64,000 nucleotides of DNA from a virus. Shown in pieces: positions 1 to 64,000 of the stretch (positions within the stretch are counted from its first letter, which is position 1; the number at the start of each line of letters is the position of its first letter). The position numbers and the translations under genes are program-made. The stretch spans positions 1 through 64,000 of the IMG/VR virus record IMGVR_UViG_3300005577_000028; one strand, given 5' to 3'. The notes below the pieces were generated by a model. The model searched no databases, was not told where the DNA came from, and saw only the letters and a program-made list of their open reading frames with translations.

Positions 1-2
1 TG

Positions 3-461
3 ATGATGCTGGCCGACTTCGACTACACGTCGGAACATCGGCTGGTCAACGGGTACTGCAGTAATCGCGGTACCGGCAACCCCCAGTACAACCAACCGTG
101 GATGATGTTCATGACCGAGTGGGGTCCGATCGTCATCGGCTGGCGCAAGCGCGTCATCAACATCGAGTGGCGCGACTCCAAGTTCCCCGACCTGCTGATC
201 GAACCGCCGGACCTCTGGATCACGCACGGCCCCGGTCACATCCACTGCTACGGCTACGAGCAGGCGATCCGTGCACTCGAGCGTCTCAAGTTCATGTTCG
301 GCCGCAAGTCCTACCTGGCGGCGTTGCCCGAAGGTGCGCGACAGGCTGACACCGACCGTCTGGCGAAGGCAGAAGCCGAGGAACGGATCGGGAAGGCCGA
401 GGCGCGACTCGAAGCCGCGCAGCGTCACCTCGCTGCCGTCAAGGGCGAGAAGGAGAACTGA
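3..461 (+). CDS. Hypothetical protein with C-terminal coiled coil
   Basis: This 152-residue protein is not recognised. Its N-terminal two thirds is rich in Trp, Tyr and Pro and looks globular. The last 40 residues are an Ala/Glu/Arg-rich helix (AEAEERIGKAEARLEAAQ) likely to form a coiled coil. The window opens with TGATGATG, so an upstream gene probably ends at base 3 and overlaps this start. The ATG at 6 is an equally good start. The next gene follows after a single base, which suggests one co-translated chain. Confidence 0.7.
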   Translation: MMLADFDYTSEHRLVNGYCSNRGTGNPQYNQPWMMFMTEWGPIVIGWRKRVINIEWRDSKFPDLLIEPPDLWITHGPGHIHCYGYEQAIRALERLKFMFGRKSYLAALPEGARQADTDRLAKAEAEERIGKAEARLEAAQRHLAAVKGEKEN

Positions 462-462
462 C

Positions 463-798
463 ATGGCGATCTCATACTATCCCACGCGCGAAGAAGACAA
501 GCCGCGGCTCGACATCCTGCAACTCGAGATCCTGATCTTCTACTTCCGCAACCAGGACGACCGGTACTCCGACGTGCGAGCCGATGGCACCATGAGCGGT
601 CACGCGAAGGAGGCCCACTTCAAGCTCATCGAGTGGGCCATGATCCAGACCTCCGACTCGTCGACTCCCGACTACAGCAACGACTCGTGTCGTTTCGACA
701 TCACCGACCGCGGCTCCGAGCACATCAAGCGCCTGCTCAAGACCGCGCTGCCCGTCGGTCGTGTCGTCTACACGCTGCCGGAGGACGATCCCAAGTGA
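463..798 (+). CDS. Hypothetical protein
   Basis: This 111-residue soluble, acidic protein is not recognised. The segment FDITDRGSEHIKRLLKTALP resembles the tail of the product at 994-1251 (LTDRGEAHLEYLLTTGLP). The two probably share a small winged-helix-like end module and may be distant paralogues. The start is the ATG just after the upstream stop, with AGGAG about 9 bases before it. Confidence 0.7.
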   Translation: MAISYYPTREEDKPRLDILQLEILIFYFRNQDDRYSDVRADGTMSGHAKEAHFKLIEWAMIQTSDSSTPDYSNDSCRFDITDRGSEHIKRLLKTALPVGRVVYTLPEDDPK

Positions 799-1004
799 AC
801 TGGCGCGCTCAACGCGACGAGATGGAGGCTCGCAGCCAGCGTTGGTCCGAACGGACTGCGCTGGCCGAGTTGACCAAGACCCATACCATCGACAAGGGCC
901 TGATTCGTGCGAAGGGTAAAGAGGAGCTGACGGCTTCTCAGGCCGACGCACTGCAGTACCTAGTCGATGACCACGACTACCGAAAGGACGACGATGACGA
1001 ATGA
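795..1004 (+). CDS. Hypothetical small acidic protein
   Basis: This 69-residue product starts at a GTG that overlaps the previous stop as GTGA, a layout used repeatedly in this phage. It is highly charged and ends in a run of Asp residues. No domain is recognised. Its end overlaps the next gene by 11 bases. Confidence 0.6.
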   Translation: MNWRAQRDEMEARSQRWSERTALAELTKTHTIDKGLIRAKGKEELTASQADALQYLVDDHDYRKDDDDE

Positions 1005-1251
1005 TCGGGAGCCCGTGCTCACAGACCTGGACCTCGCGCTCCTGGTCTTTCACGGGAAGCTCGCGCAGTGCCCGAGTGCCGATGAGGTGGCCGACAGCCG
1101 AGAGCGGCTGCGTCACCTCGGTCTCCTGCACGAGCGTGAGGACGACGAGGACGAAGACGAGGTGCCGCTGACTGATCGTGGCGAAGCGCACCTCGAGTAC
1201 CTGTTGACCACGGGTCTGCCGCAACGCCGCCGCGTATGGGTGCACGAATGA
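994..1251 (+). CDS. Hypothetical protein with 'LTDRGEAHLEYLL' module
   Basis: This 85-residue product contains an Asp/Glu-only stretch in its middle. It ends in the module LTDRGEAHLEYLLTTGLPQ, which is shared in outline with the gene at 463-798. That module is typical of wing-and-helix ends of small DNA-binding folds, but the assignment is only a resemblance. It starts inside the previous gene, and its own stop overlaps the next ATG as ATGA. Confidence 0.65.
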   Translation: MTNDREPVLTDLDLALLVFHGKLAQCPSADEVADSRERLRHLGLLHEREDDEDEDEVPLTDRGEAHLEYLLTTGLPQRRRVWVHE

Positions 1252-1544
1252 GCACGAAGAAGCCTGCAAAGAAGATCATCGAAGGACCGATGGTGTTGGT
1301 GGTCTACGACCAGATCCCCGAGAAGAGCACTCTCTACGTGATCCCGAAGGATCATCCGATCATCAAGTCCGTGATCCTCGTGCTCTCCAACCTGTACGCC
1401 AACGGCGACGAGCTGAACAAGGCACAGTGGAAGGCGTTCGAGGCCTGGTACGAGTGGACGAATGGGAACGGCAAGGCCTTCCTGCGCGAGCCGCCGTTCA
1501 AGGACAACATCGTCGGCGTCGTCCGTTTCGGATTCCTGCTGTGA
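1248..1544 (+). CDS. Hypothetical protein
   Basis: This 98-residue product has a basic N-terminus (MSTKKPAKKII) followed by a compact alpha/beta-looking body with several Trp residues (WYEWTNGNGKAF). The family is not recognised. The start is fixed by the ATGA overlap with the upstream stop, and the gene ends in a GTGA overlap with the downstream membrane protein. Confidence 0.65.
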   Translation: MSTKKPAKKIIEGPMVLVVYDQIPEKSTLYVIPKDHPIIKSVILVLSNLYANGDELNKAQWKAFEAWYEWTNGNGKAFLREPPFKDNIVGVVRFGFLL

Positions 1545-1786
1545 TCCAGTTCGCCGTCGCGTTCCTGGTCTCCTTCACGACGGTGGGCCTCAAGATCACG
1601 CAGCAGCAGAACGTCAACCACGGTCACAAGTCATGGGCCGTGGTTTGCTCGTTTCTGATGGCCGCCTGTGACGTGAGCCTAGTCGGACTCGTCGTCAAGA
1701 GCAGCTGGTGGGTCTGGATTCCGATCGGCTCTGGTGCGGCGCTCGGCTGCGTTCTCTCCATGCACTTCTACCCCAAGAGGAAATGA
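1541..1786 (+). CDS. Small integral membrane protein
   Basis: This 81-residue product starts at GTG. It has three hydrophobic segments, roughly residues 3-20, 33-52 and 56-74, and ends in the basic tail YPKRK. It could sit in the inner membrane with a cytoplasmic C-terminus. Its size and topology would suit a holin or superinfection factor, but it lies far from the lysis genes, so no function is assigned. Confidence 0.6.
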   Translation: MIQFAVAFLVSFTTVGLKITQQQNVNHGHKSWAVVCSFLMAACDVSLVGLVVKSSWWVWIPIGSGAALGCVLSMHFYPKRK

Positions 1787-2127
1787 TGGGACATCTGACA
1801 TTCAAGCCCGTAGGTCTCAGCGATGATGACCTGCGCGATCTCCGCTTCCTGCTCTCGCGCGGCGTCGAGCTCTACTACAAGGACACGCACCAGGCCACCG
1901 GCGGTTTCCGCACTGCCGCCTGCGCTGCCATCTACCGCGTGCAAGGCCTCATCGACAACATCGGCAACCCGCAGTTCGCGATGGTGCCGAATAACATGAT
2001 GGCCACGAGTCTGCCGCCCACCATGTTCGTGGCCAACAGCATCCACGTCAATGACTTCTTCGCCCTCGAGCGTCACTCGATTGGCTCCGCCATCGATCGC
2101 TTCCTCGACGCACCACCGGCGCTCTGA
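1783..2127 (+). CDS. Hypothetical protein
   Basis: This 114-residue soluble protein is not recognised. It has an N-terminal helical part (SDDDLRDLRFLLSRGVELYY) followed by a mixed segment with many Met and Asn residues. It starts at ATGATG overlapping the previous stop; the second ATG at 1786 is a possible alternative. It is translationally coupled to the membrane protein before it. Confidence 0.65.
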   Translation: MMGHLTFKPVGLSDDDLRDLRFLLSRGVELYYKDTHQATGGFRTAACAAIYRVQGLIDNIGNPQFAMVPNNMMATSLPPTMFVANSIHVNDFFALERHSIGSAIDRFLDAPPAL

Positions 2128-2128
2128 C

Positions 2129-2926
2129 ATGGACAAGCTCCAACCCGACGATGAAGACGAGGGCATCGTCTACTTCCCGCCGAGCCGCGAGTCGATCCAG
2201 GCCGCCATCGACTACGCGAACCGTATGGACGCTTACGTGCGAGCTACCTACGGATCTGGTGTCATGTACATGTACCACGACCCGTTGAACGTCCGCGATT
2301 TCGCGCAGTTCTTCCGGCGCACGAAGGACGAGGTCGAAGGCGCTCGGCCACTGCCCTCCAATGTGGACAAGCTCTACACGGAGCGATTGACGGTGCCCGA
2401 TATACGTCACCCGGACATTCGACCGGTCGAAGGCATTCCCTTCTACGACCAGAAGCCGCAGAGCGGAGAGCTGCAGCAGGTCACCAAGCCCTGGGCCAAC
2501 TACCCGGTGCAGGGCTTCATCGCCGACATCAATGCGAAGATCGGCAAGGCCTTCGCGGTCGACCGTGAGCTCCTGGGCCAGATGGAGCGCGAGAGCACGG
2601 CAGACGCGCTGACCATGACGTTCAAGGCCGCCGAGTCCTACTTCGACAAGATCAGGGACAAGATCCCGATGCCGACGATGGAAGGCTGGACCATCGAGTC
2701 CTGGTTCATCGTCTACATCCGGCGTCGACCGTGCGTCTTCACCTGTGGGTTCAGCCCCAATGGAACGTACCACGAGATAGGGCCGAAGCCCTTCAAGCAC
2801 GGACGTGCAGCACGCAAGTGGGCACGCCAGCAAGTCGGACAGCTCATCATCGAGATGGTGCTGAAGCCTCCCGTCCCGCTCAACTGGACCAGCATCGAGA
2901 TCATCACCGAGGGTCAACATGATTGA
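2129..2926 (+). CDS. Hypothetical protein, 265 aa
   Basis: The N-terminus is acidic (DDEDEG), followed by a central proline-rich part and a C-terminal alpha/beta part with WFIVYIRRRPCVFTCGF. No known catalytic motif is seen. It lies one base after the upstream stop and overlaps the next ATG by 8 bases, so it belongs to the same chain. Function unknown. Confidence 0.65.
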   Translation: MDKLQPDDEDEGIVYFPPSRESIQAAIDYANRMDAYVRATYGSGVMYMYHDPLNVRDFAQFFRRTKDEVEGARPLPSNVDKLYTERLTVPDIRHPDIRPVEGIPFYDQKPQSGELQQVTKPWANYPVQGFIADINAKIGKAFAVDRELLGQMERESTADALTMTFKAAESYFDKIRDKIPMPTMEGWTIESWFIVYIRRRPCVFTCGFSPNGTYHEIGPKPFKHGRAARKWARQQVGQLIIEMVLKPPVPLNWTSIEIITEGQHD

Positions 2927-3506
2927 AGAAACCGCGATCCGTTCCATGCTCATGGAGCTGGATGTCCCGCCTCACAAGCTGGACGTGTCGAAGCCCGACA
3001 CCACCAAGTGGCTGCTCGACAACCTGCGAGTTCGCAACGTCGGCCACGTGGCCTACGCGCCGATCATGGAGAACCTGATCCTCCTGTGCGAGCGCAAGAA
3101 CTGGCTGAAGCACACGCGGCTCAAGTCCTATCGAGAGCACGTGGCGGAGGTGAAGAACAACGACGCCTACCAGGCCTTGAAGGCCATGGTGAAGACGCCG
3201 GGGCCATCCACCGGCCGCATGGACTCGGGCCGGACTCCTCCCTACCACAGCATCCCGGCTGGCCTGACGATCAAGCGTGCGCGGGAAGAGGCAGACAAGA
3301 TGCTTCTGATCCCAAGGCAAGAGCCGAAGCCGGGTGCCAGGCTCATCATCACGATGCCCAAGGCCCGACCTCCCGGCACCGGCATGGCTGTGATGGATGC
3401 ACCTTACGGCCTTGGCAAGAGCAATGGCCCGCGTCGGCAGCGCGGTCGCATCAACGAAGAGGCCACTGCGGTTCGACTCGAAGAGGAGCTGAACCGCAAG
3501 ACCTAA
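2919..3506 (+). CDS. Hypothetical basic protein
   Basis: This 195-residue product has a helical N-terminal half (LDNLRVRNVGHVAYAPIMEN) and a basic, Pro/Gly-rich C-terminal half ending in an Arg/Glu helix. It could bind nucleic acid, but no family is recognised. It ends the first chain: the next gene has its own ribosome-binding site 31 bases downstream. Confidence 0.65.
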   Translation: MIEETAIRSMLMELDVPPHKLDVSKPDTTKWLLDNLRVRNVGHVAYAPIMENLILLCERKNWLKHTRLKSYREHVAEVKNNDAYQALKAMVKTPGPSTGRMDSGRTPPYHSIPAGLTIKRAREEADKMLLIPRQEPKPGARLIITMPKARPPGTGMAVMDAPYGLGKSNGPRRQRGRINEEATAVRLEEELNRKT

Positions 3507-3537
3507 TTTCATTTCCTTCCAGTGAGAGGAGCGGATC

Positions 3538-4293
3538 ATGATGATTGCACTTGCGATCGCAGCAGCAACCCACGCGGCACCCGATGCGTGCTCGTGGGCT
3601 CAGCCTGGCCGCGATCCTTACCGAACCCGCGGTGAGCTGACGCGCGCCCTGGCCGATATGAACATCGACCCAGCCGACAAAGCGCTCATCAAGGACAAGA
3701 TGGAGCGCGTCGCGTACACCGAGATCGTGTCCATCGGTCGCGACCAGATCGACGGTTACGCGAACCTGCGCGACATGCACAGCGGTCACAGCACGTGCCA
3801 TGGCCCTGTCAAGCGCGAGAGCTGGGACGTGAACCACGTCGAGCTCGCGCTCGTCTACTGCGGCAACGGTCCGACCTGCGTCGCCGTCCCCATCGTCTGC
3901 GACAACGTATCGCTGATCGACCGCGTGCCTCACGAGCAGGAGCCGGTGGCCGAGCTGGAGTTCGCACCGCCGGCTGCGGGCACACCCGTGACCGATCCCG
4001 CACCCGCGCCGGTCGAAGATCGCTCGTTCGCATTCGTGCCGGACGTGCCGACTGGCGGCTCCTACGGTGGAGGCGGCTTCGGCGGCGGTGACTACGGAGG
4101 TGGTGGAGGCGGCGGTCCCGTCTGGCCTCCGCACCCGCCCGCATCCGGTCCGGACTGTGGCTGCAAGCCGCCGCCTCCCGTGTGCCCGCCTCCGCCACCA
4201 CCGATCAGCTCGGTGCCGGAGCCGGCTTCGCTCTGGCTCGCGGTTGCGGGTCTGCTGGTCCTGCGTTTCGTCAGGAAGATGAAGAAGAACTAG
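3538..4293 (+). CDS. Exported protein with PEP-CTERM sorting signal
   Basis: This 251-residue product has a short hydrophobic N-terminus ending MIALAIAAATHAA, which looks like a Sec signal cleaved after AHA-type residues. A mature domain with several Cys residues follows, then a Gly-rich linker (residues about 180-200) and a Pro-rich stretch. The end is the classic tripartite PEP-CTERM tail: VPEP at about residue 225, a hydrophobic helix and the basic tail RKMKKN. In bacteria such tails are recognised by exosortase/EpsH at the inner membrane, so the host must supply that enzyme. The gene has its own Shine-Dalgarno (GAGAGGAGCGG) and is not coupled to its neighbours. Role during infection unknown. 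Confidence 0.8.
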   Translation: MMIALAIAAATHAAPDACSWAQPGRDPYRTRGELTRALADMNIDPADKALIKDKMERVAYTEIVSIGRDQIDGYANLRDMHSGHSTCHGPVKRESWDVNHVELALVYCGNGPTCVAVPIVCDNVSLIDRVPHEQEPVAELEFAPPAAGTPVTDPAPAPVEDRSFAFVPDVPTGGSYGGGGFGGGDYGGGGGGGPVWPPHPPASGPDCGCKPPPPVCPPPPPPISSVPEPASLWLAVAGLLVLRFVRKMKKN

Positions 4294-4327
4294 AGGGTTG
4301 TGTCGTCCGATCAACTGGGAGATTCCT

Positions 4328-4519
4328 ATGGCATCCGACATTTGGCAACCGGTCAAGCGAGTTCCGACCCGTCGTGAAGAAGAGGCAAAGGCCGCCGAGC
4401 GCAAGGCGCAAGCTGCTCAGCCCCATCCCGTGCCCGGCAAGCCCGGGTTCTTCATCGACGGCCAGGGCCGCATGAGCTACAACCCCGATCTCGACAAGAA
4501 CAAGCAAGCGTACAAGTGA
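4328..4519 (+). CDS. Small hypothetical protein
   Basis: This 63-residue hydrophilic product has a Lys/Glu/Ala helix (RREEEAKAAERKAQAA) followed by HPVPGKPGFFIDGQGRM. No family is recognised. The start was chosen for the GGGAG about 7 bases upstream. Confidence 0.6.
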   Translation: MASDIWQPVKRVPTRREEEAKAAERKAQAAQPHPVPGKPGFFIDGQGRMSYNPDLDKNKQAYK

Positions 4520-4545
4520 GGAGGGACTCAACCAAGGAGTCTCAA

Positions 4546-4743
4546 ATGGCACTCAGCTCTCTGCTCGTCGTGATCCTCGTTCTCATCGTCATTGGCTTTC
4601 TGCTGTGGCTGGTGCAGACGAAGATCCCGATGGACCCGACGATCAAGATCATCATCTATTTCGTGGTGGTGCTCGCGGTCGTTCTCTGGCTGCTGAACGT
4701 GTTCGGCGTCCTCCACGCACTGACCGGCGTCCGCGTCGGATGA
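4546..4743 (+). CDS. Thivi_2564-type small membrane protein
   Basis: This 65-residue product has two transmembrane helices, about residues 3-24 and 33-56. They are separated by a short polar turn (QTKIPMDPTIK). The pattern of 'IPMD.TIK' followed by a Val/Leu-rich helix and 'LNVFG' matches the small Thivi_2564 family found in many bacteria and phages, whose function is not known. Start ATG with AAGGAG upstream. Confidence 0.65.
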   Translation: MALSSLLVVILVLIVIGFLLWLVQTKIPMDPTIKIIIYFVVVLAVVLWLLNVFGVLHALTGVRVG

Positions 4744-4750
4744 TCCACAG

Positions 4751-4760
4751 ACTGTAAAGA
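4751..4760 (+). promoter_or_regulatory. Candidate promoter element ACTGTAAAGA
   Basis: The decamer ACTGTAAAGA lies in the gap just after the Thivi-type gene, 43 bases before the ATG at 4803. The same or a near-identical sequence recurs in other gaps of this window (4991, 7725, 11794, 13305). It resembles the T4 late promoter core TATAAATA. The promoter role is inference. Confidence 0.45.
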
Positions 4761-4802
4761 CAAGGAGGTGACACATGTTATAGTTCAACAACGGAGCTAT
4801 AC

Positions 4803-4988
4803 ATGAGTCGTTCGTACTACCACCGTCGCCACCGCCAGTATTGGCGCACTCCGCATTACTGGATCACGCTGAACAACACCAAGCCCTGGCGTCAGGCGAC
4901 TCGTCGCTTCTGTCAGGACCTGGTCAAGGGTCGTCGTGAGCTGGATGATGTGGAGCCGGTGGTTCAGCCCCTGCCCTACTGGGACTGA
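4803..4988 (+). CDS. Small basic hypothetical protein
   Basis: This 61-residue product is very rich in Arg, His, Tyr and Trp in its first 40 residues (SYYHRRHRQYWRTPHYW) and acidic at its end. No family is recognised. It is a single gene with its own upstream ACTGTAAAGA element and an AACGGAGCTATAC leader supplying a Shine-Dalgarno. Confidence 0.6.
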   Translation: MSRSYYHRRHRQYWRTPHYWITLNNTKPWRQATRRFCQDLVKGRRELDDVEPVVQPLPYWD

Positions 4989-4990
4989 GA

Positions 4991-5000
4991 ACTGTAAAGA
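4991..5000 (+). promoter_or_regulatory. Candidate promoter element ACTGTAAAGA
   Basis: This is an exact second copy of the decamer, 3 bases after the stop of the small basic protein and 153 bases before the next start. The leader between them can form GGGCTTCGGCCC and GTGCG...CGCAC hairpins. The promoter role is inferred from recurrence only. Confidence 0.45.
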
Positions 5001-5152
5001 AGGAGTACAAGGGCTTCGGCCCCCGTCAACAGGATAGCACCTGGCGAAACGGATGATGAACACGGCAAGCTGAACGTGCGAGTTGAGAAACGCACGGGCA
5101 GTTTTCGGGTAGCCACTCCCGATTCTTCATCAACGCCGTTAGGAGCTACACC

Positions 5153-5557
5153 ATGATCGCATCGCAACAACCCCTGAACCTGACCGTCAACGTCTCCGGC
5201 TTCGTGCCGGTGGATGTGACCCTGCAACCGCTGCCGAGCCCCGCGACCAGTTCCGTGGCTGCGACGGCGGTCATCAAGGAAGACGTGGTCCGTCGTGTCA
5301 ACCTGCGGGACTTCATGTTCAAGCAGGTGGGCAAGTTCGTGACCATCGACTTCGTCAAGAACGACGGCACCGACCGTATGCTGAACGGTCGCCTTGGAGT
5401 GCGGAAGCACCTGAAGGGCGGCGACAGCACGTTGGCCGGTGCCGACAAGCCGTACTTGGTGGTCTACGACATGAAGGCGAAGGGTTACCGGGCAGTCAAC
5501 CTGGAGACCGTGAAGGAAGTGCGTGCTCAACGGACGCGCTACACCGTGATCGGCTGA
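5153..5557 (+). CDS. Phage beta-barrel-like hypothetical protein
   Basis: This 134-residue product has a variable N-terminal half. Its C-terminal half (F.KNDGTDRMLNGRLGV.KHLKGG...YLVVYDMKAKGYRAVNLETVKEV) has the look of a small SH3-like beta-barrel common in phage early genes. In those families a short basal sequence read-out rather than an enzyme activity is suspected. The start follows TTAGGAGCTACACC, a clear Shine-Dalgarno. Confidence 0.65.
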   Translation: MIASQQPLNLTVNVSGFVPVDVTLQPLPSPATSSVAATAVIKEDVVRRVNLRDFMFKQVGKFVTIDFVKNDGTDRMLNGRLGVRKHLKGGDSTLAGADKPYLVVYDMKAKGYRAVNLETVKEVRAQRTRYTVIG

Positions 5558-5617
5558 TGGAATTCCTGTAGGTGAGTAAGCCTGGACCCTCCCTAGCTTA
5601 TTCGCGCGCACAGGCGG

Positions 5618-5648
5618 TGGGACTATTGCGAAGGTCCCAACCCTTTTC
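5618..5648 (+). terminator. Weak hairpin before tRNA
   Basis: GGGAC (5619-5623) can pair with GTCCC (5634-5638), followed by AACCCTTTTCGG. The stem is short and the T-run is interrupted, so it may be a processing or attenuation site rather than a strong terminator. Confidence 0.3.
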
Positions 5649-5653
5649 GGAGT

Positions 5654-5743
5654 GCTGAGATGGCCGAGTGGTCTAAGGCACCGTCCTTGTAAGACGGCGG
5701 GTCGTCATTGTCCCCGTGAGTTCGAATCTCACTCTCAGCACCA
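5654..5743 (+). tRNA. Type II tRNA with anticodon UGU (Thr), Ser-like body
   Basis: The cloverleaf is complete. The acceptor is GCTGAGA/TCTCAGC with discriminator A and encoded CCA. The D stem is GCC/GGC. The anticodon stem CCGTC/GACGG closes loop CTTGTAA, giving anticodon TGT at 5688-5690. An 18-base variable arm follows, then T stem GTGAG/CTCAC with loop TTCGAAT. The long variable arm and the D-arm/anticodon-stem sequence are those of tRNA-Ser, whereas UGU reads threonine ACA/ACG codons. Discriminator A is unlike most bacterial tRNA-Ser. The charged amino acid therefore cannot be decided from sequence. Confidence 0.85.
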
Positions 5744-5762
5744 AACAACAAGAGGAGCCACC

Positions 5763-6191
5763 ATGTGGACGTGGAAGAGTGAACTGAAGCGCTTCGGCGC
5801 AATCGTCGTGGTCGCAGCCGTCGGCATTGTCCTGATGGCATCGACCACGAAGGCCAAGGCCACCGGTTACATGTACGGCGTGCCTCCGGGCGTCAAGGTC
5901 GACCACGATGTGAGCGGCGCCTTCGACGACACGGTCACGTTCGTGAGCCCGGCAACGGGCATCTACAACGTGACGTTCGAGGCCACGGACCTTCGTCCGA
6001 TCAAGATCACAACCAAGTTCAAGATGGTGCAGCTGTCGACGACCCTCAAGGACGGCCGGCAGTTCTACAACATCACGCACAACCCGGACGCCGCGATCTA
6101 CGCAGAGCGCGGGCAGGTGTGGACCATCCGCTTCATCGGCACCTCGGCGGAGCGCGGCGGCTCCTATTCGCTGCTGATCGATCCGCAGTAA
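5763..6191 (+). CDS. Exported or membrane-anchored protein
   Basis: This 142-residue product has an N-terminal signal or anchor: basic start (WKSELKRFG), hydrophobic core about residues 12-26 (AIVVVAAVGIVLMAS), then a possible cleavage site near TKAKA. The mature part (about 108 residues) is beta-rich with motifs such as GIYNVTFEATD, suggesting a small beta-sandwich in the periplasm. The family is not recognised. The ATG lies 20 bases after the tRNA, with AAGAGGAG upstream. Confidence 0.65.
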   Translation: MWTWKSELKRFGAIVVVAAVGIVLMASTTKAKATGYMYGVPPGVKVDHDVSGAFDDTVTFVSPATGIYNVTFEATDLRPIKITTKFKMVQLSTTLKDGRQFYNITHNPDAAIYAERGQVWTIRFIGTSAERGGSYSLLIDPQ

Positions 6192-6199
6192 GACAAAGG

Positions 6200-6541
6200 C
6201 TGTGCCCGCTGCAGTCCTGGAGTCCTAGGCTCCAAAACCCTTCGGGGTAATAGCGGGAGACCGGGAGGCATGCCTCTCGGCACCTATTCCGGGGGTGTCC
6301 AATGGGGGCCGCTAGTAGGGCGGGGCAAGGTACGAGACGCTGACGCGTTGCTTCCGAGCCCTGTGGCCAAACGCGCCAGGTTCGAATCCTGGAACCCGAC
6401 CAACCCGAGTGCAGAGCTACGGGCCGAGGACCATGGGCCGTAATGGCGGTCACCGAGAACAAGCGGGAAGAAGTTGGTCACCTGACGGAGACCAGACCGG
6501 CGATGCTTGCGCGGCCTCGGTTCGTAGCTCTGCACTCTTGT
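6200..6541 (+). ncRNA. Structured RNA region upstream of groES (candidate ncRNA)
   Basis: No gene fits in this 378-base gap, but stems are dense. CCCGCT (6205-6210) pairs with AGCGGG (6252-6257) around two small hairpins (GGAG..CTCC and CCC TTCG GGG). CCGGGAGGC (6261-6269) pairs with GCCTCTCGG (6272-6280). A tRNA T-arm look-alike (CCAGG TTCGAAT CCTGG) lies at 6377-6393 and ends near an ACCCGACCA string. A perfect 15-bp stem, 6407-6421 with 6523-6537, extends inward by CCGAGG/CCTCGG and encloses about 85 bases with GGTCACC twice. No known RNA family is recognised, and no complete cloverleaf can be drawn. Confidence 0.5.
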
Positions 6542-6569
6542 CCCCCAACCACAAACGAAGGTTCACCAC

Positions 6570-6950
6570 ATGAAGATCAAGCCCCGCAACGAGCACGTCG
6601 TCGTTCGCCGCATTCCCAGCCGTGAGAAGAGCAGCGGCATCATCATCCCGGGCCAGGAAACCGAACGCGATCTCTTCGCCGTCACCGCGGTGGGCCCCGG
6701 CGGCTTCACGCCGGCTGGCACGCGTGCTCCCATCGAGCTCGACGTCGGTCAGCCTATCGTCCCCGGCATGCTCGTCTTCGTCCGCCCCGGCGACTACGAG
6801 ATGTTCGACTCGGACCCGAACAGCCCGGGCGACGAAAGCCTGCGCATGGTGATCCCGCAGTCGGCTATCATCGGCGTCGAGGTCGACGACAACGACCAGC
6901 CGCTGATGTTCGCCGAGCCCGCGCAGTCGATGATCGCGACCCTCAACTGA
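6570..6950 (+). CDS. GroES-like co-chaperonin
   Basis: This 126-residue product matches the GroES fold. It opens IKPRNEHVVVRRI (cf. RPL.DRVVVKR). A mobile-loop region SREKSSGIIIPGQETE follows, then AVGPG, DVGQPIVPGMLVFV and a closing beta strand IIGVEVDD. It is longer than host GroES (about 97 residues), because of extra segments after AVGPG and at the C-terminus, like T4 gp31. Such proteins cap host GroEL and adapt the cavity for a large phage substrate, usually the capsid protein. No GroEL partner is encoded here, so host GroEL is the expected partner. Confidence 0.88.
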   Translation: MKIKPRNEHVVVRRIPSREKSSGIIIPGQETERDLFAVTAVGPGGFTPAGTRAPIELDVGQPIVPGMLVFVRPGDYEMFDSDPNSPGDESLRMVIPQSAIIGVEVDDNDQPLMFAEPAQSMIATLN

Positions 6951-6963
6951 CCAAGGAGCTGCC

Positions 6964-7263
6964 ATGAGCACAACCTGGAAGGACGCGCTGGCGGACAAGC
7001 CGAGCGTCATCGATTTCGTGCAATCCATCGTCGACCAAGTTCCGACCACGGGCGGCGCCCAGGACGCATTCGAGATGGCGCTCAACGGCCTGGCGACCTT
7101 CGTGCCCGAAGAGATCCAGATCAAGGCCGACAAGTTCGACGCGCTGGTCGACGAAGGCGTCGACGAGTGGGCCGGCTACGAGTCCGCCATGGCCGAGTTC
7201 GAGGACGAGGACGGTGATGACGACTCGGATTCGGACGACGGCGACGAAGACGACGAGGACTGA
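6964..7263 (+). CDS. Acidic-tailed hypothetical protein
   Basis: This 99-residue product has a helical N-terminal domain of about 70 residues and an almost pure Asp/Glu/Ser tail of about 28 residues. Such tails often block DNA sites or mediate electrostatic contacts; the same style is seen far more strongly in the SSB at 18082. It lies 13 bases after groES with AAGGAG upstream and is probably co-transcribed. Confidence 0.65.
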   Translation: MSTTWKDALADKPSVIDFVQSIVDQVPTTGGAQDAFEMALNGLATFVPEEIQIKADKFDALVDEGVDEWAGYESAMAEFEDEDGDDDSDSDDGDEDDED

Positions 7264-7265
7264 CC

Positions 7266-7544
7266 ATGGGCTGGCGCTCGTGGTTCGGCCTCAAGGAGCC
7301 GGTCCGGTTCATGGATGAGAGCGACGAGAAGGTTCGCGGCGCCCTCACCATGCTGTCCCGGCTCGGTAGCAACAACGTCCACTGGAACGACGTGGACGTG
7401 ATGGCGACGGCGAAGGCCGCGCTGTTCGAGGAACCCAGGTATGCACGTGTCGGCCTGGAACGCATCGCTGCTGCGGTGTCGCCCGGTGATCTCTTCATCA
7501 ACGGCGTTGACATCGGCCTCCTGGCCGAGCGCGGCTTGCAGTGA
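7266..7544 (+). CDS. Hypothetical protein
   Basis: This 92-residue product starts two bases after the upstream stop. It is predominantly helical with an amphipathic look (KVRGALTMLSRLG, DVMATAKAALFEEPRY). The family is not recognised. Its 3' end runs directly into the tRNA-like region. Confidence 0.65.
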   Translation: MGWRSWFGLKEPVRFMDESDEKVRGALTMLSRLGSNNVHWNDVDVMATAKAALFEEPRYARVGLERIAAAVSPGDLFINGVDIGLLAERGLQ

Positions 7545-7600
7545 GCAACGAAGGTACCCGGCACCTGGTTCGATCCCAGGGCCCGGTATCTCCGGCAGGG
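7545..7600 (+). other. T-arm-like hairpin, possible tRNA remnant
   Basis: CCTGG TTCGATC CCAGG has the exact form of a tRNA T stem-loop, followed by GCCCGGTA as if it were an acceptor strand. No matching ACCGGGC strand is found in the 80 bases upstream. GGTACC/GGTATC extends the hairpin instead. It is either a decayed tRNA 3' half or a stand-alone hairpin between the gene and the following tRNA-like gene. Confidence 0.35.
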
Positions 7601-7714
7601 TGGAGAGTGACGAAATTGGTAGACGTGCTGCCTTGGCAAGGGTGGTGCCCCTCGGGTCTCGGCCGCCAACTGAGACAATGAGGACCGCGTGCTGGTTCGA
7701 GTCCAGCCTCTCCA
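7601..7714 (+). tRNA. Irregular Leu-like tRNA, enlarged variable region
   Basis: A 7-bp acceptor (TGGAGAG/CTCTCCA), a Leu-type D loop (AAATTGGTAGA closed by ACG/CGT) and a perfect T arm (GCTGG TTCGAGT CCAGC) frame a 114-base RNA, about 28 bases longer than a normal type II tRNA. The anticodon arm CTGCC/GGTGG closes an 8-base loop TTGGCAAG, so the anticodon is unclear (GGC by a seven-base reading). The 45-base variable region contains a second hairpin (GTCTC/GAGAC). It could be a tRNA with an insertion, a frameshift-type tRNA or a decaying gene. Confidence 0.55.
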
Positions 7715-7724
7715 TTTCTCCGAA

Positions 7725-7734
7725 ACGGTAAAGA
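7725..7734 (+). promoter_or_regulatory. Variant of the ACTGTAAAGA element (ACGGTAAAGA)
   Basis: The decamer differs by one base from the copies at 4751, 4991, 11794 and 13305 and likewise lies in a gene-free gap. Weak candidate promoter. Confidence 0.3.
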
Positions 7735-8035
7735 AGGAACATCGCGTTGCAGCGATAGGGCAAGCTGATCGTGCCCTGGTTTGCGCCTGACCAAATTCGG
7801 CGTTCGCGCTCGTAGTGGTCGGCCGTAGTTGACATGTGCCTGGCATGTCTGCGCCTAAGCACTCTGTGCATAGATTAGAGGCCCGCCGGGTTGGTTGCAG
7901 ATCCTTGCCGGCGGCCACCTACACATGGTTGCGTGTGACGGATGCCGATGTTCGCAAGACTCGGAGCTGAACCTACAGTTACGACATCCGATCACACGCA
8001 CCAACCATTTCCCAACCACAGCCTAGGAGCTGAAG
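7735..8035 (+). other. Gene-free leader with dyad and candidate promoter
   Basis: No coding region of quality is seen. At 7829-7851 TTGACA begins a dyad GACATG-7-CATGTC that could be a -35 element overlapped by an operator. At 7855-7883 the string CTAAGC...CATAGATTAGAGGCC closely matches one at 45793-45819. The rest, including GCCGCCGG-type inverted repeats near 7890-7915, has no clear function. Confidence 0.35.
7869..7880 (+). promoter_or_regulatory. CATAGATTAGAG element, candidate promoter
   Basis: This sequence recurs as CATAGACTAGAG at 45805-45816, each time preceded by CTAAGC and followed by (G/A)CC. Both are in gaps shortly before a rightward gene. CATAGA(T/C)T could serve as a -10 region. 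Inference from two copies only. Confidence 0.35.
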
Positions 8036-8188
8036 ATGAAGAAGACCCTGTTCTCCGCCGCACTGCTGATCGCGGCCGCCCTCGGTGGCGTCGCCATGGC
8101 CCAGGATTCGACGCCGGACGGCTGCATGCCCGGCAACGGCGGCTCGGCCCCCATCTGCACCCCGGGCACGGGCCCCGGCGGCAAGTAA
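8036..8188 (+). CDS. Small secreted peptide with Sec signal
   Basis: This 50-residue product has a textbook signal peptide: MKKT, a hydrophobic core LFSAALLIAAALGG, then VAMA|QD as signal peptidase I site. The predicted mature peptide is about 28 residues, rich in Gly, Pro and Thr with two Cys residues. The gene has a good Shine-Dalgarno (TAGGAGCTGAAG). No family is recognised. A mature peptide this small could act in the periplasm on an envelope target, but that is speculation. Confidence 0.65.
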   Translation: MKKTLFSAALLIAAALGGVAMAQDSTPDGCMPGNGGSAPICTPGTGPGGK

Positions 8189-8315
8189 AGCCAGCGCAAC
8201 GATCAACGCAGCGAGGGCGAAAGAAGAGTCACCCGCAGTTGCAGTGAGAAGTCCCGCCTCCCCAGGGACGACGTAGTGTCCGAGCAATCGGGCGTGTGTC
8301 AAACCATAGGGAAGA
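8189..8315 (+). other. Gene-free spacer before tRNA-like gene
   Basis: No gene is seen. A GTCCC...GGGAC hairpin lies near 8252-8270. Otherwise nothing recognisable. Confidence 0.3.
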
Positions 8316-8390
8316 CCCCACGTAGCTCAGGTGGTAGAGGATGCCCCGTAAAACGGGTTCGGTGGTGAGGATCGTGCCCTCACCGTGGGG
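8316..8390 (+). tRNA. tRNA-like gene, anticodon uncertain
   Basis: A 7-bp acceptor CCCCACG/CGTGGGG, D arm GCTC-AGGTGGTA-GAGG (first pair mismatched) and T arm TGAGG-ATCGTGC-CCTCA are present. The anticodon arm is poor: CCC GTAAAAC GGG gives AAA as the middle triplet with only three or four good pairs. The T loop lacks the usual TTC. No CCA is encoded. It may be a divergent or decayed tRNA upstream of the tmRNA. Confidence 0.45.
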
Positions 8391-8510
8391 TTCTAGTTTC
8401 ATGAACACGGAGCTTCGGCTTCATGTGTATGGTCGTGTGTCGGCACTCGCCGACGAGAGTCTGAAGCTGACGGATGTTGGACGGGGGTTCGATTCCCCCC
8501 GGCTCCACCA

Positions 8511-8542
8511 CTAGCGCCTGCGTACATGCGGGTGCTAGTGAT
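8511..8542 (+). other. Excised intervening segment of the permuted tmRNA
   Basis: This segment lies between the encoded CCA of the acceptor piece and the GGGGCCG start of the coding piece. It forms a hairpin by CTAGCGCC with GGTGCTAG-type pairing. In permuted tmRNA genes this loop is removed, by RNase P on the coding-piece side and by tRNA 3' processing on the CCA side. Confidence 0.75.
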
Positions 8543-8648
8543 GGGGCCGACCAGGTTTCGACAGCGTTGCTGATGTGGAGGACGACGACTCGCGCGTATG
8601 GCCTAGTCTAGCTCAGCGTTACAGAGCCGACAGGGTACAAAACTAACT

Positions 8649-8687
8649 GCCAACGACGAGCAATTCGCTCAGGCCCTCGCGGCCTAA
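8649..8687 (+). other. tmRNA tag reading frame (ANDEQFAQALAA, stop)
   Basis: The resume codon is GCC at 8649. Twelve codons read ANDEQFAQALAA and end at TAA 8685-8687. ANDE at the start and ALAA at the end are the hallmark of proteolysis tags read by ClpXP/ClpAP with SspB. The extra Gln-Ala makes it two residues longer than the usual betaproteobacterial ten-residue tags. Confidence 0.9.
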
Positions 8688-8866
8688 GCGCAGAACAGCT
8701 GCGGGTTCTACCTAGGCAACTAGGTGTGTACGCAGCCGGGCCGGACACAGCGGATAACCTCTGCTGTGCGTCTGAGTAAGCCGGGGCCGCAAGGTCCAGG
8801 TTAGGGACGGTGAGCTTCGGCTCTCTGCTCCCGAACGTCCGGCCCACCCCTAACAACGAGGCATCA

Positions 8867-9262
8867 ATGACTGAACTTAAGACCGCACCGGTGGACACGG
8901 CCTACGTCGAGATGCAGGCCTACGTCGCCAAGTTGGAAGCCGCCGGCGTCAAGAGCGACAACGGTTGGTACCCGATCATGACCGCTCCGTGGGAGACCGA
9001 GATCCTGATCGGCCGCTGGCAGACGATCGGCGACAAGGAGCTGCGGTTCATCACCTGCAAGTCGAGCCAGGAGCACGCTCCGGGCAACGAGTTCGAGGGC
9101 GAGGCCGCCTACGACTACTGGGCGGTCGACGAGGACTTCGACGGCGTGGTTGACTCGGCGATGCCGGATGTCTGGCGCCCCCTCTTTCCCCAGCCCGCGT
9201 TCATCAACACCTACGAAGACCAGCTGGCTGAACAGGCCTCGGCTGCCGAGGGAGAAGGCTGA
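8867..9262 (+). CDS. DUF551-like hypothetical protein
   Basis: This 131-residue product has a helical N-terminus. A central segment GWYPIMTAPWETEILIGRW then resembles the 'W.PI.TAP.D..ILL' core of DUF551-type proteins common in phages. After it come DYWAVDEDFDG and a short C-terminal helix. Function unknown. It begins shortly after the tmRNA coding piece; ACAACGAGGC upstream provides the Shine-Dalgarno. Confidence 0.6.
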   Translation: MTELKTAPVDTAYVEMQAYVAKLEAAGVKSDNGWYPIMTAPWETEILIGRWQTIGDKELRFITCKSSQEHAPGNEFEGEAAYDYWAVDEDFDGVVDSAMPDVWRPLFPQPAFINTYEDQLAEQASAAEGEG

Positions 9263-9510
9263 TGGGAGTCGTCGTGTTTCCTGGCCACGAAGGTTCGGCG
9301 CTCGAAGCTCTGGCAAAGGCGAAGACCGCGGTTGACGAGATCGGCCCGGATGCACGGATCTTCATCTTCGTCCGCGATCCGAAGAAGCAGGCCACGCGCT
9401 CTCTGAGTTCGGAGTTCAACACCATCGATCTCGCAGTCGTGACCGCCTACGTCAACGCATATTGCTCGGATCACATGATGCGAGCGCAGGGTGAGGACGG
9501 CGACGATTAG
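9262..9510 (+). CDS. Hypothetical protein
   Basis: This 82-residue product starts at an ATG overlapping the upstream stop (TGATG). It looks like a small alpha/beta domain (ARIFIFVRDPKK) ending in acidic residues. The family is not recognised. Confidence 0.6.
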   Translation: MGVVVFPGHEGSALEALAKAKTAVDEIGPDARIFIFVRDPKKQATRSLSSEFNTIDLAVVTAYVNAYCSDHMMRAQGEDGDD

Positions 9511-9517
9511 TACAACG

Positions 9518-9548
9518 AGCCCCGGGTCGAGCAGTCGATGCCGGGGCT
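9518..9548 (+). terminator. GC-rich hairpin, possible attenuator
   Basis: AGCCCCGG (9518-9525) pairs perfectly with CCGGGGCT (9541-9548) around a 15-base loop, followed by ACCCATTTCTGG. There is no long T-run, so it may be a partial terminator between two genes. Confidence 0.4.
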
Positions 9549-9567
9549 ACCCATTTCTGGAGCACAC

Positions 9568-9996
9568 ATGATCGAGCACCACACCAAAGACGGTGAAGTA
9601 CCACCGGTTCGTTTCCCTCGGCGCATGCTGCAGCTGTGGAGCCTGGGCCGTGCTCAGCGTCGACCCGACTGGCTCGCGCGCTTTCGACTCCGTCCTGACC
9701 ACGAGCAGATCGATCTCGAATGGGGTCTCTTCCAGGTCTTCCACGATCTCGGCATCACCAACCTGCAGACCGCGAAGGAATGGGCGCTCCTGCAGTACAA
9801 CAGGCCCGAGTGCTTCGATGCATTCCCGATCATGGGCACTCGTGACATGTGCTGGCAGCTGAGCTGGTACGTCGAGACGTTGGAGGGTCGCTACCCCGAG
9901 GACATCAGCGCCCAGTACGCGCCGAACTTCTACCTGAACTCCAGGTACGGGACCGACATCTACTCCTACATCTTCCATCCGCAAGCGAGGACATGA
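9568..9996 (+). CDS. Hypothetical protein
   Basis: This 142-residue product is rich in aromatic and Arg residues, with segments such as WLARFRLRPDHEQIDLEWGLFQVF. No catalytic motif is apparent. The ATG follows TGGAG by 7 bases. The stop overlaps the next ATG. Confidence 0.6.
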   Translation: MIEHHTKDGEVPPVRFPRRMLQLWSLGRAQRRPDWLARFRLRPDHEQIDLEWGLFQVFHDLGITNLQTAKEWALLQYNRPECFDAFPIMGTRDMCWQLSWYVETLEGRYPEDISAQYAPNFYLNSRYGTDIYSYIFHPQART

Positions 9997-10469
9997 TGGC
10001 ACACGAGTATCACATCGACTCGCTGTTCGGCGCGCACCTGGACGCGGCGGTCATCGCGACCTTGGGCAAGCCCTGGCGCATTGAAGTCTTCTGCGTCCGC
10101 TACCCGCACCCGGAGCGCCACATGACTGCGCGAGTCGTCAATGAGCACGGTCGCGTCATCAACTTCAATCACGACAACCGATTCCATCGTGACTGGCTGC
10201 ACGCCGGTTATCTCATGGAGACCGGGAAGATCAGCATCTCCTGGCCTCAAGATCCGGTCAAGGGTCGACCATGTGCCTGGGGTACGCCCGAGTCCGAGAC
10301 GCGGTCATTCGGTCGGACCATGCCGGAGGCGATCACGCGTGCGTACCTGAAGCAGCACACGAAGTCCCCGTTCATCGAGCTCGACCAGAAACTCGAGCTC
10401 TACATACCCTACCAAGATGACCTGCTGGCGCAGCTGGCGGGTGTCACCGAAGTGAAGAAGGACTACTGA
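9993..10469 (+). CDS. Hypothetical protein
   Basis: This 158-residue alpha/beta-looking protein contains RIEVFCVRYPHPERHMTARVVNEHG. The family is not recognised. It starts at ATGATG overlapping the previous stop. One base separates it from the Tat-signal protein that follows, so these genes are probably one operon. Confidence 0.6.
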   Translation: MMAHEYHIDSLFGAHLDAAVIATLGKPWRIEVFCVRYPHPERHMTARVVNEHGRVINFNHDNRFHRDWLHAGYLMETGKISISWPQDPVKGRPCAWGTPESETRSFGRTMPEAITRAYLKQHTKSPFIELDQKLELYIPYQDDLLAQLAGVTEVKKDY

Positions 10470-10470
10470 C

Positions 10471-10950
10471 ATGAATCCTACCCGCCGTGGTTTCCTGGGT
10501 GCGATGCTGGCTGCGGCCGCCGCACCTGCAATCGTCAAGGCCGACTCGCTGATGAAGGTCGTGGTGCCCAAGCACGTGGCTGATGGGCACTTCATCACCA
10601 TGTACGGCTACAAGATCGGCAACGGTCCCACTACGTTCAAGTCGGATGTGGTCGATGCGTACACGCGTGGCGATTGCCTGCAGCAGCAGTACGTGGATGT
10701 CATTGAGCGCGTCATGCTCGATGAAGACCGGGGGCCACTCATCTTGGGTGAACTCGGCTACATGGAGGGATTCACGGTCGTCGTCAGCGAGATCGACAAG
10801 TCGAATGTCGTCTTCGACCGCGGCGTCACCCAGCCCATGTTCCTGGGTGCGAAGCGTGGGCCCAAGCCAGCACGTCGGCTCGGACGCAATCAGATCGAGT
10901 CGCTGTTCGACAAGGCACGCGACCTCGCCTATCTCAAGATCAGGGGCTGA
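10471..10950 (+). CDS. Tat-signal protein, paralogue A
   Basis: This 159-residue product opens with a twin-arginine signal: TRRGFLG, hydrophobic stretch AMLAAAAAPAIV, then KADSLM as a likely cleavage region. The mature domain (about 135 residues) has no known motif apart from a segment VTQPMFLG near residue 123. The product at 11252-11674 has an almost identical N-terminus and a similar 'PM.LG' segment, so the two are paralogues. The Tat system exports folded proteins, which suggests the mature domain folds, perhaps with a cofactor, before export. Confidence 0.65.
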   Translation: MNPTRRGFLGAMLAAAAAPAIVKADSLMKVVVPKHVADGHFITMYGYKIGNGPTTFKSDVVDAYTRGDCLQQQYVDVIERVMLDEDRGPLILGELGYMEGFTVVVSEIDKSNVVFDRGVTQPMFLGAKRGPKPARRLGRNQIESLFDKARDLAYLKIRG

Positions 10951-10952
10951 CC

Positions 10953-11252
10953 ATGCAGTATCCGCGAATCGTGATCGACGGCACGGACTGCCAGACACCG
11001 AGTGGCGATCTCAAGTCGGGCTGGATCATCACCTACGAGGTGACGCTCGACGCTCAGGGTCGTGAGCAGCGACGAGAGAAGAAGCGTCAATGGGCGCAGG
11101 ACCCGAAGCCCGTTGTTTTCGACAACGGTATGACCTCGCAACAACATGCGGCGGCTGTCGCACGTGGCGAGAATCCCGGACCCCCGGTCAAGACCGGTAT
11201 CTTCTATCCGCACAAGATGCTGGAGCTGATGCCAACTGAAGGAGTGCACTGA
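10953..11252 (+). CDS. Hypothetical protein
   Basis: This 99-residue product has a beta-rich start (YPRIVIDGTDC) followed by a basic region (REQRREKKRQWAQ). It lies between two Tat-signal paralogues with only a 2-base gap and a 1-base overlap. The family is not recognised. Confidence 0.6.
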   Translation: MQYPRIVIDGTDCQTPSGDLKSGWIITYEVTLDAQGREQRREKKRQWAQDPKPVVFDNGMTSQQHAAAVARGENPGPPVKTGIFYPHKMLELMPTEGVH

Positions 11253-11674
11253 TGTCAACACGTCGTGGTTTCCTGGGCGCTATGCTCGCAGCAGCCGTGG
11301 CGCCCGCCGTCGTCAGAGCCGAGTCGCTGATGAAGCTGCCGTCGGCTCCGAAGATCCTGCGTACCTACTGGGACGGCTCGAACTGGCGTTGCGAGCCGAT
11401 GACTGTCGAGTCGCAGATCACTGCCGATCCCTGGTACACGCCGCCCGAGCGCATCATTCACGCACGGCCCTACGTCTCGGGTGACGAGATCAAGACGACA
11501 TCGGGCATCGACGAATTCGTCGACCGCATGGTCGAACAGCTCTCACGCGAGACTGGCATCTCCAAGCCCATGCTTCTCGGCCAGTCGTACAGCGATGGTC
11601 TGTACGCGGCATCGCGGCAGCCCTCGAAGTTGCCGTTACTCATCGAGCGCGGGTTCATCAAGCGTCGAGCATGA
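11252..11674 (+). CDS. Tat-signal protein, paralogue B
   Basis: This 140-residue product begins STRRGFLGAMLAAAVAP and then VVRAESLMK, nearly the same signal as paralogue A. The mature part carries GISKPMLLG near residue 108, aligned with VTQPMFLG in A. The rest has diverged. The start overlaps the preceding stop. As a pair they suggest duplication of a small exported phage protein; their target in the periplasm is unknown. Confidence 0.65.
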   Translation: MSTRRGFLGAMLAAAVAPAVVRAESLMKLPSAPKILRTYWDGSNWRCEPMTVESQITADPWYTPPERIIHARPYVSGDEIKTTSGIDEFVDRMVEQLSRETGISKPMLLGQSYSDGLYAASRQPSKLPLLIERGFIKRRA

Positions 11675-11675
11675 C

Positions 11676-11843
11676 ATGGCACCGACCCATGTCTCAACAG
11701 ATTGCAACGGCATGATCGCAGTCACGGTCATGCCGGAAGCAGAGGAGTCTGCAGCGGAGGGTAGCGAGCAGACCGAAGAGGAGCGCGAGCAAGACTGTAA
11801 AGAGTCTCGTCCGCGTGACAATCAACTCAACCAAAGCCGTTAG
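11676..11843 (+). CDS. Possible small acidic protein
   Basis: This 55-residue frame is very rich in Glu (EAEESAAEGSEQTEEEREQ). It starts one base after the upstream stop and ends 3 bases before the next gene. An ACTGTAAAGA element lies inside it, so it could instead be a leader region. Coding status is uncertain. Confidence 0.4.
   Translation: MAPTHVSTDCNGMIAVTVMPEAEESAAEGSEQTEEEREQDCKESRPRDNQLNQSR
11794..11803 (+). promoter_or_regulatory. Candidate promoter element ACTGTAAAGA
   Basis: This is an exact copy of the decamer, 44 bases before the start of the glycosyltransferase-like gene. The distance is similar to that at 4751. Promoter role inferred from recurrence. Confidence 0.4.
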
Positions 11844-11846
11844 CAT

Positions 11847-12632
11847 ATGACCATCACTGCCAAAGAGATCGGAGAGAACTACCCGCTCTCCATCGACGAC
11901 GCCAAGGAGTACGCCGGCCGCACCATCGCGAGCCGCGCCTTCTACCACACTGTCTTCTCCGCCGTCAAGAACAAGCTGCCGCTGTCCGTCGTCCGCATGG
12001 GTGATGGCGAGCGTCACCTCTTCATCGACTGCGCGACCGCCGCCGCCAACAAGGTGTCCGGCCTCCCGGTCGATTCGTTCGACACCGCGTGGCGCACGCG
12101 CATGGGCATCGAGGGCATGACCTTCGAGCAGCTCAACGATTCGATGCGTGCGTCGATCGCTCTCACCAACTACTTCGGTCCGAACGTCAACGGCCTGATG
12201 CAGCCCAACTACAGCGTCTACCCGTGGTACAAGATCCACGGCAAGGGTCAGCCGCTGGTCGACAACTTCTTCGTCAACGAATGGGACCTGGAACATCGCA
12301 CCGCGCTCCTGAAGGCGGCCGGCAATGTCCTGGTGCTGCACGCGAACCCGGTGACTGCCATCACGTTCGCGCGACGTGCGCGGGCCTACCTCAACGTCGG
12401 CATCCGCCACGTGAGCCTCAAGTCCTGGCGTGATGCCGACACGGCCCTTGCGGAGTGCGCGAAGTGGGACTACCCGCTGGTGCTCGTCAGCGCCGGCCCG
12501 GCTTCCAAGTGGATCATCCCTGGGATCGCCCGACAAGGCAAGGTCGCGCTCGACATCGGCAACGCCATGGACCACTGGCTGCTGCTCGAGCTCTACAAGG
12601 CCGACCCGACGAAGCTGGACGCCGTCAAGTGA
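11847..12632 (+). CDS. GT-D-type (DUF1792-like) glycosyltransferase
   Basis: This 261-residue product has SVVRMGDGE near residue 50, matching the 'R.GDGE' nucleotide-sugar site of GT-D/DUF1792 transferases. The C-terminal PLVLVSAGPASKW...GKVALDIGNAMDHW matches the 'GP.AK....G..ALDIGH.D' end of that family. These enzymes move a sugar from UDP-sugar donors onto glycoproteins or glycans. The substrate here is unknown: virion protein, DNA or host surface are all possible. Two further glycosyltransferase-like genes lie at 46825-49010. Confidence 0.65.
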   Translation: MTITAKEIGENYPLSIDDAKEYAGRTIASRAFYHTVFSAVKNKLPLSVVRMGDGERHLFIDCATAAANKVSGLPVDSFDTAWRTRMGIEGMTFEQLNDSMRASIALTNYFGPNVNGLMQPNYSVYPWYKIHGKGQPLVDNFFVNEWDLEHRTALLKAAGNVLVLHANPVTAITFARRARAYLNVGIRHVSLKSWRDADTALAECAKWDYPLVLVSAGPASKWIIPGIARQGKVALDIGNAMDHWLLLELYKADPTKLDAVK

Positions 12633-13054
12633 CCGACGTGCAGCGGTTGCCCTACCGAGAGCCGCCACCCAGGCTGACCGCGACCGCACGGTCACAGAGC
12701 CTGGAGCAGCACTACCAAGGGTTCCTGGCAGCAAACCTGATGAGCGAGGGCGGCAGGTACGACCTGTATCCTTTGGTCGAGGACGAGACCGTTGCCGACA
12801 TCGTTCTCTACGTGGGTCTTCTGCCATCGATCACCTTCCGGCATCTCAAGAAGTGCGCGAAACGAGTGCGACGTCTGACCAAAGGTGTGGTCACGCACAC
12901 GCAGGCTGTGGAGTTGCTGGCGAAGGCCCTAGGCTACAGGACCTACGCATCTCTCTGCGCTGCATGCCCGGAGAAGACCTGGGCTCGATCCATTCGCACC
13001 GGTCCACCCGTGCAGTTCTCGATGGACCTCATCACAGGAAAGAAGACCACGTGA
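12629..13054 (+). CDS. Hypothetical protein with 'ELLAKALGYRTYASL' motif
   Basis: This 141-residue product starts at GTG overlapping the previous stop. The segment THTQAVELLAKALGYRTYASLCA near residues 95-117 is a short module seen at the ends of many phage and proteobacterial proteins, including some annotated glyoxalase-related. Its role is unclear. The N-terminal part is not recognised. Confidence 0.6.
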   Translation: MTDVQRLPYREPPPRLTATARSQSLEQHYQGFLAANLMSEGGRYDLYPLVEDETVADIVLYVGLLPSITFRHLKKCAKRVRRLTKGVVTHTQAVELLAKALGYRTYASLCAACPEKTWARSIRTGPPVQFSMDLITGKKTT

Positions 13055-13293
13055 GCGACTACAAGCAACCGATGCAGCACGGCCCGGGCACTGGCCCCAT
13101 GTACGTCAATGACATGCCTCTGAAGCTGACACCGCGGCTGAAGCGCTGCAGTCGATGCAACACCGATCGGGAGCCACAAGGTGGCTGCCAGGTCACGGTC
13201 GATAAGTGGGTGTGCGGCAAGTGCTGGCGTCCCAGCCTTCACACCCAGCGGCTCAAGAGCAAGTCCAAGGCGGTCACGGCCCCGGCGGCCTGA
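13051..13293 (+). CDS. Small zinc-ribbon protein
   Basis: This 80-residue product has two CxxC knuckles, CSRCNTD at about residue 34 and CGKC at about residue 55. They are spaced for one structural zinc and followed by a basic tail (RLKSKSKAV). It probably binds nucleic acid or a protein partner. The start is GTG in a GTGA overlap. Confidence 0.6.
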   Translation: MSDYKQPMQHGPGTGPMYVNDMPLKLTPRLKRCSRCNTDREPQGGCQVTVDKWVCGKCWRPSLHTQRLKSKSKAVTAPAA

Positions 13294-13304
13294 CCAAATC
13301 CGAA

Positions 13305-13314
13305 ACTGTAAAGA
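13305..13314 (+). promoter_or_regulatory. Candidate promoter element ACTGTAAAGA
   Basis: Exact copy of the decamer, 68 bases before the ATG at 13382. An AAGTGC...GCACTT inverted repeat follows at about 13319-13351. Confidence 0.45.
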
Positions 13315-13381
13315 AGACAAGTGCACGTTTGCAAACACGCATAGCACTTCTTCACCACACAACGCAAGAGGTTACACCAAC

Positions 13382-14467
13382 ATGACGACGATCGACGCAG
13401 CGACCAAGACCATCCTGGTGCCTGGCTCCGTCTGGACCCGCGAGACCAAGAACGGCAACAAGGACGTCACGGTCCTGTTCATCACGAACCAGGGCCTGCC
13501 GCCCGAGACGCTGGCCAAGTGCCCGCAGCAGGTGGTCTTCCTCAACGACGAGGGCGCCGTCCTGTCGATGAAGCCCGAGCAGTTCGTGGCCAAGCGCAAC
13601 TTCTCGACGATGAACCCCGAAGCCGAGGTGATCCTCCGGCACATCGTCGAGGGCTTCGACGACGAGGACGAAGAAGGCGACGACGAGATCGACCTGGACT
13701 CGATCCAGCTGCCCGAGTCGTCCGAAGGCGATGCCGACGTGAGCCTGGAAACCGAGCCGGTCGCCGAGAACTTCGAGACCACCGGCAACCTCCTGGCCGT
13801 GCAGGCGCAGCAGCAGGCGCAGATGAACAACACGTCGCCGGTGCTGCAGCTGCAGGACGGCCTGAACGCCGCGCTGGTGCACCTGCTGACGAGCCGCTTC
13901 GTCTCCTACTCCGAGTCCGTGGCGCCGAACGGCACCGGCGACACGCTGCACACGATGCGCTTCGCCCTGAGCCCGGAACTCGACCTCGACATGCTCAACA
14001 AGGCGTTCGGCCTCGAAGGTCCGATCACCAAGTTCACGATCAACAGCGCTGTCGCGCCGACGACGGTGGACATCGACGGCTTCTTCCAGGTCTGGCTCGA
14101 AGTCGTGGCGCCGATGGGCAAGTTCCCGTCGCAGTCCTACGGTCTGGTCCAGCTGACGAGCCGCGGCGACTTCCGTGAACAGCAGGTCGTGCAGCAGAAG
14201 CCGCAGCCCGCTGCCGCACCGGTGGCCGCCGATCCGATGGAGACCCCGAGCGGCCTGTACCAGGCGCCGGAAGTCGAAGCCGAGACGGCCGACGAGCAGG
14301 CGGTGGCCAAGGCGGCGCCGGCTCACAGCTCGTTCATCAGCGACGCGACCATCGTGGGCCAGAAGCCGACGCCGCCGGCCGCCGAGCCGACGATCAACCT
14401 GGCTGCGATCCCGACCGAGACGCCTGCGGCGCCGCAGATGCCGGGTCTCAACATCGTGAACGCGTGA
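13382..14467 (+). CDS. Hypothetical acidic protein, 361 aa
   Basis: The first 100 residues form an SH3-like beta region (ILVPGSVWTRETKNGNKDVTVLFITNQG) and a helix. An acidic stretch (EDEEGDDEIDLD) and a second folded part (about residues 155-270) with FALSPELDLDMLNKAFGLEG come next. A Pro/Ala/Glu-rich tail closes the protein. No family is recognised. It has its own candidate promoter and a strong terminator after it, so it may be a single transcription unit that is highly expressed. Confidence 0.65.
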   Translation: MTTIDAATKTILVPGSVWTRETKNGNKDVTVLFITNQGLPPETLAKCPQQVVFLNDEGAVLSMKPEQFVAKRNFSTMNPEAEVILRHIVEGFDDEDEEGDDEIDLDSIQLPESSEGDADVSLETEPVAENFETTGNLLAVQAQQQAQMNNTSPVLQLQDGLNAALVHLLTSRFVSYSESVAPNGTGDTLHTMRFALSPELDLDMLNKAFGLEGPITKFTINSAVAPTTVDIDGFFQVWLEVVAPMGKFPSQSYGLVQLTSRGDFREQQVVQQKPQPAAAPVAADPMETPSGLYQAPEVEAETADEQAVAKAAPAHSSFISDATIVGQKPTPPAAEPTINLAAIPTETPAAPQMPGLNIVNA

Positions 14468-14531
14468 GCTGATCCGATCAACTGGCAACTGCGAACCTAC
14501 GACTAGAACGACAACGATTTGTTCCTGAACC

Positions 14532-14566
14532 GAAGGGGCCCCACTCGGGGCCCCTTCTGCCTTTTC
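14532..14566 (+). terminator. Strong rho-independent terminator
   Basis: GAAGGGGCCCC (14532-14542) and GGGGCCCCTTC (14547-14557) form an 11-bp stem with loop ACTC, followed by TGCCTTTTCC. It separates the acidic protein from the metallopeptidase gene. Confidence 0.8.
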
Positions 14567-14590
14567 CGGGCCAAAATTCGAGGTGAAAAC

Positions 14591-15652
14591 GTGAAAAATC
14601 AGGCATCTGTGACCGTCTCTGAAGGAGACTACGTAATCGGCAAAATCAGGACCGCGGAGTCGCATGTCCTGGTTTTTGGCAAGGTCGATGAACTGGCCAA
14701 GGGCTATGTCGTCGGCACGGTCGAGAAGAACCGCCACATCAAGCAGCTCCGCAAGGGCTTCGAGGTCGTAAACAAGGACATCGTCCTGAACCTGGGGCCG
14801 AAGCCCTACGGCGGCACGATCCTGAAGTTCGACACGAGCCACATCTACACGGGCCGGAAGATCACCCACGACTTCTTCGGCGCCATCCACTTCTTCTACG
14901 CGATCCAGACCGAGGTCGGCAAGACGCTGATGAAAGCGTTCGACAAAGCCGCCGAGATCCTGCGCAAGGCAGGGCTCCCCGAACCCGTGAACACGGTGTG
15001 GGAGGTCAACCCGAAGGAAGCGAAGCCGACGAAGTACGCCGGCTACTACAAGCACAGTCGCACGCCGGCCAAGAAGCCGCACACCCTGGCGATCAAGCCG
15101 GAGGCCGTCCCCATGACGGTCAGCGACTACCTGTACGTGATCCTCCACGAGTACGCGCACTACCTCCACTACAACCACCTGCGGAATCCCAAGGTCAACG
15201 CCGCCTGGATCAAGCTCTTCAACACCTCGATCAAGCCGCAGACCATCGACCGCGAGGCCTCGAAGAAGCTGCTCAAGCAGCTGATCGACGGCGAGGAGCG
15301 TCCTTCCGACCTCAAGGGCCAGCTCGACGAGGCGGACCGCAACGCCTGGAACTGGATCATGCGGACCATCAAGCAGGATCACGCAGTCGGTATCAAGGAA
15401 CTCGACTTCCTGTTCGAGGCCGAGCAGAAGCCCGAGATCGAAGCCCTGTGGCCGCGCCGCACGCTCATGAAGAAGGAGCTGGCGCCCGTCATCAGCGAGT
15501 ACGCGACGACGAACTACCGCGAGACCTGGGCCGAGGCCTTCAGCTTCCACTTCACGAAGCGCAAGCTGCCCGCCGTCGTCACGACCCTGCTCGAGAAGAC
15601 GTTGCGCAAGGTCGAGGCCCTGGAAGAAGCGGCCGAGGAGTCCGAGGAATGA
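14591..15652 (+). CDS. Zinc metallopeptidase-like protein
   Basis: This 353-residue product has ILHEYAHYLHY near residue 181, an HExxH motif with both zinc-binding His residues and the catalytic Glu. TNYRETWAEAFSFHF near residue 310 may supply the third ligand, as in gluzincin-like enzymes. The N-terminal 90 residues are a separate beta-rich domain. The start is GTG after AGGTG; upstream ATGs would read through the terminator. The first codons are AT-richer (AAA, AAT, TTT) than the rest. Possible roles are virion protein processing or host protein cleavage. Confidence 0.7.
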   Translation: MKNQASVTVSEGDYVIGKIRTAESHVLVFGKVDELAKGYVVGTVEKNRHIKQLRKGFEVVNKDIVLNLGPKPYGGTILKFDTSHIYTGRKITHDFFGAIHFFYAIQTEVGKTLMKAFDKAAEILRKAGLPEPVNTVWEVNPKEAKPTKYAGYYKHSRTPAKKPHTLAIKPEAVPMTVSDYLYVILHEYAHYLHYNHLRNPKVNAAWIKLFNTSIKPQTIDREASKKLLKQLIDGEERPSDLKGQLDEADRNAWNWIMRTIKQDHAVGIKELDFLFEAEQKPEIEALWPRRTLMKKELAPVISEYATTNYRETWAEAFSFHFTKRKLPAVVTTLLEKTLRKVEALEEAAEESEE

Positions 15653-16008
15653 GCGCGCAGCGTCCGTTCGGCTACCTGTACGAGAACGTCGGCGGCGCCG
15701 TTGTCTTCCATCGGGAGGGTAGCTGCAACAGGGACGTTCTGAATGCGGACATGGAAGCCGCCGCCATGTACCCGAAGGGTCATGTGCTGACGCCTCTGTT
15801 CACGCAACCAGTGGTCACACCAGAAGAAGAAGAGCTGCTGCTCGCCACTGGTCGTCTCTGGAACGACTTCTGCCAGCTGCCCGACAGCGCGGCATCTGAC
15901 ACCGACGACTTCTACCGAGCTGTCCACGAACTGCAGCGCATCATCGCACTTCGTGGCATGCGACGTGCCGTGCCTGCCCTCTTCACCCAGCACAAGGATC
16001 GGACATGA
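15649..16008 (+). CDS. Hypothetical protein
   Basis: This 119-residue product starts in an ATGA overlap with the metallopeptidase stop. Its N-terminus (RPFGYLYENVGGAVVFHREG) and later TPLFTQP resemble small phage proteins of the 'PLF..P' type whose function is unknown. It is coupled to the HAD phosphatase downstream by a 4-base overlap. Confidence 0.6.
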   Translation: MSAQRPFGYLYENVGGAVVFHREGSCNRDVLNADMEAAAMYPKGHVLTPLFTQPVVTPEEEELLLATGRLWNDFCQLPDSAASDTDDFYRAVHELQRIIALRGMRRAVPALFTQHKDRT

Positions 16009-16436
16009 AGACCATCATCTATGACATCGACGGCTGCTGCATCGACTCGACGTTCCGCCACGAGCACGTGCAGGTCGACTTCAAGCGCTACCTGGAGCTG
16101 CACCCGACCGACAAGCCGATCATGCAAGGCGTGCTCGTCTACACGCTGCTGCTCGAGCTCCAGGACTTCCGGCACGTCTTCATCACCGGCCGCGGCGAGG
16201 AAGAGCGTGAGTCCACGACCGCGATCCTCGAGCGCCTCTTCCACGGCAAGACCTTCGAGCTGCTGATGCGGCCGGCCGATGATCGACGGCCTGACGTCGA
16301 GATCAAGGGCGAGCTCATGCAGCAGAACGGCATCTGGCCCAAGGACGTGTTCCTCGCCTTCGATGATCGTCCGGTCATGGTCGAGTTCTACCGGAGCCTC
16401 GGCATCGTCGCCTACCAAACCGCGGAGGGTTACTGA
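16005..16436 (+). CDS. HAD-family phosphatase, Pnkp-3'-phosphatase-like
   Basis: This 143-residue product opens IIYDIDGCCIDS (HAD motif I, DxD). Next come FITGRGEEERESTTAILERL (motif II region), LLMRPADDRRPD, a Lys in EIKGELM and FAFDDRP-type motif IV (LAFDDRPVMV). This order and spacing match the phosphatase half of T4 polynucleotide kinase and related stand-alone phage HAD proteins. It likely removes 3' phosphates from RNA or DNA ends. No kinase domain is fused, and no RNA ligase is seen nearby. Confidence 0.75.
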   Translation: MKTIIYDIDGCCIDSTFRHEHVQVDFKRYLELHPTDKPIMQGVLVYTLLLELQDFRHVFITGRGEEERESTTAILERLFHGKTFELLMRPADDRRPDVEIKGELMQQNGIWPKDVFLAFDDRPVMVEFYRSLGIVAYQTAEGY

Positions 16437-16437
16437 C

Positions 16438-16665
16438 ATGAAGCTGCCTCAAGACCCGGCTCGCAGGTTCCTGCTGGCCGCACTCGTCGCCTACATGCTC
16501 TTCGTCGTTGGTTGGCTGTGCTTCTACGCCGGCCCTGACCTCAAGCTGCCGCCGCACCTCTTCATGTGGCAAGTGATCGGCCTCATCGTCGTCCTCGTCA
16601 TCTACGTGCTGCTGATCTGGCGCGAGGTCGTGGCGGATCGCAAGGAGCGCGAGGGCGATGCCTGA
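16438..16665 (+). CDS. Small two-helix membrane protein
   Basis: This 75-residue product has transmembrane segments at about residues 10-30 and 43-63, with a basic/acidic tail (REVVADRKEREGDA). It starts one base after the HAD gene stop. Family unrecognised; role unknown. Confidence 0.6.
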   Translation: MKLPQDPARRFLLAALVAYMLFVVGWLCFYAGPDLKLPPHLFMWQVIGLIVVLVIYVLLIWREVVADRKEREGDA

Positions 16666-16706
16666 CGTGACCCTCATTTTGATCCTCCACTGAAGGAGAG
16701 TGACCG

Positions 16707-17126
16707 ATGATGAAACTCGACAAGCTGGTTCGTCTCAGCGAACGGATGCGCCGGCTCAACAGCCGCCTGGTCAAGGTCGTCGGCTACAAGACCGGCACCG
16801 GCAAGGACGGCATCCCGACCGCGGTGGCGCGCACCTACACGCCCCTCGAGTACAGCCTCGGCGGCCGCCGCATCATGCGCGCCAAGGACAAGAACAAGTA
16901 CACGTCGTCGATCAAGTTTCTCGACCGCGGACTCCACGTCCGTGTCTCGTGCTCGTGTCCCGACTACATGTACCGGTGGGAGTACGCCAACAACCTGGTC
17001 GGTGCCTCGCACATCATCTACGGCAACGGTGAGGCGCCGGACGAGACCAACCCGCAGTACAGGCCCGGTCTATGCAAGCACCTGCTTGCGCTCCGGACCT
17101 TGGTGAAGGAGCAGCACGGGATATGA
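16707..17126 (+). CDS. SWIM-type zinc-finger protein
   Basis: This 139-residue product has VSCSCPDYMYRWEY near residue 92 and PGLCKHLLALRTL near residue 122. Together they give the CxCx(n)CxH pattern of a SWIM zinc finger, a module that binds DNA or protein. The rest is basic. It starts at ATGATG after GGAGAG and ends overlapping the sigma-factor gene by 4 bases, so the two are co-translated and may act together in late transcription (inference). Confidence 0.7.
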   Translation: MMKLDKLVRLSERMRRLNSRLVKVVGYKTGTGKDGIPTAVARTYTPLEYSLGGRRIMRAKDKNKYTSSIKFLDRGLHVRVSCSCPDYMYRWEYANNLVGASHIIYGNGEAPDETNPQYRPGLCKHLLALRTLVKEQHGI

Positions 17127-18073
17127 CGAGCAACTACACCCACAGCGCTACGTTCGCGTCGCTGAAGGGCATCAAGGAAGAGCTGACCGAGAACTACACG
17201 ACGTTCCAGCTGCTGACGACCCTCGACTACTTCATCGAGAACGCGATCGATCCGATCATCAGCGCCCACCCGGACCTGACCGACGTGTACTTCTCCAAGG
17301 TCATCGCCTACCAGTTCGACAACCCGAACGTGAAGTGCAGCCGCAATGAGAAGGCGTCGCTGCCGCAACTTCTGTTCAACGCGGTGACGACGCAGGGACG
17401 ACGCAAGCGGGAGTTCCAGCGCAAGATGCTGCTCAACCGCGGGCTGCTCTTCGGACTCGTCTCGGTCTTCCTCAAGACTGTAAATACGTATCGGAAGTTG
17501 CACAGCCCGCACGTGAAGTTGCGTCGGGCTCAGCGACTGGTACTTCGTCAGCTTGCCGAGGAGCGAACGGGCTCGTCCCACATCTTCCCTGCGATCCTGC
17601 AGGTGGAGTTCTGGATTCAGCACGCCTATCACTTCAAGGAACTGATCGTCCAGAAGTACACGCGTCTGGCGTCGAACCAGGCGCGCAAGACGTACATGGA
17701 CGTCAACTGCGACAAGAGCCTGGACGACATCATCCAGGTGTACATGGTCTTCCTCGCCAAAGCGATCGACCGATGCGACAGTCGGCAGGGCGTGCTGACG
17801 GAGTACATCAAGTACTGGTTCTACTCGGCGAAGTCCGAGATCATGAAGGAGGTAGCCAAGGACGGGCTCAACACGAGTTACGATCAGCTGCTCGAATCGG
17901 GCATCGACTCGCAGTCGGTTGATCCCGACACCCAGTTCGAGGCGGCGCAGCACATCTGTGCGACCGCCAAGGGACTCGATCCAACGGGAGCGTATCGGTT
18001 TGCGCTCCACATCCCCGAGCACTACAGCAACGCGGATCTCCGCAAGCTGCAACTTTTCACCACAACCAACTGA
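17123..18073 (+). CDS. T4 gp55-like late sigma factor
   Basis: This 316-residue product contains a sigma-70 region 2. IVQKYTRLASNQARK (about residue 173) corresponds to region 2.1. LDDIIQVYMVFLAKAIDRCDSRQGVLTEYIKYWFYSAKSEI (about 200-240, aromatic-rich) corresponds to regions 2.2-2.4. No clear regions 3 and 4 follow, as in T4 gp55, which recognises only a -10-like late promoter. It sits just upstream of the SSB gene. ACTGTAAA(G/T)A elements in the window are natural candidate targets. An ACTGTAAATA copy lies inside this gene at 17477. Confidence 0.72.
   Translation: MTSNYTHSATFASLKGIKEELTENYTTFQLLTTLDYFIENAIDPIISAHPDLTDVYFSKVIAYQFDNPNVKCSRNEKASLPQLLFNAVTTQGRRKREFQRKMLLNRGLLFGLVSVFLKTVNTYRKLHSPHVKLRRAQRLVLRQLAEERTGSSHIFPAILQVEFWIQHAYHFKELIVQKYTRLASNQARKTYMDVNCDKSLDDIIQVYMVFLAKAIDRCDSRQGVLTEYIKYWFYSAKSEIMKEVAKDGLNTSYDQLLESGIDSQSVDPDTQFEAAQHICATAKGLDPTGAYRFALHIPEHYSNADLRKLQLFTTTN
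17477..17486 (+). promoter_or_regulatory. ACTGTAAATA element inside the sigma gene
   Basis: This copy ends in ATA, so it matches six of eight bases of the T4 late core TATAAATA. It could drive SSB and recombinase genes downstream, or be chance within coding sequence. Confidence 0.3.
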
Positions 18074-18081
18074 GAGAACAC

Positions 18082-19659
<1,578 letters not shown>

Positions 19660-19677
19660 CCGTCACCCGTGAGCGCC

Positions 19678-19718
19678 AAGGGCCCGCTGGATTCTGGTCC
19701 AGCGGGCCCTTTCCATTT
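19678..19718 (+). terminator. Strong rho-independent terminator after SSB gene
   Basis: AAGGGCCCGCTGGA (19678-19691) and TCCAGCGGGCCCTT (19698-19711) form a perfect 14-bp stem with loop TTCTGG, followed by TCCATTTC. It would limit read-through into the recombinase, allowing SSB to be made in excess. Confidence 0.8.
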
Positions 19719-19737
19719 CAGACTCTCAAGGATAGCA

Positions 19738-21330
19738 ATGGCTACCAAGACTCCCACGAAGCCAGTGAAAAAGGCGGCTGCGAAGCCTGCGGTCAAGAAG
19801 CCGAGCCCGAAGGCGCGTGCTGCCGCGAAGGAAGAAGCCACGAAGGCGATCGCCAAGGCGAAAGCGAAGCCGGTCAAGAAGGCGCAGGTCGAGGCCGACG
19901 AGCCGCCGCAGCGCAAGAAGAAGGGTGTGGTCGGCCTCGACCTCATCTCCATGTACAGCGAGACCATGGACGTGATCGCGAAGCGACAAGGCTTCGAGTC
20001 CTCGTCCCTGGAGGCAAGCCCGCCCATGAGCACGGGCCTGCTGACGGTCGACATGCTGCTGGGCGGCGGCGCGCGTCCGTGTATGCTGACCGGCGCGGGC
20101 AACGAGCAGTGCGCGAAGACGACCCTGGCGCTGGTCGCCATGGCGAACTCGATCAAGGAGCAGATCCCGGTCATCGCCTTCATCGACTATGAGGGCTCGA
20201 CCAAGAACTCGAAGCCTTACGTGGCATCGATCCTCAAGACCTGCGGCATCAACATGTCGGTCGACCAGCTCTTCGGGAAGAAGGACAAGAAGACCGGCAA
20301 GTGGATCACGCCGCCGCGCGTCCGGTACCGCTCCGAGACCATCCTGGAGAAGTTCTACGACTGGATGTCGGAGATCCTTCGCGACCTGCCGGACAAGCGC
20401 TTCGTCGAGAACGAGTGGTGGCTCATCTTCGAGGACAACAAGAAGAAGGGCATGCGTGCCAAGCTCGGCGACAACATCGACCAGGGCATGACCCGCAAGT
20501 ACGGCAACGGCCTGTGGGTCAAGGCCGACGACGGCAAGATGCAGGGCATCGTCTTCGTCGACTCGTACACGGCGATGCAGCCGAAGATCAAGGACGAGGA
20601 AGAGATCGGCAACCAGTTCTCGGTCAAGGCCTCGGCGTTCTCGAAGCAGCTCGAGCGCATCAAGGGTCGCATGGCCGAGAAGATGGTCATGGTGTGGGGT
20701 CTGAACCACCTGCGCCAGAACCCCGGCCAGATGTACGGCCCGAAGGAAACCGAGAAGGGCGGTGAAGCCCTGAAGCAGTTCTCCGATGTCCGCATCCGCC
20801 AGACCTCCAGGTCCGACTCCGCGCACCCGTTCAAGGCCGGCATGGTCACGAACAAGAAGTTCAAGGAAGTCGAAGCCTCGGTCGAGCACAAGGGCACGCA
20901 GGACAAGTACCGCCTGGTCCACCTGAAGACGGTGAAGAACAAGCTCTGGACTCCGGAGCGCGAGACCTTCATCCGCATTTGGGTCGAGGACGGCGCCGGC
21001 GAAGCTCGTGGCATCGACCCGGTCTTCGACACGCTGCTGTTCCTGAAGGAGACCGGCCAGATCAGCGGCAGCCGCAAGGCCTTCAAGCTGAACTTCGGCG
21101 ACCAGGGCGTTTCCAAGCCCATCACGTGGCAGGACCTGAAGCTGTGGATTCTCGGCTCCAAGGAAGAGATGGTCGCCATGTCGAAGAAGGCTGGCTACAA
21201 GCCGATGAACCTGCGCTCCCTCTGCTTCAAGCAGATCAAGAGCGGCGTTGCCGAGGACAAGTATGTCGAGGCCATGAACGGCAAGGCCAGCGGCGGCGAG
21301 GACGAAGACAACGAGGACAGCGAGGACTGA
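19738..21330 (+). CDS. RecA/UvsX-like recombinase with basic N-terminal extension
   Basis: This 530-residue product has Walker A GAGNEQCAKTT at about residues 119-129; the usual GPESSGKTT is altered, with Ala before the key Lys. Walker B-like GIVFVDSYTAM follows, then NHLRQNPGQMYGPKETEKGG in place of the RecA L1/L2 region. RecA is about 350 residues; this protein adds a Lys/Ala/Pro-rich, histone-H1-like N-terminus of about 65 residues, an insertion around GKKDKKTGKW and an acidic end (GGEDEDNEDSED). It should form filaments on ssDNA and drive strand exchange with the SSB upstream. Confidence 0.82.
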   Translation: MATKTPTKPVKKAAAKPAVKKPSPKARAAAKEEATKAIAKAKAKPVKKAQVEADEPPQRKKKGVVGLDLISMYSETMDVIAKRQGFESSSLEASPPMSTGLLTVDMLLGGGARPCMLTGAGNEQCAKTTLALVAMANSIKEQIPVIAFIDYEGSTKNSKPYVASILKTCGINMSVDQLFGKKDKKTGKWITPPRVRYRSETILEKFYDWMSEILRDLPDKRFVENEWWLIFEDNKKKGMRAKLGDNIDQGMTRKYGNGLWVKADDGKMQGIVFVDSYTAMQPKIKDEEEIGNQFSVKASAFSKQLERIKGRMAEKMVMVWGLNHLRQNPGQMYGPKETEKGGEALKQFSDVRIRQTSRSDSAHPFKAGMVTNKKFKEVEASVEHKGTQDKYRLVHLKTVKNKLWTPERETFIRIWVEDGAGEARGIDPVFDTLLFLKETGQISGSRKAFKLNFGDQGVSKPITWQDLKLWILGSKEEMVAMSKKAGYKPMNLRSLCFKQIKSGVAEDKYVEAMNGKASGGEDEDNEDSED

Positions 21331-21331
21331 C

Positions 21332-22000
21332 ATGATCGAGACTCTAGTTGGTGCCAGTCAGGCCCAGCTGGATCATGAGGACGCCCTCACCCGAGGGCTC
21401 CTCACGGTCGCGTACTCTGACCCCGCGGCACCCAAGGCTGAGAAGCCGAAGGTCAGCCGCTTCGGGACACGTCAGAGTCGCTTCTGGTTCCGGCTGGAGA
21501 CACTGACCGAAGAAACGAACCGCCGCAAGGCGCAGTTCAAGCCGAAGGAGCTCGAGCACATCGACTCCGCGGTCGTCGCTCGCCTCAGGTCCTTCACGAA
21601 GGAGATCCCACTCGACCTCAAGACCCGAATCGAGCAGGTACGCGAGTTCTTCCTCAAGGAATTGTCGCCGCTGACCATGGCGTCGTCGGGCGGCGCATTG
21701 CAGGCCAAGGAAGTTGCCGAGCGCATGTTCAAGACCGAGGTCGACCAGGCCTTGTTCTCGCGCTTCGACAACATGGTCAATCGCGCCGCAACCATCAAGG
21801 TTGCCCTGTTCGTCAAGTCCTATTTTGATTTGCCGGACGAGTACATCTCGTCGCTGCTCGGACCACAGCAGCACAATCCTGACTCGGACTTCCAGAAGCT
21901 GCAAGCGATGATGAAGCAGCTCGTCGAATCGCAGACCGAGCATGGACGGCAACTCAAGAAGGTGGCAACCAATGTCTCACAACGAAAACCTCGACCGTAA
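21332..22000 (+). CDS. Hypothetical protein before terminase; small-terminase candidate
   Basis: This 222-residue helical, charged product has no recognised motif. It lies directly before and overlaps the large terminase gene by 29 bases. Position, size and helical content would suit a terminase small subunit. That role rests on context alone. The start follows the recombinase stop after one base. Confidence 0.5.
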   Translation: MIETLVGASQAQLDHEDALTRGLLTVAYSDPAAPKAEKPKVSRFGTRQSRFWFRLETLTEETNRRKAQFKPKELEHIDSAVVARLRSFTKEIPLDLKTRIEQVREFFLKELSPLTMASSGGALQAKEVAERMFKTEVDQALFSRFDNMVNRAATIKVALFVKSYFDLPDEYISSLLGPQQHNPDSDFQKLQAMMKQLVESQTEHGRQLKKVATNVSQRKPRP

Positions 22001-24077
22001 GGTCGCAGCCATGTTCCCCGGGCTCATGCCCGGGGGTTACGTTCCGGAGCACGAACCCGCTTCGGAAGACTCGACTATCCTGGTGCCGAAGAAGCACTAC
22101 GATGACGACTTCGACATCGTCAAGCTGATGGCCGAGTCGAAGGACCCGGACACGGGCCTGCTGCGCGATCTGAAGATCGACGACCGCGACCTCGCGTCTG
22201 CCGGCTCGTACTACGACTACTGCTTCAACATCATCGGCAAGGATGCGCACCCGCCGTGGATCGTGCAGATGTGGATCGGCCTCATGCTGTTCGCAGAGGT
22301 GTGCCCGTGCTGCTCGAACAAGAAGTGGTTGAACCTCGAGTGGTTCGTTGCCAACGTGCCGAAGCAGAAGCCCAGCTTCGACATCAAGGAAGGCATCGAG
22401 ATCCTGCATCACGGCAAGTGCCCGAAGTGCAAGCGCAAGAAGTGGGAGCTCATCACCGACCACGGGCTGCACAACTTCACCGAACTCGTGAACGTGCTGG
22501 GTCAGCGCTCGGGCAAGTCGTCCAGTGCTGCATCGTACGCCAGCTATCACACGCATCGGATGCTGAAGTTCCCTCGACTCGCCGACTTGACCACGTCGAT
22601 GCAGAAGTCGACCGAGCTGACGACTACGTTCGTGAGCTTGACCTACGACAAGGCTTTCGCGCTGCTGTGGACGCCGTACCGCAACATCATCAACGAGAGC
22701 GCGTGGTTCGACCAGTACCACGAGATGCTGGACTACTACGGCAATAAGTACGGCATGGAGCTGTACCGGAAGAAGGACGAGTTCATCAAGTACTTCCATC
22801 GTGGGCTGAAGATGTACCCAACGAATCCGAAGTCGCAGACCCTTCGCGGTGACACGCGTGTCATGGCGCTGGTTGACGAGTTGGGTCTGTTCCCGCTGCC
22901 GACCGGCAACGACGAGGAAGATGAGAAGTCGGATCGCGCGAACAGCGACGAAGCCCACAAGTCGCTGACCAACTCGCTGGTGACCGTGCAGGCGATTCAG
23001 AACCGCCTGCTGTCGGAAGGCCTGAATTGCCCGCCGGCGTTGATGCTCGGCGTCTCCAGCCCGATCTCGATCCGTGACAAGGTCATGCGTCTGCTCGCCG
23101 ACTCTCGGACCGAGGAAGGCAAGAAGTACATCCTGGGCGTCAACCTGCCGACGTGGCACGTCAACCCCAGCATCGAGCGTGACACGCCGATCATCGCGCT
23201 GGCATACGCACGCAATGCTGAGAAGGCAGAACGTGACTTCGGTGCCAACCCGCCGCGAGTCCACCAGACGTACATCAAGCCGGAGCAGGTGCCGCACAAG
23301 CTGTTCGCCGGCAAGAACACGCACATCCTGCGCCACCACTACGACCAGCCGGGTCTTGTCTACGGCAAGCTGCAGCAGGTCTACACGCCCCGATTCCCGT
23401 CGGTGGTGTGCCTCGATGCCGGCCACTCGAACAACAGCTTCACGCTGGTGGGTGCGCACTTCGACTTCGTGCGGCAGAAGACCGTGATCTCAACGATCCT
23501 CGAAGTCATGGCACACGACGGTCGCAAGGTCGACTTCAACCTCGTCTACACCAACGTGATCCTGCCGGTCATGAAGGACCTGAACGCGGTGGCGTTGATC
23601 GCTGACCAGTGGCAGTCGCTCGACATCCTGAGCCGTGCGCGTGCCGACATGGGCAAGGCGCTCATCAACGGCAAGGAGAAGGATCGGTGTCTGACCAAGC
23701 AGTACAGCCCGCGCCCGAAGGACTTCGAGTCGCTGGTGTCGATGCTTGAGAACGGCAGCTACGAGCTTCCCTTCCTGTCGGAAGCGGACTACAAGCACGT
23801 GTGCACCGAGTACATCGAGTTCAAGACGCTGCGGGAGCAGCCGACCAAGCACCTGCTGCTGCAGATGCTGACCGTGGCCGACGGCGGGTTCAACAAGTGC
23901 CCGACCAAAGGCCCTGGCTTCACCGACGACATCTTCCGTGCTACGGTGCTGACGACCCTGATCCATTTGCCCGCCGTTATGGAGCGACTGGTCGAGGCCA
24001 ACAACAGCTACGTGAAGGAAGCAAAGGCGATGCCCATGCCGGCATTCCTGGGTCGCTCGGCAGTGCATTATCGCTGA
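21972..24077 (+). CDS. terL: Terminase large subunit
   Basis: This 701-residue product has Walker A GQRSGKSS near residue 178 and Walker B VMALVDELG near 297, with the acidic pair DE. A TSMQKSTEL-type coupling region follows the P-loop. An RNase H-like nuclease domain begins VVCLDAGH near 478, with further acids in LIADQW. CPCC (about 111) and CPKC (about 149) bracket a segment before the P-loop and look like a zinc knuckle inserted in the ATPase domain. The enzyme packages DNA into proheads through the portal at 27541. The Met at 21972 is preferred over 21942 because it begins a typical MSHNENLDRKV end. Confidence 0.85.
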   Translation: MSHNENLDRKVAAMFPGLMPGGYVPEHEPASEDSTILVPKKHYDDDFDIVKLMAESKDPDTGLLRDLKIDDRDLASAGSYYDYCFNIIGKDAHPPWIVQMWIGLMLFAEVCPCCSNKKWLNLEWFVANVPKQKPSFDIKEGIEILHHGKCPKCKRKKWELITDHGLHNFTELVNVLGQRSGKSSSAASYASYHTHRMLKFPRLADLTTSMQKSTELTTTFVSLTYDKAFALLWTPYRNIINESAWFDQYHEMLDYYGNKYGMELYRKKDEFIKYFHRGLKMYPTNPKSQTLRGDTRVMALVDELGLFPLPTGNDEEDEKSDRANSDEAHKSLTNSLVTVQAIQNRLLSEGLNCPPALMLGVSSPISIRDKVMRLLADSRTEEGKKYILGVNLPTWHVNPSIERDTPIIALAYARNAEKAERDFGANPPRVHQTYIKPEQVPHKLFAGKNTHILRHHYDQPGLVYGKLQQVYTPRFPSVVCLDAGHSNNSFTLVGAHFDFVRQKTVISTILEVMAHDGRKVDFNLVYTNVILPVMKDLNAVALIADQWQSLDILSRARADMGKALINGKEKDRCLTKQYSPRPKDFESLVSMLENGSYELPFLSEADYKHVCTEYIEFKTLREQPTKHLLLQMLTVADGGFNKCPTKGPGFTDDIFRATVLTTLIHLPAVMERLVEANNSYVKEAKAMPMPAFLGRSAVHYR

Positions 24078-24086
24078 CGCCTGACC

Positions 24087-24131
24087 GGTGCTGCCTCAAT
24101 TTTATGCCAACACAGAGACTGAGGCAGCACC
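24087..24131 (+). promoter_or_regulatory. Hairpin covering the ruvC-like ribosome-binding site
   Basis: GGTGCTGCCTCA (24087-24098) pairs perfectly with TGAGGCAGCACC (24120-24131); the loop holds most of AATTTTATGCCAAC. The right arm contains the only GAGG Shine-Dalgarno for the ATG at 24135. It could end terL transcription or control translation of the nuclease. The AT-rich motif recurs at 29460. Confidence 0.5.
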
Positions 24132-24134
24132 ACC

Positions 24135-24794
24135 ATGGCACGCAAGAGCAAGAAGCCGCCCAAACCCAACACACCATACACGCTGCCGAAACACCTCGGC
24201 GGTGATCCCGAGAAGCTGGTCCTGGCGATGGACCCAGGGTCGCGCAATTTCGGAATCGCACTCGTCGGACTCGAGAACGGACAGCCCCGGTGCTACCTGA
24301 ACTCGGTGATGATGCGGCCGGTCAACGACCTGGTCGCCTTCGCTCGAACTCGGAAGAACTTCCTGATCGAGGTCGCGGCGTGGATGAAGTATCAGCCCGG
24401 TGGCGTAGTCGCTGAGCGGTTTCAGACCCGCGGCGGCTCCAGCATGGGCCCGCTGATCGAACAGGTCTCGGCCATGCTCGGCCTCATCGCCGGTCAGTAC
24501 CCGAACGTCCCGATCAAGCTGACCATCGCGTCCGTGTGGAAGAACTCGATGCAGCGTCGCTTCGCCGACGAGTATCGCGGCCACGTGGACTACGCGAATG
24601 ACGAGGGCGAGTTCGATCTGCGCGCTGTCTACAAGCGCATCAAGGTCGAGCCGCATCAACTCGACGCCAGCCTCATCGGCATCTACGGCCTCGAGCAAGG
24701 TCTCAACATCGTGATCGACTTCGACTTCGAGGACTGGGTGTCTCAAGTCGAGGCGAGCTCCCGTATTCCGCTGCGCAAGAGGCGCGGCACCTGA
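24135..24794 (+). CDS. RuvC-like Holliday-junction nuclease
   Basis: This 219-residue product has LAMDPGSRNFGIALV near residue 30 (first catalytic Asp), VVAERFQTR near 96 (Glu) and HQLDASLIGIYG near 174 (second Asp region), in the RNase H-like RuvC order. In T4 the unrelated gp49 does this job; many large phages use RuvC-type enzymes to trim branched DNA before packaging. Its place right after terL fits that role. Confidence 0.78.
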   Translation: MARKSKKPPKPNTPYTLPKHLGGDPEKLVLAMDPGSRNFGIALVGLENGQPRCYLNSVMMRPVNDLVAFARTRKNFLIEVAAWMKYQPGGVVAERFQTRGGSSMGPLIEQVSAMLGLIAGQYPNVPIKLTIASVWKNSMQRRFADEYRGHVDYANDEGEFDLRAVYKRIKVEPHQLDASLIGIYGLEQGLNIVIDFDFEDWVSQVEASSRIPLRKRRGT

Positions 24795-24809
24795 CATCAA
24801 GGAGTCACC

Positions 24810-26078
24810 ATGAAAGTCCCGAAGGCATGGGCCAACGGCAAGGCGCCGACAAGCCTCACCGCGTTCCAACTCGACGCACACAACCTGGTGCCGAAGCCGG
24901 CCGCGCGTCTGGTCTCGAAGGTCGAGCCGACGAAGACCAAGATCGTGGCTCGTGGCGACACGCTGATCGAGCAGCCGGGCACCAAGATCGAAGCCGACGG
25001 TGACGTCGCGCGCTGGTGGGTCGAGATGAGCCCGGAGTCGAAGAAGGAGTACGTGGCCGAGCACCCGAACTCCAAGTACGCGGACATGCACCGCAAGGAA
25101 ACGGGTGAGAGCCCGGCTCCGAAGACCGACAACGAGGTCAAACCTGCGGGTCCTGCCAAGGAGCAGCCGGCTCCGAAGCCCCAGCCGAAGAAGCACGGTC
25201 CCGGCCACAAGGGCCATGCACCTGCGCAGAAGCCGAAGGCTCCGAGCCAACAGCCGCCTGCCAGCGCTGAACACGAGAAGGTCGGCACACCGGACAAGGC
25301 TTCGGTGCTCAAGTCGCTGCACGACGATCCGCACATGCAGCCGAACAGCCCGGAGCGCAAGGGCGCCGTCGGCTTCCTGCGAAAGAAGACCGGCCACATC
25401 ATCTCGCACCTGAAGAAGGACGCGAAGGAGTGGAAGGTCGCTGGCGTCGCGATGAAGAAGCTGGCGACCCGTCAGCCGCTCGATCATGCCGACAAGCACG
25501 CGATGGGTGCGGTCGCCGCCGATATCGCAGCCGTGACCGTGAGCCTGGCTCTGACCGGTGGTGCCGCTCACGGCATCGTCGCATTCCTCCAGCACTTCGG
25601 CACCCACATGGCGCAGGAAGCAATGCTGAAGGCCGCGATCAAGGGTGCAGCCGGTGCCGCAGCTCATGCGTCGATCAAGGTCCTCAGCTCGGACCCGGAA
25701 GAAGATCGCGCGATGCAGAACGTCATCAAGGAGATGATGGACATGCTCGAGCACGGCGACCTCGAAGAACTGGCCAAGAAGTTCGAGGCCGAAGCGCAGA
25801 AGGAAGGCAAGGGCGGCGAAGCCAAGCACGACCTGAAGGCTTCGGGCACCAAGATCGAATCGAAGCTGGACATGAGCGCCGAGGTGGCCGGGGCTGGCAA
25901 CTGCCCCGAGTGCAAGAAGCCCATGACCATTGCCCTCGTGTCGGCCACCGGCGCTGACGGCGACGAGGCCCCGAGTTACGCGTGCAGCGCCTGCCGCATC
26001 TCCATTCCCATCCCGGACGATCATGACTACTTCAACAGCAACGCTCCTGAAAAAGAAGGCCAAGCTCAAGTCGGGTGA
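24810..26078 (+). CDS. Hypothetical head-region protein with zinc ribbon
   Basis: This 422-residue product has an N-terminal part with ESKKEYVAEHPNSKYADM near residue 78, a motif common in structural or processing-related proteins of large phages. A Pro/Lys-rich linker follows. A helical, partly hydrophobic region (about 215-290, IAAVTVSLALTGGAAHGIVAF) is next. The C-terminal ribbon is CPECKKP...YACSACR (about 370-405). Its end overlaps the next gene by 56 bases. It may be a virion or scaffold component; not proven. Confidence 0.6.
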   Translation: MKVPKAWANGKAPTSLTAFQLDAHNLVPKPAARLVSKVEPTKTKIVARGDTLIEQPGTKIEADGDVARWWVEMSPESKKEYVAEHPNSKYADMHRKETGESPAPKTDNEVKPAGPAKEQPAPKPQPKKHGPGHKGHAPAQKPKAPSQQPPASAEHEKVGTPDKASVLKSLHDDPHMQPNSPERKGAVGFLRKKTGHIISHLKKDAKEWKVAGVAMKKLATRQPLDHADKHAMGAVAADIAAVTVSLALTGGAAHGIVAFLQHFGTHMAQEAMLKAAIKGAAGAAAHASIKVLSSDPEEDRAMQNVIKEMMDMLEHGDLEELAKKFEAEAQKEGKGGEAKHDLKASGTKIESKLDMSAEVAGAGNCPECKKPMTIALVSATGADGDEAPSYACSACRISIPIPDDHDYFNSNAPEKEGQAQVG

Positions 26079-26817
26079 CGGCCTCACCAAGGTGCCGCAA
26101 CGCAAGACCGTGAAGCACGCCAACGACGACATTCCCGTCAAGCGTCGCGCGCGGTCTCTCGTCATCGGCGGCACCGCCTCGAAGCGGAACCCCGCGGTCG
26201 AAGAGCTGGAACACGAGCGCGCGAAGAAGAAAAAGAAGAAGCCCAGCCACGCGCTCGTGATTCCGAAGCTGAAGAAGGACAACCTGCCGGCGCGACTGGA
26301 GAAGCCTGCGACCAAGCGCATCTCGAAGCTCAACCCGAACAAGCTGAAGTCGATCCTGGGCGACAGTGCCGAGCAGATCAACCAGCTGCTCGAGTCGGAT
26401 GCGAACGAGAGCGCGCAAGCCCTGTTGCTGAAGCGCCTCGCACAGGCCACGCTCGACATGCTGCCGTATGCGGAACACGCGATCCGCAAGACCAAGGGTG
26501 CGCGCGGCGTCTACCAGTACAACTCCCTCATCACGTCGATCCGTGAACTCGTGATCGACATGCAGTCCAGCCGGGACAAGGGAGCACTGGGCGACGCGCT
26601 GATCGAGAAGATTCTGCGGCCGGTGTTCCTCGACATCGCGGTGACGCTGATGAAGGAAGACCAGATGCTGAACAACTCGGTCAAGGCCGTGACTTCGGTC
26701 GAGGTCGCAAAGCACATCGAGCAGGAGAAGAAGGCCTCGATGGTCCGCATCTCCGAGTTCATCCAGCGCAAGTACGACGACGTGAAGCGCGACACGATCT
26801 CGGTCCTGCAGCAGTGA
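26023..26817 (+). CDS. Hypothetical basic helical protein
   Basis: This 264-residue product has a very basic first third (RAKKKKKKPSHALVIPKLKKD) and a helical remainder with IRELVIDMQSSRDKGALGDALIEKIL. It could bind DNA inside the head or act in head assembly. The family is not recognised. The ATG at 26023 was chosen because upstream frame sequence is inside the previous gene with poor composition. Confidence 0.6.
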   Translation: MTTSTATLLKKKAKLKSGDGLTKVPQRKTVKHANDDIPVKRRARSLVIGGTASKRNPAVEELEHERAKKKKKKPSHALVIPKLKKDNLPARLEKPATKRISKLNPNKLKSILGDSAEQINQLLESDANESAQALLLKRLAQATLDMLPYAEHAIRKTKGARGVYQYNSLITSIRELVIDMQSSRDKGALGDALIEKILRPVFLDIAVTLMKEDQMLNNSVKAVTSVEVAKHIEQEKKASMVRISEFIQRKYDDVKRDTISVLQQ

Positions 26818-26824
26818 GGCTCAA

Positions 26825-27325
26825 GTGGGCAGACGCAGAAGAACAAAGGCCATGAGCTACGGCGCGCTCGCGGCGGCGCTACCAAAGCGCAACACGAGCA
26901 TCGCCGACAGCATCAAGCACGCGGTTGCGAAGTACTACGTGGGCAAGATGCGGATGTGCTTCTTCGAGATCGGCCTGGTCCCTGGTGGCAGACTCCGGGC
27001 CGATGTCCTTGCTCTGGCGATGAACGGCTACCTCGTCATCGTCGAAGTCAAGTCGTCGGTCGCTGACTTCCGGGCCGACAAGAAGATGGACCAGTACGAG
27101 GAGTACTGCAACCAAAGTTACGTGGCGATGCCGCAGGCCGTTTACGCAAAGGTTAAAGAGAAGGTCCTCCCAGGCTGGGGCGTCTTCATCATGACCGATG
27201 ACGGTACTCGAATCCTGAAGGTGAAGGGCGCCAAGCCCTTTGAAGTTGAACCGGAGACCGCAAGAAGTCTCTACATCCGTGCCGCGTTCCGGTCTGCGGA
27301 TACGAACGCGGCGAAGAGCAAGTAA
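26825..27325 (+). CDS. MmcB-like PD-(D/E)XK nuclease
   Basis: This 166-residue product has RLRADVLALAMNGYLVIVEVKSSVADFRADKKMDQYEEYCN, which matches MmcB-family DNA repair nucleases: RADV...G.L.I.E.K.S..DF..D.KW..Y..YCD, with the D...ExK catalytic core near residues 58-75. A later segment WGVFIMTDDGTRILK corresponds to the family's 'GLI.AD..GA.I'. A GTG start at 26825 (GAGG upstream) or the ATG at 26852 are both possible. It may repair or restrict DNA during infection. Confidence 0.7.
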   Translation: MGRRRRTKAMSYGALAAALPKRNTSIADSIKHAVAKYYVGKMRMCFFEIGLVPGGRLRADVLALAMNGYLVIVEVKSSVADFRADKKMDQYEEYCNQSYVAMPQAVYAKVKEKVLPGWGVFIMTDDGTRILKVKGAKPFEVEPETARSLYIRAAFRSADTNAAKSK

Positions 27326-27344
27326 ACCTCTCACGAGGTGCTTC

Positions 27345-27524
27345 ATGTTCACACGCCACCACCGTCCGACGCCCTCTGTTCTGGAGGCGCGACGTGAACG
27401 TCACCACCGCAAACAAGCGCTGCTCCGTGTGAGGCTGCGCGAAGAGTTTGTCGCTTTGATCGATGCCTTCCGCTCGGATCGTGTCGAAGATCGCTTCGAT
27501 ACTCCACGCAGCCTATACCTCTGA
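27345..27524 (+). CDS. Small basic hypothetical protein
   Basis: This 59-residue product is very rich in Arg and His (FTRHHRPTPSVLEARRERHHRK), followed by an amphipathic helix. The ATG has ACGAGGTGCTTC upstream. Family not recognised. It precedes the portal gene by 16 bases. Confidence 0.55.
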   Translation: MFTRHHRPTPSVLEARRERHHRKQALLRVRLREEFVALIDAFRSDRVEDRFDTPRSLYL

Positions 27525-27540
27525 CAGCATAGGAAGACCC

Positions 27541-29454
27541 ATGTTCCCCAAGAATCGTGTGACCGCCGTGACCTCCAAGGGCGAGATCAAGACCACCGCA
27601 GACATCCCGGCGCAGAATCAAGTGCAGGCCTCGATCGGCGGCTCCAGCGGCACGTTCGGCACCTCGAACGTGAGCACGCAGTTCTACGCGGCCTCGCAGT
27701 ACAACTACCTGTTCTCCGGTCTGCTGCCTGCGACCCCGGACATCCCGGACTCGACGGCGCTGCAGTACTTCTACCGCGACATGTACCTGCACGACAACGT
27801 CGCAGGTTCGGCCATCGACATCCAGAGCGTGTTCCCGTTCAGTGACTGGGAGCTGCTGGGTCTCGAAGACCACGAGAAGGACGTGTTCGATTCGGCGCTG
27901 GCTCGCCTGAACCTGCAAGAGCTGATGCCGCAGCTCAGCGTCGCGTACCTGACCGACGGCTTCTTCTGCGGCTCGCTCATCTACGACGCGGGTGCGAAGA
28001 ACTTCATGGACATCCTGATCCACGACGCGCTGCAGTGCGGCGTGAGCCCGAGCCCGCTCAACAACGTCGACCCGACTGTTCGCGTCAGCGTCAGCGGTCC
28101 GACGCTGCGCTTCCTCGACAGCGCCACGGACTACGCCAAGGCCTACATCCGAACCATGCCGAAGGCGTTCGTGAATCTGCTGCGCGAGGGCTCGTTCGTC
28201 CTCGACCCGATCACGACGCTGTGGCTGGGCCGCCGCGGTCTCACGGATCGCGCGTACCAGTCGTACCTGCATCGCATCCTGCCGATGTACCTGATCGAGA
28301 AGACGATGTTCCGCGGCACGCTGATCGAAGCGCAGCGCCGCCAACGCGCCATGAGCCACATCACGGCCGGCGACGACATCTGGACTCCGACTGGTCAGGA
28401 GCTGCAAGCCCTAGTCCAGCAGTTCATGGACGCCGAGAAGGACCCGCTCGGTGGCTGGCTGTCGACCCGCAATGCGGTGCAAGTCCAGGACCTTCGCCCC
28501 GGTGGCGACTTCTGGAAGTGGACCGACATGGTCGACGTCATGAACAACTACAAGTACCGTGGTCTCGGCATCAGCGAGGCGCTGCTCAGCGGTGACGCAT
28601 CGTATGCGGCGGCCGAGTCGGCGTACTCGACGTTCCTGGAGTCGACCAACGCGTATCGCACGCACCTGACCAACTCCATCTTCTACAAGAAGCTGTTCCC
28701 GCTCATCGCGATCTCGAACGAGATGTTCCGTGACCCGGCGAAGCGGAAGAAGACCGACAGCCTGGTCGACTTCATGTTCAACGCGTCGAACCGGCAGAAC
28801 CTGAAGATCCCTGTCCTGCACTGGCACAAGGACCTGACCGCGAAGTCGGAAGAGAACATGATGGACATGCTCGAGAAGGTCGAGCAGCACGGCGTGCCGG
28901 TGCCGCTGAAGATGTGGCTCGCAGCCGCCGGCGTCGACAAGGACACGCTAATCCGTGACGCGCGCGAGAACGAAGAGATCCGCAAGGAAATCTCGAAGTA
29001 CATGAAGCTGCCTGACAACGTCGCGAACAACGGCGAAGGCGGCGATGACATGAGCGGCGACGGCTCGGGCAACGACGAGTTCGGTGACGGTGGTGGCTCC
29101 AGCGACAGCCTGGCGCCGACGCAAGGTCAGAAGGCCGACGCGACTCAGCTGGCATCGGCTCTCCGATCGAAGGTGCTGACGTCTACGTCTGCGAAGACCG
29201 GCCTCGGCAACTGGACGAAGGGCATCCTGAATCGCGAGTTCACGCATGAGGAATTCACCGAGACCGTGACCGGGAAGAAGAAGCACATCCCGTCGGCAGC
29301 ACAGCCGCGCATGAAGGCGCGCGACATGAATGCCCGCATCGCACGGCTGGCCGCACAGGTCGAAGCGAGCCCGCACTACCGTCGCAAGCTCGCGGCCGAG
29401 AACCAGAAGCGCGGCATCGGTATGCTGCGTGGTCTCCCCGGCACCGGCCTCTGA
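27541..29454 (+). CDS. Portal protein
   Basis: This 637-residue product shows portal features of large myoviruses. An N-terminal wing domain (about 70-200) contains YRDMYLHDNVAGSAIDIQSVFPFSDWEL. Helical stem regions follow, with ILPMYLIEKTMFRGTLIEAQRRQRAMSHITAG (about 240-280) and DVMNNYKYRGLGISEALLSGD. A Gly/Asp/Ser-rich linker precedes a basic C-terminus. Twelve copies should form the vertex through which the terminase pumps DNA. Position downstream of terL supports the call. Confidence 0.75.
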   Translation: MFPKNRVTAVTSKGEIKTTADIPAQNQVQASIGGSSGTFGTSNVSTQFYAASQYNYLFSGLLPATPDIPDSTALQYFYRDMYLHDNVAGSAIDIQSVFPFSDWELLGLEDHEKDVFDSALARLNLQELMPQLSVAYLTDGFFCGSLIYDAGAKNFMDILIHDALQCGVSPSPLNNVDPTVRVSVSGPTLRFLDSATDYAKAYIRTMPKAFVNLLREGSFVLDPITTLWLGRRGLTDRAYQSYLHRILPMYLIEKTMFRGTLIEAQRRQRAMSHITAGDDIWTPTGQELQALVQQFMDAEKDPLGGWLSTRNAVQVQDLRPGGDFWKWTDMVDVMNNYKYRGLGISEALLSGDASYAAAESAYSTFLESTNAYRTHLTNSIFYKKLFPLIAISNEMFRDPAKRKKTDSLVDFMFNASNRQNLKIPVLHWHKDLTAKSEENMMDMLEKVEQHGVPVPLKMWLAAAGVDKDTLIRDARENEEIRKEISKYMKLPDNVANNGEGGDDMSGDGSGNDEFGDGGGSSDSLAPTQGQKADATQLASALRSKVLTSTSAKTGLGNWTKGILNREFTHEEFTETVTGKKKHIPSAAQPRMKARDMNARIARLAAQVEASPHYRRKLAAENQKRGIGMLRGLPGTGL

Positions 29455-29474
29455 GCGCCAATTTTATGGCAACC

Positions 29475-29500
29475 GCGGGCCCTTGATTGGGCCCGCCCTC
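29475..29500 (+). terminator. Hairpin with TTGATT loop after the portal gene
   Basis: GCGGGCCC (29475-29482), loop TTGATT, GGGCCCGC (29489-29496), followed by CCTCCTTC. The loop is identical to that of the strong terminator at 49854, which supports a terminator role despite the weak T-tract. The AATTTTATGGCAAC string just before it (29460-29473) recurs at 24098. Confidence 0.6.
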
Positions 29501-29518
29501 CTTCAACCTGGAGTCCAC

Positions 29519-29776
29519 ATGAAGCTCAATGCGAAGTCTCGCCTGCAGGCTGACGATGCAGCAGCCGACGCCGACAAGAAGGCGAAGGAGAACATCGACA
29601 AGCGGATCGAGAACAACAAGCAGAAGGTCGAGCACCTGAAGCACTCGATGCCGAGCCGCGAGAACCGGCAGTCCGAGAACCAATTCCAACGCAACACGAC
29701 CGAGAAGCAGATCAACCGCACGAAGGAGGAAAACTCCGACCTGCGGCTCCGCAAGTCTCAGATCGGGAACCACTGA
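29519..29776 (+). CDS. Small coiled-coil protein
   Basis: This 85-residue product is nearly all charged and polar (KKAKENIDKRIENNKQKVEHLKHS) with heptad-like spacing, predicting a long helix or coiled coil. It may be a scaffold, hinge or virion-associated factor. Family not recognised. Confidence 0.6.
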   Translation: MKLNAKSRLQADDAAADADKKAKENIDKRIENNKQKVEHLKHSMPSRENRQSENQFQRNTTEKQINRTKEENSDLRLRKSQIGNH

Positions 29777-29777
29777 C

Positions 29778-30038
29778 ATGTTCGCCTACCTCCTGGATGC
29801 CCGGATCAAACCGGAGTCCGCATACGAGTTCTTCACCTACCAAGGTGCAAAGCCGGTGACGGTCGACTTCCGTGGCAAGCCGATCACCATCAAGCAGGGC
29901 ACGCGCTTCGGCGTCCGCCCGAGCTCGAATGGCAAGCACATCCGGCTCGTGTTTCCGCAAGACCAGACGCGTGTCATCACCATCGACCTGCCGACTGCCG
30001 AGCAGTTGGCCAAGGGCGTGAAGCGGGAGTCGAAATGA
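29778..30038 (+). CDS. Hypothetical protein
   Basis: This 86-residue product is beta-rich (VTVDFRGKPITIKQGTRFGVRP) with a basic end. It starts one base after the previous stop and overlaps the next ATG by 4 bases. Family not recognised; small head-completion proteins often sit here. Confidence 0.6.
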   Translation: MFAYLLDARIKPESAYEFFTYQGAKPVTVDFRGKPITIKQGTRFGVRPSSNGKHIRLVFPQDQTRVITIDLPTAEQLAKGVKRESK

Positions 30039-30460
30039 CCATCCACTCCGTCGGCATTCAGTACGACCAGATGAATGGCGACGTGGAGGTGCAGGTGCTG
30101 CGGGATCTCATGATCCTGCAAGGTACCTTCGGCAACGTGTGGGTCAACGACCCGGCCGGCAAGATGGACCCCGAGATGCTGAAGCGTATCGGGGTCAGCC
30201 GCACGTCCGACGCACCGGAGCTCATCATCAACTACAAGGTGGGCTCCGAGTTCCTCCCCGTCGACCCCAACATGGAAGTCGTCGAGCGTGACCTGTCGCC
30301 ACCGAACGGTGCGCCGACCCTCGATGGTTCGGAGCGACCTGGCTACTACCTGAAGCCGCAAGGGCGCGACTGCACGAACTTCACCGAGCTGTACCTCAAC
30401 CGTGCCCACCCGCGGGGCAACGGTGTGACTGATCCCCTGGTCATCTATCTGTGGTCCTAA
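30035..30460 (+). CDS. Hypothetical protein
   Basis: This 141-residue product has no recognised motif. The mixed alpha/beta composition and its place between portal and tube genes suggest a connector or head-completion role, but nothing in the sequence proves it. Confidence 0.55.
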   Translation: MTIHSVGIQYDQMNGDVEVQVLRDLMILQGTFGNVWVNDPAGKMDPEMLKRIGVSRTSDAPELIINYKVGSEFLPVDPNMEVVERDLSPPNGAPTLDGSERPGYYLKPQGRDCTNFTELYLNRAHPRGNGVTDPLVIYLWS

Positions 30461-30569
30461 GGCTGCTCCTGTTTTAAGGACGGCCTCCACAGCCTCATAT
30501 CCTGGCGATTGGCTGTCGTCTGTGATTCACACTTCAGCCATTCTCGCTCTCAACTTCGCAGAGCAAACA

Positions 30570-31415
30570 ATGCCCTCCATCAACGATTACCTCGGTGTAG
30601 CGTCCTCCCTGAAAGGTACAGGGCTGACGCTCGCCAACCAAGTTGCACAAGGCAACGTCGAAGGCGGTGTCGCAGGCGCCATCGGATCGGTTCAGACACT
30701 GTCCGGCAGCCTCGGTTCCTTCGGCGGCACAAGCCTAGGTGATGACTTCGCTGGCATCAACGCACGCGGCGATGCCGTGCAGTCGTGGTGCTGGTACGCC
30801 GTCATGCCTGACATCTCGAACACGAGCGCTCTCAACGCCGGTGTCGTCTCTGGCACGAACGTGGGTGCCCCGCTGGTCGGTCTGCCCTGGTACTACGTGC
30901 AGACGGCCAATCTCCCGATGCGCCAGTTCGGCCTCGACACGATCAAGCGCAATGGCCACAGCGTGCACTATGCTCAAGGCTACGAAGTTGGGACGCTGAG
31001 CCTGGGCCTCTTCATGGACTCGAGCTCGAAGGCGCACCAGTACCTCAAGGCCTGGCAGGGTCTCGTCCTCGCCAACACGAATCCGAAGTCGGTCCAGAAT
31101 CAGGGCAACTGGGGCTATCCGGCCGACTACAAAAAGGACATCGTCATCGTCGTCCTCTCGGTCGACAAGAAGGTGCTGCTGAACGTCAAGCTCATCAACT
31201 GCTGGCCGTCGGAGCCGACCGCTACCGAGCTGACGAGCGGTGAGGCCACACCACTTGTCCAGACGGTAACTTTCGTCGTCGAGGATGTCGACATCACTGT
31301 AAATAACGACCGGGGTCTGCTGGATACCCTGACCAGTACTGCGACCGGATACGCAACTTCGGCCCTGACTGGCGCCCTGAATTCCCAGCTCAACGACATC
31401 ATCACGAACTTCTAA
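30570..31415 (+). CDS. Tail-tube-fold protein (gp19/gp54 type)
   Basis: This 281-residue product has an N-terminal Gly/Ser/Ala-rich part. The core contains WYYVQTANLPMRQFG near 108, HYAQGYEVGTLSLGLFMD near 136, YLKAWQG near 160, and LLNVKLINCWPS...TFVVEDVDI near 205-245. This order of strands and 'CWP' is that of tail-tube or tube-initiator proteins of T4-like and jumbo phages. It either builds the tube or joins it to the baseplate. The second tube-like gene at 36209 makes the initiator role ambiguous. Confidence 0.65.
   Translation: MPSINDYLGVASSLKGTGLTLANQVAQGNVEGGVAGAIGSVQTLSGSLGSFGGTSLGDDFAGINARGDAVQSWCWYAVMPDISNTSALNAGVVSGTNVGAPLVGLPWYYVQTANLPMRQFGLDTIKRNGHSVHYAQGYEVGTLSLGLFMDSSSKAHQYLKAWQGLVLANTNPKSVQNQGNWGYPADYKKDIVIVVLSVDKKVLLNVKLINCWPSEPTATELTSGEATPLVQTVTFVVEDVDITVNNDRGLLDTLTSTATGYATSALTGALNSQLNDIITNF
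31295..31304 (+). promoter_or_regulatory. ACTGTAAATA element inside the tube gene
   Basis: Copy of the recurring decamer with an ATA end, 114 bases before the next start. Codon context (ACT GTA AAT AAC) uses codons rare in this phage, so the sequence may be conserved for a non-coding reason. Confidence 0.3.
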
Positions 31416-31417
31416 CC

Positions 31418-32551
31418 ATGACAGACTTCACCGCACCGCAACCGACACCTGGCTTCGAGTTCCCTGCGTCGATGAACGCGGATGTCATCGATGCAAAGCT
31501 GAAGCAGGGCATCCACAACCCGGTCGACTCGATGGCGAGGCCGAAACTCGAGTCCGTCAGGCCCGAGCGTCGCAAGCCCGTGATCCCGGAAATGGCGGCG
31601 CCGCCGACGGTCATGCAAGCACCCGAAGCCGTGCGTCAACAAACGCAGGCGCTGGTGCAGCAGGCGCGCAAGATCGTGGACTCGGGTATCCAGCCTTTCA
31701 TGATCGACAACGAGCACCCGCCGATCACTCCGATCTCGGACCCGAACTACACGTCGATCGACCTGCCGTCGAAGTTCGTGTACTACCCGTTCAAGGACCT
31801 GTACATCAAGCCGTTCCGGGTCACGCACCTGGCGAAGTTGGCGAAGGCCAACGAAGTCGACTCGATGCAGCTGGTCTGCGAGGTCGTGTCGTCGGTGCTG
31901 ATGACGCCGCAGGGCCACAAGAACATCGGCTTCGGCCTCTCGGTCAACGACTTCAACGCGATCCTGTACTGGCTGCGGGCTCACAGCTTCGAGAAGCAGA
32001 CGATGCGTGTCGTCACGCACTGTCAGAATCCGAAGCACCACGCGCTGGTCATCGACGGCAAGCTCCAGAAGGAGACGCTGAAGTCGGAGTCGGTGCACGA
32101 CGTGTCGAAGCTCGTGACCAACTACCTGCACAAGATCCCGGACCCCGAGGTCTACCACATCATGGTCACGCTCGGCAACGGAGAGACCAAGCGTGTCGAT
32201 CTCCGGCCCGAGACCATGATGGACAGCATCGAGTTCCTGGACGATCCGCGGTTCATCGACGAGGAGTTCCAGTACCTGGCGCGCATCGCATCGATGCTGG
32301 ACCTGGACACGCCGTTTCCGCTCACCGCGGAGAAGGCAGGTGATCCGACTCGCTGGACGCTGCAGTCGAAGATCCAGGTGGTCGAGGAGTACCTGACCAA
32401 CGAGCAGTGCCTGCTGGTGCTGCAATTCTCGGACCTCGTCGACGAGTTCGGCGTGGATGAACTGGTCGAAGTCAAGTGCAAGGAGTGCGGACACGTCGAG
32501 CTTACCAAGCTGACGATCGACGCACGTACCTTTTCTGCCCCGCGTTTCTAG
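31418..32551 (+). CDS. Baseplate hub assembly protein candidate (gp26-like)
   Basis: This 377-residue product has a proline-rich N-terminal 100 residues, then a helical body with FVYYPFKDLYIKPFRVTHLAKLAKANEV. The C-terminal CKECGHVELTKLTIDARTF is a partial zinc knuckle. Large-phage proteins of this form precede the tape-measure or hub gene and resemble T4 gp26-type assembly factors. The order tube, this gene, small gene, tape-measure-like gene supports a chaperone role in tail assembly. Confidence 0.55.
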   Translation: MTDFTAPQPTPGFEFPASMNADVIDAKLKQGIHNPVDSMARPKLESVRPERRKPVIPEMAAPPTVMQAPEAVRQQTQALVQQARKIVDSGIQPFMIDNEHPPITPISDPNYTSIDLPSKFVYYPFKDLYIKPFRVTHLAKLAKANEVDSMQLVCEVVSSVLMTPQGHKNIGFGLSVNDFNAILYWLRAHSFEKQTMRVVTHCQNPKHHALVIDGKLQKETLKSESVHDVSKLVTNYLHKIPDPEVYHIMVTLGNGETKRVDLRPETMMDSIEFLDDPRFIDEEFQYLARIASMLDLDTPFPLTAEKAGDPTRWTLQSKIQVVEEYLTNEQCLLVLQFSDLVDEFGVDELVEVKCKECGHVELTKLTIDARTFSAPRF

Positions 32552-32567
32552 CTCGGAGCTTCAGTGG

Positions 32568-32714
32568 ATGAAGCGCAGCATCGCTCAGGAGCTGCACCTC
32601 AACGCTGAGGACATGCTATCGTCCGACCTCTTCTACTACACAGGCTTCGTCAAAGACGTGTGGAAGAAAAAGGCTGAGGCGGCGAAGAACGGGGAGCTCT
32701 ACATCGGAGGTTGA
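32568..32714 (+). CDS. Small protein after the hub chaperone (possible gp51/E'-like partner)
   Basis: This 48-residue product contains HLNAEDMLSSDLFYYTGFVKDVWKKKAE. The pattern of paired acids, aromatic residues and a Lys end is seen in small second tail chaperones of myoviruses. It is in the +1 frame relative to the upstream gene. That frame is open back past the upstream stop, so a frameshift fusion is conceivable, as in other tail chaperone pairs. It ends one base before the tape-measure-like gene. Confidence 0.5.
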   Translation: MKRSIAQELHLNAEDMLSSDLFYYTGFVKDVWKKKAEAAKNGELYIGG

Positions 32715-32715
32715 G

Positions 32716-34650
32716 ATGGCCAAGAAAGTCAAGGGTCCGTCGACAGCGGCGCGACCCGGACAGAAGCGGTCGGTTGCTGCGAACCAGGCGACTGATCGCC
32801 TGAAGAAAGCGCAGGACCTGTACGACGAGGTCGAGTCCAACCCGCAAGGCCCTGACCTCAAGCACCTGATCTCGCAGGTGAAGGGTCTGGCCGAACAGCA
32901 GTCGAAGCAAGAGCAGCGGCTGACCAAGAAGCAGATCAAGAACCTGAAGACCGAGCTGGACCGCGAGGCACAGCTGCAGGCGCGTAAGGAGAAGCTGCTG
33001 CAGGCTGAAGCCGAGGTCGCTGCCGAAGAGGCCGCCGAGAAGGAACAGGAGCTCAAGGAGCGCGAGGACGATCTCAAGACCGAGAAGGTCGAGTTGCCCA
33101 AGGCGAAGAAGGAAAAGGAGAAGAAGAAAAAGAAGGAGAAGGAGGTCTCCGACTTCGACAAGGCGCTCACTGACTTCCGGACCATGCTGGACAAGAAGCG
33201 CAAGAGTCTCCAGACGCTCAGCGGCAAGGACACGTCGAAGCTGAAGGCGGCGCTCCTCGGCCTGTGGCAGCTGTACCAGAAGCTGAAGACGAAGGTCAAC
33301 GATCCCGACGGGTCGAAGCTCGCAGCCGCCGACAAGCACGGCAACGTCGACGAGATGCTGAAGGACTACAAGCGCGAGATCGACGCGATGGATCTCATGG
33401 CCCAGCGCAACGATCGCCAGCTTGCGGCTCACAAGGCCCGTCACCCGGACGCGAAGCCAACGGGCTACGACGACCTGTACCAGTCGAAGTTCTCCAAGTT
33501 CCTGGCTCTCGGTCGCGACGAGAAGGGTGGCGCGAGCCTCAGCCGGTCGATGATGAAGGCCGCTGCCATGTTCGGTCGCAGCCTCCAGAACAGCGCATCG
33601 AAGCTGAAGCCTTCGGAGCTCTACGGGTCTGGCGTCAGCTGGGCTCTGAGCAAGGCAGGGTCTAATCCGAAGGCGATCAATGCGATCCTCAAGGTCGACA
33701 AGAGCCTGCGCTGGGTTGGTGAGAACGTGAAGGACCTGGGCATCTCGACGGCGCAGTGGTTGCACAAGTCGATGTCCGACATCTTCGGCTACCTCAAGCG
33801 CAAGTGGAGCTCGCTCTCCCGCGGTGAGGGTATGGGTGCGCTGGGCAAGCTCGTCGGCCTCGGTGCTCTCTTCACGTCACTGATCCAGCCGCTGCTCGAC
33901 GGCATCAACACCGAACTCGAGAAGCGGTACGGCAAGGACTACATCCAGACGTTCATCAAGAGCCTGTGGGCAAGTGCCAAGTCGTGGCTCATCGACGGGC
34001 TGAAGAACTTCTTCCTCGGCGGCAAGAAGCTGGCTGACATGAAGCCCGGAACCCCTGAGTACAGCGCTAAGCTGATCCAGGGTGAGATGAACCCGATGAA
34101 GACCAGCAAGCCGAAGTACTTCGCGACCAACTGGGCTGCCTCGCAGTCCAACGCGAAGCAGGAAGAGCTGCTGCAGGACTACGTCGACAACTACAACAAC
34201 GAGACGGACCCGGTCGACAAGCAAGGCTTCCTCAACGCTCTGCAGTTCTTCGTCGCTGGCGGCAACGGCATCAACCTCAAGACGGTGCGAGCGCCGCTCT
34301 ACGACCAGATCAAGGCCACGGGCATCGATGTCTCGCACATCAAGCGCGGTGGGGCCACGACCGAACGCATGCCAGCTGCAGCTGCTCCTGCCACCGCGTT
34401 CTCGTCTCCGATCCGTGCTGCGGGTGTTGCCAATCCTGTCGTGAGCCGCGGTGCTGGCGCGGCCGTGAAGGCAACAGCTCCTGCTGTGACTGCACCGGTG
34501 GCTCCTAAGACGGCGGCTCCGCCTTCCGGCCAACGTGCTGGCGCATCGTCCCCTGGCGTCGGTCCTGGTCTCGGCAACGCCAACATCTCGAACAAGGGTG
34601 TTCGGGATGATCTGCATCTCATCAATGGAGGCACGCTCGTCGCGCACTAA
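32716..34650 (+). CDS. Tape-measure/hub-like tail protein
   Basis: This 644-residue product has a long Lys/Glu coiled-coil region (about 25-150, KEREDDLKTEKVELPKAKKE), a helical middle, a hydrophobic stretch GMGALGKLVGLGALFTSLI near 375-393, and a low-complexity Ala/Pro/Thr tail. Length and style suit T4 gp29-type tape-measure or hub proteins. It lies before the tail lysin and baseplate genes. No sequence motif proves the call. Confidence 0.55.
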   Translation: MAKKVKGPSTAARPGQKRSVAANQATDRLKKAQDLYDEVESNPQGPDLKHLISQVKGLAEQQSKQEQRLTKKQIKNLKTELDREAQLQARKEKLLQAEAEVAAEEAAEKEQELKEREDDLKTEKVELPKAKKEKEKKKKKEKEVSDFDKALTDFRTMLDKKRKSLQTLSGKDTSKLKAALLGLWQLYQKLKTKVNDPDGSKLAAADKHGNVDEMLKDYKREIDAMDLMAQRNDRQLAAHKARHPDAKPTGYDDLYQSKFSKFLALGRDEKGGASLSRSMMKAAAMFGRSLQNSASKLKPSELYGSGVSWALSKAGSNPKAINAILKVDKSLRWVGENVKDLGISTAQWLHKSMSDIFGYLKRKWSSLSRGEGMGALGKLVGLGALFTSLIQPLLDGINTELEKRYGKDYIQTFIKSLWASAKSWLIDGLKNFFLGGKKLADMKPGTPEYSAKLIQGEMNPMKTSKPKYFATNWAASQSNAKQEELLQDYVDNYNNETDPVDKQGFLNALQFFVAGGNGINLKTVRAPLYDQIKATGIDVSHIKRGGATTERMPAAAAPATAFSSPIRAAGVANPVVSRGAGAAVKATAPAVTAPVAPKTAAPPSGQRAGASSPGVGPGLGNANISNKGVRDDLHLINGGTLVAH

Positions 34651-34653
34651 ACC

Positions 34654-36201
34654 ATGAGCATCATCGATTCGATTCGTATGAGTCAACGACGGCAGGCCAT
34701 GCTTGCTTCAGGAGCAGCCGTCGAAATGCTGGCCCCGACTGCCGTCGCCGGACTCGTCGTCTCGATCGGTGATGTGATGCAGAACGGCAAGTCGATCCAG
34801 TATCAGCGTATGCTGAACTCGGCCTTCAAGAAGATCAAGCATGCGGTCCTGGTCGCGAACCGCGACAAGGCGGTGCCGAAGTTGGCGCTCGAAGCCGAAG
34901 AGTCGGAGGCGATGGAGACCTTGATCGGCGCCGTCAAGTCTGGCTTCAGCACTGCGATCGAGACCCTGTGCGAAGGTCTGTTCTCGTTCATCCCGTTCGC
35001 AATCGAGACCGTGGTAGCACCACTCTTCACGCTTGCGAGCTGGACTATCGCGGCTGTGCTTCCTCTGATCCTGACGCCGGAAGGGCTGGCCGTCGTTGGC
35101 ACCATCGCCCTCGGCACCTTCTTCTACAAGCGCTGGAAGGCTTGGGAGTCGGGCGAATCCGAAGGGGAGTACAAGCCGGCCGAGCCACAGGTGCCGAGCC
35201 TGCGTGCGTTCCAGCCGAGCGCAGCTGGTGTCCCTCCTTCGACCGCTGCCGAAGCGCCGATGACAGGTCTCGAAGCACGTGGCTTCAGGAACAACAACCC
35301 GGGCAATCTTCGATACGCGCAGCAGCCCGGAGCCCTGCCTCAGTCGGGACCGTTCGCGCAGTTCGCGACACAGGGTCAAGGACTCTACAACCTGGGGCGA
35401 CAGATCGAGCTGAACTACAGTCGTGGCACCAACACCGTGACCTCGATGATCTCGACGTGGGCACCGGCGACTGAGAACAAGACCAAGGAATACATCGCTG
35501 ACGTGTCGCAGCGCATGAACGTCAAGGCCGATGACAAGCTGGATCTTGGCAAGCAAGAAGTGCTGGCAGCGCTGATGAAGGCAATCATCATCCATGAGAA
35601 CGGCTCGTGCCCGTACTCGGATGCACAGATTGCGGAGGCAGCTGCACAGGCCCTGGGCTTTGCGGCCAACGGCTACAAGGATCAGGGTGAGACCGATGTC
35701 CGACTCGTGTATCCGACGAGCGGTGTCATCTCGTCTCCCTTCGGTCATCGTGAGAAACCGATTGAAGGCGCGTCGACAGAGCACCAAGGTGTCGACATCG
35801 CGGGTTCTGAGGGTACCGCCGTGGTCGCAGCCGCAGCAGGTACAGTGGAAGTGGAGCGTGAGTCGAGCTCCTACGGCAATTTCATCCAACTCAAACACGC
35901 CAGCTTCTGGACTCGCTATGGTCACCTCTCTGCCTTCAACGTCAAGCAGGGCGAAGCCGTTGTCGCCAGACAGAAGATCGGCACCATGGGCTCCACCGGC
36001 GTTAGCACCGGAGCCCACCTCCACTTCGAAGTCCAACCCTTCACGTCAACGCATCCTGTCGATCCTGCGACCTACCTTGCGTCCCTCGGGCGTGGCTCAC
36101 ACGTGGCCGCTTCCGAGGTCAAGCCCGCTCCGATAGCTGTTGCCCCAAGCGACAAGCTGTTCATCAAGCAGGGCGACCGCATCATCACTCTGAACTCTTG
36201 A
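34654..36201 (+). CDS. Tail-associated lysin: RNNNPGN-type muramidase plus M23 peptidase
   Basis: This 515-residue product has hydrophobic helices near residues 100-160 (FIPFAIETVVAPLFTLASWTI). A domain starting GFRNNNPGNLRYAQQ (about 210-300) follows, as in structural muramidases that cut glycan. Last comes an M23 endopeptidase domain (about 350-470) with HQGVDIAG, YGHL and HLHFEV, the zinc ligands HxxxD and HxH. Two activities on one tail protein would open the peptidoglycan during DNA entry. Hydrophobic segments suggest membrane insertion or packing in the tube. Confidence 0.8.
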   Translation: MSIIDSIRMSQRRQAMLASGAAVEMLAPTAVAGLVVSIGDVMQNGKSIQYQRMLNSAFKKIKHAVLVANRDKAVPKLALEAEESEAMETLIGAVKSGFSTAIETLCEGLFSFIPFAIETVVAPLFTLASWTIAAVLPLILTPEGLAVVGTIALGTFFYKRWKAWESGESEGEYKPAEPQVPSLRAFQPSAAGVPPSTAAEAPMTGLEARGFRNNNPGNLRYAQQPGALPQSGPFAQFATQGQGLYNLGRQIELNYSRGTNTVTSMISTWAPATENKTKEYIADVSQRMNVKADDKLDLGKQEVLAALMKAIIIHENGSCPYSDAQIAEAAAQALGFAANGYKDQGETDVRLVYPTSGVISSPFGHREKPIEGASTEHQGVDIAGSEGTAVVAAAAGTVEVERESSSYGNFIQLKHASFWTRYGHLSAFNVKQGEAVVARQKIGTMGSTGVSTGAHLHFEVQPFTSTHPVDPATYLASLGRGSHVAASEVKPAPIAVAPSDKLFIKQGDRIITLNS

Positions 36202-36208
36202 GGGACCT

Positions 36209-37195
36209 ATGGGCATCCTTGACCAATGGAGTGCGGCTTCGCGCTCTGCGATCGCAGGCGTGAAGGCGAGCCTCCCATCCAACAACAGCGGGTCGAGCAC
36301 AACCGACCCGATGTTGATGACATCGAATCGCAAGTATCTGATCCAGATCACCCAGGCGCAGGACATCGCGACTGTCGGCACGCAGGGTCAGCCCCTGATC
36401 GTCGTCGGTCAGGTGCCCGAAGAACTGCAGATGGATCAGTCGGTGAACTGGAAGGCGCCGTGGGGTGCAGGTCTCGCTGGCGACGGCACGACCAGTGACC
36501 TGCTGGCTGTCACCATGGGCACGCGTCTCCTGGCCCAGGTGCAGACGCTGCAGGTCTGGCAGGGCTCCGGCAACGACATCGACTTCACGGTCACGCTCGA
36601 GTTCCGAGCCTGGTCGGATGTCGACCGCGATGTCATGATCCCGATGCAGAACCTGCTGGCCATGAGCGTCCCCAGCGTCGACCCGTCGACCGGCTGGCTT
36701 CGGAGTCCGGGTCCGATCCTCGATGCGGCGGCCGTCAAGGCTATCGGTCAGGGCGCTGTCTCTGTCGTCTCCGACCTCGTTGACGCCGGTACGAACGCGG
36801 CCACGAAGGCACTGACCGATGGCCAGGGTTACTCCAAAGCTGTCGTCTCCACGTTCCAAGCCGTGGGCTCGAAGGCCGGACAGAAGCTGCGTGCTGCCAA
36901 GGGCGAGCTCGAACAGCTGCTGAAGAACAAGATCGAGGTTCGCATCGGCGACTGGTTCCGCATGAGCAACGTCGTGGTCACGAACGTGCAGAACACGATG
37001 AAGCCGCAGCAGCCGGGACCCAACGGCGGTATCATGGCTGGCACGTCGACCGTGACCTTCCGACCCATGTTCGCGATCACGACCGACGACATCCAGTCGA
37101 TCCTAATGACCGCGGGTGCACGTCAGCTCAACAACGGGTCGCAACGGTCGAACAGCTTCCTGTCTCTCGGCGGTGGCGGACCTTCCTTCTTCTAA
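36209..37195 (+). CDS. Baseplate-tube junction protein (gp48/gp54-like)
   Basis: This 328-residue product has a tube-fold split into two parts: VVGQVPEELQMDQSVNW...LLAVTMG (about 70-115) and GDWFRMSNVVVTNVQNT...FRPMFAITTDDIQ (about 250-300). A helical insertion rich in Ala lies between them. This two-part layout is typical of tail-tube initiator or cap proteins in T4-like baseplates. It starts 7 bases after the lysin gene. Confidence 0.68.
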   Translation: MGILDQWSAASRSAIAGVKASLPSNNSGSSTTDPMLMTSNRKYLIQITQAQDIATVGTQGQPLIVVGQVPEELQMDQSVNWKAPWGAGLAGDGTTSDLLAVTMGTRLLAQVQTLQVWQGSGNDIDFTVTLEFRAWSDVDRDVMIPMQNLLAMSVPSVDPSTGWLRSPGPILDAAAVKAIGQGAVSVVSDLVDAGTNAATKALTDGQGYSKAVVSTFQAVGSKAGQKLRAAKGELEQLLKNKIEVRIGDWFRMSNVVVTNVQNTMKPQQPGPNGGIMAGTSTVTFRPMFAITTDDIQSILMTAGARQLNNGSQRSNSFLSLGGGGPSFF

Positions 37196-37204
37196 GGCCA
37201 GACC

Positions 37205-37546
37205 ATGAGCATCCCACTCTACTCTGACGCGACACCTCTCATCACGCTCTTCAATGGCGACACCGACATCGACTGGCTGTCGAGCCAGTACGCGAACATG
37301 CGTTACAGCGTCACGGTCGACAAGGTCGTGACCATCGATGCGAAGTACGAGGCGAACCTCCCCGGTCTCGCGTTCGACTACTACGCTGACGTCGAGTACT
37401 GGCGCGCCGTCATGTGGTTCAACGGCCTGTCCGATCCGATCAACGACGTTTGCGTCGGTGCCAAGATCGGCATGCCGAACAAGAGCAGCCTCGACGCCTT
37501 CTTCGCAGCAGCAATCGCGACCAAGAACAACACCCTCACGATCTAG
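37205..37546 (+). CDS. Baseplate wedge protein, gp53-like
   Basis: This 113-residue product has FDYYADVEYWRAVMWFNGLSDP and VGAKIGMP, which follow T4 gp53 and its LysM-like end (YYGD..YWW.I...N...DP....G..I.IP). gp53 helps join wedges around the hub. Its place between the tube junction and hub genes fits. Confidence 0.72.
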   Translation: MSIPLYSDATPLITLFNGDTDIDWLSSQYANMRYSVTVDKVVTIDAKYEANLPGLAFDYYADVEYWRAVMWFNGLSDPINDVCVGAKIGMPNKSSLDAFFAAAIATKNNTLTI

Positions 37547-37554
37547 AGGACGCC

Positions 37555-38664
37555 ATGACCTTCCGCGTCAATGACCAGGTGACAGCATCGGTCTTCATCG
37601 CCGGACGCGAGTTCCTTCTCGACTACGGCAACAGCCTGCGGTCGCTCCACATCCAGGCTTCGTCTCTGCTGCACCTGCCGCAGATGCGGATCAGCTTCGT
37701 CGACACGCTGGACCAGATGCCCAACTTTGGGCTCCAGGACGGCGCGCAGATCACGGTGCAGATCAACTCGACCGTGACGACGACGCGCAACTTCCGCGTC
37801 TTCCACTGGGATCGTGACCCGGCGCCGCAGGGCTTCGTCTACACCATCGACTGCTACTGGGATGCGCCGCGGTACTGGGCAGGCACCTCTCAGGCCGGCA
37901 TCCGCGGTTCGAGCTCGCAAGCGCTGCAGGACATCGCATCGACCTGCGGCCTCAAGTGGTGGTCGAAGAATGACAACACGAGCGACTCGATGCTGTGGTT
38001 GCCGGGCAATAAGACGTTCGCGGCCTTCGCGCGCGACATCGCAAGGGCTGGCTACATCTCCGACACGAGCCACATGGGCCTGGCTGTCGATTCGATCGGC
38101 AACATGCTCTACCTCGACATCAACAAGATCCCGAAGCCGGAGATCAGCGTCGGCACGCTGGCCGTGCAAGGCGGCGGTCACTTCCTCATGTGCACCGACT
38201 TCACGCCGCAGACGAAGTCGGGGACCAACAACCTCGTGGGCGGGTACAGGCACAACCGCTACGTGCAGTCGGTCAACGGTACGCTCGAACTCGACAACCT
38301 GGAAGACGAACTGCAGTTCGACTCGGACTCGAAGTATCCGCTGCTGAGCCAGGACGTGCGTGGTCGCATGGTCCGAGGCGGCGTCAGCTACGGACATGTC
38401 GACTTCGGCAACGTGCACGACAAGTACGAGCGTGCGAAGTACCAGAACGGCCGGTACAACTTGTTGAACAGCCTGACGGGCGAAGTGCTGTTCCCGTTTC
38501 AGACAAGCTGGGAGCCGTTCCAGAACTTCAGTCTCGCTCAGCCTGCCGACCTCGAGTCGTCCCAGTACAACGGTGAATATACGATCCGGGACAAGATCAT
38601 CTTCATTCAAGGCACGACCTACGTCGAGAAACTTGTCGCGGTCAAGAATGGCCTGGGGTCCTAA
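37555..38664 (+). CDS. Baseplate hub protein, gp27-like
   Basis: This 369-residue product has a tube-like beta domain at the start (SVFIAGREFLLDYGNSLRSLHIQ), then FRVFHWDRDPAPQGFVYTIDCYW and an AFARDIARAGYISDTSHMGL segment typical of gp27/gpD hub proteins that trimerise above the spike. The next gene is the spike. It starts 8 bases after the wedge gene. Confidence 0.68.
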   Translation: MTFRVNDQVTASVFIAGREFLLDYGNSLRSLHIQASSLLHLPQMRISFVDTLDQMPNFGLQDGAQITVQINSTVTTTRNFRVFHWDRDPAPQGFVYTIDCYWDAPRYWAGTSQAGIRGSSSQALQDIASTCGLKWWSKNDNTSDSMLWLPGNKTFAAFARDIARAGYISDTSHMGLAVDSIGNMLYLDINKIPKPEISVGTLAVQGGGHFLMCTDFTPQTKSGTNNLVGGYRHNRYVQSVNGTLELDNLEDELQFDSDSKYPLLSQDVRGRMVRGGVSYGHVDFGNVHDKYERAKYQNGRYNLLNSLTGEVLFPFQTSWEPFQNFSLAQPADLESSQYNGEYTIRDKIIFIQGTTYVEKLVAVKNGLGS

Positions 38665-39465
38665 ATGAGCTTCGACACACTCAACAACGCACTCGCGCTC
38701 TTCACCGACAACCTGGGGAACAAGTGGTTCAAGGCCAAGGTGAAGACCAACGTCGACCCGGAGAATCTCGATCGCATCCAGGTCGAACTTCCTGGCATGT
38801 ACGATCCAGACCTCGGTGATGTGCCGTGGTGTGGTCCCATGAAGATGAGCCCATTCGGCTTCGGCCAGGGCTACGGAGTCTTCGGTACCCCGGTCCCAGG
38901 TTCTGACGTGCTGGTGACGCTGCAGGGCGGCGATCCGCATTACCCGATGTACATGCACATCCAGTGCTGGCCGAACCCCTCGGAGTTCCCATCGGGTTCG
39001 GCCTGGGGCTGGAAGGACCCGGATGGCAATGCCCTCATCGTCCAGGGCAAGGACATCCAGTTCAAGACTGGCGGCGGCTGGTCGATCCACATCACTGCCA
39101 CTGGCGACTACACGGTGACGGCGCCCGCAGGTGCGACCGGGACCTACAACGTCCCAACCGTGGTGTGGAACTGCACGGACTTCACGATCAACGCCAGCAA
39201 CGGCGTCCACATCACGGCCACGTTCACAACAGTCCAGGGCATCTTCGACGTCAACGGCGACACCAACATCAACACAGTGACGATCAGCTCTGCGGGTGCT
39301 GTCCATGTGCCGACGGTAGCGACATTCACGATGCCGCCGGTCATGACCGCGGGCCTCAACATCACGGGTGGCAGTCTCCTGTACGGAACCCACGACCTGG
39401 GCCCGAATCACACGCACACGGGTGGTACGCTCGGCGGCGGACTCACCGGCACGGTCCACACATAA
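38665..39465 (+). CDS. Central spike, gp5/gpV-like, with HxH tip
   Basis: This 266-residue product starts with an OB-fold (about 20-110, FKAKVKTNVDPENLDRIQVELPG, typical of gp5/gpV). A beta-helix-like run of short strands (VTAPAGATGTYNVPTVVWN) follows, and it ends LGPNHTHTGG. HTH near the C-terminus matches the HxH iron-binding tip of P2 gpV-type spikes. No lysozyme domain is inserted, unlike T4 gp5; the lysin is a separate gene here. The start immediately follows the hub stop. Confidence 0.75.
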   Translation: MSFDTLNNALALFTDNLGNKWFKAKVKTNVDPENLDRIQVELPGMYDPDLGDVPWCGPMKMSPFGFGQGYGVFGTPVPGSDVLVTLQGGDPHYPMYMHIQCWPNPSEFPSGSAWGWKDPDGNALIVQGKDIQFKTGGGWSIHITATGDYTVTAPAGATGTYNVPTVVWNCTDFTINASNGVHITATFTTVQGIFDVNGDTNINTVTISSAGAVHVPTVATFTMPPVMTAGLNITGGSLLYGTHDLGPNHTHTGGTLGGGLTGTVHT

Positions 39466-39474
39466 GGAGGGCGA

Positions 39475-39891
39475 ATGCCTGCAACTACCACGTACCAGAC
39501 GCAGCTGTCGGACGCGCTGTGGGTCGACGTCAACACGGACTTCGGCCTCAACAGCTTGCCCGACAGGCTGCCCGACGGGCTGGCGATTGTCAAGTCGAGC
39601 CTGCGCAACCTCTTCAACTGCGTACCCGGCCAGCGTGCGCGCACGTTCCAGCCGACATACGGTTCGATCTGGCTGCACTTCATCCACGAACCCATCTGCG
39701 ACATGACGGCACAGAAGATGGAGACCTTCATGGTGCAGGCGATCGAGAAGTGGGAGCCGCGCATCACGCTCGACCTCGCCAACACCGCAATCATCCCCGA
39801 CACAACGATCCCCGGCTACAAGGTTCGCATCGCATTCGTGATGCCGAATGTGCCGGGGCTCCAACAACTTGACTTCGAGGTGCCCGTATGA
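39475..39891 (+). CDS. Baseplate wedge protein, gp25-like
   Basis: This 138-residue product has AIVKSSLRNLFNCVPGQRARTFQPTYGS, the core of the gp25/W family ('I..S..NLL.T..GER.M.P.FG'). The C-terminal strands are VRIAFVMPN. gp25 triggers sheath contraction with gp6. The 4-base overlap with the next gene, which is gp6-like, supports this. Confidence 0.82.
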   Translation: MPATTTYQTQLSDALWVDVNTDFGLNSLPDRLPDGLAIVKSSLRNLFNCVPGQRARTFQPTYGSIWLHFIHEPICDMTAQKMETFMVQAIEKWEPRITLDLANTAIIPDTTIPGYKVRIAFVMPNVPGLQQLDFEVPV

Positions 39892-42119
39892 GTCTCGCCT
39901 TCACCGCCACCTATCTGCCGGCGGCGTCTGTCAATCAGGCGTTCGCGCAGTTCATGACCGTCACGGGTGGCGTGGCTCCCTACACGTTCGCTCTGGTCGG
40001 TGGCACCATGCCTCCTGGCCTCAGCATGAACAACCAGGGTCTGATCTCCGGTACGGCGACGACGCTGGGTCTGTACTCGATCACGATCGAAGCTGCCGAC
40101 TCGACTCCGGGCACGCCGCAGACGGTGACCGCGACCTTCAGCTTCCAGGTGCTGGATCTCATCAACCTGCTCGACTCAACCGTCGACCAAGCGCAGTTCG
40201 TCTCGCAGTTCGAAGCCGACCTGGCAACGACGGACACGTGGAGCACCGGCCTCACAACGCAGACGAGCCAGACGCTCATCGAGTTCATCTCGGCTATCGG
40301 CACGTTCCTGACCAGCCGTATCAGCCGTGCCGTCGAAGACGCATTCCCCGAGACCGCGCAGTCCGACTCGGCGATCCGCGCCATCGTCAACATGCAGGGC
40401 ACACGCCTCAGCCGTAAGCTGCCCGCGACCGTGCCAGCGACTCTGGTCTCGACGACGACGCAGACGCTGCCTCCGTACTCGCAGCTGTCGGGTGGCGGCT
40501 ACAACTGGTTCCTGAAGGACGCGATCCACCTGAGCGCCAACGTGCCGCAGACGGTGACGCTGCGCGAGGGTATCGTCGTCTCGAGCACGCTGTCGGGTCT
40601 CGGCTCCGACCTCCAGACGTGGGTCTCGGTCGATGACGCATTCACGGTCAGCGACCAGGACGTGCTGGTTCAGCTCAACGGCGTCGACCTCACCAAGGCC
40701 TTCGGCGCGCTCTGGAACTACCCCGGACAGAAGGCGTACGCGGACTCGACCCTGAGCGACGGCCGGCTCAACATCCAGTTCGGTGCGCAGGGTTATGGCG
40801 CTGTCCCTGGCGTCAACGACCGCGTGGCCATCACGTATGCGAAGACGCAGGGCACAACCGTCAACGGTGCGAACCTGACCAACGTGAGCATCAACGGCTC
40901 GTCGATCTCGAACGTCACCGGCCACTTCACGGGCAATCCGTCCGGTGGTGCCGATGAGCGTTCGACCTTCGCGTACAAGAACTTCGCGGCTGGCTCCTTC
41001 GGCACGTACAGCTCCGCGGTCACGAAATCGCAGTACGCCGCGACAGTCGCGAACTACCCGGGCATCATCGACGCGATCACGCAGGCCCAGCGCGAGATCA
41101 ACCCGGCGGCGCTCGAGTGGATGAACGTGATCCGTGTCTCGGCTCTCACGAGCTCGACATGGAGCCAGGACCAGGTGGACGAGTTCCTGTCCTACCTGCA
41201 ATCGGTCACGATGTACCAGCCGAAGTTCCTGTGGCAGGCGCCGGTCGCGATTCCCAACATCGTCGACATCTCGGTCTACTGCTTCAACTCGGTCAACAGC
41301 CTGGACGACGTGAAGACCAAGGTGACGAAGGCGATCGAGAACCTGTTCTCGGCCCGACCCGGCATCCTGCTCACCGACTTGTTCGCATCCGACCTGGTCG
41401 AGACCGCGTTCAACGCAGCGCCCGGCCAGATCAGCTACGTGCTGGTGAACAAGCCGACAAGTCCCATGATCGTCACCAGTCCTCTGAGCCCCAAGCTCAC
41501 GGCCACGATCATCGCTGGTTCCGGCACCGTCACGCCCGCCGTCTACGCCTACGCGGTGGCAGTCGATGCTGCGACGCCAAGCCCGAACTTCCTGGGCTAC
41601 ATCGATGCATCCGTGAACCCCGGCTACCCCACCGGCGCAACGGCTGCGGGCCAGTACTGGATCATCAGCAAGGCCGGCATGATCGGCCCGACGGGTCTCC
41701 AGTTCGCGGTCAACAAGGGCGACCAGATCGTCAGCGGCGATCCTCCGGGAACCAGCTGGACCATCGTGGCGACGCCTCCTGGCATCATCGACCACGGGAA
41801 CCCGACCAACTGGATCAACCCGCAGGTGGTCACGACATCGGAAGGGATCATCATCGACTGGAGCTCGAACCCGGTGCCGAACGCTCTCACCTACAAGGTG
41901 TGGGGCCGCCGTGCAGGAGCGCTGGGCATCATCGCTGCGCTGGATGCGGACACGCTGCACTACCTGGACATCGCTGCGTCCGATCCGACGCCGCTGCCCT
42001 TCGGTGCCGCGAGCGACACCCTCATCCGGTACAACACGCTCCAGAGCCTCAACGTCAACGTCGACTACTCGCCGCGTCAACAGAACGCTCTGTTCCCGAT
42101 CCGGGACGCCAACCAATAA
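39888..42119 (+). CDS. Baseplate wedge protein, gp6/J-like, with N-terminal Ig domain
   Basis: This 743-residue product opens with an Ig/He_PIG-like domain (about 8-85): QFMTVTGGVAPYTFALVGGTMPPGLSMNNQGLISGTAT. The gp6/J core (about 90-500) then has ISRAVEDAFPETAQSDSAIRAI and a dimer region (SALTSSTWSQDQVDEFLSYLQ). Later (about 530-720) come further beta domains with fibronectin-like strands (NALTYKVWGRRAG). The Ig domain at the very N-terminus is unusual for gp6 and may decorate the baseplate. Confidence 0.7.
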   Translation: MSLAFTATYLPAASVNQAFAQFMTVTGGVAPYTFALVGGTMPPGLSMNNQGLISGTATTLGLYSITIEAADSTPGTPQTVTATFSFQVLDLINLLDSTVDQAQFVSQFEADLATTDTWSTGLTTQTSQTLIEFISAIGTFLTSRISRAVEDAFPETAQSDSAIRAIVNMQGTRLSRKLPATVPATLVSTTTQTLPPYSQLSGGGYNWFLKDAIHLSANVPQTVTLREGIVVSSTLSGLGSDLQTWVSVDDAFTVSDQDVLVQLNGVDLTKAFGALWNYPGQKAYADSTLSDGRLNIQFGAQGYGAVPGVNDRVAITYAKTQGTTVNGANLTNVSINGSSISNVTGHFTGNPSGGADERSTFAYKNFAAGSFGTYSSAVTKSQYAATVANYPGIIDAITQAQREINPAALEWMNVIRVSALTSSTWSQDQVDEFLSYLQSVTMYQPKFLWQAPVAIPNIVDISVYCFNSVNSLDDVKTKVTKAIENLFSARPGILLTDLFASDLVETAFNAAPGQISYVLVNKPTSPMIVTSPLSPKLTATIIAGSGTVTPAVYAYAVAVDAATPSPNFLGYIDASVNPGYPTGATAAGQYWIISKAGMIGPTGLQFAVNKGDQIVSGDPPGTSWTIVATPPGIIDHGNPTNWINPQVVTTSEGIIIDWSSNPVPNALTYKVWGRRAGALGIIAALDADTLHYLDIAASDPTPLPFGAASDTLIRYNTLQSLNVNVDYSPRQQNALFPIRDANQ

Positions 42120-42128
42120 GAGGTGTGC

Positions 42129-42995
42129 ATGATCTACACCTACGAAGCCGATCTGCCGTTCACGACGGCGATCGAGAATCGGCGAGCCTTCATCAAGCTG
42201 CCGCGGTCGATCCTTCTCGCTCCGTACCTCGCGACCAACCCGTACTTCGTCGACTTCGCGGACTCCATCGATTCGGTGTTCGACTACCAGATCGAAGCCA
42301 AGATCGACGCGCTGAACAACCTGCGTAATATGTGGGTTGCGACGAAGGCGGTGGAGGCCAAGATCAAGGCCGGCGAGATGATCGACTTCCTGGACTGGGG
42401 TGGTCCCGAGCGCGCAGTCGTCGTCTCGCAGGTCAACCTGCTGGGCATGAAGCTCGCCAATGCCGGGGTGATTTCCGAGTCGGGCTACCGTGCGATCGCA
42501 AAGTTCCTCGGCTCCTACTGGTTCGGCAAGGGCAAGAATGCGGCCATCGACTTCCTGAACTTCTGTCTCGGTGGCGGTCTCAGCATCGCGATCCTGGAAA
42601 CGCAGGACTACGTGCACTTCTACACCCCTGACCCGACGGCTGGTCGTGCCCACATCTACGACTCGCCGCCGGGCCCGTGGTTCCCGACGACGCACGTACA
42701 GATCGGCATGCCCGATCAGTACGGTGTCGACCCCGTGACCCTCGGCTCCTTCTTCTACGAAATCTGCAACTACAACTTGGTGCTGCACGCAATCGCAGTC
42801 TCGTTGAAGTTCCTGATCGTGACGGAAGACAGTCCCACATTCGCCAACGTGATGCTGGCGGGTGGGCTGTGGGCGCCGCGGTTCTCGGGACAGACACCGA
42901 ACTACCCCATCAAGTATCACTCGCGTGTTGGTGGCTGGACGGGAGGCGTTGGTCAGCCTCTCATGCAGATCAGCGATGCGCAGTGGCCGGACTAA
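42129..42995 (+). CDS. Baseplate/tail protein after gp6
   Basis: This 288-residue product is not clearly recognised. Position after gp6 and before the fibre gene suits a gpI-like protein linking fibres to the wedge. Segments include IDFLDWGGPERAVVVSQVNLLG and SLKFLIVTEDS. The ATG at 42129 has AAGAGG 6 bases upstream; a GTG at 42123 lies in the same frame. Confidence 0.55.
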   Translation: MIYTYEADLPFTTAIENRRAFIKLPRSILLAPYLATNPYFVDFADSIDSVFDYQIEAKIDALNNLRNMWVATKAVEAKIKAGEMIDFLDWGGPERAVVVSQVNLLGMKLANAGVISESGYRAIAKFLGSYWFGKGKNAAIDFLNFCLGGGLSIAILETQDYVHFYTPDPTAGRAHIYDSPPGPWFPTTHVQIGMPDQYGVDPVTLGSFFYEICNYNLVLHAIAVSLKFLIVTEDSPTFANVMLAGGLWAPRFSGQTPNYPIKYHSRVGGWTGGVGQPLMQISDAQWPD

Positions 42996-43010
42996 ACCCA
43001 GGAGTTTCAA

Positions 43011-43580
43011 GTGGATCTTATCAGTTTCATCCCGGGCATCGGCCCGGTCGCAGCCTTCACACCGGGCGCCAACACGCCCGCCCCCTTCAACGTCAGCCAC
43101 ACGGGCGCGACCGATGGCTCCGGTCCGTCGACTGCAACCGTCAATCAGGCGGAGCTCTACAACCGGCTGTTGCTGCAGGTCGCATCCGTGATCGCCGGGT
43201 CGGGCCTCACCATCGACAACGCGAACTGGGCGCAGCTGCTGGCAGCGGTCCAGAAGATCGCGCACGATGCGGCCGCGGGCACCTACGTCACGGTCGCGAA
43301 CTACATGTCGGACTTCGCGGTCCACAAGGTCGCGAACGGCTACGCGTACCTGGGCCCTCTCGGCATGCTGCTCCAGTGGGGTACGTTCACGAACCCCGGT
43401 GGCGGCTCCTTCCTCAACGTGCCGCTGCCGATCAACTACACGGGCACCCCCTTCGCCGGCGTGGCGACAACGGCTGACGCATCGGCCATCACCGCGACCG
43501 AGACGGTCACCTCCAGCTACATCCGCGTCCAGAACGGCGGCGGTGTCGGCTTCTTCCTCACCATCGGGAGCATGTTCTAA
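43011..43580 (+). CDS. Tail fibre protein, gp53-like C-terminus
   Basis: This 189-residue product starts with GTG after AGGAG. Its N-terminal part contains the common 'NVSHTGATDGSGPSTATVNQAELYNRLL' style of short fibres. The C-terminal GMLLQWGTFTNPGGGSF...PINYTGTPFAGV...VQNGGGVGFFLTIG is the receptor-tip fold seen in gp53-like fibre ends. It should bind host surface glycans. Confidence 0.72.
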   Translation: MDLISFIPGIGPVAAFTPGANTPAPFNVSHTGATDGSGPSTATVNQAELYNRLLLQVASVIAGSGLTIDNANWAQLLAAVQKIAHDAAAGTYVTVANYMSDFAVHKVANGYAYLGPLGMLLQWGTFTNPGGGSFLNVPLPINYTGTPFAGVATTADASAITATETVTSSYIRVQNGGGVGFFLTIGSMF

Positions 43581-44113
43581 TGAGCGACGAGAACAAGCCG
43601 ACCGTCGACGGCACCAACATCGACAAGACGAGCCTCTACTGGAGCGCGAAGACGGCAGGCTTCTACGACGGCCAGTTCTACGACCAGTACGTCAATCACA
43701 GCAACTGGCCTTCGGACTGCGTGCCGATCAGCCAGGAGATCCACGCGAAGTACGCCTCCGGCATCCCGGCCGGCATGACGCGCGGTGCAGGGCCCGATGG
43801 CATGCCCGCCTGGGTACCGCTGCCGCCGCCGACTGGAGCCGAAGCCGCACGTGCCTTCAACTTCAAGGTCGACGCACGACTCGACGCCGTGGCCAAGCTG
43901 TGGGGCTACTCGAAGGGCATCGACAACGCCACCACCTGGGCCACGAGCGCGAACCCGCAGTTCGCGGCCGAAGGTCAAGCTCTCGCAGCCTGGCGCGACA
44001 AGGTCTGGAACTGGGTGGCATCGATCGATCCTGCGACGGCCGATGTCCGGGAGATTCCGAAGCCGCCGATGCGCCCTGGCACTGAATCCACGAACCCCAG
44101 CACCGGAGCCTGA
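43580..44113 (+). CDS. Tail fibre assembly protein (DUF4376-like)
   Basis: This 177-residue product has YWSAKTAGFYDG, a segment WPSDCVPISQEIHAKYASGIPAGM and RLDAVAKLWGYSKGIDNATTWATS...EGQALAAWRDKVWNW. This is the pattern of fibre assembly or DUF4376 proteins that help fibres fold and may stay bound. Start overlaps the fibre stop by one base. Confidence 0.75.
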   Translation: MSDENKPTVDGTNIDKTSLYWSAKTAGFYDGQFYDQYVNHSNWPSDCVPISQEIHAKYASGIPAGMTRGAGPDGMPAWVPLPPPTGAEAARAFNFKVDARLDAVAKLWGYSKGIDNATTWATSANPQFAAEGQALAAWRDKVWNWVASIDPATADVREIPKPPMRPGTESTNPSTGA

Positions 44114-44115
44114 AC

Positions 44116-45114
44116 ATGACCGCAGACGTTTTCGTCGTCACACAGACCGGCCTCGACGGTGCGACCAGCGCTGCCGGTGCCGGCATCTTCCTCCAGCTCA
44201 CGACCTTCAAGGTCGGCACAGGCGTGGGCTACACGCCGACGAAGAGTGACACGGCCCTCCACGGCACGATCCTTTACTCGGACAACATCACAAGTTTCAG
44301 CACCGCGGCCGACGGGTCCCTGATCGTCAACTGCACCATCGACGTGAACGCGGGCCCCTTCGACTTCGGTGAGGTCGGGATCTACACGTCGACCGGCGCG
44401 CTGTTCGCTCTCATGGCGCTGCCTCAGCTCGAGCACAAGTACACGGCACTGGGCTCGAACGTGGCTTCGACCTTCACGTTCCAGTGCTACCTGCGTCTCG
44501 GCCAGGCCGGCGGCATCATCCAGATCGTCACGGGTGGCGGTGGCGGTGGTGGAGGTGGCACCTCCAACTTCGTGTACTCGATGCAGACCGGTCAGCCGAC
44601 TGCGCTGTGGGGCTCGAACAACTCCGGTGTCGACTCCTACGTCTGGAACCCGTCGAACTTCAACGTCAACACGGCGAAGGGCATCCAGTCGGGTGTCACC
44701 GGCTTCTACAACGCCGAAGGTCACACCTGGCACCGCGCCGATGGCACGACCGTCCTGGCAACGCTGGACACCGCGGGCGTGTTCCTGGCCAACAACGTCG
44801 GCACCATCAGCGACGAGCGTCTGAAGAAGGACCTCGTGGAGATCAACGACGACGAAGCCTTCGTCATCGCCTGCAACGCGCAGGGCCTGACCTACGAGCT
44901 GCTGTCCGAGCCCGGCATCCGTCGACCCGGTGTCAGCGCTCAGCAGTTCCAGAAGCTGATGAGCGAGGCCGTGCACACCACGGACGAAGGTCTGCTGTCT
45001 GTGCTCTACGGCCAGGCGGCACTCGCACTCCTGCCGTCCGTGGCTCGCAAGGTCCAGGCACTGATCGATGACGTGGAGACCATCAAGCGCAAGGTCCCGG
45101 CCCTGATGGAGTAA
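44116..45114 (+). CDS. Tail fibre/spike with S74 intramolecular chaperone
   Basis: This 332-residue product has an N-terminal fibre-base domain with GEVGIYTSTGALFALMALPQ, a Gly9 linker near residue 142, a receptor part, and a C-terminal peptidase S74 chaperone starting ISDERLKKDLVEI near 231. S74 domains trimerise fibres and cut themselves off; the Ser and Lys of SDERLKKD are conserved. It follows the fibre assembly gene after two bases. Confidence 0.8.
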   Translation: MTADVFVVTQTGLDGATSAAGAGIFLQLTTFKVGTGVGYTPTKSDTALHGTILYSDNITSFSTAADGSLIVNCTIDVNAGPFDFGEVGIYTSTGALFALMALPQLEHKYTALGSNVASTFTFQCYLRLGQAGGIIQIVTGGGGGGGGGTSNFVYSMQTGQPTALWGSNNSGVDSYVWNPSNFNVNTAKGIQSGVTGFYNAEGHTWHRADGTTVLATLDTAGVFLANNVGTISDERLKKDLVEINDDEAFVIACNAQGLTYELLSEPGIRRPGVSAQQFQKLMSEAVHTTDEGLLSVLYGQAALALLPSVARKVQALIDDVETIKRKVPALME

Positions 45115-45117
45115 GCC

Positions 45118-45786
45118 ATGACCATCAAGACGAGCGGGCAGCTGTTGCTCACAGAAATCGCTGCCGAGTTCGGAGGCACGGGAGCCCTCCGACTCACCGA
45201 CTACTACCGTGGCGGTGCGCACGTCCCTTCGGGGACTGCGGCCGGCACAGGTAGCTCCCAAACGACCCCGTTGACACCGGCTGCCCCAGCGCAGATCAGT
45301 GCCAGCGGGCCGATCCAGATGTCTCAATTCTATGGCACGTCGCAAGCAGCGAATCCGATCTCGAGCGGTACGCTGACTGCGAATAACACGTCGAACATCG
45401 CGACGACAGCACCCAAGACCGCGCGGGCACAGGTGGGTCTCACCTACGACGGTCGCACCTTCACCGACGACGCACTCGGTCTCGTCTACCACGCGAACTG
45501 GTACGCTCCCTACGTGGCTGGCGTGTCGGTGGTCGAGAACTTCTGGTTCCGCATCACCATCACGTCGGGTGCGTTGACGACTGGCGGTGGTGCTGGTTCC
45601 GGTGTCTGGTTCCAGGGTACTCACCTGTCGGATATCGCACCGGGTGCGAGCGCGCATACGTCCAATGCCCACCAGACCGACAGCCAGCACGCGGCCGGCT
45701 ACATCGACATCAGCGCCACGAACGGGGGCGCGATCCTCGGTACGTGGAACTTCAGCTGCACGTCCTTCATCGACAGCGCCGACTAA
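45118..45786 (+). CDS. Virion structural protein, tail-tip type
   Basis: This 222-residue product has IQMSQFYGTS near residue 64, a short motif (usually 'I.LSDFYG') shared by many phage tail appendage proteins that starts a beta-sandwich. The rest is Gly/Ser/Thr-rich beta sequence. Probably part of the fibre network. Confidence 0.6.
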   Translation: MTIKTSGQLLLTEIAAEFGGTGALRLTDYYRGGAHVPSGTAAGTGSSQTTPLTPAAPAQISASGPIQMSQFYGTSQAANPISSGTLTANNTSNIATTAPKTARAQVGLTYDGRTFTDDALGLVYHANWYAPYVAGVSVVENFWFRITITSGALTTGGGAGSGVWFQGTHLSDIAPGASAHTSNAHQTDSQHAAGYIDISATNGGAILGTWNFSCTSFIDSAD

Positions 45787-45804
45787 GAGCGTCTAAGCCC
45801 TATC

Positions 45805-45816
45805 CATAGACTAGAG
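45805..45816 (+). promoter_or_regulatory. CATAGACTAGAG element, candidate promoter
   Basis: Second copy of the 7869 element; preceded by CTAAGC and 15 bases before the ATG at 45831, with an AAGAGG Shine-Dalgarno between. If a promoter, the leader would be very short. Confidence 0.35.
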
Positions 45817-45830
45817 ACCAAAGAGGAATC

Positions 45831-46061
45831 ATGGCCGATTCAGTTGACATTGCGAGTGCCAACGACTTCACGGAAGAGAAGTTGGCTCTCCACCGGAATC
45901 GCAAAGAGGAGCAGGTCAGGCGAGGCACCTGTCTGTTCTGCAATGCAGTCATCGATCCGCAGAAGCTGTACTGCGACGATGACTGCAAAGAGGACTTCGA
46001 GCGCGAGCAACTCATCAAGCGCAAGACAACCCGCATGGCCAATCATCCCGGCCAGTACTGA
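45831..46061 (+). CDS. DksA/TraR-like small zinc-finger protein
   Basis: This 76-residue product has CLFC near residue 34 and YCDDDCKEDFERE near 48, the four-Cys finger followed by a helix. TraR/DksA-type proteins bind RNA polymerase through its secondary channel and alter promoter choice. The N-terminal coiled coil of full DksA is absent, so the function is uncertain. Confidence 0.6.
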   Translation: MADSVDIASANDFTEEKLALHRNRKEEQVRRGTCLFCNAVIDPQKLYCDDDCKEDFEREQLIKRKTTRMANHPGQY

Positions 46062-46075
46062 ACAAGGAGCAACAG

Positions 46076-46459
46076 ATGCAACCCGTTCTTCCGGACCCGG
46101 CGACAAGCCCGCAGGCTTCGCTCACGGTCGAGATCGAAGCCTTCGCCGGCATGAACCAGATCAGGCGCAGTCTCGGCCGCGCAGTCGGTCTCTGGATCGG
46201 CACGAACCAGAACGAGAAGTTCGCCGTCATGCAGCCCGGCGACACCATCACCATCAGCGACAACATCAAGGCGTTCGTTGCCTACTCCGATGGTCCTCTC
46301 ACCATTACGGTAAATGGAGATGGCGGCCCCGTAATCGCGATGCAGCAGATGCTGGTGCTCGATGCGCCTGCCACGACTGGCATCACGATCCACAACGCCG
46401 GGTCCTCGGTCGTGAATTTCAACATCGACTGGCTGGCGATCCCGGTGCCCGCTGTCTGA
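46076..46459 (+). CDS. Hypothetical beta-rich structural protein
   Basis: This 127-residue product is made of alternating short strands (DTITISDNIKAFVAYSDGPLTITVNG) like a small jelly-roll or decoration protein. It sits among tail genes. Family not recognised. A TACGGTAAATGG string near 46306 resembles the recurring promoter element. Confidence 0.6.
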   Translation: MQPVLPDPATSPQASLTVEIEAFAGMNQIRRSLGRAVGLWIGTNQNEKFAVMQPGDTITISDNIKAFVAYSDGPLTITVNGDGGPVIAMQQMLVLDAPATTGITIHNAGSSVVNFNIDWLAIPVPAV

Positions 46460-46473
46460 CCAAGGAGCGACGC

Positions 46474-46785
46474 ATGAAACCCATTGACATCGAGTTTCGC
46501 GTCGCGGCCTCCCCACTCGTGGACATATTCGACAACGATCGGCGCCTGCTCCGGTTCCTGGACAACGACCTGTTCAAGATCCTCAGCGTCAGCGACACGA
46601 GTGTGGAGTTCCGCGACCTCGTGAACAAGCACTTGCGCGAGCTTCAGTATCCCGTCCCGATTCAGGCCGTCTTCGTCGACGGTCTCGAAGGCTATGAGAC
46701 GGACTACCCGGAGTTCGTGCGCGTGCCTGTACTCATGATCTGCCCGCGCGATGCGACGGGTCAGCTCTACCCGACCAAGCACTAA
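46474..46785 (+). CDS. Hypothetical protein
   Basis: This 103-residue alpha/beta product contains FRFLDNDLF-like FLDNDLFKILSVSDTS and VPVLMICPRD. Family not recognised. It is the last small gene before the DUF2827 pair. Confidence 0.6.
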   Translation: MKPIDIEFRVAASPLVDIFDNDRRLLRFLDNDLFKILSVSDTSVEFRDLVNKHLRELQYPVPIQAVFVDGLEGYETDYPEFVRVPVLMICPRDATGQLYPTKH

Positions 46786-46824
46786 AGCCTGGCGATCTCA
46801 ACCTCACCACACATTGGAAAACAA

Positions 46825-47901
46825 ATGAAGCGCATCGGCATTACGTGTGCCCTTGAATCCAACGGCGGCATGGACCTCTTCTCGAACAGCCTTGCACAGA
46901 CTGCGGTCTTCCTGCTCCGGCTCTTCAAGAAGGCGAGGCATGCCGCCGTCCTGCTTTCGGGTCACGACAGTCCGGCACCGGACCTAAAGCTCAGCTCCTT
47001 CGGCATCGAGATCCAGGACGTCACGAACGCGTGGCCCGACCTCGATGTCGTGATCGTCTGCAACCGCAAGCTCTCGCTGACCGAGATCGCGACCTACAAG
47101 GCGAAGGGGACGAAGATCGTGCTGCACATCGGCGGCTCGCTGGCGCTCGACACGATGGCGTCGCTCATCAACGGCGCGCCGGGCTTCGGCTACGAGGATG
47201 CGAAGCTCTACGACCAGGTGTGGATGACGGTCGCGCAGGCCAAGTCGTGCCGCTCGTGGTGCGAGAACGTCTACGGCTGTCCGGTCGTGGTCGTGCCTCC
47301 GGTGTGGGAGCCGCTCTTCATCCCGAAGAGCTACGGCTTCCTCGAAGGCGGACCGCAGCCGCATCCCGAGGACGACATCCGTGGCTGGCAGATCGTGGTC
47401 AACGAGCCGCCTCACACGGTGAGCCGCTCGGTGCACTGGCCGCTCATGGCCATCCACCACGCGATGCTGGCGATGCCGAAGATGAATCGCGTGGTCGGCA
47501 TCTACGTCAACCACGCGGCACAGCTCAGCTCCAACGTCCCGTTCGTGCACTTCCTGTCGAAGCTCGGCTTCCGACCCATGCCGCCGGGTGCCGATCTCTT
47601 CCTCATGGAGTCGACCGTCGGATTGCAGCTCGTGGGCAACCGCGCCGACATGATCGTGACCCACGACATCGAGGACGGTCTGGACTACTCGTGGTTCGAG
47701 GCTCTGTACGGTGGCTACCCGCTGATCCACTGCTCCGAGTTCCTAGGTCAAGGCTACCGTTACCATCGCTTCGACATGGGCGGTGCCGGCCTCCAGATCC
47801 GCAAGGCGATCGAGAGCCACGACCCGAAGCAGACGAAGGCTGACTTCCGGGACATGATGCCCCAGCTCCAGAACCAACAGGCCTACGAGGTGCTCCTGTG
47901 A
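46825..47901 (+). CDS. DUF2827 glycosyltransferase-like protein, copy 1
   Basis: This 358-residue product opens MKRIGITCALESNGG and has VTHDIEDGLDYSWFEALYGGYPLIHCSEF near residue 275. The latter matches the DUF2827 signature (SH..ENGLNY.Y.DALYGGYPLVHNS). DUF2827 proteins are common in Burkholderia-like bacteria and look like GT-B glycosyltransferases. The copy differs at the signature (THDIEDG for SH..ENG). Possible roles are virion, DNA or host-surface glycosylation. Confidence 0.7.
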   Translation: MKRIGITCALESNGGMDLFSNSLAQTAVFLLRLFKKARHAAVLLSGHDSPAPDLKLSSFGIEIQDVTNAWPDLDVVIVCNRKLSLTEIATYKAKGTKIVLHIGGSLALDTMASLINGAPGFGYEDAKLYDQVWMTVAQAKSCRSWCENVYGCPVVVVPPVWEPLFIPKSYGFLEGGPQPHPEDDIRGWQIVVNEPPHTVSRSVHWPLMAIHHAMLAMPKMNRVVGIYVNHAAQLSSNVPFVHFLSKLGFRPMPPGADLFLMESTVGLQLVGNRADMIVTHDIEDGLDYSWFEALYGGYPLIHCSEFLGQGYRYHRFDMGGAGLQIRKAIESHDPKQTKADFRDMMPQLQNQQAYEVLL

Positions 47902-49010
47902 CCGACAAGAACAACAAGCCGAAGCCCATCCGCATCGGCATCACGATCCCCGACAACGCGAAGCTCGCGCTCGAGCAGGCGCTGTGGTCCAACGGCCTGG
48001 TCCAGAATGCGGTCTTCCTCTACCGCACGTTCGAGAAGCTGCCGGGCGTCAAGTGCTTCCTGCTCGGGTCCTTCCCGCTGGCCAAGGCCCTGAAGTGCGA
48101 CCACACGGTCAAGGGCCCGGGCTACCTCGATGTCGTGATCGAGATGTCGGCGAAGATCGACCTGAAGTCGCGTCAAGCCTTCCAGGCACGCGGCGGCAAG
48201 GTCGTGCACTACGTGCCGGGCAACACGATGTTCCTCAACATGGACAACGCGGTCGGCGCGCCTGTGAACGCGGACGTGCCGCACGGCGACTACGACGCGG
48301 TGTGGCTGCTGCCGCACGTCAGTCCATCGAACTTCGCGTACTACGCGACGATGTACAAGTGCGGCATGGAAGTCGTGCCCATGGTCTGGAGTCCGGAGTT
48401 CATGCTCCCTGCCGCGAACAAGGAACAGGAGTGGCCTTCGTACCAGCCGCAGAAGCGCAAGGTCGTCGGCGTCTTCGAGCCCTCGTTCTCGACCGTGAAG
48501 ACGCCGCATGTCCCGATCCTGATCGCTGACCGCTGCAACAGGCTCAATCCGGAGCAGGGCCCGATCATCGATGAAGTGCGGCTCTTCGGTACCGCAGGCC
48601 GTGTCGAAAACGACCCCTGTTTCCGGTCTTTCACTTCCGTCCTGGGAGTCGAAAACAGGCTCAATTTCACCGAGCGAATTCAGGCGAAAACAGCGTTTTC
48701 CGGCCTCGCCTGTGTCCTGAGTCACACTGTCGAAAATGGCCTGAATTACAACTGGTGGGAGGCACTTTACGCAGGCTACCCGCTGGTGCACAACAGCGAC
48801 ATCGTGCAGGCCGGCTACAGGTACAAGAGCTGGAACATCGACGACGGCGCGGACATGCTGCACAACGTGCTGCGCAAGCACGATGACCCGCAGATCAGCG
48901 TCGCCTACAACTACGCTGCGAAGAACTGGCTGGCGAGGCTGGCTCCTGAAGTTGCAGCCAAGGACTACCTGGTGGCGCTGCAACGCCTCCTGGGAAGGAA
49001 ACTCGGATGA
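47898..49010 (+). CDS. DUF2827 glycosyltransferase-like protein, copy 2
   Basis: This 370-residue product is a paralogue of copy 1 and overlaps its stop by 4 bases. It has VLSHTVENGLNYNWWEALYAGYPLVHNSD near residue 273, the better-conserved signature. A patch of about 160 bases (48597-48760) inside the gene uses AT-richer codons (GAA AAC, TTT, AAA) not used elsewhere in it. The tandem pair suggests duplication with split sugar or acceptor choice. Confidence 0.72.
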   Translation: MTDKNNKPKPIRIGITIPDNAKLALEQALWSNGLVQNAVFLYRTFEKLPGVKCFLLGSFPLAKALKCDHTVKGPGYLDVVIEMSAKIDLKSRQAFQARGGKVVHYVPGNTMFLNMDNAVGAPVNADVPHGDYDAVWLLPHVSPSNFAYYATMYKCGMEVVPMVWSPEFMLPAANKEQEWPSYQPQKRKVVGVFEPSFSTVKTPHVPILIADRCNRLNPEQGPIIDEVRLFGTAGRVENDPCFRSFTSVLGVENRLNFTERIQAKTAFSGLACVLSHTVENGLNYNWWEALYAGYPLVHNSDIVQAGYRYKSWNIDDGADMLHNVLRKHDDPQISVAYNYAAKNWLARLAPEVAAKDYLVALQRLLGRKLG

Positions 49011-49846
49011 CGAACGAACGCGTCTTTGGAGTCGACGGCAACTGGTATCTGCATCGCGTGATCCACACGCAGATGTTCGAGCCGGAGGACGAGGCCGACT
49101 CTCAGGCCAGGCGTCTCATGGGCATGGTCTGCAAGGACGCGATCGCAGTCCAGGCGAAGCGCGTCGCCATCGCGTTCGATGCCAACAAGGTGTTCAGGTA
49201 CAAGCTGTACCCCGACTACAAGTCGGGTCGCAACGGCAAGGGCAAGGCCGAGAAGGAAGGACCGACGGCCAACCCGTATCTGCACCTGCCGTACATCATG
49301 GACTACTTCACTGACCGTGGACTCCATGTGGTACAGACACGGAAGCACGAAGCCGATGATGTGCTCTGCACCTGGGCACACATCCATTCGAACTTCGTGG
49401 GCGGCACGCAGGACAAGGACGGCTACCAATGGGTCATGGACGGCAAGTTCATGTACGACTCGAGTCGCAAGCCCGAGCCCGTGCGGATCAGGAGCGCTGA
49501 GGTCCTGGCTCACTTCGGTATCCCGCCTGCGGCCTGCATCGACTATCAGACGTTGGTCGGCGACCAGATCGACTCGATCCCGCAGCTCATGCGCAAGGAC
49601 GAGGTGCTGGCAGGCCTCAAGCGTCACGGATCGATCCAGGCGTGGGCCAAAGCCGACCCGAAGTTCCTCAAGTTCTGTCGCAAGCACGTCGATGCGCTGA
49701 ACCTGAATCGCAGGCTGGTACGCTTGATCCCGAACATCGAGGGCATCGGTGAGGTTCCGCCGATCAAGTGGAGCTCGAAGAAGACGACCGCGGCGTACGA
49801 CGAGCTGCGGCGTGTCGCAGGTTCCAAGGTCAAGTCGCTGTTCTGA
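49007..49846 (+). CDS. 5'-3' exonuclease (FEN/RNase H type)
   Basis: This 279-residue product has VFGVDGNWYLHRV at the start, RVAIAFDANKVFRYKLYPDYKSGR near 62 (metal-binding Asp and arch start), HEADDVLCTWA near 114, and TQDKDGYQWVMDG near 134. Near 182, QTLVGDQIDSIPQL is in place of the usual 'LVGD.SDNIPG'. These are the FEN nuclease motifs. It would remove RNA primers and 5' flaps at lagging-strand junctions. The missing second Asp in the 'GDxxD' region may be displaced. Confidence 0.78.
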   Translation: MTNERVFGVDGNWYLHRVIHTQMFEPEDEADSQARRLMGMVCKDAIAVQAKRVAIAFDANKVFRYKLYPDYKSGRNGKGKAEKEGPTANPYLHLPYIMDYFTDRGLHVVQTRKHEADDVLCTWAHIHSNFVGGTQDKDGYQWVMDGKFMYDSSRKPEPVRIRSAEVLAHFGIPPAACIDYQTLVGDQIDSIPQLMRKDEVLAGLKRHGSIQAWAKADPKFLKFCRKHVDALNLNRRLVRLIPNIEGIGEVPPIKWSSKKTTAAYDELRRVAGSKVKSLF

Positions 49847-49853
49847 AGGCGTG

Positions 49854-49890
49854 AAAAAGGCCGCTGTCCTTGATTGGACAGCGGCCTTTT
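49854..49890. terminator. Bidirectional terminator between converging blocks
   Basis: AAAAAGGCCGCTGTCC (49854-49869), loop TTGATT, GGACAGCGGCCTTTT (49876-49890) form a 15-bp stem. A-run before and T-run after give a rho-independent terminator on both strands. It lies exactly between the rightward exonuclease gene and the leftward gene ending at 49922. Confidence 0.9.
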
Positions 49891-49921
49891 GTTTGCCTAC
49901 TCGACTTCGGTTACGGGCTGT

Positions 49922-50476
49922 TTAGCCCACCTTCCAGTTCGTGCCGTCGGAGAAGACGGGGATCGTGACGGCACCGGCGCCGGCCACCGTGGCACCGAAG
50001 GTCGGGCTGGTCGCATCCGACACCATGGCGCGCGTGCCCTTGCCGGCGTTGGCGGCCGTCGGGAGGGTCGCGACCGTGTAGATGCCGGGCAGGTTGGCAG
50101 GCGGCTGCACGATCACGAACGTGCCCACCGCGTCGGCGAACGTGGCGCCACCGGACACGACCTGGCCGTCGTTGTACACGATGGCCGGAGCCGCGTAGGT
50201 CACGACCGTCGAGACGTTGATGGCGAGCGTGATGGTCGAGCCGTTGGCCAGCGCCGAGTTCAGGTTGGCGAGATCGAGGCTGAACTTCCAGCTGCCGTCG
50301 CCCTGGAGGGTGTACAGGCCCGGCGTGTCCATGCCGTACTGCGCGGCCATGACGCAGAACTGGGAACCCGAGGGCACGTCCGAGAAGGCCGTGACCCAGG
50401 GCACCTGGACCTTGGAGCTGGAGCCGGCCAGACCGGCCAGGAGCGCGGTGACCGCGGTGTACGTGAGAATCTTCAT
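49922..50476 (-). CDS. Exported or virion protein with signal peptide
   Basis: This 184-residue product starts MKILTYTAVTALLAGLAG, a signal-like segment without a lipobox Cys. The C-terminal TRAMVSDATSPTFGATVAGAGAVTIPVFSDGTNWKVG is a block common at the ends of phage structural or tail proteins. It is the last gene of the leftward block. The start at 50476 has CAAGGACTGACC upstream. Confidence 0.6.
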   Translation of the reverse strand: MKILTYTAVTALLAGLAGSSSKVQVPWVTAFSDVPSGSQFCVMAAQYGMDTPGLYTLQGDGSWKFSLDLANLNSALANGSTITLAINVSTVVTYAAPAIVYNDGQVVSGGATFADAVGTFVIVQPPANLPGIYTVATLPTAANAGKGTRAMVSDATSPTFGATVAGAGAVTIPVFSDGTNWKVG

Positions 50477-50478
50477 GG

Positions 50479-51228
50479 TCAGTCCTTGGGGGTTGAGGGA
50501 ACAGAGGAAAGTGCCGCACGTGCCTTCGAGGTCAGCACGATGCAGTCCTGAAGGCCCAGTGCGGCGGGCCCATTCACGCGCTTGCGAAGTGCCAGCGCGT
50601 CCGACAGCATCACGGTTGTGATGTTGTCGTGCCACCACGCGACCGCAGCCTCGATGGGCGCGGTCCCGATGGTACGCATGAGTTCAGGCTGAGTCGAGAA
50701 CGGGATGTCCGTCTTCTTCTCTGCCTTGAGGAAGTTGGCTGCGCCCGTGGTCTCGATCCAGCCAGAGCCGCGGTACTTCCAGCCGTCGCCATCACGGATG
50801 TTGCCGAGGTTGTGAGCGCCCCAGGCACCACCGTAGACGATGTTGGCGATCGCCTCCTGGTCGGCAGCCTTCGGTGTCGCCGGGTAGAAAACGCCGTTGA
50901 CGACGAGGCCGGTCTTGCCACCCTGCGTCGTCAGCGTCTTCTGGTCGACGCGCCCGAACTGCAGCGCCGGCGAGACCGCGATGCGTTGAGTGCCGAAGGT
51001 CAGGAGCAAACCGTTCACGTTGTAGTTCAGGTTCTCCGCCGTCTCGGTCAGCATCGTCGACTCGTGGAGGCACTGACCGAGGAATTGCGCCATCTCTTCG
51101 TCGCCGCCATCGAACACGTCGTCGCTGAGGACGGTCGCACAATGCGGTGCCCATGCAGCAGCGTGGATGTCGTCGACTCCGCAGAGGTGGAGGATCTTCT
51201 GCCAGCCGGCAGCGTCACGCGCCATCAT
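50479..51228 (-). CDS. Endolysin, GH19 chitinase/lysozyme-like
   Basis: This 249-residue product has MAQFLGQCLHESTMLTETAENLNYN near residue 46 (catalytic Glu in HES), IANIVYGG near 130 and GDGWKYRGSGWIETTGAANF near 150. These are the hallmark blocks of phage GH19 endolysins that cut peptidoglycan glycan chains. It sits at the end of a cassette with spanins and membrane proteins, so it is the lysis enzyme. Confidence 0.85.
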   Translation of the reverse strand: MMARDAAGWQKILHLCGVDDIHAAAWAPHCATVLSDDVFDGGDEEMAQFLGQCLHESTMLTETAENLNYNVNGLLLTFGTQRIAVSPALQFGRVDQKTLTTQGGKTGLVVNGVFYPATPKAADQEAIANIVYGGAWGAHNLGNIRDGDGWKYRGSGWIETTGAANFLKAEKKTDIPFSTQPELMRTIGTAPIEAAVAWWHDNITTVMLSDALALRKRVNGPAALGLQDCIVLTSKARAALSSVPSTPKD

Positions 51229-51239
51229 GTTGTTTCCTT

Positions 51240-51503
51240 TCAGCCGTTGGTCGTCGGCGGTATCGCGAAGAAGGACTTGATGTACGACACGGTCGGACCT
51301 TTCAGTATCACGGCCTCTTCGTCGCCGACCATCCGATCTGGCTCAGCACCGGGCCTCTCTTCATACAGCTGGTATCGATAGATACCCGCGTAGGATGAAG
51401 AGGCTTTGATCTTGCAACCGGTTGCGGTCAAGTTCTCAGCCGTCGGACAAAGAACGATGCATCGCTTCCCGTCAAGCATGATCTCAACCGGTGTCTCCAT
51501 CAT
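51240..51503 (-). CDS. Hypothetical protein in lysis cassette
   Basis: This 87-residue product starts in an ATGA overlap with the Rz stop. It has beta-like strands (EIMLDGKRCIVLCPTAENL). Family not recognised. Its place between spanins and endolysin suggests a lysis-related or regulatory role, unproven. Confidence 0.55.
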   Translation of the reverse strand: MMETPVEIMLDGKRCIVLCPTAENLTATGCKIKASSSYAGIYRYQLYEERPGAEPDRMVGDEEAVILKGPTVSYIKSFFAIPPTTNG

Positions 51504-52150
51504 TTCGTTGCTCCTTGGTCATCGACCTTCGTGGTCGTCGTCTGGCTCGGGTCCGTCTCCGTGGCGACACCGAGATGGCCGACGCACTCGTTGTAGTGCG
51601 CGACTACTTCGTTTGCGGCAGCTGCTTCTTCGTCAAGTTGGCGTGCAGTGCTTGCAGAAAGTCGGCACTGGAGACGGTCAGGGAGGGGTCCGACGCCGCC
51701 GGCTTGGGGCACGAGGCTACGACCGTCTGGATAGCCGGCGCAGGTGTTGGTGTCGACATCGACCCACAGGCCGTCAGCGCCGCCAGGGGCAAGAGGACGA
51801 GTGTCGACATCGAGAGCAGCTTGTTTCGCATGATTGACTTCCTTGAGTGCGGTTTGGTACTTCGTGGTGAGGCTCGCGATCTTGTCCTGATCGGCTTTTT
51901 CTTTCACGGCGTTGGCTGCGTCATGCTCTTGCAGAGCCTTCAACGCATCGGCGGCCATGTGTGTCTTCGTGTCGGCCCACACCTGCTTGTCGTGGTCGTA
52001 GTCCGACTGCAAGGCCGCGTACTTCGTGTCCGCCTTGCCTTGCGTGATGAGCGAGCCGTAGTGGTAGCCGAAGCCGAAGATGGCAGCGACCAGAGCCAGG
52101 ATCGCGATGAGCTTGATCCAAACCATGTAGGGAGTCAGTGCGGTGGGCAT
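51500..52150 (-). CDS. Rz-like inner-membrane spanin
   Basis: This 216-residue product has one N-terminal transmembrane helix (IKLIAILALVAAIFGFGYHYG), a long periplasmic helical region (about 40-110, KALQEHDAANAVKEKADQDKIASL) and a C-terminal part. This is the Rz topology. A second frame inside it encodes an Rz1-like lipoprotein. Together they should span the periplasm and fuse the membranes in the last step of lysis. Confidence 0.72.
   Translation of the reverse strand: MPTALTPYMVWIKLIAILALVAAIFGFGYHYGSLITQGKADTKYAALQSDYDHDKQVWADTKTHMAADALKALQEHDAANAVKEKADQDKIASLTTKYQTALKEVNHAKQAALDVDTRPLAPGGADGLWVDVDTNTCAGYPDGRSLVPQAGGVGPLPDRLQCRLSASTARQLDEEAAAANEVVAHYNECVGHLGVATETDPSQTTTTKVDDQGATK
51604..51831 (-). 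CDS. Rz1-like outer-membrane spanin lipoprotein (embedded)
   Basis: This 75-residue product lies wholly inside the Rz gene in another frame. It has a lipoprotein signal LLPLAALTAC|GS with the lipobox Cys at residue 22, then a Pro-rich mature part (STPTPAPAIQTVV). The embedded Rz/Rz1 design is as in phage lambda. Confidence 0.75.
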   Translation of the reverse strand: MRNKLLSMSTLVLLPLAALTACGSMSTPTPAPAIQTVVASCPKPAASDPSLTVSSADFLQALHANLTKKQLPQTK

Positions 52151-52172
52151 GTCGTTCTCACTTGTAGTAGGT

Positions 52173-52502
52173 TCAGGACTTGTGGTCCGTGGGGCAGTGG
52201 TCGTCGGGGCACGGGTACGTCGCGCAGGTGATGACGCTGAACTTGATGCCGTACCCGCGCATCAGCATGTCGAGGACCGCCACCACCTTGGCGATGAAGG
52301 CCACGATCAGGAACTCGGCCGCCCTGTTCTGGTTCCCGTCCCATGCGCTGACGACAGCGCCGACGCTGAAGCCGAACATGGTGACGATCTCGATCGCAAT
52401 CGTCAGCGGCGCCGACTTCGTCATCGCGTTCGCCGTGCAGATCGAGTGAACGGCCGCAACCAATGCGACCGCGAACATGAGCATGAGTAGTGGTGTGTTC
52501 AT
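52173..52502 (-). CDS. Membrane protein, holin candidate
   Basis: This 109-residue product has about three hydrophobic helices (residues 4-22, 35-52 and 63-82) and a Cys-rich C-terminus (CATYPCPDDHC). Its place before the spanins and endolysin suits a holin. It overlaps the upstream gene in ATGA. Confidence 0.6.
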   Translation of the reverse strand: MNTPLLMLMFAVALVAAVHSICTANAMTKSAPLTIAIEIVTMFGFSVGAVVSAWDGNQNRAAEFLIVAFIAKVVAVLDMLMRGYGIKFSVITCATYPCPDDHCPTDHKS

Positions 52503-52918
52503 GGCTGATCCTTTGCCGCATTCATGCGGTCGAAGACTTCGGAGTCGTGGTCTTCCTTCTCTTCGCGACCGGTGATGACGAGTCGGATGCGCTTCGCGAC
52601 CATGGGGACGATCCAGGGCCAGAACGCCGAGAGCAGGAACGCCAGCGGGTACGGATTCTGGAGCGACTTGTCGTAGTGCGATCCGAGGTACGTCGCCACG
52701 TATGGACTGACGAGACCGCCGATCATCACCGAGATCATGCTGTTCACCACTGCGTCAGACTTCGACGCCGGGTGATTCTTCACGTAGACGATAGCCGCAC
52801 CGAAGCCGCCGATGATCCAGACCCAGGGATCTTTGTGCTCGATGTGAGCAGCGACAGCTCCTTGCGCCCAGGCTTGGCCGCACACCAGGAGCAGGGTCAG
52901 TACAAGTTGACGGTTCAT
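52499..52918 (-). CDS. Membrane protein with signal-like start, second holin candidate
   Basis: This 139-residue product starts NRQLVLTLLLVCGQAWA|QG, which looks like a cleaved signal. Hydrophobic segments near 34-48 (WVWIIGGFGAAIVYV), 60-80 and 92-108 follow, and the tail is charged. It may act with the next gene as a holin/antiholin pair. Confidence 0.58.
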   Translation of the reverse strand: MNRQLVLTLLLVCGQAWAQGAVAAHIEHKDPWVWIIGGFGAAIVYVKNHPASKSDAVVNSMISVMIGGLVSPYVATYLGSHYDKSLQNPYPLAFLLSAFWPWIVPMVAKRIRLVITGREEKEDHDSEVFDRMNAAKDQP

Positions 52919-52948
52919 ACGTCCTCCCTTCTCCTGATGAAATTGCGA

Positions 52949-53563
52949 TCAACGATTCAAGCCGGTGACAAGCAGGCCGAGGTCGACGCCACCGATCGAT
53001 CGCAGCGGCTGGAGGTTCAGGTGCGAGACCGACACCCCACTTTCGTTGAGATCGATCTTCGGGTCGCCAGGCTGCGGAGTCGGCAGGTCGTTCGGCAACT
53101 GCGTCGCCGTGAGACTGACGTCGCCGCCACCTCCACCGCCCGAAGACGGCACGTGAGTGACAACCCACACGGCACCGTCTTCGGGGAAGACGTCGGCACT
53201 GTCCTGCAGGTGACCGTTCTTCCACACCGTGTAGCCAGGCGGGAAGCTCGCGCTCGACTCGACGTTGACGAAAATCTGCAAGACGGCACCGACGGCGATG
53301 ACGTTGCAGACCTCACGGAAGCCGAGGCCCAGCTTCCACTTCACGGCGAGGCCAGTGCTGGCCCGTGTGTGCTCTGTCGTCGGCAGCAAGACCCAAAGCC
53401 CGGCCACCGAAGAGGCCGAGGGCTGGGTCAAGACGCAGACAAGATCCTGTGGGCCGACGATGCCGAAGTCAACGACCCACGGGATACCGAGAGAGACCGG
53501 GCCGGTGTTCGCGTTGAACGTGACGGCGGCCGGTTGAAGGAAGGTTGGTGCTGGGGTTGTCAT
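52949..53563 (-). CDS. Hypothetical virion protein
   Basis: This 204-residue product is beta-rich with a Gly6 linker near residue 142 followed by a short tail domain. Family not recognised. It lies in a run of leftward structural-looking genes. Confidence 0.55.
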   Translation of the reverse strand: MTTPAPTFLQPAAVTFNANTGPVSLGIPWVVDFGIVGPQDLVCVLTQPSASSVAGLWVLLPTTEHTRASTGLAVKWKLGLGFREVCNVIAVGAVLQIFVNVESSASFPPGYTVWKNGHLQDSADVFPEDGAVWVVTHVPSSGGGGGGDVSLTATQLPNDLPTPQPGDPKIDLNESGVSVSHLNLQPLRSIGGVDLGLLVTGLNR

Positions 53564-53572
53564 CCCTACTCC

Positions 53573-54787
53573 TTATGTACATGTGATCCATGAGCTCGTG
53601 GCCGACGACCAGTACTTCGCGGGCTTCGAAACCCAGGCGCTTCCATTCCAGACCTTCCGGGGCTTGCCTGTCACCCAGCTCGTGCCGTTCCAGACCTTGA
53701 CGACACCTTGCGCAGTGCTTGTGCTTCGCGGTCCAATCGTGCTCGGATCGAAGTAGTCGGCGTCGACAAAGCCTCGCTTGAAGAACGCCATGCCATCGTT
53801 GTCGTAGCTTGCGCTTTGACGACGGCGACGCGGGGTCACCACACGATTCCGAATCACGCGCAGGTAGGCCGGGAAGCTGAACGTGGACCCGAGACTGTCG
53901 GTCGCGGTAACGACGACGGTCGACAGGGTCTCACCCTTCTGTGCCTGGTAGACCAGCGTCGGCGAGTTGGTGCCGACATTGACGCCATTGACCGTCCACT
54001 GGTAGCTGACGGTCCCCGAGTTGTTGGCCGCCGTCGTCGTGAACGTGGCGAACTGTCCGACGCTGACGACCTGCGACGCCGGAGTCGTGACGGTCAGGGC
54101 TGTCGGGTTCGGATAGAGGACGATGATCGCGGCGCTGGTGTCCGAGATCGCGGGGTCAACCGATGTCCACGTCGCGCTCAGCGTCGATCCACCACCCGAT
54201 GTAATCAACAGGTGACAGTTGTCCGTCGGGATGTTCAGCGAGCCATTGAGGTACTGGATGTCGTCAGTCCATCCAGCTGGCGGCGTGATCGTGTCTGTAG
54301 AGCCGACTGTGTTCTCGTGGCAACGCGCACCGAATGCGAGGTCACCGACTTGAACGACGCCGACCGTCGTGACCGTGATGGTCTGACTGGAGTTGTTCTG
54401 GTCGAGCTTGCCGTAGGTACGAATCGCCACGCCCTGCGGCGCACCGGTGACGATGTAGACGCGAACGATACCGTCCGAACCGCCGAAGACTTGCGGCGGT
54501 ACGAACGTGTACGTACCAGGCATGGCGTTGACGAATTGGCCGAAGCCACCCATCGTACCGCCAGAGCTGAAGAACGGGTTGTAGGCGCCGTTGACTCGAC
54601 TGGCTGTTCGGCCGGAACCATCCGGCTGGATAATGCCGACATCACCGTAAGCGAAGTTCTGGACGCCGTTGAAGTAAACAAGGATCGTCTCGCCGCCAGA
54701 GCACTTGAAGCTCTGGTTCCCCGACTCCACGTTGTATCCAGCTCCCGTGGAGTTCGCGGCGTAGACCAGTGTAGTCGCGAGTGCCAT
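53573..54787 (-). CDS. Ig-like appendage protein with WNG repeats
   Basis: This 404-residue product has an N-terminal beta domain. An Ig-like domain (about 225-310) contains TTPASQVVSVGQFATFTTTAANNSGTVSYQWTVNGV. The C-terminus has three short repeats VKVWNGTSWVTGKP, RKVWNGSAWVSKP and KYWSSATSSWI. Such Trp-Asn-Gly repeats end several tail proteins and may bind surface sugars. Confidence 0.62.
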   Translation of the reverse strand: MALATTLVYAANSTGAGYNVESGNQSFKCSGGETILVYFNGVQNFAYGDVGIIQPDGSGRTASRVNGAYNPFFSSGGTMGGFGQFVNAMPGTYTFVPPQVFGGSDGIVRVYIVTGAPQGVAIRTYGKLDQNNSSQTITVTTVGVVQVGDLAFGARCHENTVGSTDTITPPAGWTDDIQYLNGSLNIPTDNCHLLITSGGGSTLSATWTSVDPAISDTSAAIIVLYPNPTALTVTTPASQVVSVGQFATFTTTAANNSGTVSYQWTVNGVNVGTNSPTLVYQAQKGETLSTVVVTATDSLGSTFSFPAYLRVIRNRVVTPRRRRQSASYDNDGMAFFKRGFVDADYFDPSTIGPRSTSTAQGVVKVWNGTSWVTGKPRKVWNGSAWVSKPAKYWSSATSSWITCT

Positions 54788-54818
54788 GGTCAGTTCAGCT
54801 CACTGGTTGGTCCTGGCT

Positions 54819-56069
54819 TTACAGGTTGGAATGGCACTGATGAGACATCAGCTCGAAGGCGACAGTCGTGACCGTCACGTTGGCCGTGCCGTTCGACATC
54901 GCCAGCTCCTGACCCATGAACGCGGTGTTGAGAGGCAGGGTCGAACCCGTGATGAACGAATCCACGAGAACGTTGCCGGTCAGCACATCGGTCAGCTTGT
55001 AGCCAATGGTGCTGCCGTTCGGGTCGCAGGCCATCTCGAAGTCGTAGGTCTGACCGGCAGCCAGAGCCGAGCCCAGGGTGATCGCGTTCTTGACGGCGGT
55101 GCCGGCGTTGACGACCACAAGGCTCAGGGTCGAGGCCGAGTCCGTCGTGTCATGCCAGAGGCCGATACCGTTGCCAGTCAGGGTGTCGGAGATCACGTAG
55201 CCGGAGTTCGAATCGTTGAGACCGACGAACAGGCGAACGGTCGCGGCGGCCCAAAGACCGACGGCGAAGCGGGCATGGAACTGGAAGCCACCCTGCCCGC
55301 TGACATTGCCGCGCCAGTAGCGCTTTTCAGCTGTCGCCGTGCGAAGACCGAGGACCTGATTGGTCGTCGTCACCACGTTGGCCCAGCGCGTGCGCTTCTG
55401 CTGTGCGTAGATACCGGCCGACGGGGTCGGATGGCTGACTGTACCGCCAGAGGTCCAACCGACGCCGATGTTGAGACCGACGGTGGAGCCCGTGTTTGGG
55501 AAGTAGCAGCTGTAGCCGGACGAAGACAGGCGCTCCTGGAAGCGACGGAACTGGCCGTCCGGCGCAACCCACAGAGGCACCATGCGTTGAGCGACGGCAC
55601 CGCTGTAGATCGCAAGCGTGCTCGGATCGGGGGCGGCTGGCGCGTCGACTGTGGCCGCGGCCAGCGTGAGGCGATAGCCCACACCGGTCTGCTTGGGTGT
55701 CCCATCCGAACCGAAGTACGTCCAGTAGCCACTCGCGTCGAGGATCACGCGCTCGCCGAAGCCGAGTGTGCCGGCCCACAGGCGGACCACATTGGTGCCG
55801 TCGTAGAACTCGACGCGGATCGCATTGTTGACCGACAACGAATCGTTGGCGACGATCAGACCAGTGACGTTGCGACACGTGGATGCCGCAGGGGACGCGA
55901 CCACCGTGGTCGTCGTCGCGGTCGTGATCTGCGTCACGGCGGGGCCGCCGACACCGGTTGCAGCGGGTGTCGACTGGCTCACGTCCACGTAAGACGCCTG
56001 CACATCGATTGCGCCGGCAGAGCCTGTGACGACACGGATGATGGCAGTTGTGGAATTCAGATTTAGCAT
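54819..56069 (-). CDS. Large beta-rich virion protein
   Basis: This 416-residue product has an N-terminal part with VEFYDGTNVVRLWAG and a central domain containing HARFAVGLWAAATVRLFVGLNDSN, as in jelly-roll structural proteins of tail appendages. No enzymatic motif. It follows the docking-domain protein at 56079. Confidence 0.58.
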   Translation of the reverse strand: MLNLNSTTAIIRVVTGSAGAIDVQASYVDVSQSTPAATGVGGPAVTQITTATTTTVVASPAASTCRNVTGLIVANDSLSVNNAIRVEFYDGTNVVRLWAGTLGFGERVILDASGYWTYFGSDGTPKQTGVGYRLTLAAATVDAPAAPDPSTLAIYSGAVAQRMVPLWVAPDGQFRRFQERLSSSGYSCYFPNTGSTVGLNIGVGWTSGGTVSHPTPSAGIYAQQKRTRWANVVTTTNQVLGLRTATAEKRYWRGNVSGQGGFQFHARFAVGLWAAATVRLFVGLNDSNSGYVISDTLTGNGIGLWHDTTDSASTLSLVVVNAGTAVKNAITLGSALAAGQTYDFEMACDPNGSTIGYKLTDVLTGNVLVDSFITGSTLPLNTAFMGQELAMSNGTANVTVTTVAFELMSHQCHSNL

Positions 56070-56078
56070 GTCAGTACC

Positions 56079-56747
56079 TTAGTTTGTGTCGATCCAGATG
56101 TCACCAACCGCAGGATTTGCCGGCGCCGTCGTACCTACCGACACCGATGCCTCCGGGTGCCAATAGGTTCCGTCCCAGTAGACAGGACGACCCAGCGTTG
56201 ACGACCACGCTTGATAGCCGGTAGTACCGGGGTTAGGCGTCGTGTCACCAGCGGCCACAGCCACCGTGGCAGGATTGACCGTGGACCAGACCGGTGCAGA
56301 GCTGGAGCCCTGCGAGGTCAGCACCTGTCCGCTGGTACCGTAGTTCGCGCCCGAGAGACCCCAGGCACCGGCACCCGTGAATCGCAGCCGCTCTGTGCTG
56401 TTCGTGTAGAACCGCATGTCAGCGTTTGCACGCTGGACGAGCTGCGCGATGGACGACGAATCCTGACGGAACAGGAAGCCCGAGGTGCCGATGACGTTGC
56501 CGTTACCCGCGATTTCGATGCTGCCGTTCTGAGCACTGGGTGCTGCAACGCTGAACAGCGGAGATCCTGCCGCCGACGTGAGTGCGAGGTTGCCAGTCAG
56601 CGTGTTCGACCACTGACTGTCTCCACGCAGGAACATCGTCGAATCGGCGGTGCCCGTGCCCAGCGCTGCCGGGCTGACTACGTCAGTCGACAGCAGCTGG
56701 CACAGGTCCCCATTCGCATCGATGTAGATTGGAAGTCGATTTGCCAT
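56079..56747 (-). CDS. Appendage protein with LPIYIDANGDLCQLLS docking end
   Basis: This 222-residue product starts with NRLPIYIDANGDLCQLLSTD, almost the same as the N-terminus of the larger product at 56779-58611. Fibre-like strands with ERLRFTGAGAWGLSG follow, then an end with YWDGTYWHPE. The common start is probably a shared virion-attachment domain. Confidence 0.65.
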   Translation of the reverse strand: MANRLPIYIDANGDLCQLLSTDVVSPAALGTGTADSTMFLRGDSQWSNTLTGNLALTSAAGSPLFSVAAPSAQNGSIEIAGNGNVIGTSGFLFRQDSSSIAQLVQRANADMRFYTNSTERLRFTGAGAWGLSGANYGTSGQVLTSQGSSSAPVWSTVNPATVAVAAGDTTPNPGTTGYQAWSSTLGRPVYWDGTYWHPEASVSVGTTAPANPAVGDIWIDTN

Positions 56748-56778
56748 AGCGTTCCCTCATTCAAAAGCCATGGCCTCC

Positions 56779-58611
56779 TTAGGTCAGACGGATGGGCACG
56801 GGCGCCGGTTCGATCTGGAGCTGCGTCGTCGACAGAGCCTTGCCGACGTAGACGAGGTAACCCGTCGTCGGAGCAGTGGCCGTGATGCCGCCGGCTGTGC
56901 CGTTCGACAGGAAGTACTTCGAGCCAGCGGTCAGGCCACCCGAGCCGCCGGTCACGACGTCCCACTGGGCAGTCGTTGCCGTCAGCACGCCGTCGGTCGC
57001 GATGTTGCCGGCCGCACCGTTGTTCACCGACGTGTCGAGGACGAGGCCGGTGACGAGACGCGTGGCCGAGGCATTGGCTTGCGCCAGCTTGAACGTGCCC
57101 GATGCATCCGAGTAGACTGCACGACCGATGACGACCGTCGAGCCCTGGTTGTTCGTCAGCGACGTCTGCACGACAGCCGCGACAGAGGACACGGTCGTAC
57201 CGCTCGTGACGCGGCCGTATGTGTCGACCGTCACCTGGTTGTACGTGCCCGGGGTCGCGATGACGCCAGAGGCCAGGTCGAGGGTGGGGTTGCCTGCCGC
57301 GCCGTCGCCGTTGGAGACCGTGATGCGGCTGGAGCTTGCGGTCGCGACGCTGCGGTTCGCGAACGTGTTGGCACCCGTCTGTGCGACGATGCCGTTGCCA
57401 GCCAGGGCCGCGATGTTGGTCAGGCTCGTGCTCGAAGCCTGCGCGCCCACGTCAGCAGCGGTCGCAGTCGCGCCCGTCGTGACCCGACCGTAGGTGTCGA
57501 CCGTGAGCTTCGTATACGTGCCCGGCGAGACGATGCCGGATGCGAGATCGATACCCGAACCACCGACGACGATACGACCCGAGTTCGCAGTCACGACCGA
57601 CACGACGTTGCCGCTGATGCTGATGCCGTTGCCTTGCGACAGGTCGGTACCCTTGTTCAGCTGCGTGAACGTGATCGCAGTCGTGCCGACGGTGACGGCG
57701 CCGTTGTTGTTGCAGATCCACAGCGAGCCACCGTTGGAGGTGCCGGCCGTGTCGACGACAATGAAGGCACCGGTGAACTCGGCGCTCTGATCCATGTCGA
57801 CATGGCGCGTCAGGATGTACGGGTGCGTGCCGTCTCCCAGCTGCGTCAGCGTGTACAGGCCGTTGTTGGCCTGGGTCGCCTCGTTCTTGACGAAGACGAC
57901 CATGCCCACCGTGGTGGCCACGCCGTCAACCGTCAGCGCGCCGTTGGCAGTCGCCGTCAGGGTCGCACCCACGCCGGCCGTGCCGTTCGAGTACGTGTTG
58001 GTCGGGAGAGCCGCGGTCGTTGCAACCCACGCGGTCGGCTTCTGTTGCAGACCCTGCGCGATGTTGTCCACGTACTGCTTCGTCGCAGCCTGGAGAGCCG
58101 CAACAGGATCGGCAGCCAGGGTCACGGTGCCCGTGAATGTCGCGCCAGCGCCACCGGAGAGCTGAGCGTAGCGCGAGTCCACCAGGCTGCTGATGTCAGC
58201 AGCGAGAACTGCGGTCGTGCCCGAGACACGGCCGTAGGTGTCCCTCGTGAACTTGAGGAACGAGCCGGTGCCGCCGTCGGTCAGAGTTGCGAGGTCGAGG
58301 GTCGGATTGCCGCCCGAGCCGTTTGCATTCGCAACCGTCAGGCGCGCAGTCGACGCGACAGCGATCGAGACATCGGTGAACGTGTTGGTGCCGGTCTGGA
58401 CCATGAGGCCGGTGCTGTTCAGCGCCGCCAGGGCATCGAGACGCGCAGACCAGGCCTGCGTGTTGGTGCCGATCGTGAGACCCAGGTTGGCGACTGCACC
58501 GGACTGTGTCGTCGCTCCCGTACCACCCTGAGCGATGGCAAGGAAGTCGCCCGACAACATCTGGCACATGTCGTTGTTCGAGTCGATGTAGAGAGGAAGA
58601 ACTGCGGCCAT
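56779..58611 (-). CDS. Long tail fibre with YGRV repeats
   Basis: This 610-residue product starts LPLYIDSNNDMCQMLSGD, followed by AQGGTGATT as in many fibres. About three copies of a module with 'GNPTLDLA' and 'TYGRV(T/S)(T/S)G' form the shaft. The end is LTAGSKYFLSNGTAGGITATAP...GYLVYVGKALS, which resembles the end of the product at 58651-59265. It is probably a trimeric fibre. Confidence 0.7.
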   Translation of the reverse strand: MAAVLPLYIDSNNDMCQMLSGDFLAIAQGGTGATTQSGAVANLGLTIGTNTQAWSARLDALAALNSTGLMVQTGTNTFTDVSIAVASTARLTVANANGSGGNPTLDLATLTDGGTGSFLKFTRDTYGRVSGTTAVLAADISSLVDSRYAQLSGGAGATFTGTVTLAADPVAALQAATKQYVDNIAQGLQQKPTAWVATTAALPTNTYSNGTAGVGATLTATANGALTVDGVATTVGMVVFVKNEATQANNGLYTLTQLGDGTHPYILTRHVDMDQSAEFTGAFIVVDTAGTSNGGSLWICNNNGAVTVGTTAITFTQLNKGTDLSQGNGISISGNVVSVVTANSGRIVVGGSGIDLASGIVSPGTYTKLTVDTYGRVTTGATATAADVGAQASSTSLTNIAALAGNGIVAQTGANTFANRSVATASSSRITVSNGDGAAGNPTLDLASGVIATPGTYNQVTVDTYGRVTSGTTVSSVAAVVQTSLTNNQGSTVVIGRAVYSDASGTFKLAQANASATRLVTGLVLDTSVNNGAAGNIATDGVLTATTAQWDVVTGGSGGLTAGSKYFLSNGTAGGITATAPTTGYLVYVGKALSTTQLQIEPAPVPIRLT

Positions 58612-58650
58612 TGACTTTCTCCTAGTTGGCCGCCCACCGCGGCCTAGTTG

Positions 58651-59265
58651 TTACGCAAGCCGGATCACCGGCTGAAGATCGAGAACGAATTCTGTGGCGC
58701 TCAAGGCGTAACCTACCGGAACGAGGTAGGAACTCGCGGGAGCACCCTCCGACGTGACCGTAGAACGCAGAGCACCCGGAACATGGAGGTCCAAAAAGTA
58801 CCTCTGTCCGGGTTGGAGACCACCGACATCACCCGTGATCTGCTGCCACTGGAGTGCGGTGAGGACGAGGCTCCCCTCGACCAAGAAGTTACCAACGCCC
58901 AGCCAAGGCAGGACGCTCGAGTCAGCGTAGAGGCCGATGACGCGACGACCGACAAGATTGCCGATGGCGCCGAGGACCTGTGTGGGACTCGAAAGGAAGA
59001 CAGGGGTGCCGGGATTCATGTCGGCACCGGTGTTGTTCTGGTACGAGTAGTACGTGTTGGCGCCTTCCAGCGCCTGCGTCACCTGGCCCTGGAGCTTGCC
59101 CAGGGCCTGGCCGACGGTATCGCCGTTTTGTACAGGCACGGCGTTGCCTGGATCGAAGCCCGACAGTGTGTTCGGTGCCTTCGTCGGATCTTGCGCCTTG
59201 ACCTTCCCTCCCACGATTGGTAGCGTGGTCGAGTCGAGGTCGGCGTCAGTTACGATGGCGACCAT
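58651..59265 (-). CDS. Short fibre/appendage protein with shared C-terminal module
   Basis: This 204-residue product has an N-terminal helical stretch GDTVGQALGKLQGQVTQALEG, then NNTGADMNPGTPVFLSSP. Its end GGLQPGQRYFLDLHVPG...YLVPVGYALSATEFVLDLQP aligns in pattern with the end of the fibre at 56779. The module is likely exchanged between phages. Confidence 0.65.
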   Translation of the reverse strand: MVAIVTDADLDSTTLPIVGGKVKAQDPTKAPNTLSGFDPGNAVPVQNGDTVGQALGKLQGQVTQALEGANTYYSYQNNTGADMNPGTPVFLSSPTQVLGAIGNLVGRRVIGLYADSSVLPWLGVGNFLVEGSLVLTALQWQQITGDVGGLQPGQRYFLDLHVPGALRSTVTSEGAPASSYLVPVGYALSATEFVLDLQPVIRLA

Positions 59266-59277
59266 GAGCTTGTTCCT

Positions 59278-59562
59278 TTAACGTGGGCGATCGGCCTTGC
59301 CGTCCAACTTGTCGTAGATGCGATTCAGCATCTCGTGCATCTGCGCCTGGTGCTGTGTGAACATGGCTTCCAGGCGTTGGACGTGGCCGGAGAAGTCGTC
59401 CCTGCGAACGTAGTCCCTGGCGATGGCCTTGTTGAGCTCGAGCATGTCCTCGCGGAGTTTGTCGATTGCGCCCCACATGGCTTTCAGGAGAAAGCCGCCG
59501 AGAAAGGCGACGACGGCGAAAAGACCGTCGACCAGCAGAGTAGCGATGTCGAAGTGTTCCAT
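59278..59562 (-). CDS. Membrane-anchored coiled-coil protein
   Basis: This 94-residue product has one transmembrane helix (about 8-28, LLVDGLFAVVAFLGGFLLKAM) and a C-terminal helix with RLEAMFTQHQAQMHEML. Similar phage proteins are found near lysis or fibre genes; role unclear. Confidence 0.58.
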   Translation of the reverse strand: MEHFDIATLLVDGLFAVVAFLGGFLLKAMWGAIDKLREDMLELNKAIARDYVRRDDFSGHVQRLEAMFTQHQAQMHEMLNRIYDKLDGKADRPR

Positions 59563-59580
59563 GGCGTTTGCTGTCCGTCG

Positions 59581-60741
59581 TCAGTTGGAGGGGGCGAGAG
59601 GACTGAGCTGGATCGTGACGCGCTTGGCGCCGTACTTCCTGTACATGGGAACCATGAGGCGTCCCCACGCGGTGAGCTCGGTCGCATCGTTGCCGGTATA
59701 GCGTCCGCACTTGTTGCTCATGGCGAAGCCGCCGACGTCGGTGCTGCTGCAGGCTGCACCATTGTTGTCATCCCACGACCAGGGCATCCAACCCCAGCCG
59801 GCGGCCTCCGCATCGGCAACCAGCTGCTCGGCCGGCACCTGCGTCTGCGACGGGCCTGTCTTCAGAGGGCCGAACTCGCCGATCAGGATGGGCAACCTCG
59901 TAGCCTTCAGGTCGTACATGGCCTTGGAGTAGCTCTGCATCCAGGGCTGCAGCGGGATCGCGGCCGTCGTTGCGGTCGCAGGAATGGGGACGTGCCATGA
60001 ACCGTAGATGTGGACCGAGAACAGGATGTTCTTCAGCGGATCGGAATCGAACACGGCCTGGCCGTCACGCACGATGGTACCGGCGTCCTGTCCGCAGTTG
60101 CCCGCGTCGATCACCAGCGTACCCGTGTAGCCGCCGGCACGCATCCGGCTGATGGCTCCGATGTTCGAGTCGCGCCAGACGTAGGTCGGCACGTTCGACA
60201 CGCGCTTGGTCACGGGGTCTGTGACCGCCATGACAGTACCGGGACCCCACTCGTTGGCGATGTTGATGAGGCCGAGAGTGTTCAGGCGAGTCCACGTCGA
60301 AGCCTGCGCGATCCACGTGTCCACGATGGCGGTCAGGTACGACGGGTCCGTCTTGCACGTGCCGACCCAGCTGGAAGGCATGGGCACGATGCCCTTGTCC
60401 AGCATCTCGGTCTGGACGATGTTCCAGTTGTAGGTCGTGGAGTTCGCGAAGTTGAGGACGAGGCGCTCGGTGTTCGCGCCCGTGAGCGGGACACCCTCCT
60501 TCGATCCACCACTGTCCCAGTGATTGCGGTTGAGACCGCGGATGCGGAACTCGTTGCCCGCCGGATCGTAGAGCTTGTAGCTGTCGTCCGTCGACTGGAC
60601 GCTGAGCTGCGTGCTCGGCTTCGCCACGTAGAAGCCGGCACCGGAGGCCGGACGAGGCGGATCGATGACGCAGTACTGGCCCGCGACTGCGGCATTCAGA
60701 GTCGCGACCGCGAGGGTGAGAAAGGTGATGAGGCGCTTCAT
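59581..60741 (-). CDS. Secreted GH5-like glycoside hydrolase
   Basis: This 386-residue product has a signal peptide (MKRLITFLTLAVATLNAAVAG). The catalytic domain contains INIANEWGPG (acid/base Glu near 160), LFSVHIYGSWH and ILIGEFGPL (nucleophile Glu near 285), the GH5 cellulase/mannanase layout. The Met at 60741 has AAGGAAG upstream and begins the signal. Export suggests it acts in the periplasm or outside, against exopolysaccharide, or is virion-bound after processing. Confidence 0.78.
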   Translation of the reverse strand: MKRLITFLTLAVATLNAAVAGQYCVIDPPRPASGAGFYVAKPSTQLSVQSTDDSYKLYDPAGNEFRIRGLNRNHWDSGGSKEGVPLTGANTERLVLNFANSTTYNWNIVQTEMLDKGIVPMPSSWVGTCKTDPSYLTAIVDTWIAQASTWTRLNTLGLINIANEWGPGTVMAVTDPVTKRVSNVPTYVWRDSNIGAISRMRAGGYTGTLVIDAGNCGQDAGTIVRDGQAVFDSDPLKNILFSVHIYGSWHVPIPATATTAAIPLQPWMQSYSKAMYDLKATRLPILIGEFGPLKTGPSQTQVPAEQLVADAEAAGWGWMPWSWDDNNGAACSSTDVGGFAMSNKCGRYTGNDATELTAWGRLMVPMYRKYGAKRVTIQLSPLAPSN

Positions 60742-60858
60742 GAAACTTCCTTGATCCACGGCGAGATCGTTGGGAGGGAATAGATGGGATGAAATTGATG
60801 CTTCACCCCATCCATTGTCAGCTTCATGTAAGCGCTCTAGGTGCTTCCCAGCAACCCG

Positions 60859-62322
60859 TTAACCGAGCGTTTGCGTCGAGACGCGACCCCAACCCATGTG
60901 CGGTGCCCACGCTTTTGCGCTCGTCGTCGACCCGGCATTGACAGGATCGTAGAAGAACGAGGCGTCGGTTCGTGCACCGAAGTAGCCGCTCTTCGTGTCG
61001 TAGGCGAGCTGCCAACCGAACGCGAACTCGGGCACGCAGGTCATGCGCTTGGTCGGGTCAGAGTTCGGTTGACCCAGCGTCAGATAGGCCCAACCCGTCG
61101 GTGGGCTCAGCGCCACAGACTGCGTGACCGAGAGACCATCACTGTTCGTGACCACGAGGTTGTAGGTGCCGAACTTGATGCCCGCGACCGTCACTGTGAC
61201 AGTGATGATGCCGTCAGCCCACGAGAGGACAGGCTGCAGCACGCCACCGATGTAGACCGAGCCCGTCGTCTGGCTAGCATGGTAGTGCGCGCCGTTGATC
61301 GTCAGCACCGATCCTTCAGCCGGCGACGTCGAGCTCAGGCTCGTGATCGTCGGCATCGGAGGCAGCGTCGTGAACGTGGAACCACCGACCAGGACGTTGG
61401 AGTTACCGCCTGTGTTGACTTGGCAGAACGCGTAGTGGTAGGTCGTGTTCGACGCACCATTGAGCAGCTGAACCGACACGGAGCCGGTGGCACCGACCGT
61501 CGTGGACCCGGCTGCTGTTGCTGCACCAGTCGAGTCTTGGCCCGCGATGATCTGCGTATCGGTCGGGGTCGAGCCGACATAGCCGACGGCGTAGAGAGTA
61601 CCGGCGCCACTGTCGGTAACGCAGGTCACGGTCGCACCGACAGACGTGGGAGTGCTCTCGCTCGGCGAGGTCAGGGTCGCTGCCGGCAGTGGTGCTCCGG
61701 GCTTGATCGCGACTGCGAAGTTCATGCCCTCGTAGTTCACCGTGTCACCGGAGAACGCAGGGCTGATCGCTGTCGTCGCACTCGTCACCAAGGTCGCCAT
61801 CGCATAGCCGCCAGGACCCACGTAGCCGATGCCGCCCGAGGTCCAGGTGCCACCCTGTGTCGGCAACGTCGACGCTGTGATCGTCGAATGGACGTTGCCG
61901 ATGCAGAGGACCAGGAGTTCCGGCGTGACTGCGAACGGCCCGACGGAGCCTACACCGTAGAGAGTGCCATACGAGCCGTCGGTCTTCGTCACGTCGACGG
62001 TGGCGCTGTAGAGGTTCGCCCACTCGTCGATGAACTGGATGCCGACTTCACCCGTGGCCGATGGCGTCACAGCGAACGTGTGCGACCCGGCGACTGCGTT
62101 GAGGATCAGGTAGAAGTAGGCGCTCCAGCCAGTGTCGCCGTTGGTGGCCGTGGCCACGGGAGTGATCGGACTCCCGTTGTGGGTCACGGAGGTCAGGGCC
62201 ACCGATGAGTTGACGCCAACCAGCAGGGCCGACCCGAGAGCGACGCCTGTACGGGTCAGGCTGCCTCCACTCGGAATGTCGACTCCTGCGGTCGGAGTCC
62301 CTACGCGGACGGGTGCTGTCAT
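60859..62322 (-). CDS. Appendage protein with fibronectin/IPT-like domains
   Basis: This 487-residue product has beta domains throughout. An IPT/TIG-like unit PTITSLSSTSPAEGSVLTINGAHYH...YNLVVTNSDG lies near 325-400 and a fibronectin-like unit near 205-320. It overlaps the upstream beta-helix gene by 4 bases (ATGA). Likely a tail appendage; no enzyme motif. Confidence 0.6.
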   Translation of the reverse strand: MTAPVRVGTPTAGVDIPSGGSLTRTGVALGSALLVGVNSSVALTSVTHNGSPITPVATATNGDTGWSAYFYLILNAVAGSHTFAVTPSATGEVGIQFIDEWANLYSATVDVTKTDGSYGTLYGVGSVGPFAVTPELLVLCIGNVHSTITASTLPTQGGTWTSGGIGYVGPGGYAMATLVTSATTAISPAFSGDTVNYEGMNFAVAIKPGAPLPAATLTSPSESTPTSVGATVTCVTDSGAGTLYAVGYVGSTPTDTQIIAGQDSTGAATAAGSTTVGATGSVSVQLLNGASNTTYHYAFCQVNTGGNSNVLVGGSTFTTLPPMPTITSLSSTSPAEGSVLTINGAHYHASQTTGSVYIGGVLQPVLSWADGIITVTVTVAGIKFGTYNLVVTNSDGLSVTQSVALSPPTGWAYLTLGQPNSDPTKRMTCVPEFAFGWQLAYDTKSGYFGARTDASFFYDPVNAGSTTSAKAWAPHMGWGRVSTQTLG

Positions 62323-64000
62323 GTGAGAACTCCTTCAGTTGCACCGATTGTCTTGGCAGAGCCAGGCCGTGTGATCCCGTAGATGTCGGTCGTGACTCCG
62401 CTGACGATGTCCGCCACAGTCGTTGCGGCCAGGGCCGGCGATCCGGACTGCAGGCTGTAGTCGCCTCCAGCTTGCGGATTGTTGAACTTCGGATCACCGT
62501 AGATGGACTGCGCGTCGATCGACCAGCCGGTTGTCGTCTGCCCCATCGGATCGAAGTACACGTTCTGACTTGCGGTCAGGCCCGTGTCCGTCGACGCATT
62601 GAGCGTGTACCAGTACTGCGTCAGCGCTGTGCCTGTCCGACCTTGACGCATACGCAGGATGTTGTGGTTGAACTTGACCGTCCCGTTGGCACTGTCCATG
62701 TTGCCGTCCATGAGGACGCCAGCCGACGGTGTGCCTTCCGAGTTGACCACGTCCCACGCATCGAACGTGTTGTACTCGACACGGATGTCGATGCCGGTGA
62801 CCTGTGCAGGCGAGAAGCGGATGATCGAGAAGCCCGAATTCCAGCACACGTTGTCCCAGGCCTGATAGCCTGTGGTCGACTCGCCGATATTGAGGCAGTA
62901 CTTCGCCACGTCGTGAACCACGTTGTGATGGACGAGGTTGCCGTACATGTACTTCGAGTTGCCACCCTGCCAGTAGAACTGGATGCCGGAGCCGCCAGTG
63001 CAGTTGAACACCCAGTTGTAGCAGATCTCGATGTTGAAGCTGGCGTTGTCGTAGCCGGTACCACCGGAGACACCACCGAAGTACATCCCGTGGTTCTGCA
63101 GGTCGGACAGACCCTGGATGTCGTGGCACTTGTTGAAAGCGATGTAGCAGTTCGATCCCTGACCGCCGATGGCGCTCGAGTTCAGGAACGAGGACGAACC
63201 AGCGATCCACGGACCACAGTCGTTGTTGGTGACGATCCAGTGGTCAGCTCCATTCTGGAGATTGATCGGGGCACCGTCGCGGTCAGAGCCCGCACCGATG
63301 TCGATCCGCAGGTTCGTCACCTGCACGTACTGACCCCAGCCGGCCTGCGCGCGGGCCGAGTCGCAACCCTGGATGCCGCCCTTGCCGGTGAACGAGCAAT
63401 GCACGTCCTCGCCGGGGTAGCCCATGATCGTGATGTAACCGTGACCAGTCGCACCCGTGGGTGCAGTACCAGTGCCGGCGAACGGCGAGACCGAGGGTCG
63501 CGGGAAGGCCAGGAAGCGCCCGTCCTCACCAACCTGATCCGTCCACGTGCCAGCATTGCCACGCATACAGATCATGTCACCGGGCTTGAGCGTTGCCCAA
63601 ATGCCGGTGTAGGTGTTGCTGGTGGTGTTGAAGAACTGCGCGTAGCGGTACGGATGCGTCACGTCGTCGACGACACCCGTACCATCGTTGCCGGCTGGGG
63701 AGCAGAAGTAGACGTGACCCGGCTGCGACACGTAGGCACCGACCAGGACGTTGGTCCGCACGCCGTTGACCGTGACCGAAACGTCGAGCGCGTGGCCCGG
63801 CGTGAAGCCCGCGGCATTGCCCGGCTGGATGCAGAGCTCCAGCAGCTCCAGTGCCGAGTAGACCCGGCTGGTCTTCATGTAGCGGTAGGTCGAGGCCTGG
63901 TGCCACGCATTGTCGCCCAGCGGATCGCGGAACCAGAACTGCGTGCCTGCCGAAGTGCCGAGACCGACGGGCGTGCCGAGGCTGTAGCCGAAGACCGAGA
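62319..64000 (-). CDS. Right-handed beta-helix tailspike (5' end outside window)
   Basis: At least 560 residues are present. The frame stays open to the right edge, so the apparent Met at 63878 is internal and the true start lies beyond 64000. Repeated short strands with Asn (NHGMYFGGVSGG, NLVHHNVVHDV, FNHNILRM) and PAGNDGTG...YGDPKFNNPQAGGDYSLQSGSPA match pectate-lyase-like beta-helices used by phage depolymerases. It probably binds or cuts a surface polysaccharide. Confidence 0.75.
   Translation of the reverse strand, partial: SVFGYSLGTPVGLGTSAGTQFWFRDPLGDNAWHQASTYRYMKTSRVYSALELLELCIQPGNAAGFTPGHALDVSVTVNGVRTNVLVGAYVSQPGHVYFCSPAGNDGTGVVDDVTHPYRYAQFFNTTSNTYTGIWATLKPGDMICMRGNAGTWTDQVGEDGRFLAFPRPSVSPFAGTGTAPTGATGHGYITIMGYPGEDVHCSFTGKGGIQGCDSARAQAGWGQYVQVTNLRIDIGAGSDRDGAPINLQNGADHWIVTNNDCGPWIAGSSSFLNSSAIGGQGSNCYIAFNKCHDIQGLSDLQNHGMYFGGVSGGTGYDNASFNIEICYNWVFNCTGGSGIQFYWQGGNSKYMYGNLVHHNVVHDVAKYCLNIGESTTGYQAWDNVCWNSGFSIIRFSPAQVTGIDIRVEYNTFDAWDVVNSEGTPSAGVLMDGNMDSANGTVKFNHNILRMRQGRTGTALTQYWYTLNASTDTGLTASQNVYFDPMGQTTTGWSIDAQSIYGDPKFNNPQAGGDYSLQSGSPALAATTVADIVSGVTTDIYGITRPGSAKTIGATEGVLT

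Follow-up and report, generated by a model that had tools for sequence, protein, structure and literature searches.

Two-piece tmRNAs are already known from phages: a survey of a phage database published in 2022 counted 53 unique two-piece tmRNAs (PMC9004378), and 79 unique bacteriophage tmRNA sequences are listed in PMC11915505. The locus described here is thus a further case of a known kind, and a structurally conserved one. It lies in a 64,000-nucleotide stretch of DNA, the whole of which we analyzed and refer to as the window, corresponding to bases 1-64000 of a viral record that is 91,402 bases long, classed as linear and possibly a fragment. Like phage Melnitz and the other phages with two-piece tmRNA genes (PMC9004378), the window carries a complete permuted ssrA. 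The gene of Melnitz belongs to the alphaproteobacterial type and is accompanied by a glutamine riboswitch, whereas the window gene is best fitted by the beta model, and Rfam detects no riboswitch in the window. We put the probability that the locus is a functional, circularly permuted tmRNA (ssrA) gene carried by a tailed phage at roughly 0.9.

Identification and extent of the gene

A cmscan search of both strands of the 64-kb window places a match to the Rfam family RF04321 (tmRNA_permuted) at 8448-8687 on the plus strand; it scores 87.5 bits where the curated cut-off is 47, and its E-value of 2e-15 lies far outside what chance would give. RF04321 merges the alpha (RF01849), beta (RF01850) and cyanobacterial (RF01851) families. 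The locus shares with it the gene order, the tRNA-like domain, the TTCGAC block and the tag frame; among the older clade models RF01850 (beta_tmRNA) scores best, with 64.5 bits, under its own cut-off of 84, and fits the 3' domain at 8738-8845 poorly. The standard one-piece model RF00023 reaches only 37.1 bits in standard order, below its cut-off of 47. Independently of Rfam, ARAGORN calls a permuted tmRNA (tmRNA*) at 8418-8778 with the tag ANDEQFAQALAA. An earlier note had proposed a phage-encoded permuted tmRNA here from the letters alone, with a covariance-model search against permuted models as one check and the lack of any such match as one finding that would count against it; since a permuted model is matched, that objection falls away. 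The identification now draws on the RF04321 match, the ARAGORN call, the surrounding phage genes and compensatory changes relative to a second viral contig, IMGVR_UViG_3300005366_000008 (43 kb, hereafter L114), the one other viral contig found to encode the identical tag. Taken together, these indicate a real and probably functional phage-borne permuted tmRNA, with the following features:

8439..8454, plus strand: 5' hairpin of the acceptor piece (fold z -4.0); retained in L114, one pair having changed on both sides
8448..8687, plus strand: core of the permuted tmRNA, comprising the acceptor piece, the intervening sequence, the 5' part of the tRNA-like domain and the tag frame; RF04321 and ARAGORN
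8473..8478, plus strand: P2 proximal helix, acceptor-piece strand, partner 8563-8568; 6/6 pairs kept in L114, 3 of them with both-side changes
8483..8499, plus strand: T arm, loop TTCGATT; model match, one compensatory change in L114
8500..8510, plus strand: acceptor stem 3' strand CGGCTCC (8500-8506), A8507 and CCA (8508-8510); 7/7 pairs with 8543-8549
8511..8542, plus strand: intervening sequence of 32 nt, expected to be removed; inside a 14-bp hairpin 8509-8522/8527-8540 (fold z -6.2)
8543..8549, plus strand: acceptor stem 5' strand GGGGCCG, RNase P cut expected before 8543; two compensatory changes in L114
8563..8568, plus strand: P2 proximal helix, coding-piece strand; pairing kept in L114
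8591..8627, plus strand: probable pseudoknot 5' of the tag, CGC/GCG and GCTC/GAGC, read from the sequence; nearly invariant in L114
8649..8687, plus strand: frame encoding the tag ANDEQFAQALAA, followed by a TAA stop (ARAGORN); identical in L114
8692..8736, plus strand: pseudoknot 3' of the tag, AGAAC/GTTCT and GCTGCG/CGCAGC, inner hairpin 8710-8725; two compensatory changes in stem 2 in L114
8738..8845, plus strand: coding-piece 3' domain; closing helix GGGCCGGAC/GTCCGGCCC (8738-8746/8837-8845) with 9/9 pairs and two compensatory changes

The gene order is permuted, with the 3' tRNA-like part and its CCA, ending at 8510, upstream of the 5' acceptor strand at 8543. The third acceptor pair is G-U, the usual alanine identity pair, and the T arm, P2 and a tag frame with resume codon and stop are present as well, as in the permuted family. 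The coordinates given in the earlier note are exact and the hallmarks it names are present, from the CCA end at 8510, GGGGCCG at 8543-8549 and CGGCTCC to the T arm, the TTTCGAC block (8556-8562), the GAGTC/GACTC pairing, the pseudoknot and the tag frame. The GAGTC (8457-8461) and GACTC (8587-8591) elements could form a further pairing beside the P2 proximal helix. The 3' end, which the note had set at 8852, proves about right: similarity to L114 runs to 8857, and because the covarying closing helix 8738-8746/8837-8845 lies partly beyond the ARAGORN end at 8778, the conserved gene end is placed past it, at about 8845-8857. Within the 3' domain, a hairpin at 8746-8768 carries four compensatory changes in L114 (counted over 8747-8767), and is followed by a second hairpin (8804-8832) and a possible pseudoknot, TAACC/GGTTA.

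A tRNA-like element is found just upstream of the gene, at 8315-8391, with an acceptor-like stem ACCCCACG/CGTGGGGT, a tRNA-like D arm and an anticodon-like arm. It has no normal T loop, is called by neither ARAGORN nor Rfam, and is missing at that place in L114.

Structural conservation in a related viral contig

L114 is collinear with positions 8001-17464 of the window at a nucleotide identity of roughly 66-92%, and its permuted tmRNA occupies the same place in the same gene neighbourhood. The coding pieces are about 82% identical. The two genes differ in that the intervening sequence of L114 is about 120 nt long, compared with 32 nt in the window, and its CCA is not fully encoded (ACCT). The intervening sequences also differ in their letters, yet both form a hairpin beginning at the acceptor end, as expected of a removable spacer.

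Base pairs were checked helix by helix, as the alignment of the window with L114 misaligns the intervening sequences. In eight helices all 51 of 51 pairs are kept, 17 of them altered on both sides and 4 on one; the helices were chosen by eye from two sequences only, a choice that inflates the unshifted count of kept pairs. With the partners slid by 1-3 bases, 12-17 pairs are kept and 0-3 show both-side changes; these controls are slightly off for the P2 helix (L114 partner at about 1384), and the unshifted counts stand. Direct evidence that the structure was maintained comes from the both-side changes, which fall in the acceptor stem, T arm, P2, pseudoknot and 3' domain; the preservation of every pair, 17 of them by changes on both sides, means that the RNA evolved under structural constraint. 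The locus is a clear further example of a phage-borne two-piece tmRNA with conserved structure, and the diverged pair maps the helices of the RNA.

The comparison with L114 bears on two other accounts of the locus. A captured bacterial ssrA might survive as a functionless remnant, for instance of prophage integration: ssrA is a frequent integration site of phages and islands, and several phage matches consist only of a short ssrA 3' end beside an integrase or attR. The window gene, by contrast, has all its parts, and L114 is strongly diverged around the gene, yet every tested pair is kept, many by compensatory change. The 91-kb record yielded no tyrosine integrase, a result that speaks against a leftover from an integration site. 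With the covariation already weighing against it, a functionless remnant is in our estimate very improbable. We regard it as just as hard to credit that the RNA is a tmRNA-like decoy, binding host SmpB or ribosomes and inhibiting host rescue instead of rescuing. An RNA with only the tRNA-like domain, as in mycobacteriophage DS6A, does inhibit tmRNA in E. coli (PMC11915505, PMC4131195); unlike the DS6A RNA, the window gene retains a complete tag frame, stop included, as well as pseudoknots, and these are all conserved in L114.

The flanking sequence holds a block, 8111-8272, that is 92% identical to L114 and exceeds the tmRNA in conservation. Its part at 8189-8272 is non-coding, separates an ORF for a small secreted protein (8036-8188) from the tmRNA region, and may be a promoter or regulatory element.

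Predicted processing and role

For the working permuted tmRNA, two-piece processing, SmpB use, ribosome rescue and tagging during infection are consistent with the locus, and we infer them from known permuted tmRNAs. Host RNase P would cut the transcript before 8543, and trimming would produce the CCA end at 8510; with the hairpin between them lost, two pieces would remain, held together by the acceptor stem and P2. The RNA would then be charged by host alanyl-tRNA synthetase and delivered to stalled ribosomes by host SmpB and EF-Tu, and the tag, with its C-terminal ALAA, would direct the products to ClpXP-type proteases. Ribosomes could in this way be kept free while mRNAs break during infection. 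No SmpB gene was found in the 91,402-base record, so the protein would have to come from the host or from a part of the genome that the record lacks. Neither a sigma-70-like promoter for the tmRNA gene nor a terminator after it was found, hence the RNA is probably released by processing of a larger phage transcript.

A pattern search for ANDEQFAQALAA, admitting a TAA stop only, finds this tag in none of 84,980 bacterial and archaeal species genomes, and the resume-region pattern likewise has no match in them. We consider it unlikely that the phage-specific tag and the enlarged, covarying 3' domain (8738-8845) adapt the RNA to infection, as opposed to its being a copy of host tmRNA; if they do, tag and 3' domain could alter which protease or adaptor receives the tagged proteins.

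Permuted tmRNA genes in other phages

A pattern for the tRNA-like domain recovers 95 viral contigs in which the tmRNA is laid out in permuted order. Among the 80 of these that were listed, all 80 are called permuted by ARAGORN and 39 distinct tags occur, of which 34, like the tag of the window, end in (L/V/I/A/M)AA. The intervening-sequence length of the window gene, 32 nt, is also the commonest among the other viral permuted loci. Matches to RF04321 over the cut-off, of 88-137 bits, are present in the isolated phages PHB04, PaMx31, PA_L9, DLP6, JWDelta and CcrRogue, whose hosts belong to Bordetella, Pseudomonas, Stenotrophomonas, Achromobacter and Caulobacter. While these six resemble the window in matching the family, their tags differ from that of the window and no wider DNA similarity to it was found. 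In all six the tmRNA is unannotated at the match, and several isolated phages therefore carry permuted tmRNA genes that their records do not name. The PaMx31 record is entirely without annotation. A standard tmRNA, also unannotated, is matched in Rfam with 90 bits at 1520-2048 of Gordonia phage GodonK, overlapping an annotated tRNA-His.

Carrier phage and host

The contig with the tmRNA encodes structural and packaging proteins, with terminase, portal and baseplate of the jumbo-phage type. The phage genes of the window include a terminase (phrog_17415, E 7e-198), a portal (phrog_16240, E 4e-168), a baseplate wedge, a UvsX-like recombinase and a single-strand binding protein. The terminase is nearest to those of the jumbo phages BcepSauron and BcepSaruman (50%), followed by Motura (45%), which are phages of Burkholderia and Achromobacter, and the order of single-strand binding protein, recombinase and terminase is shared with Motura. 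These similarities suggest that the host is betaproteobacterial and that the full genome exceeds the record in length. The phages nearest by terminase, namely BcepSauron, Motura, NCTB, PaBG and RHph_I42, show no permuted or standard tmRNA match over the cut-off; weak matches in BcepSauron were rejected as tRNAs.

The suggestion of the earlier note that host ancestry can be read from the permuted gene holds only weakly. Matches to the beta model (RF01850) over its cut-off also occur in phages that infect Pseudomonas and Stenotrophomonas, hosts with a one-piece ssrA of their own, which makes the permuted form a poor host pointer. In Melnitz, too, the permuted tmRNA type differs from that of the host lineage (PMC9004378).

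No near-identical DNA is present in the phage collection, and a PmgG-like head protein used as bait retrieved nothing among the viral contigs. The protein encoded at 14519-15649 is found at 100% identity in a 15-kb viral contig (L115), and a near-identical phage is therefore present in another sample. Two adjoining DUF2827 (PF10933) genes lie at 46825-49010, apparently the result of a duplication.
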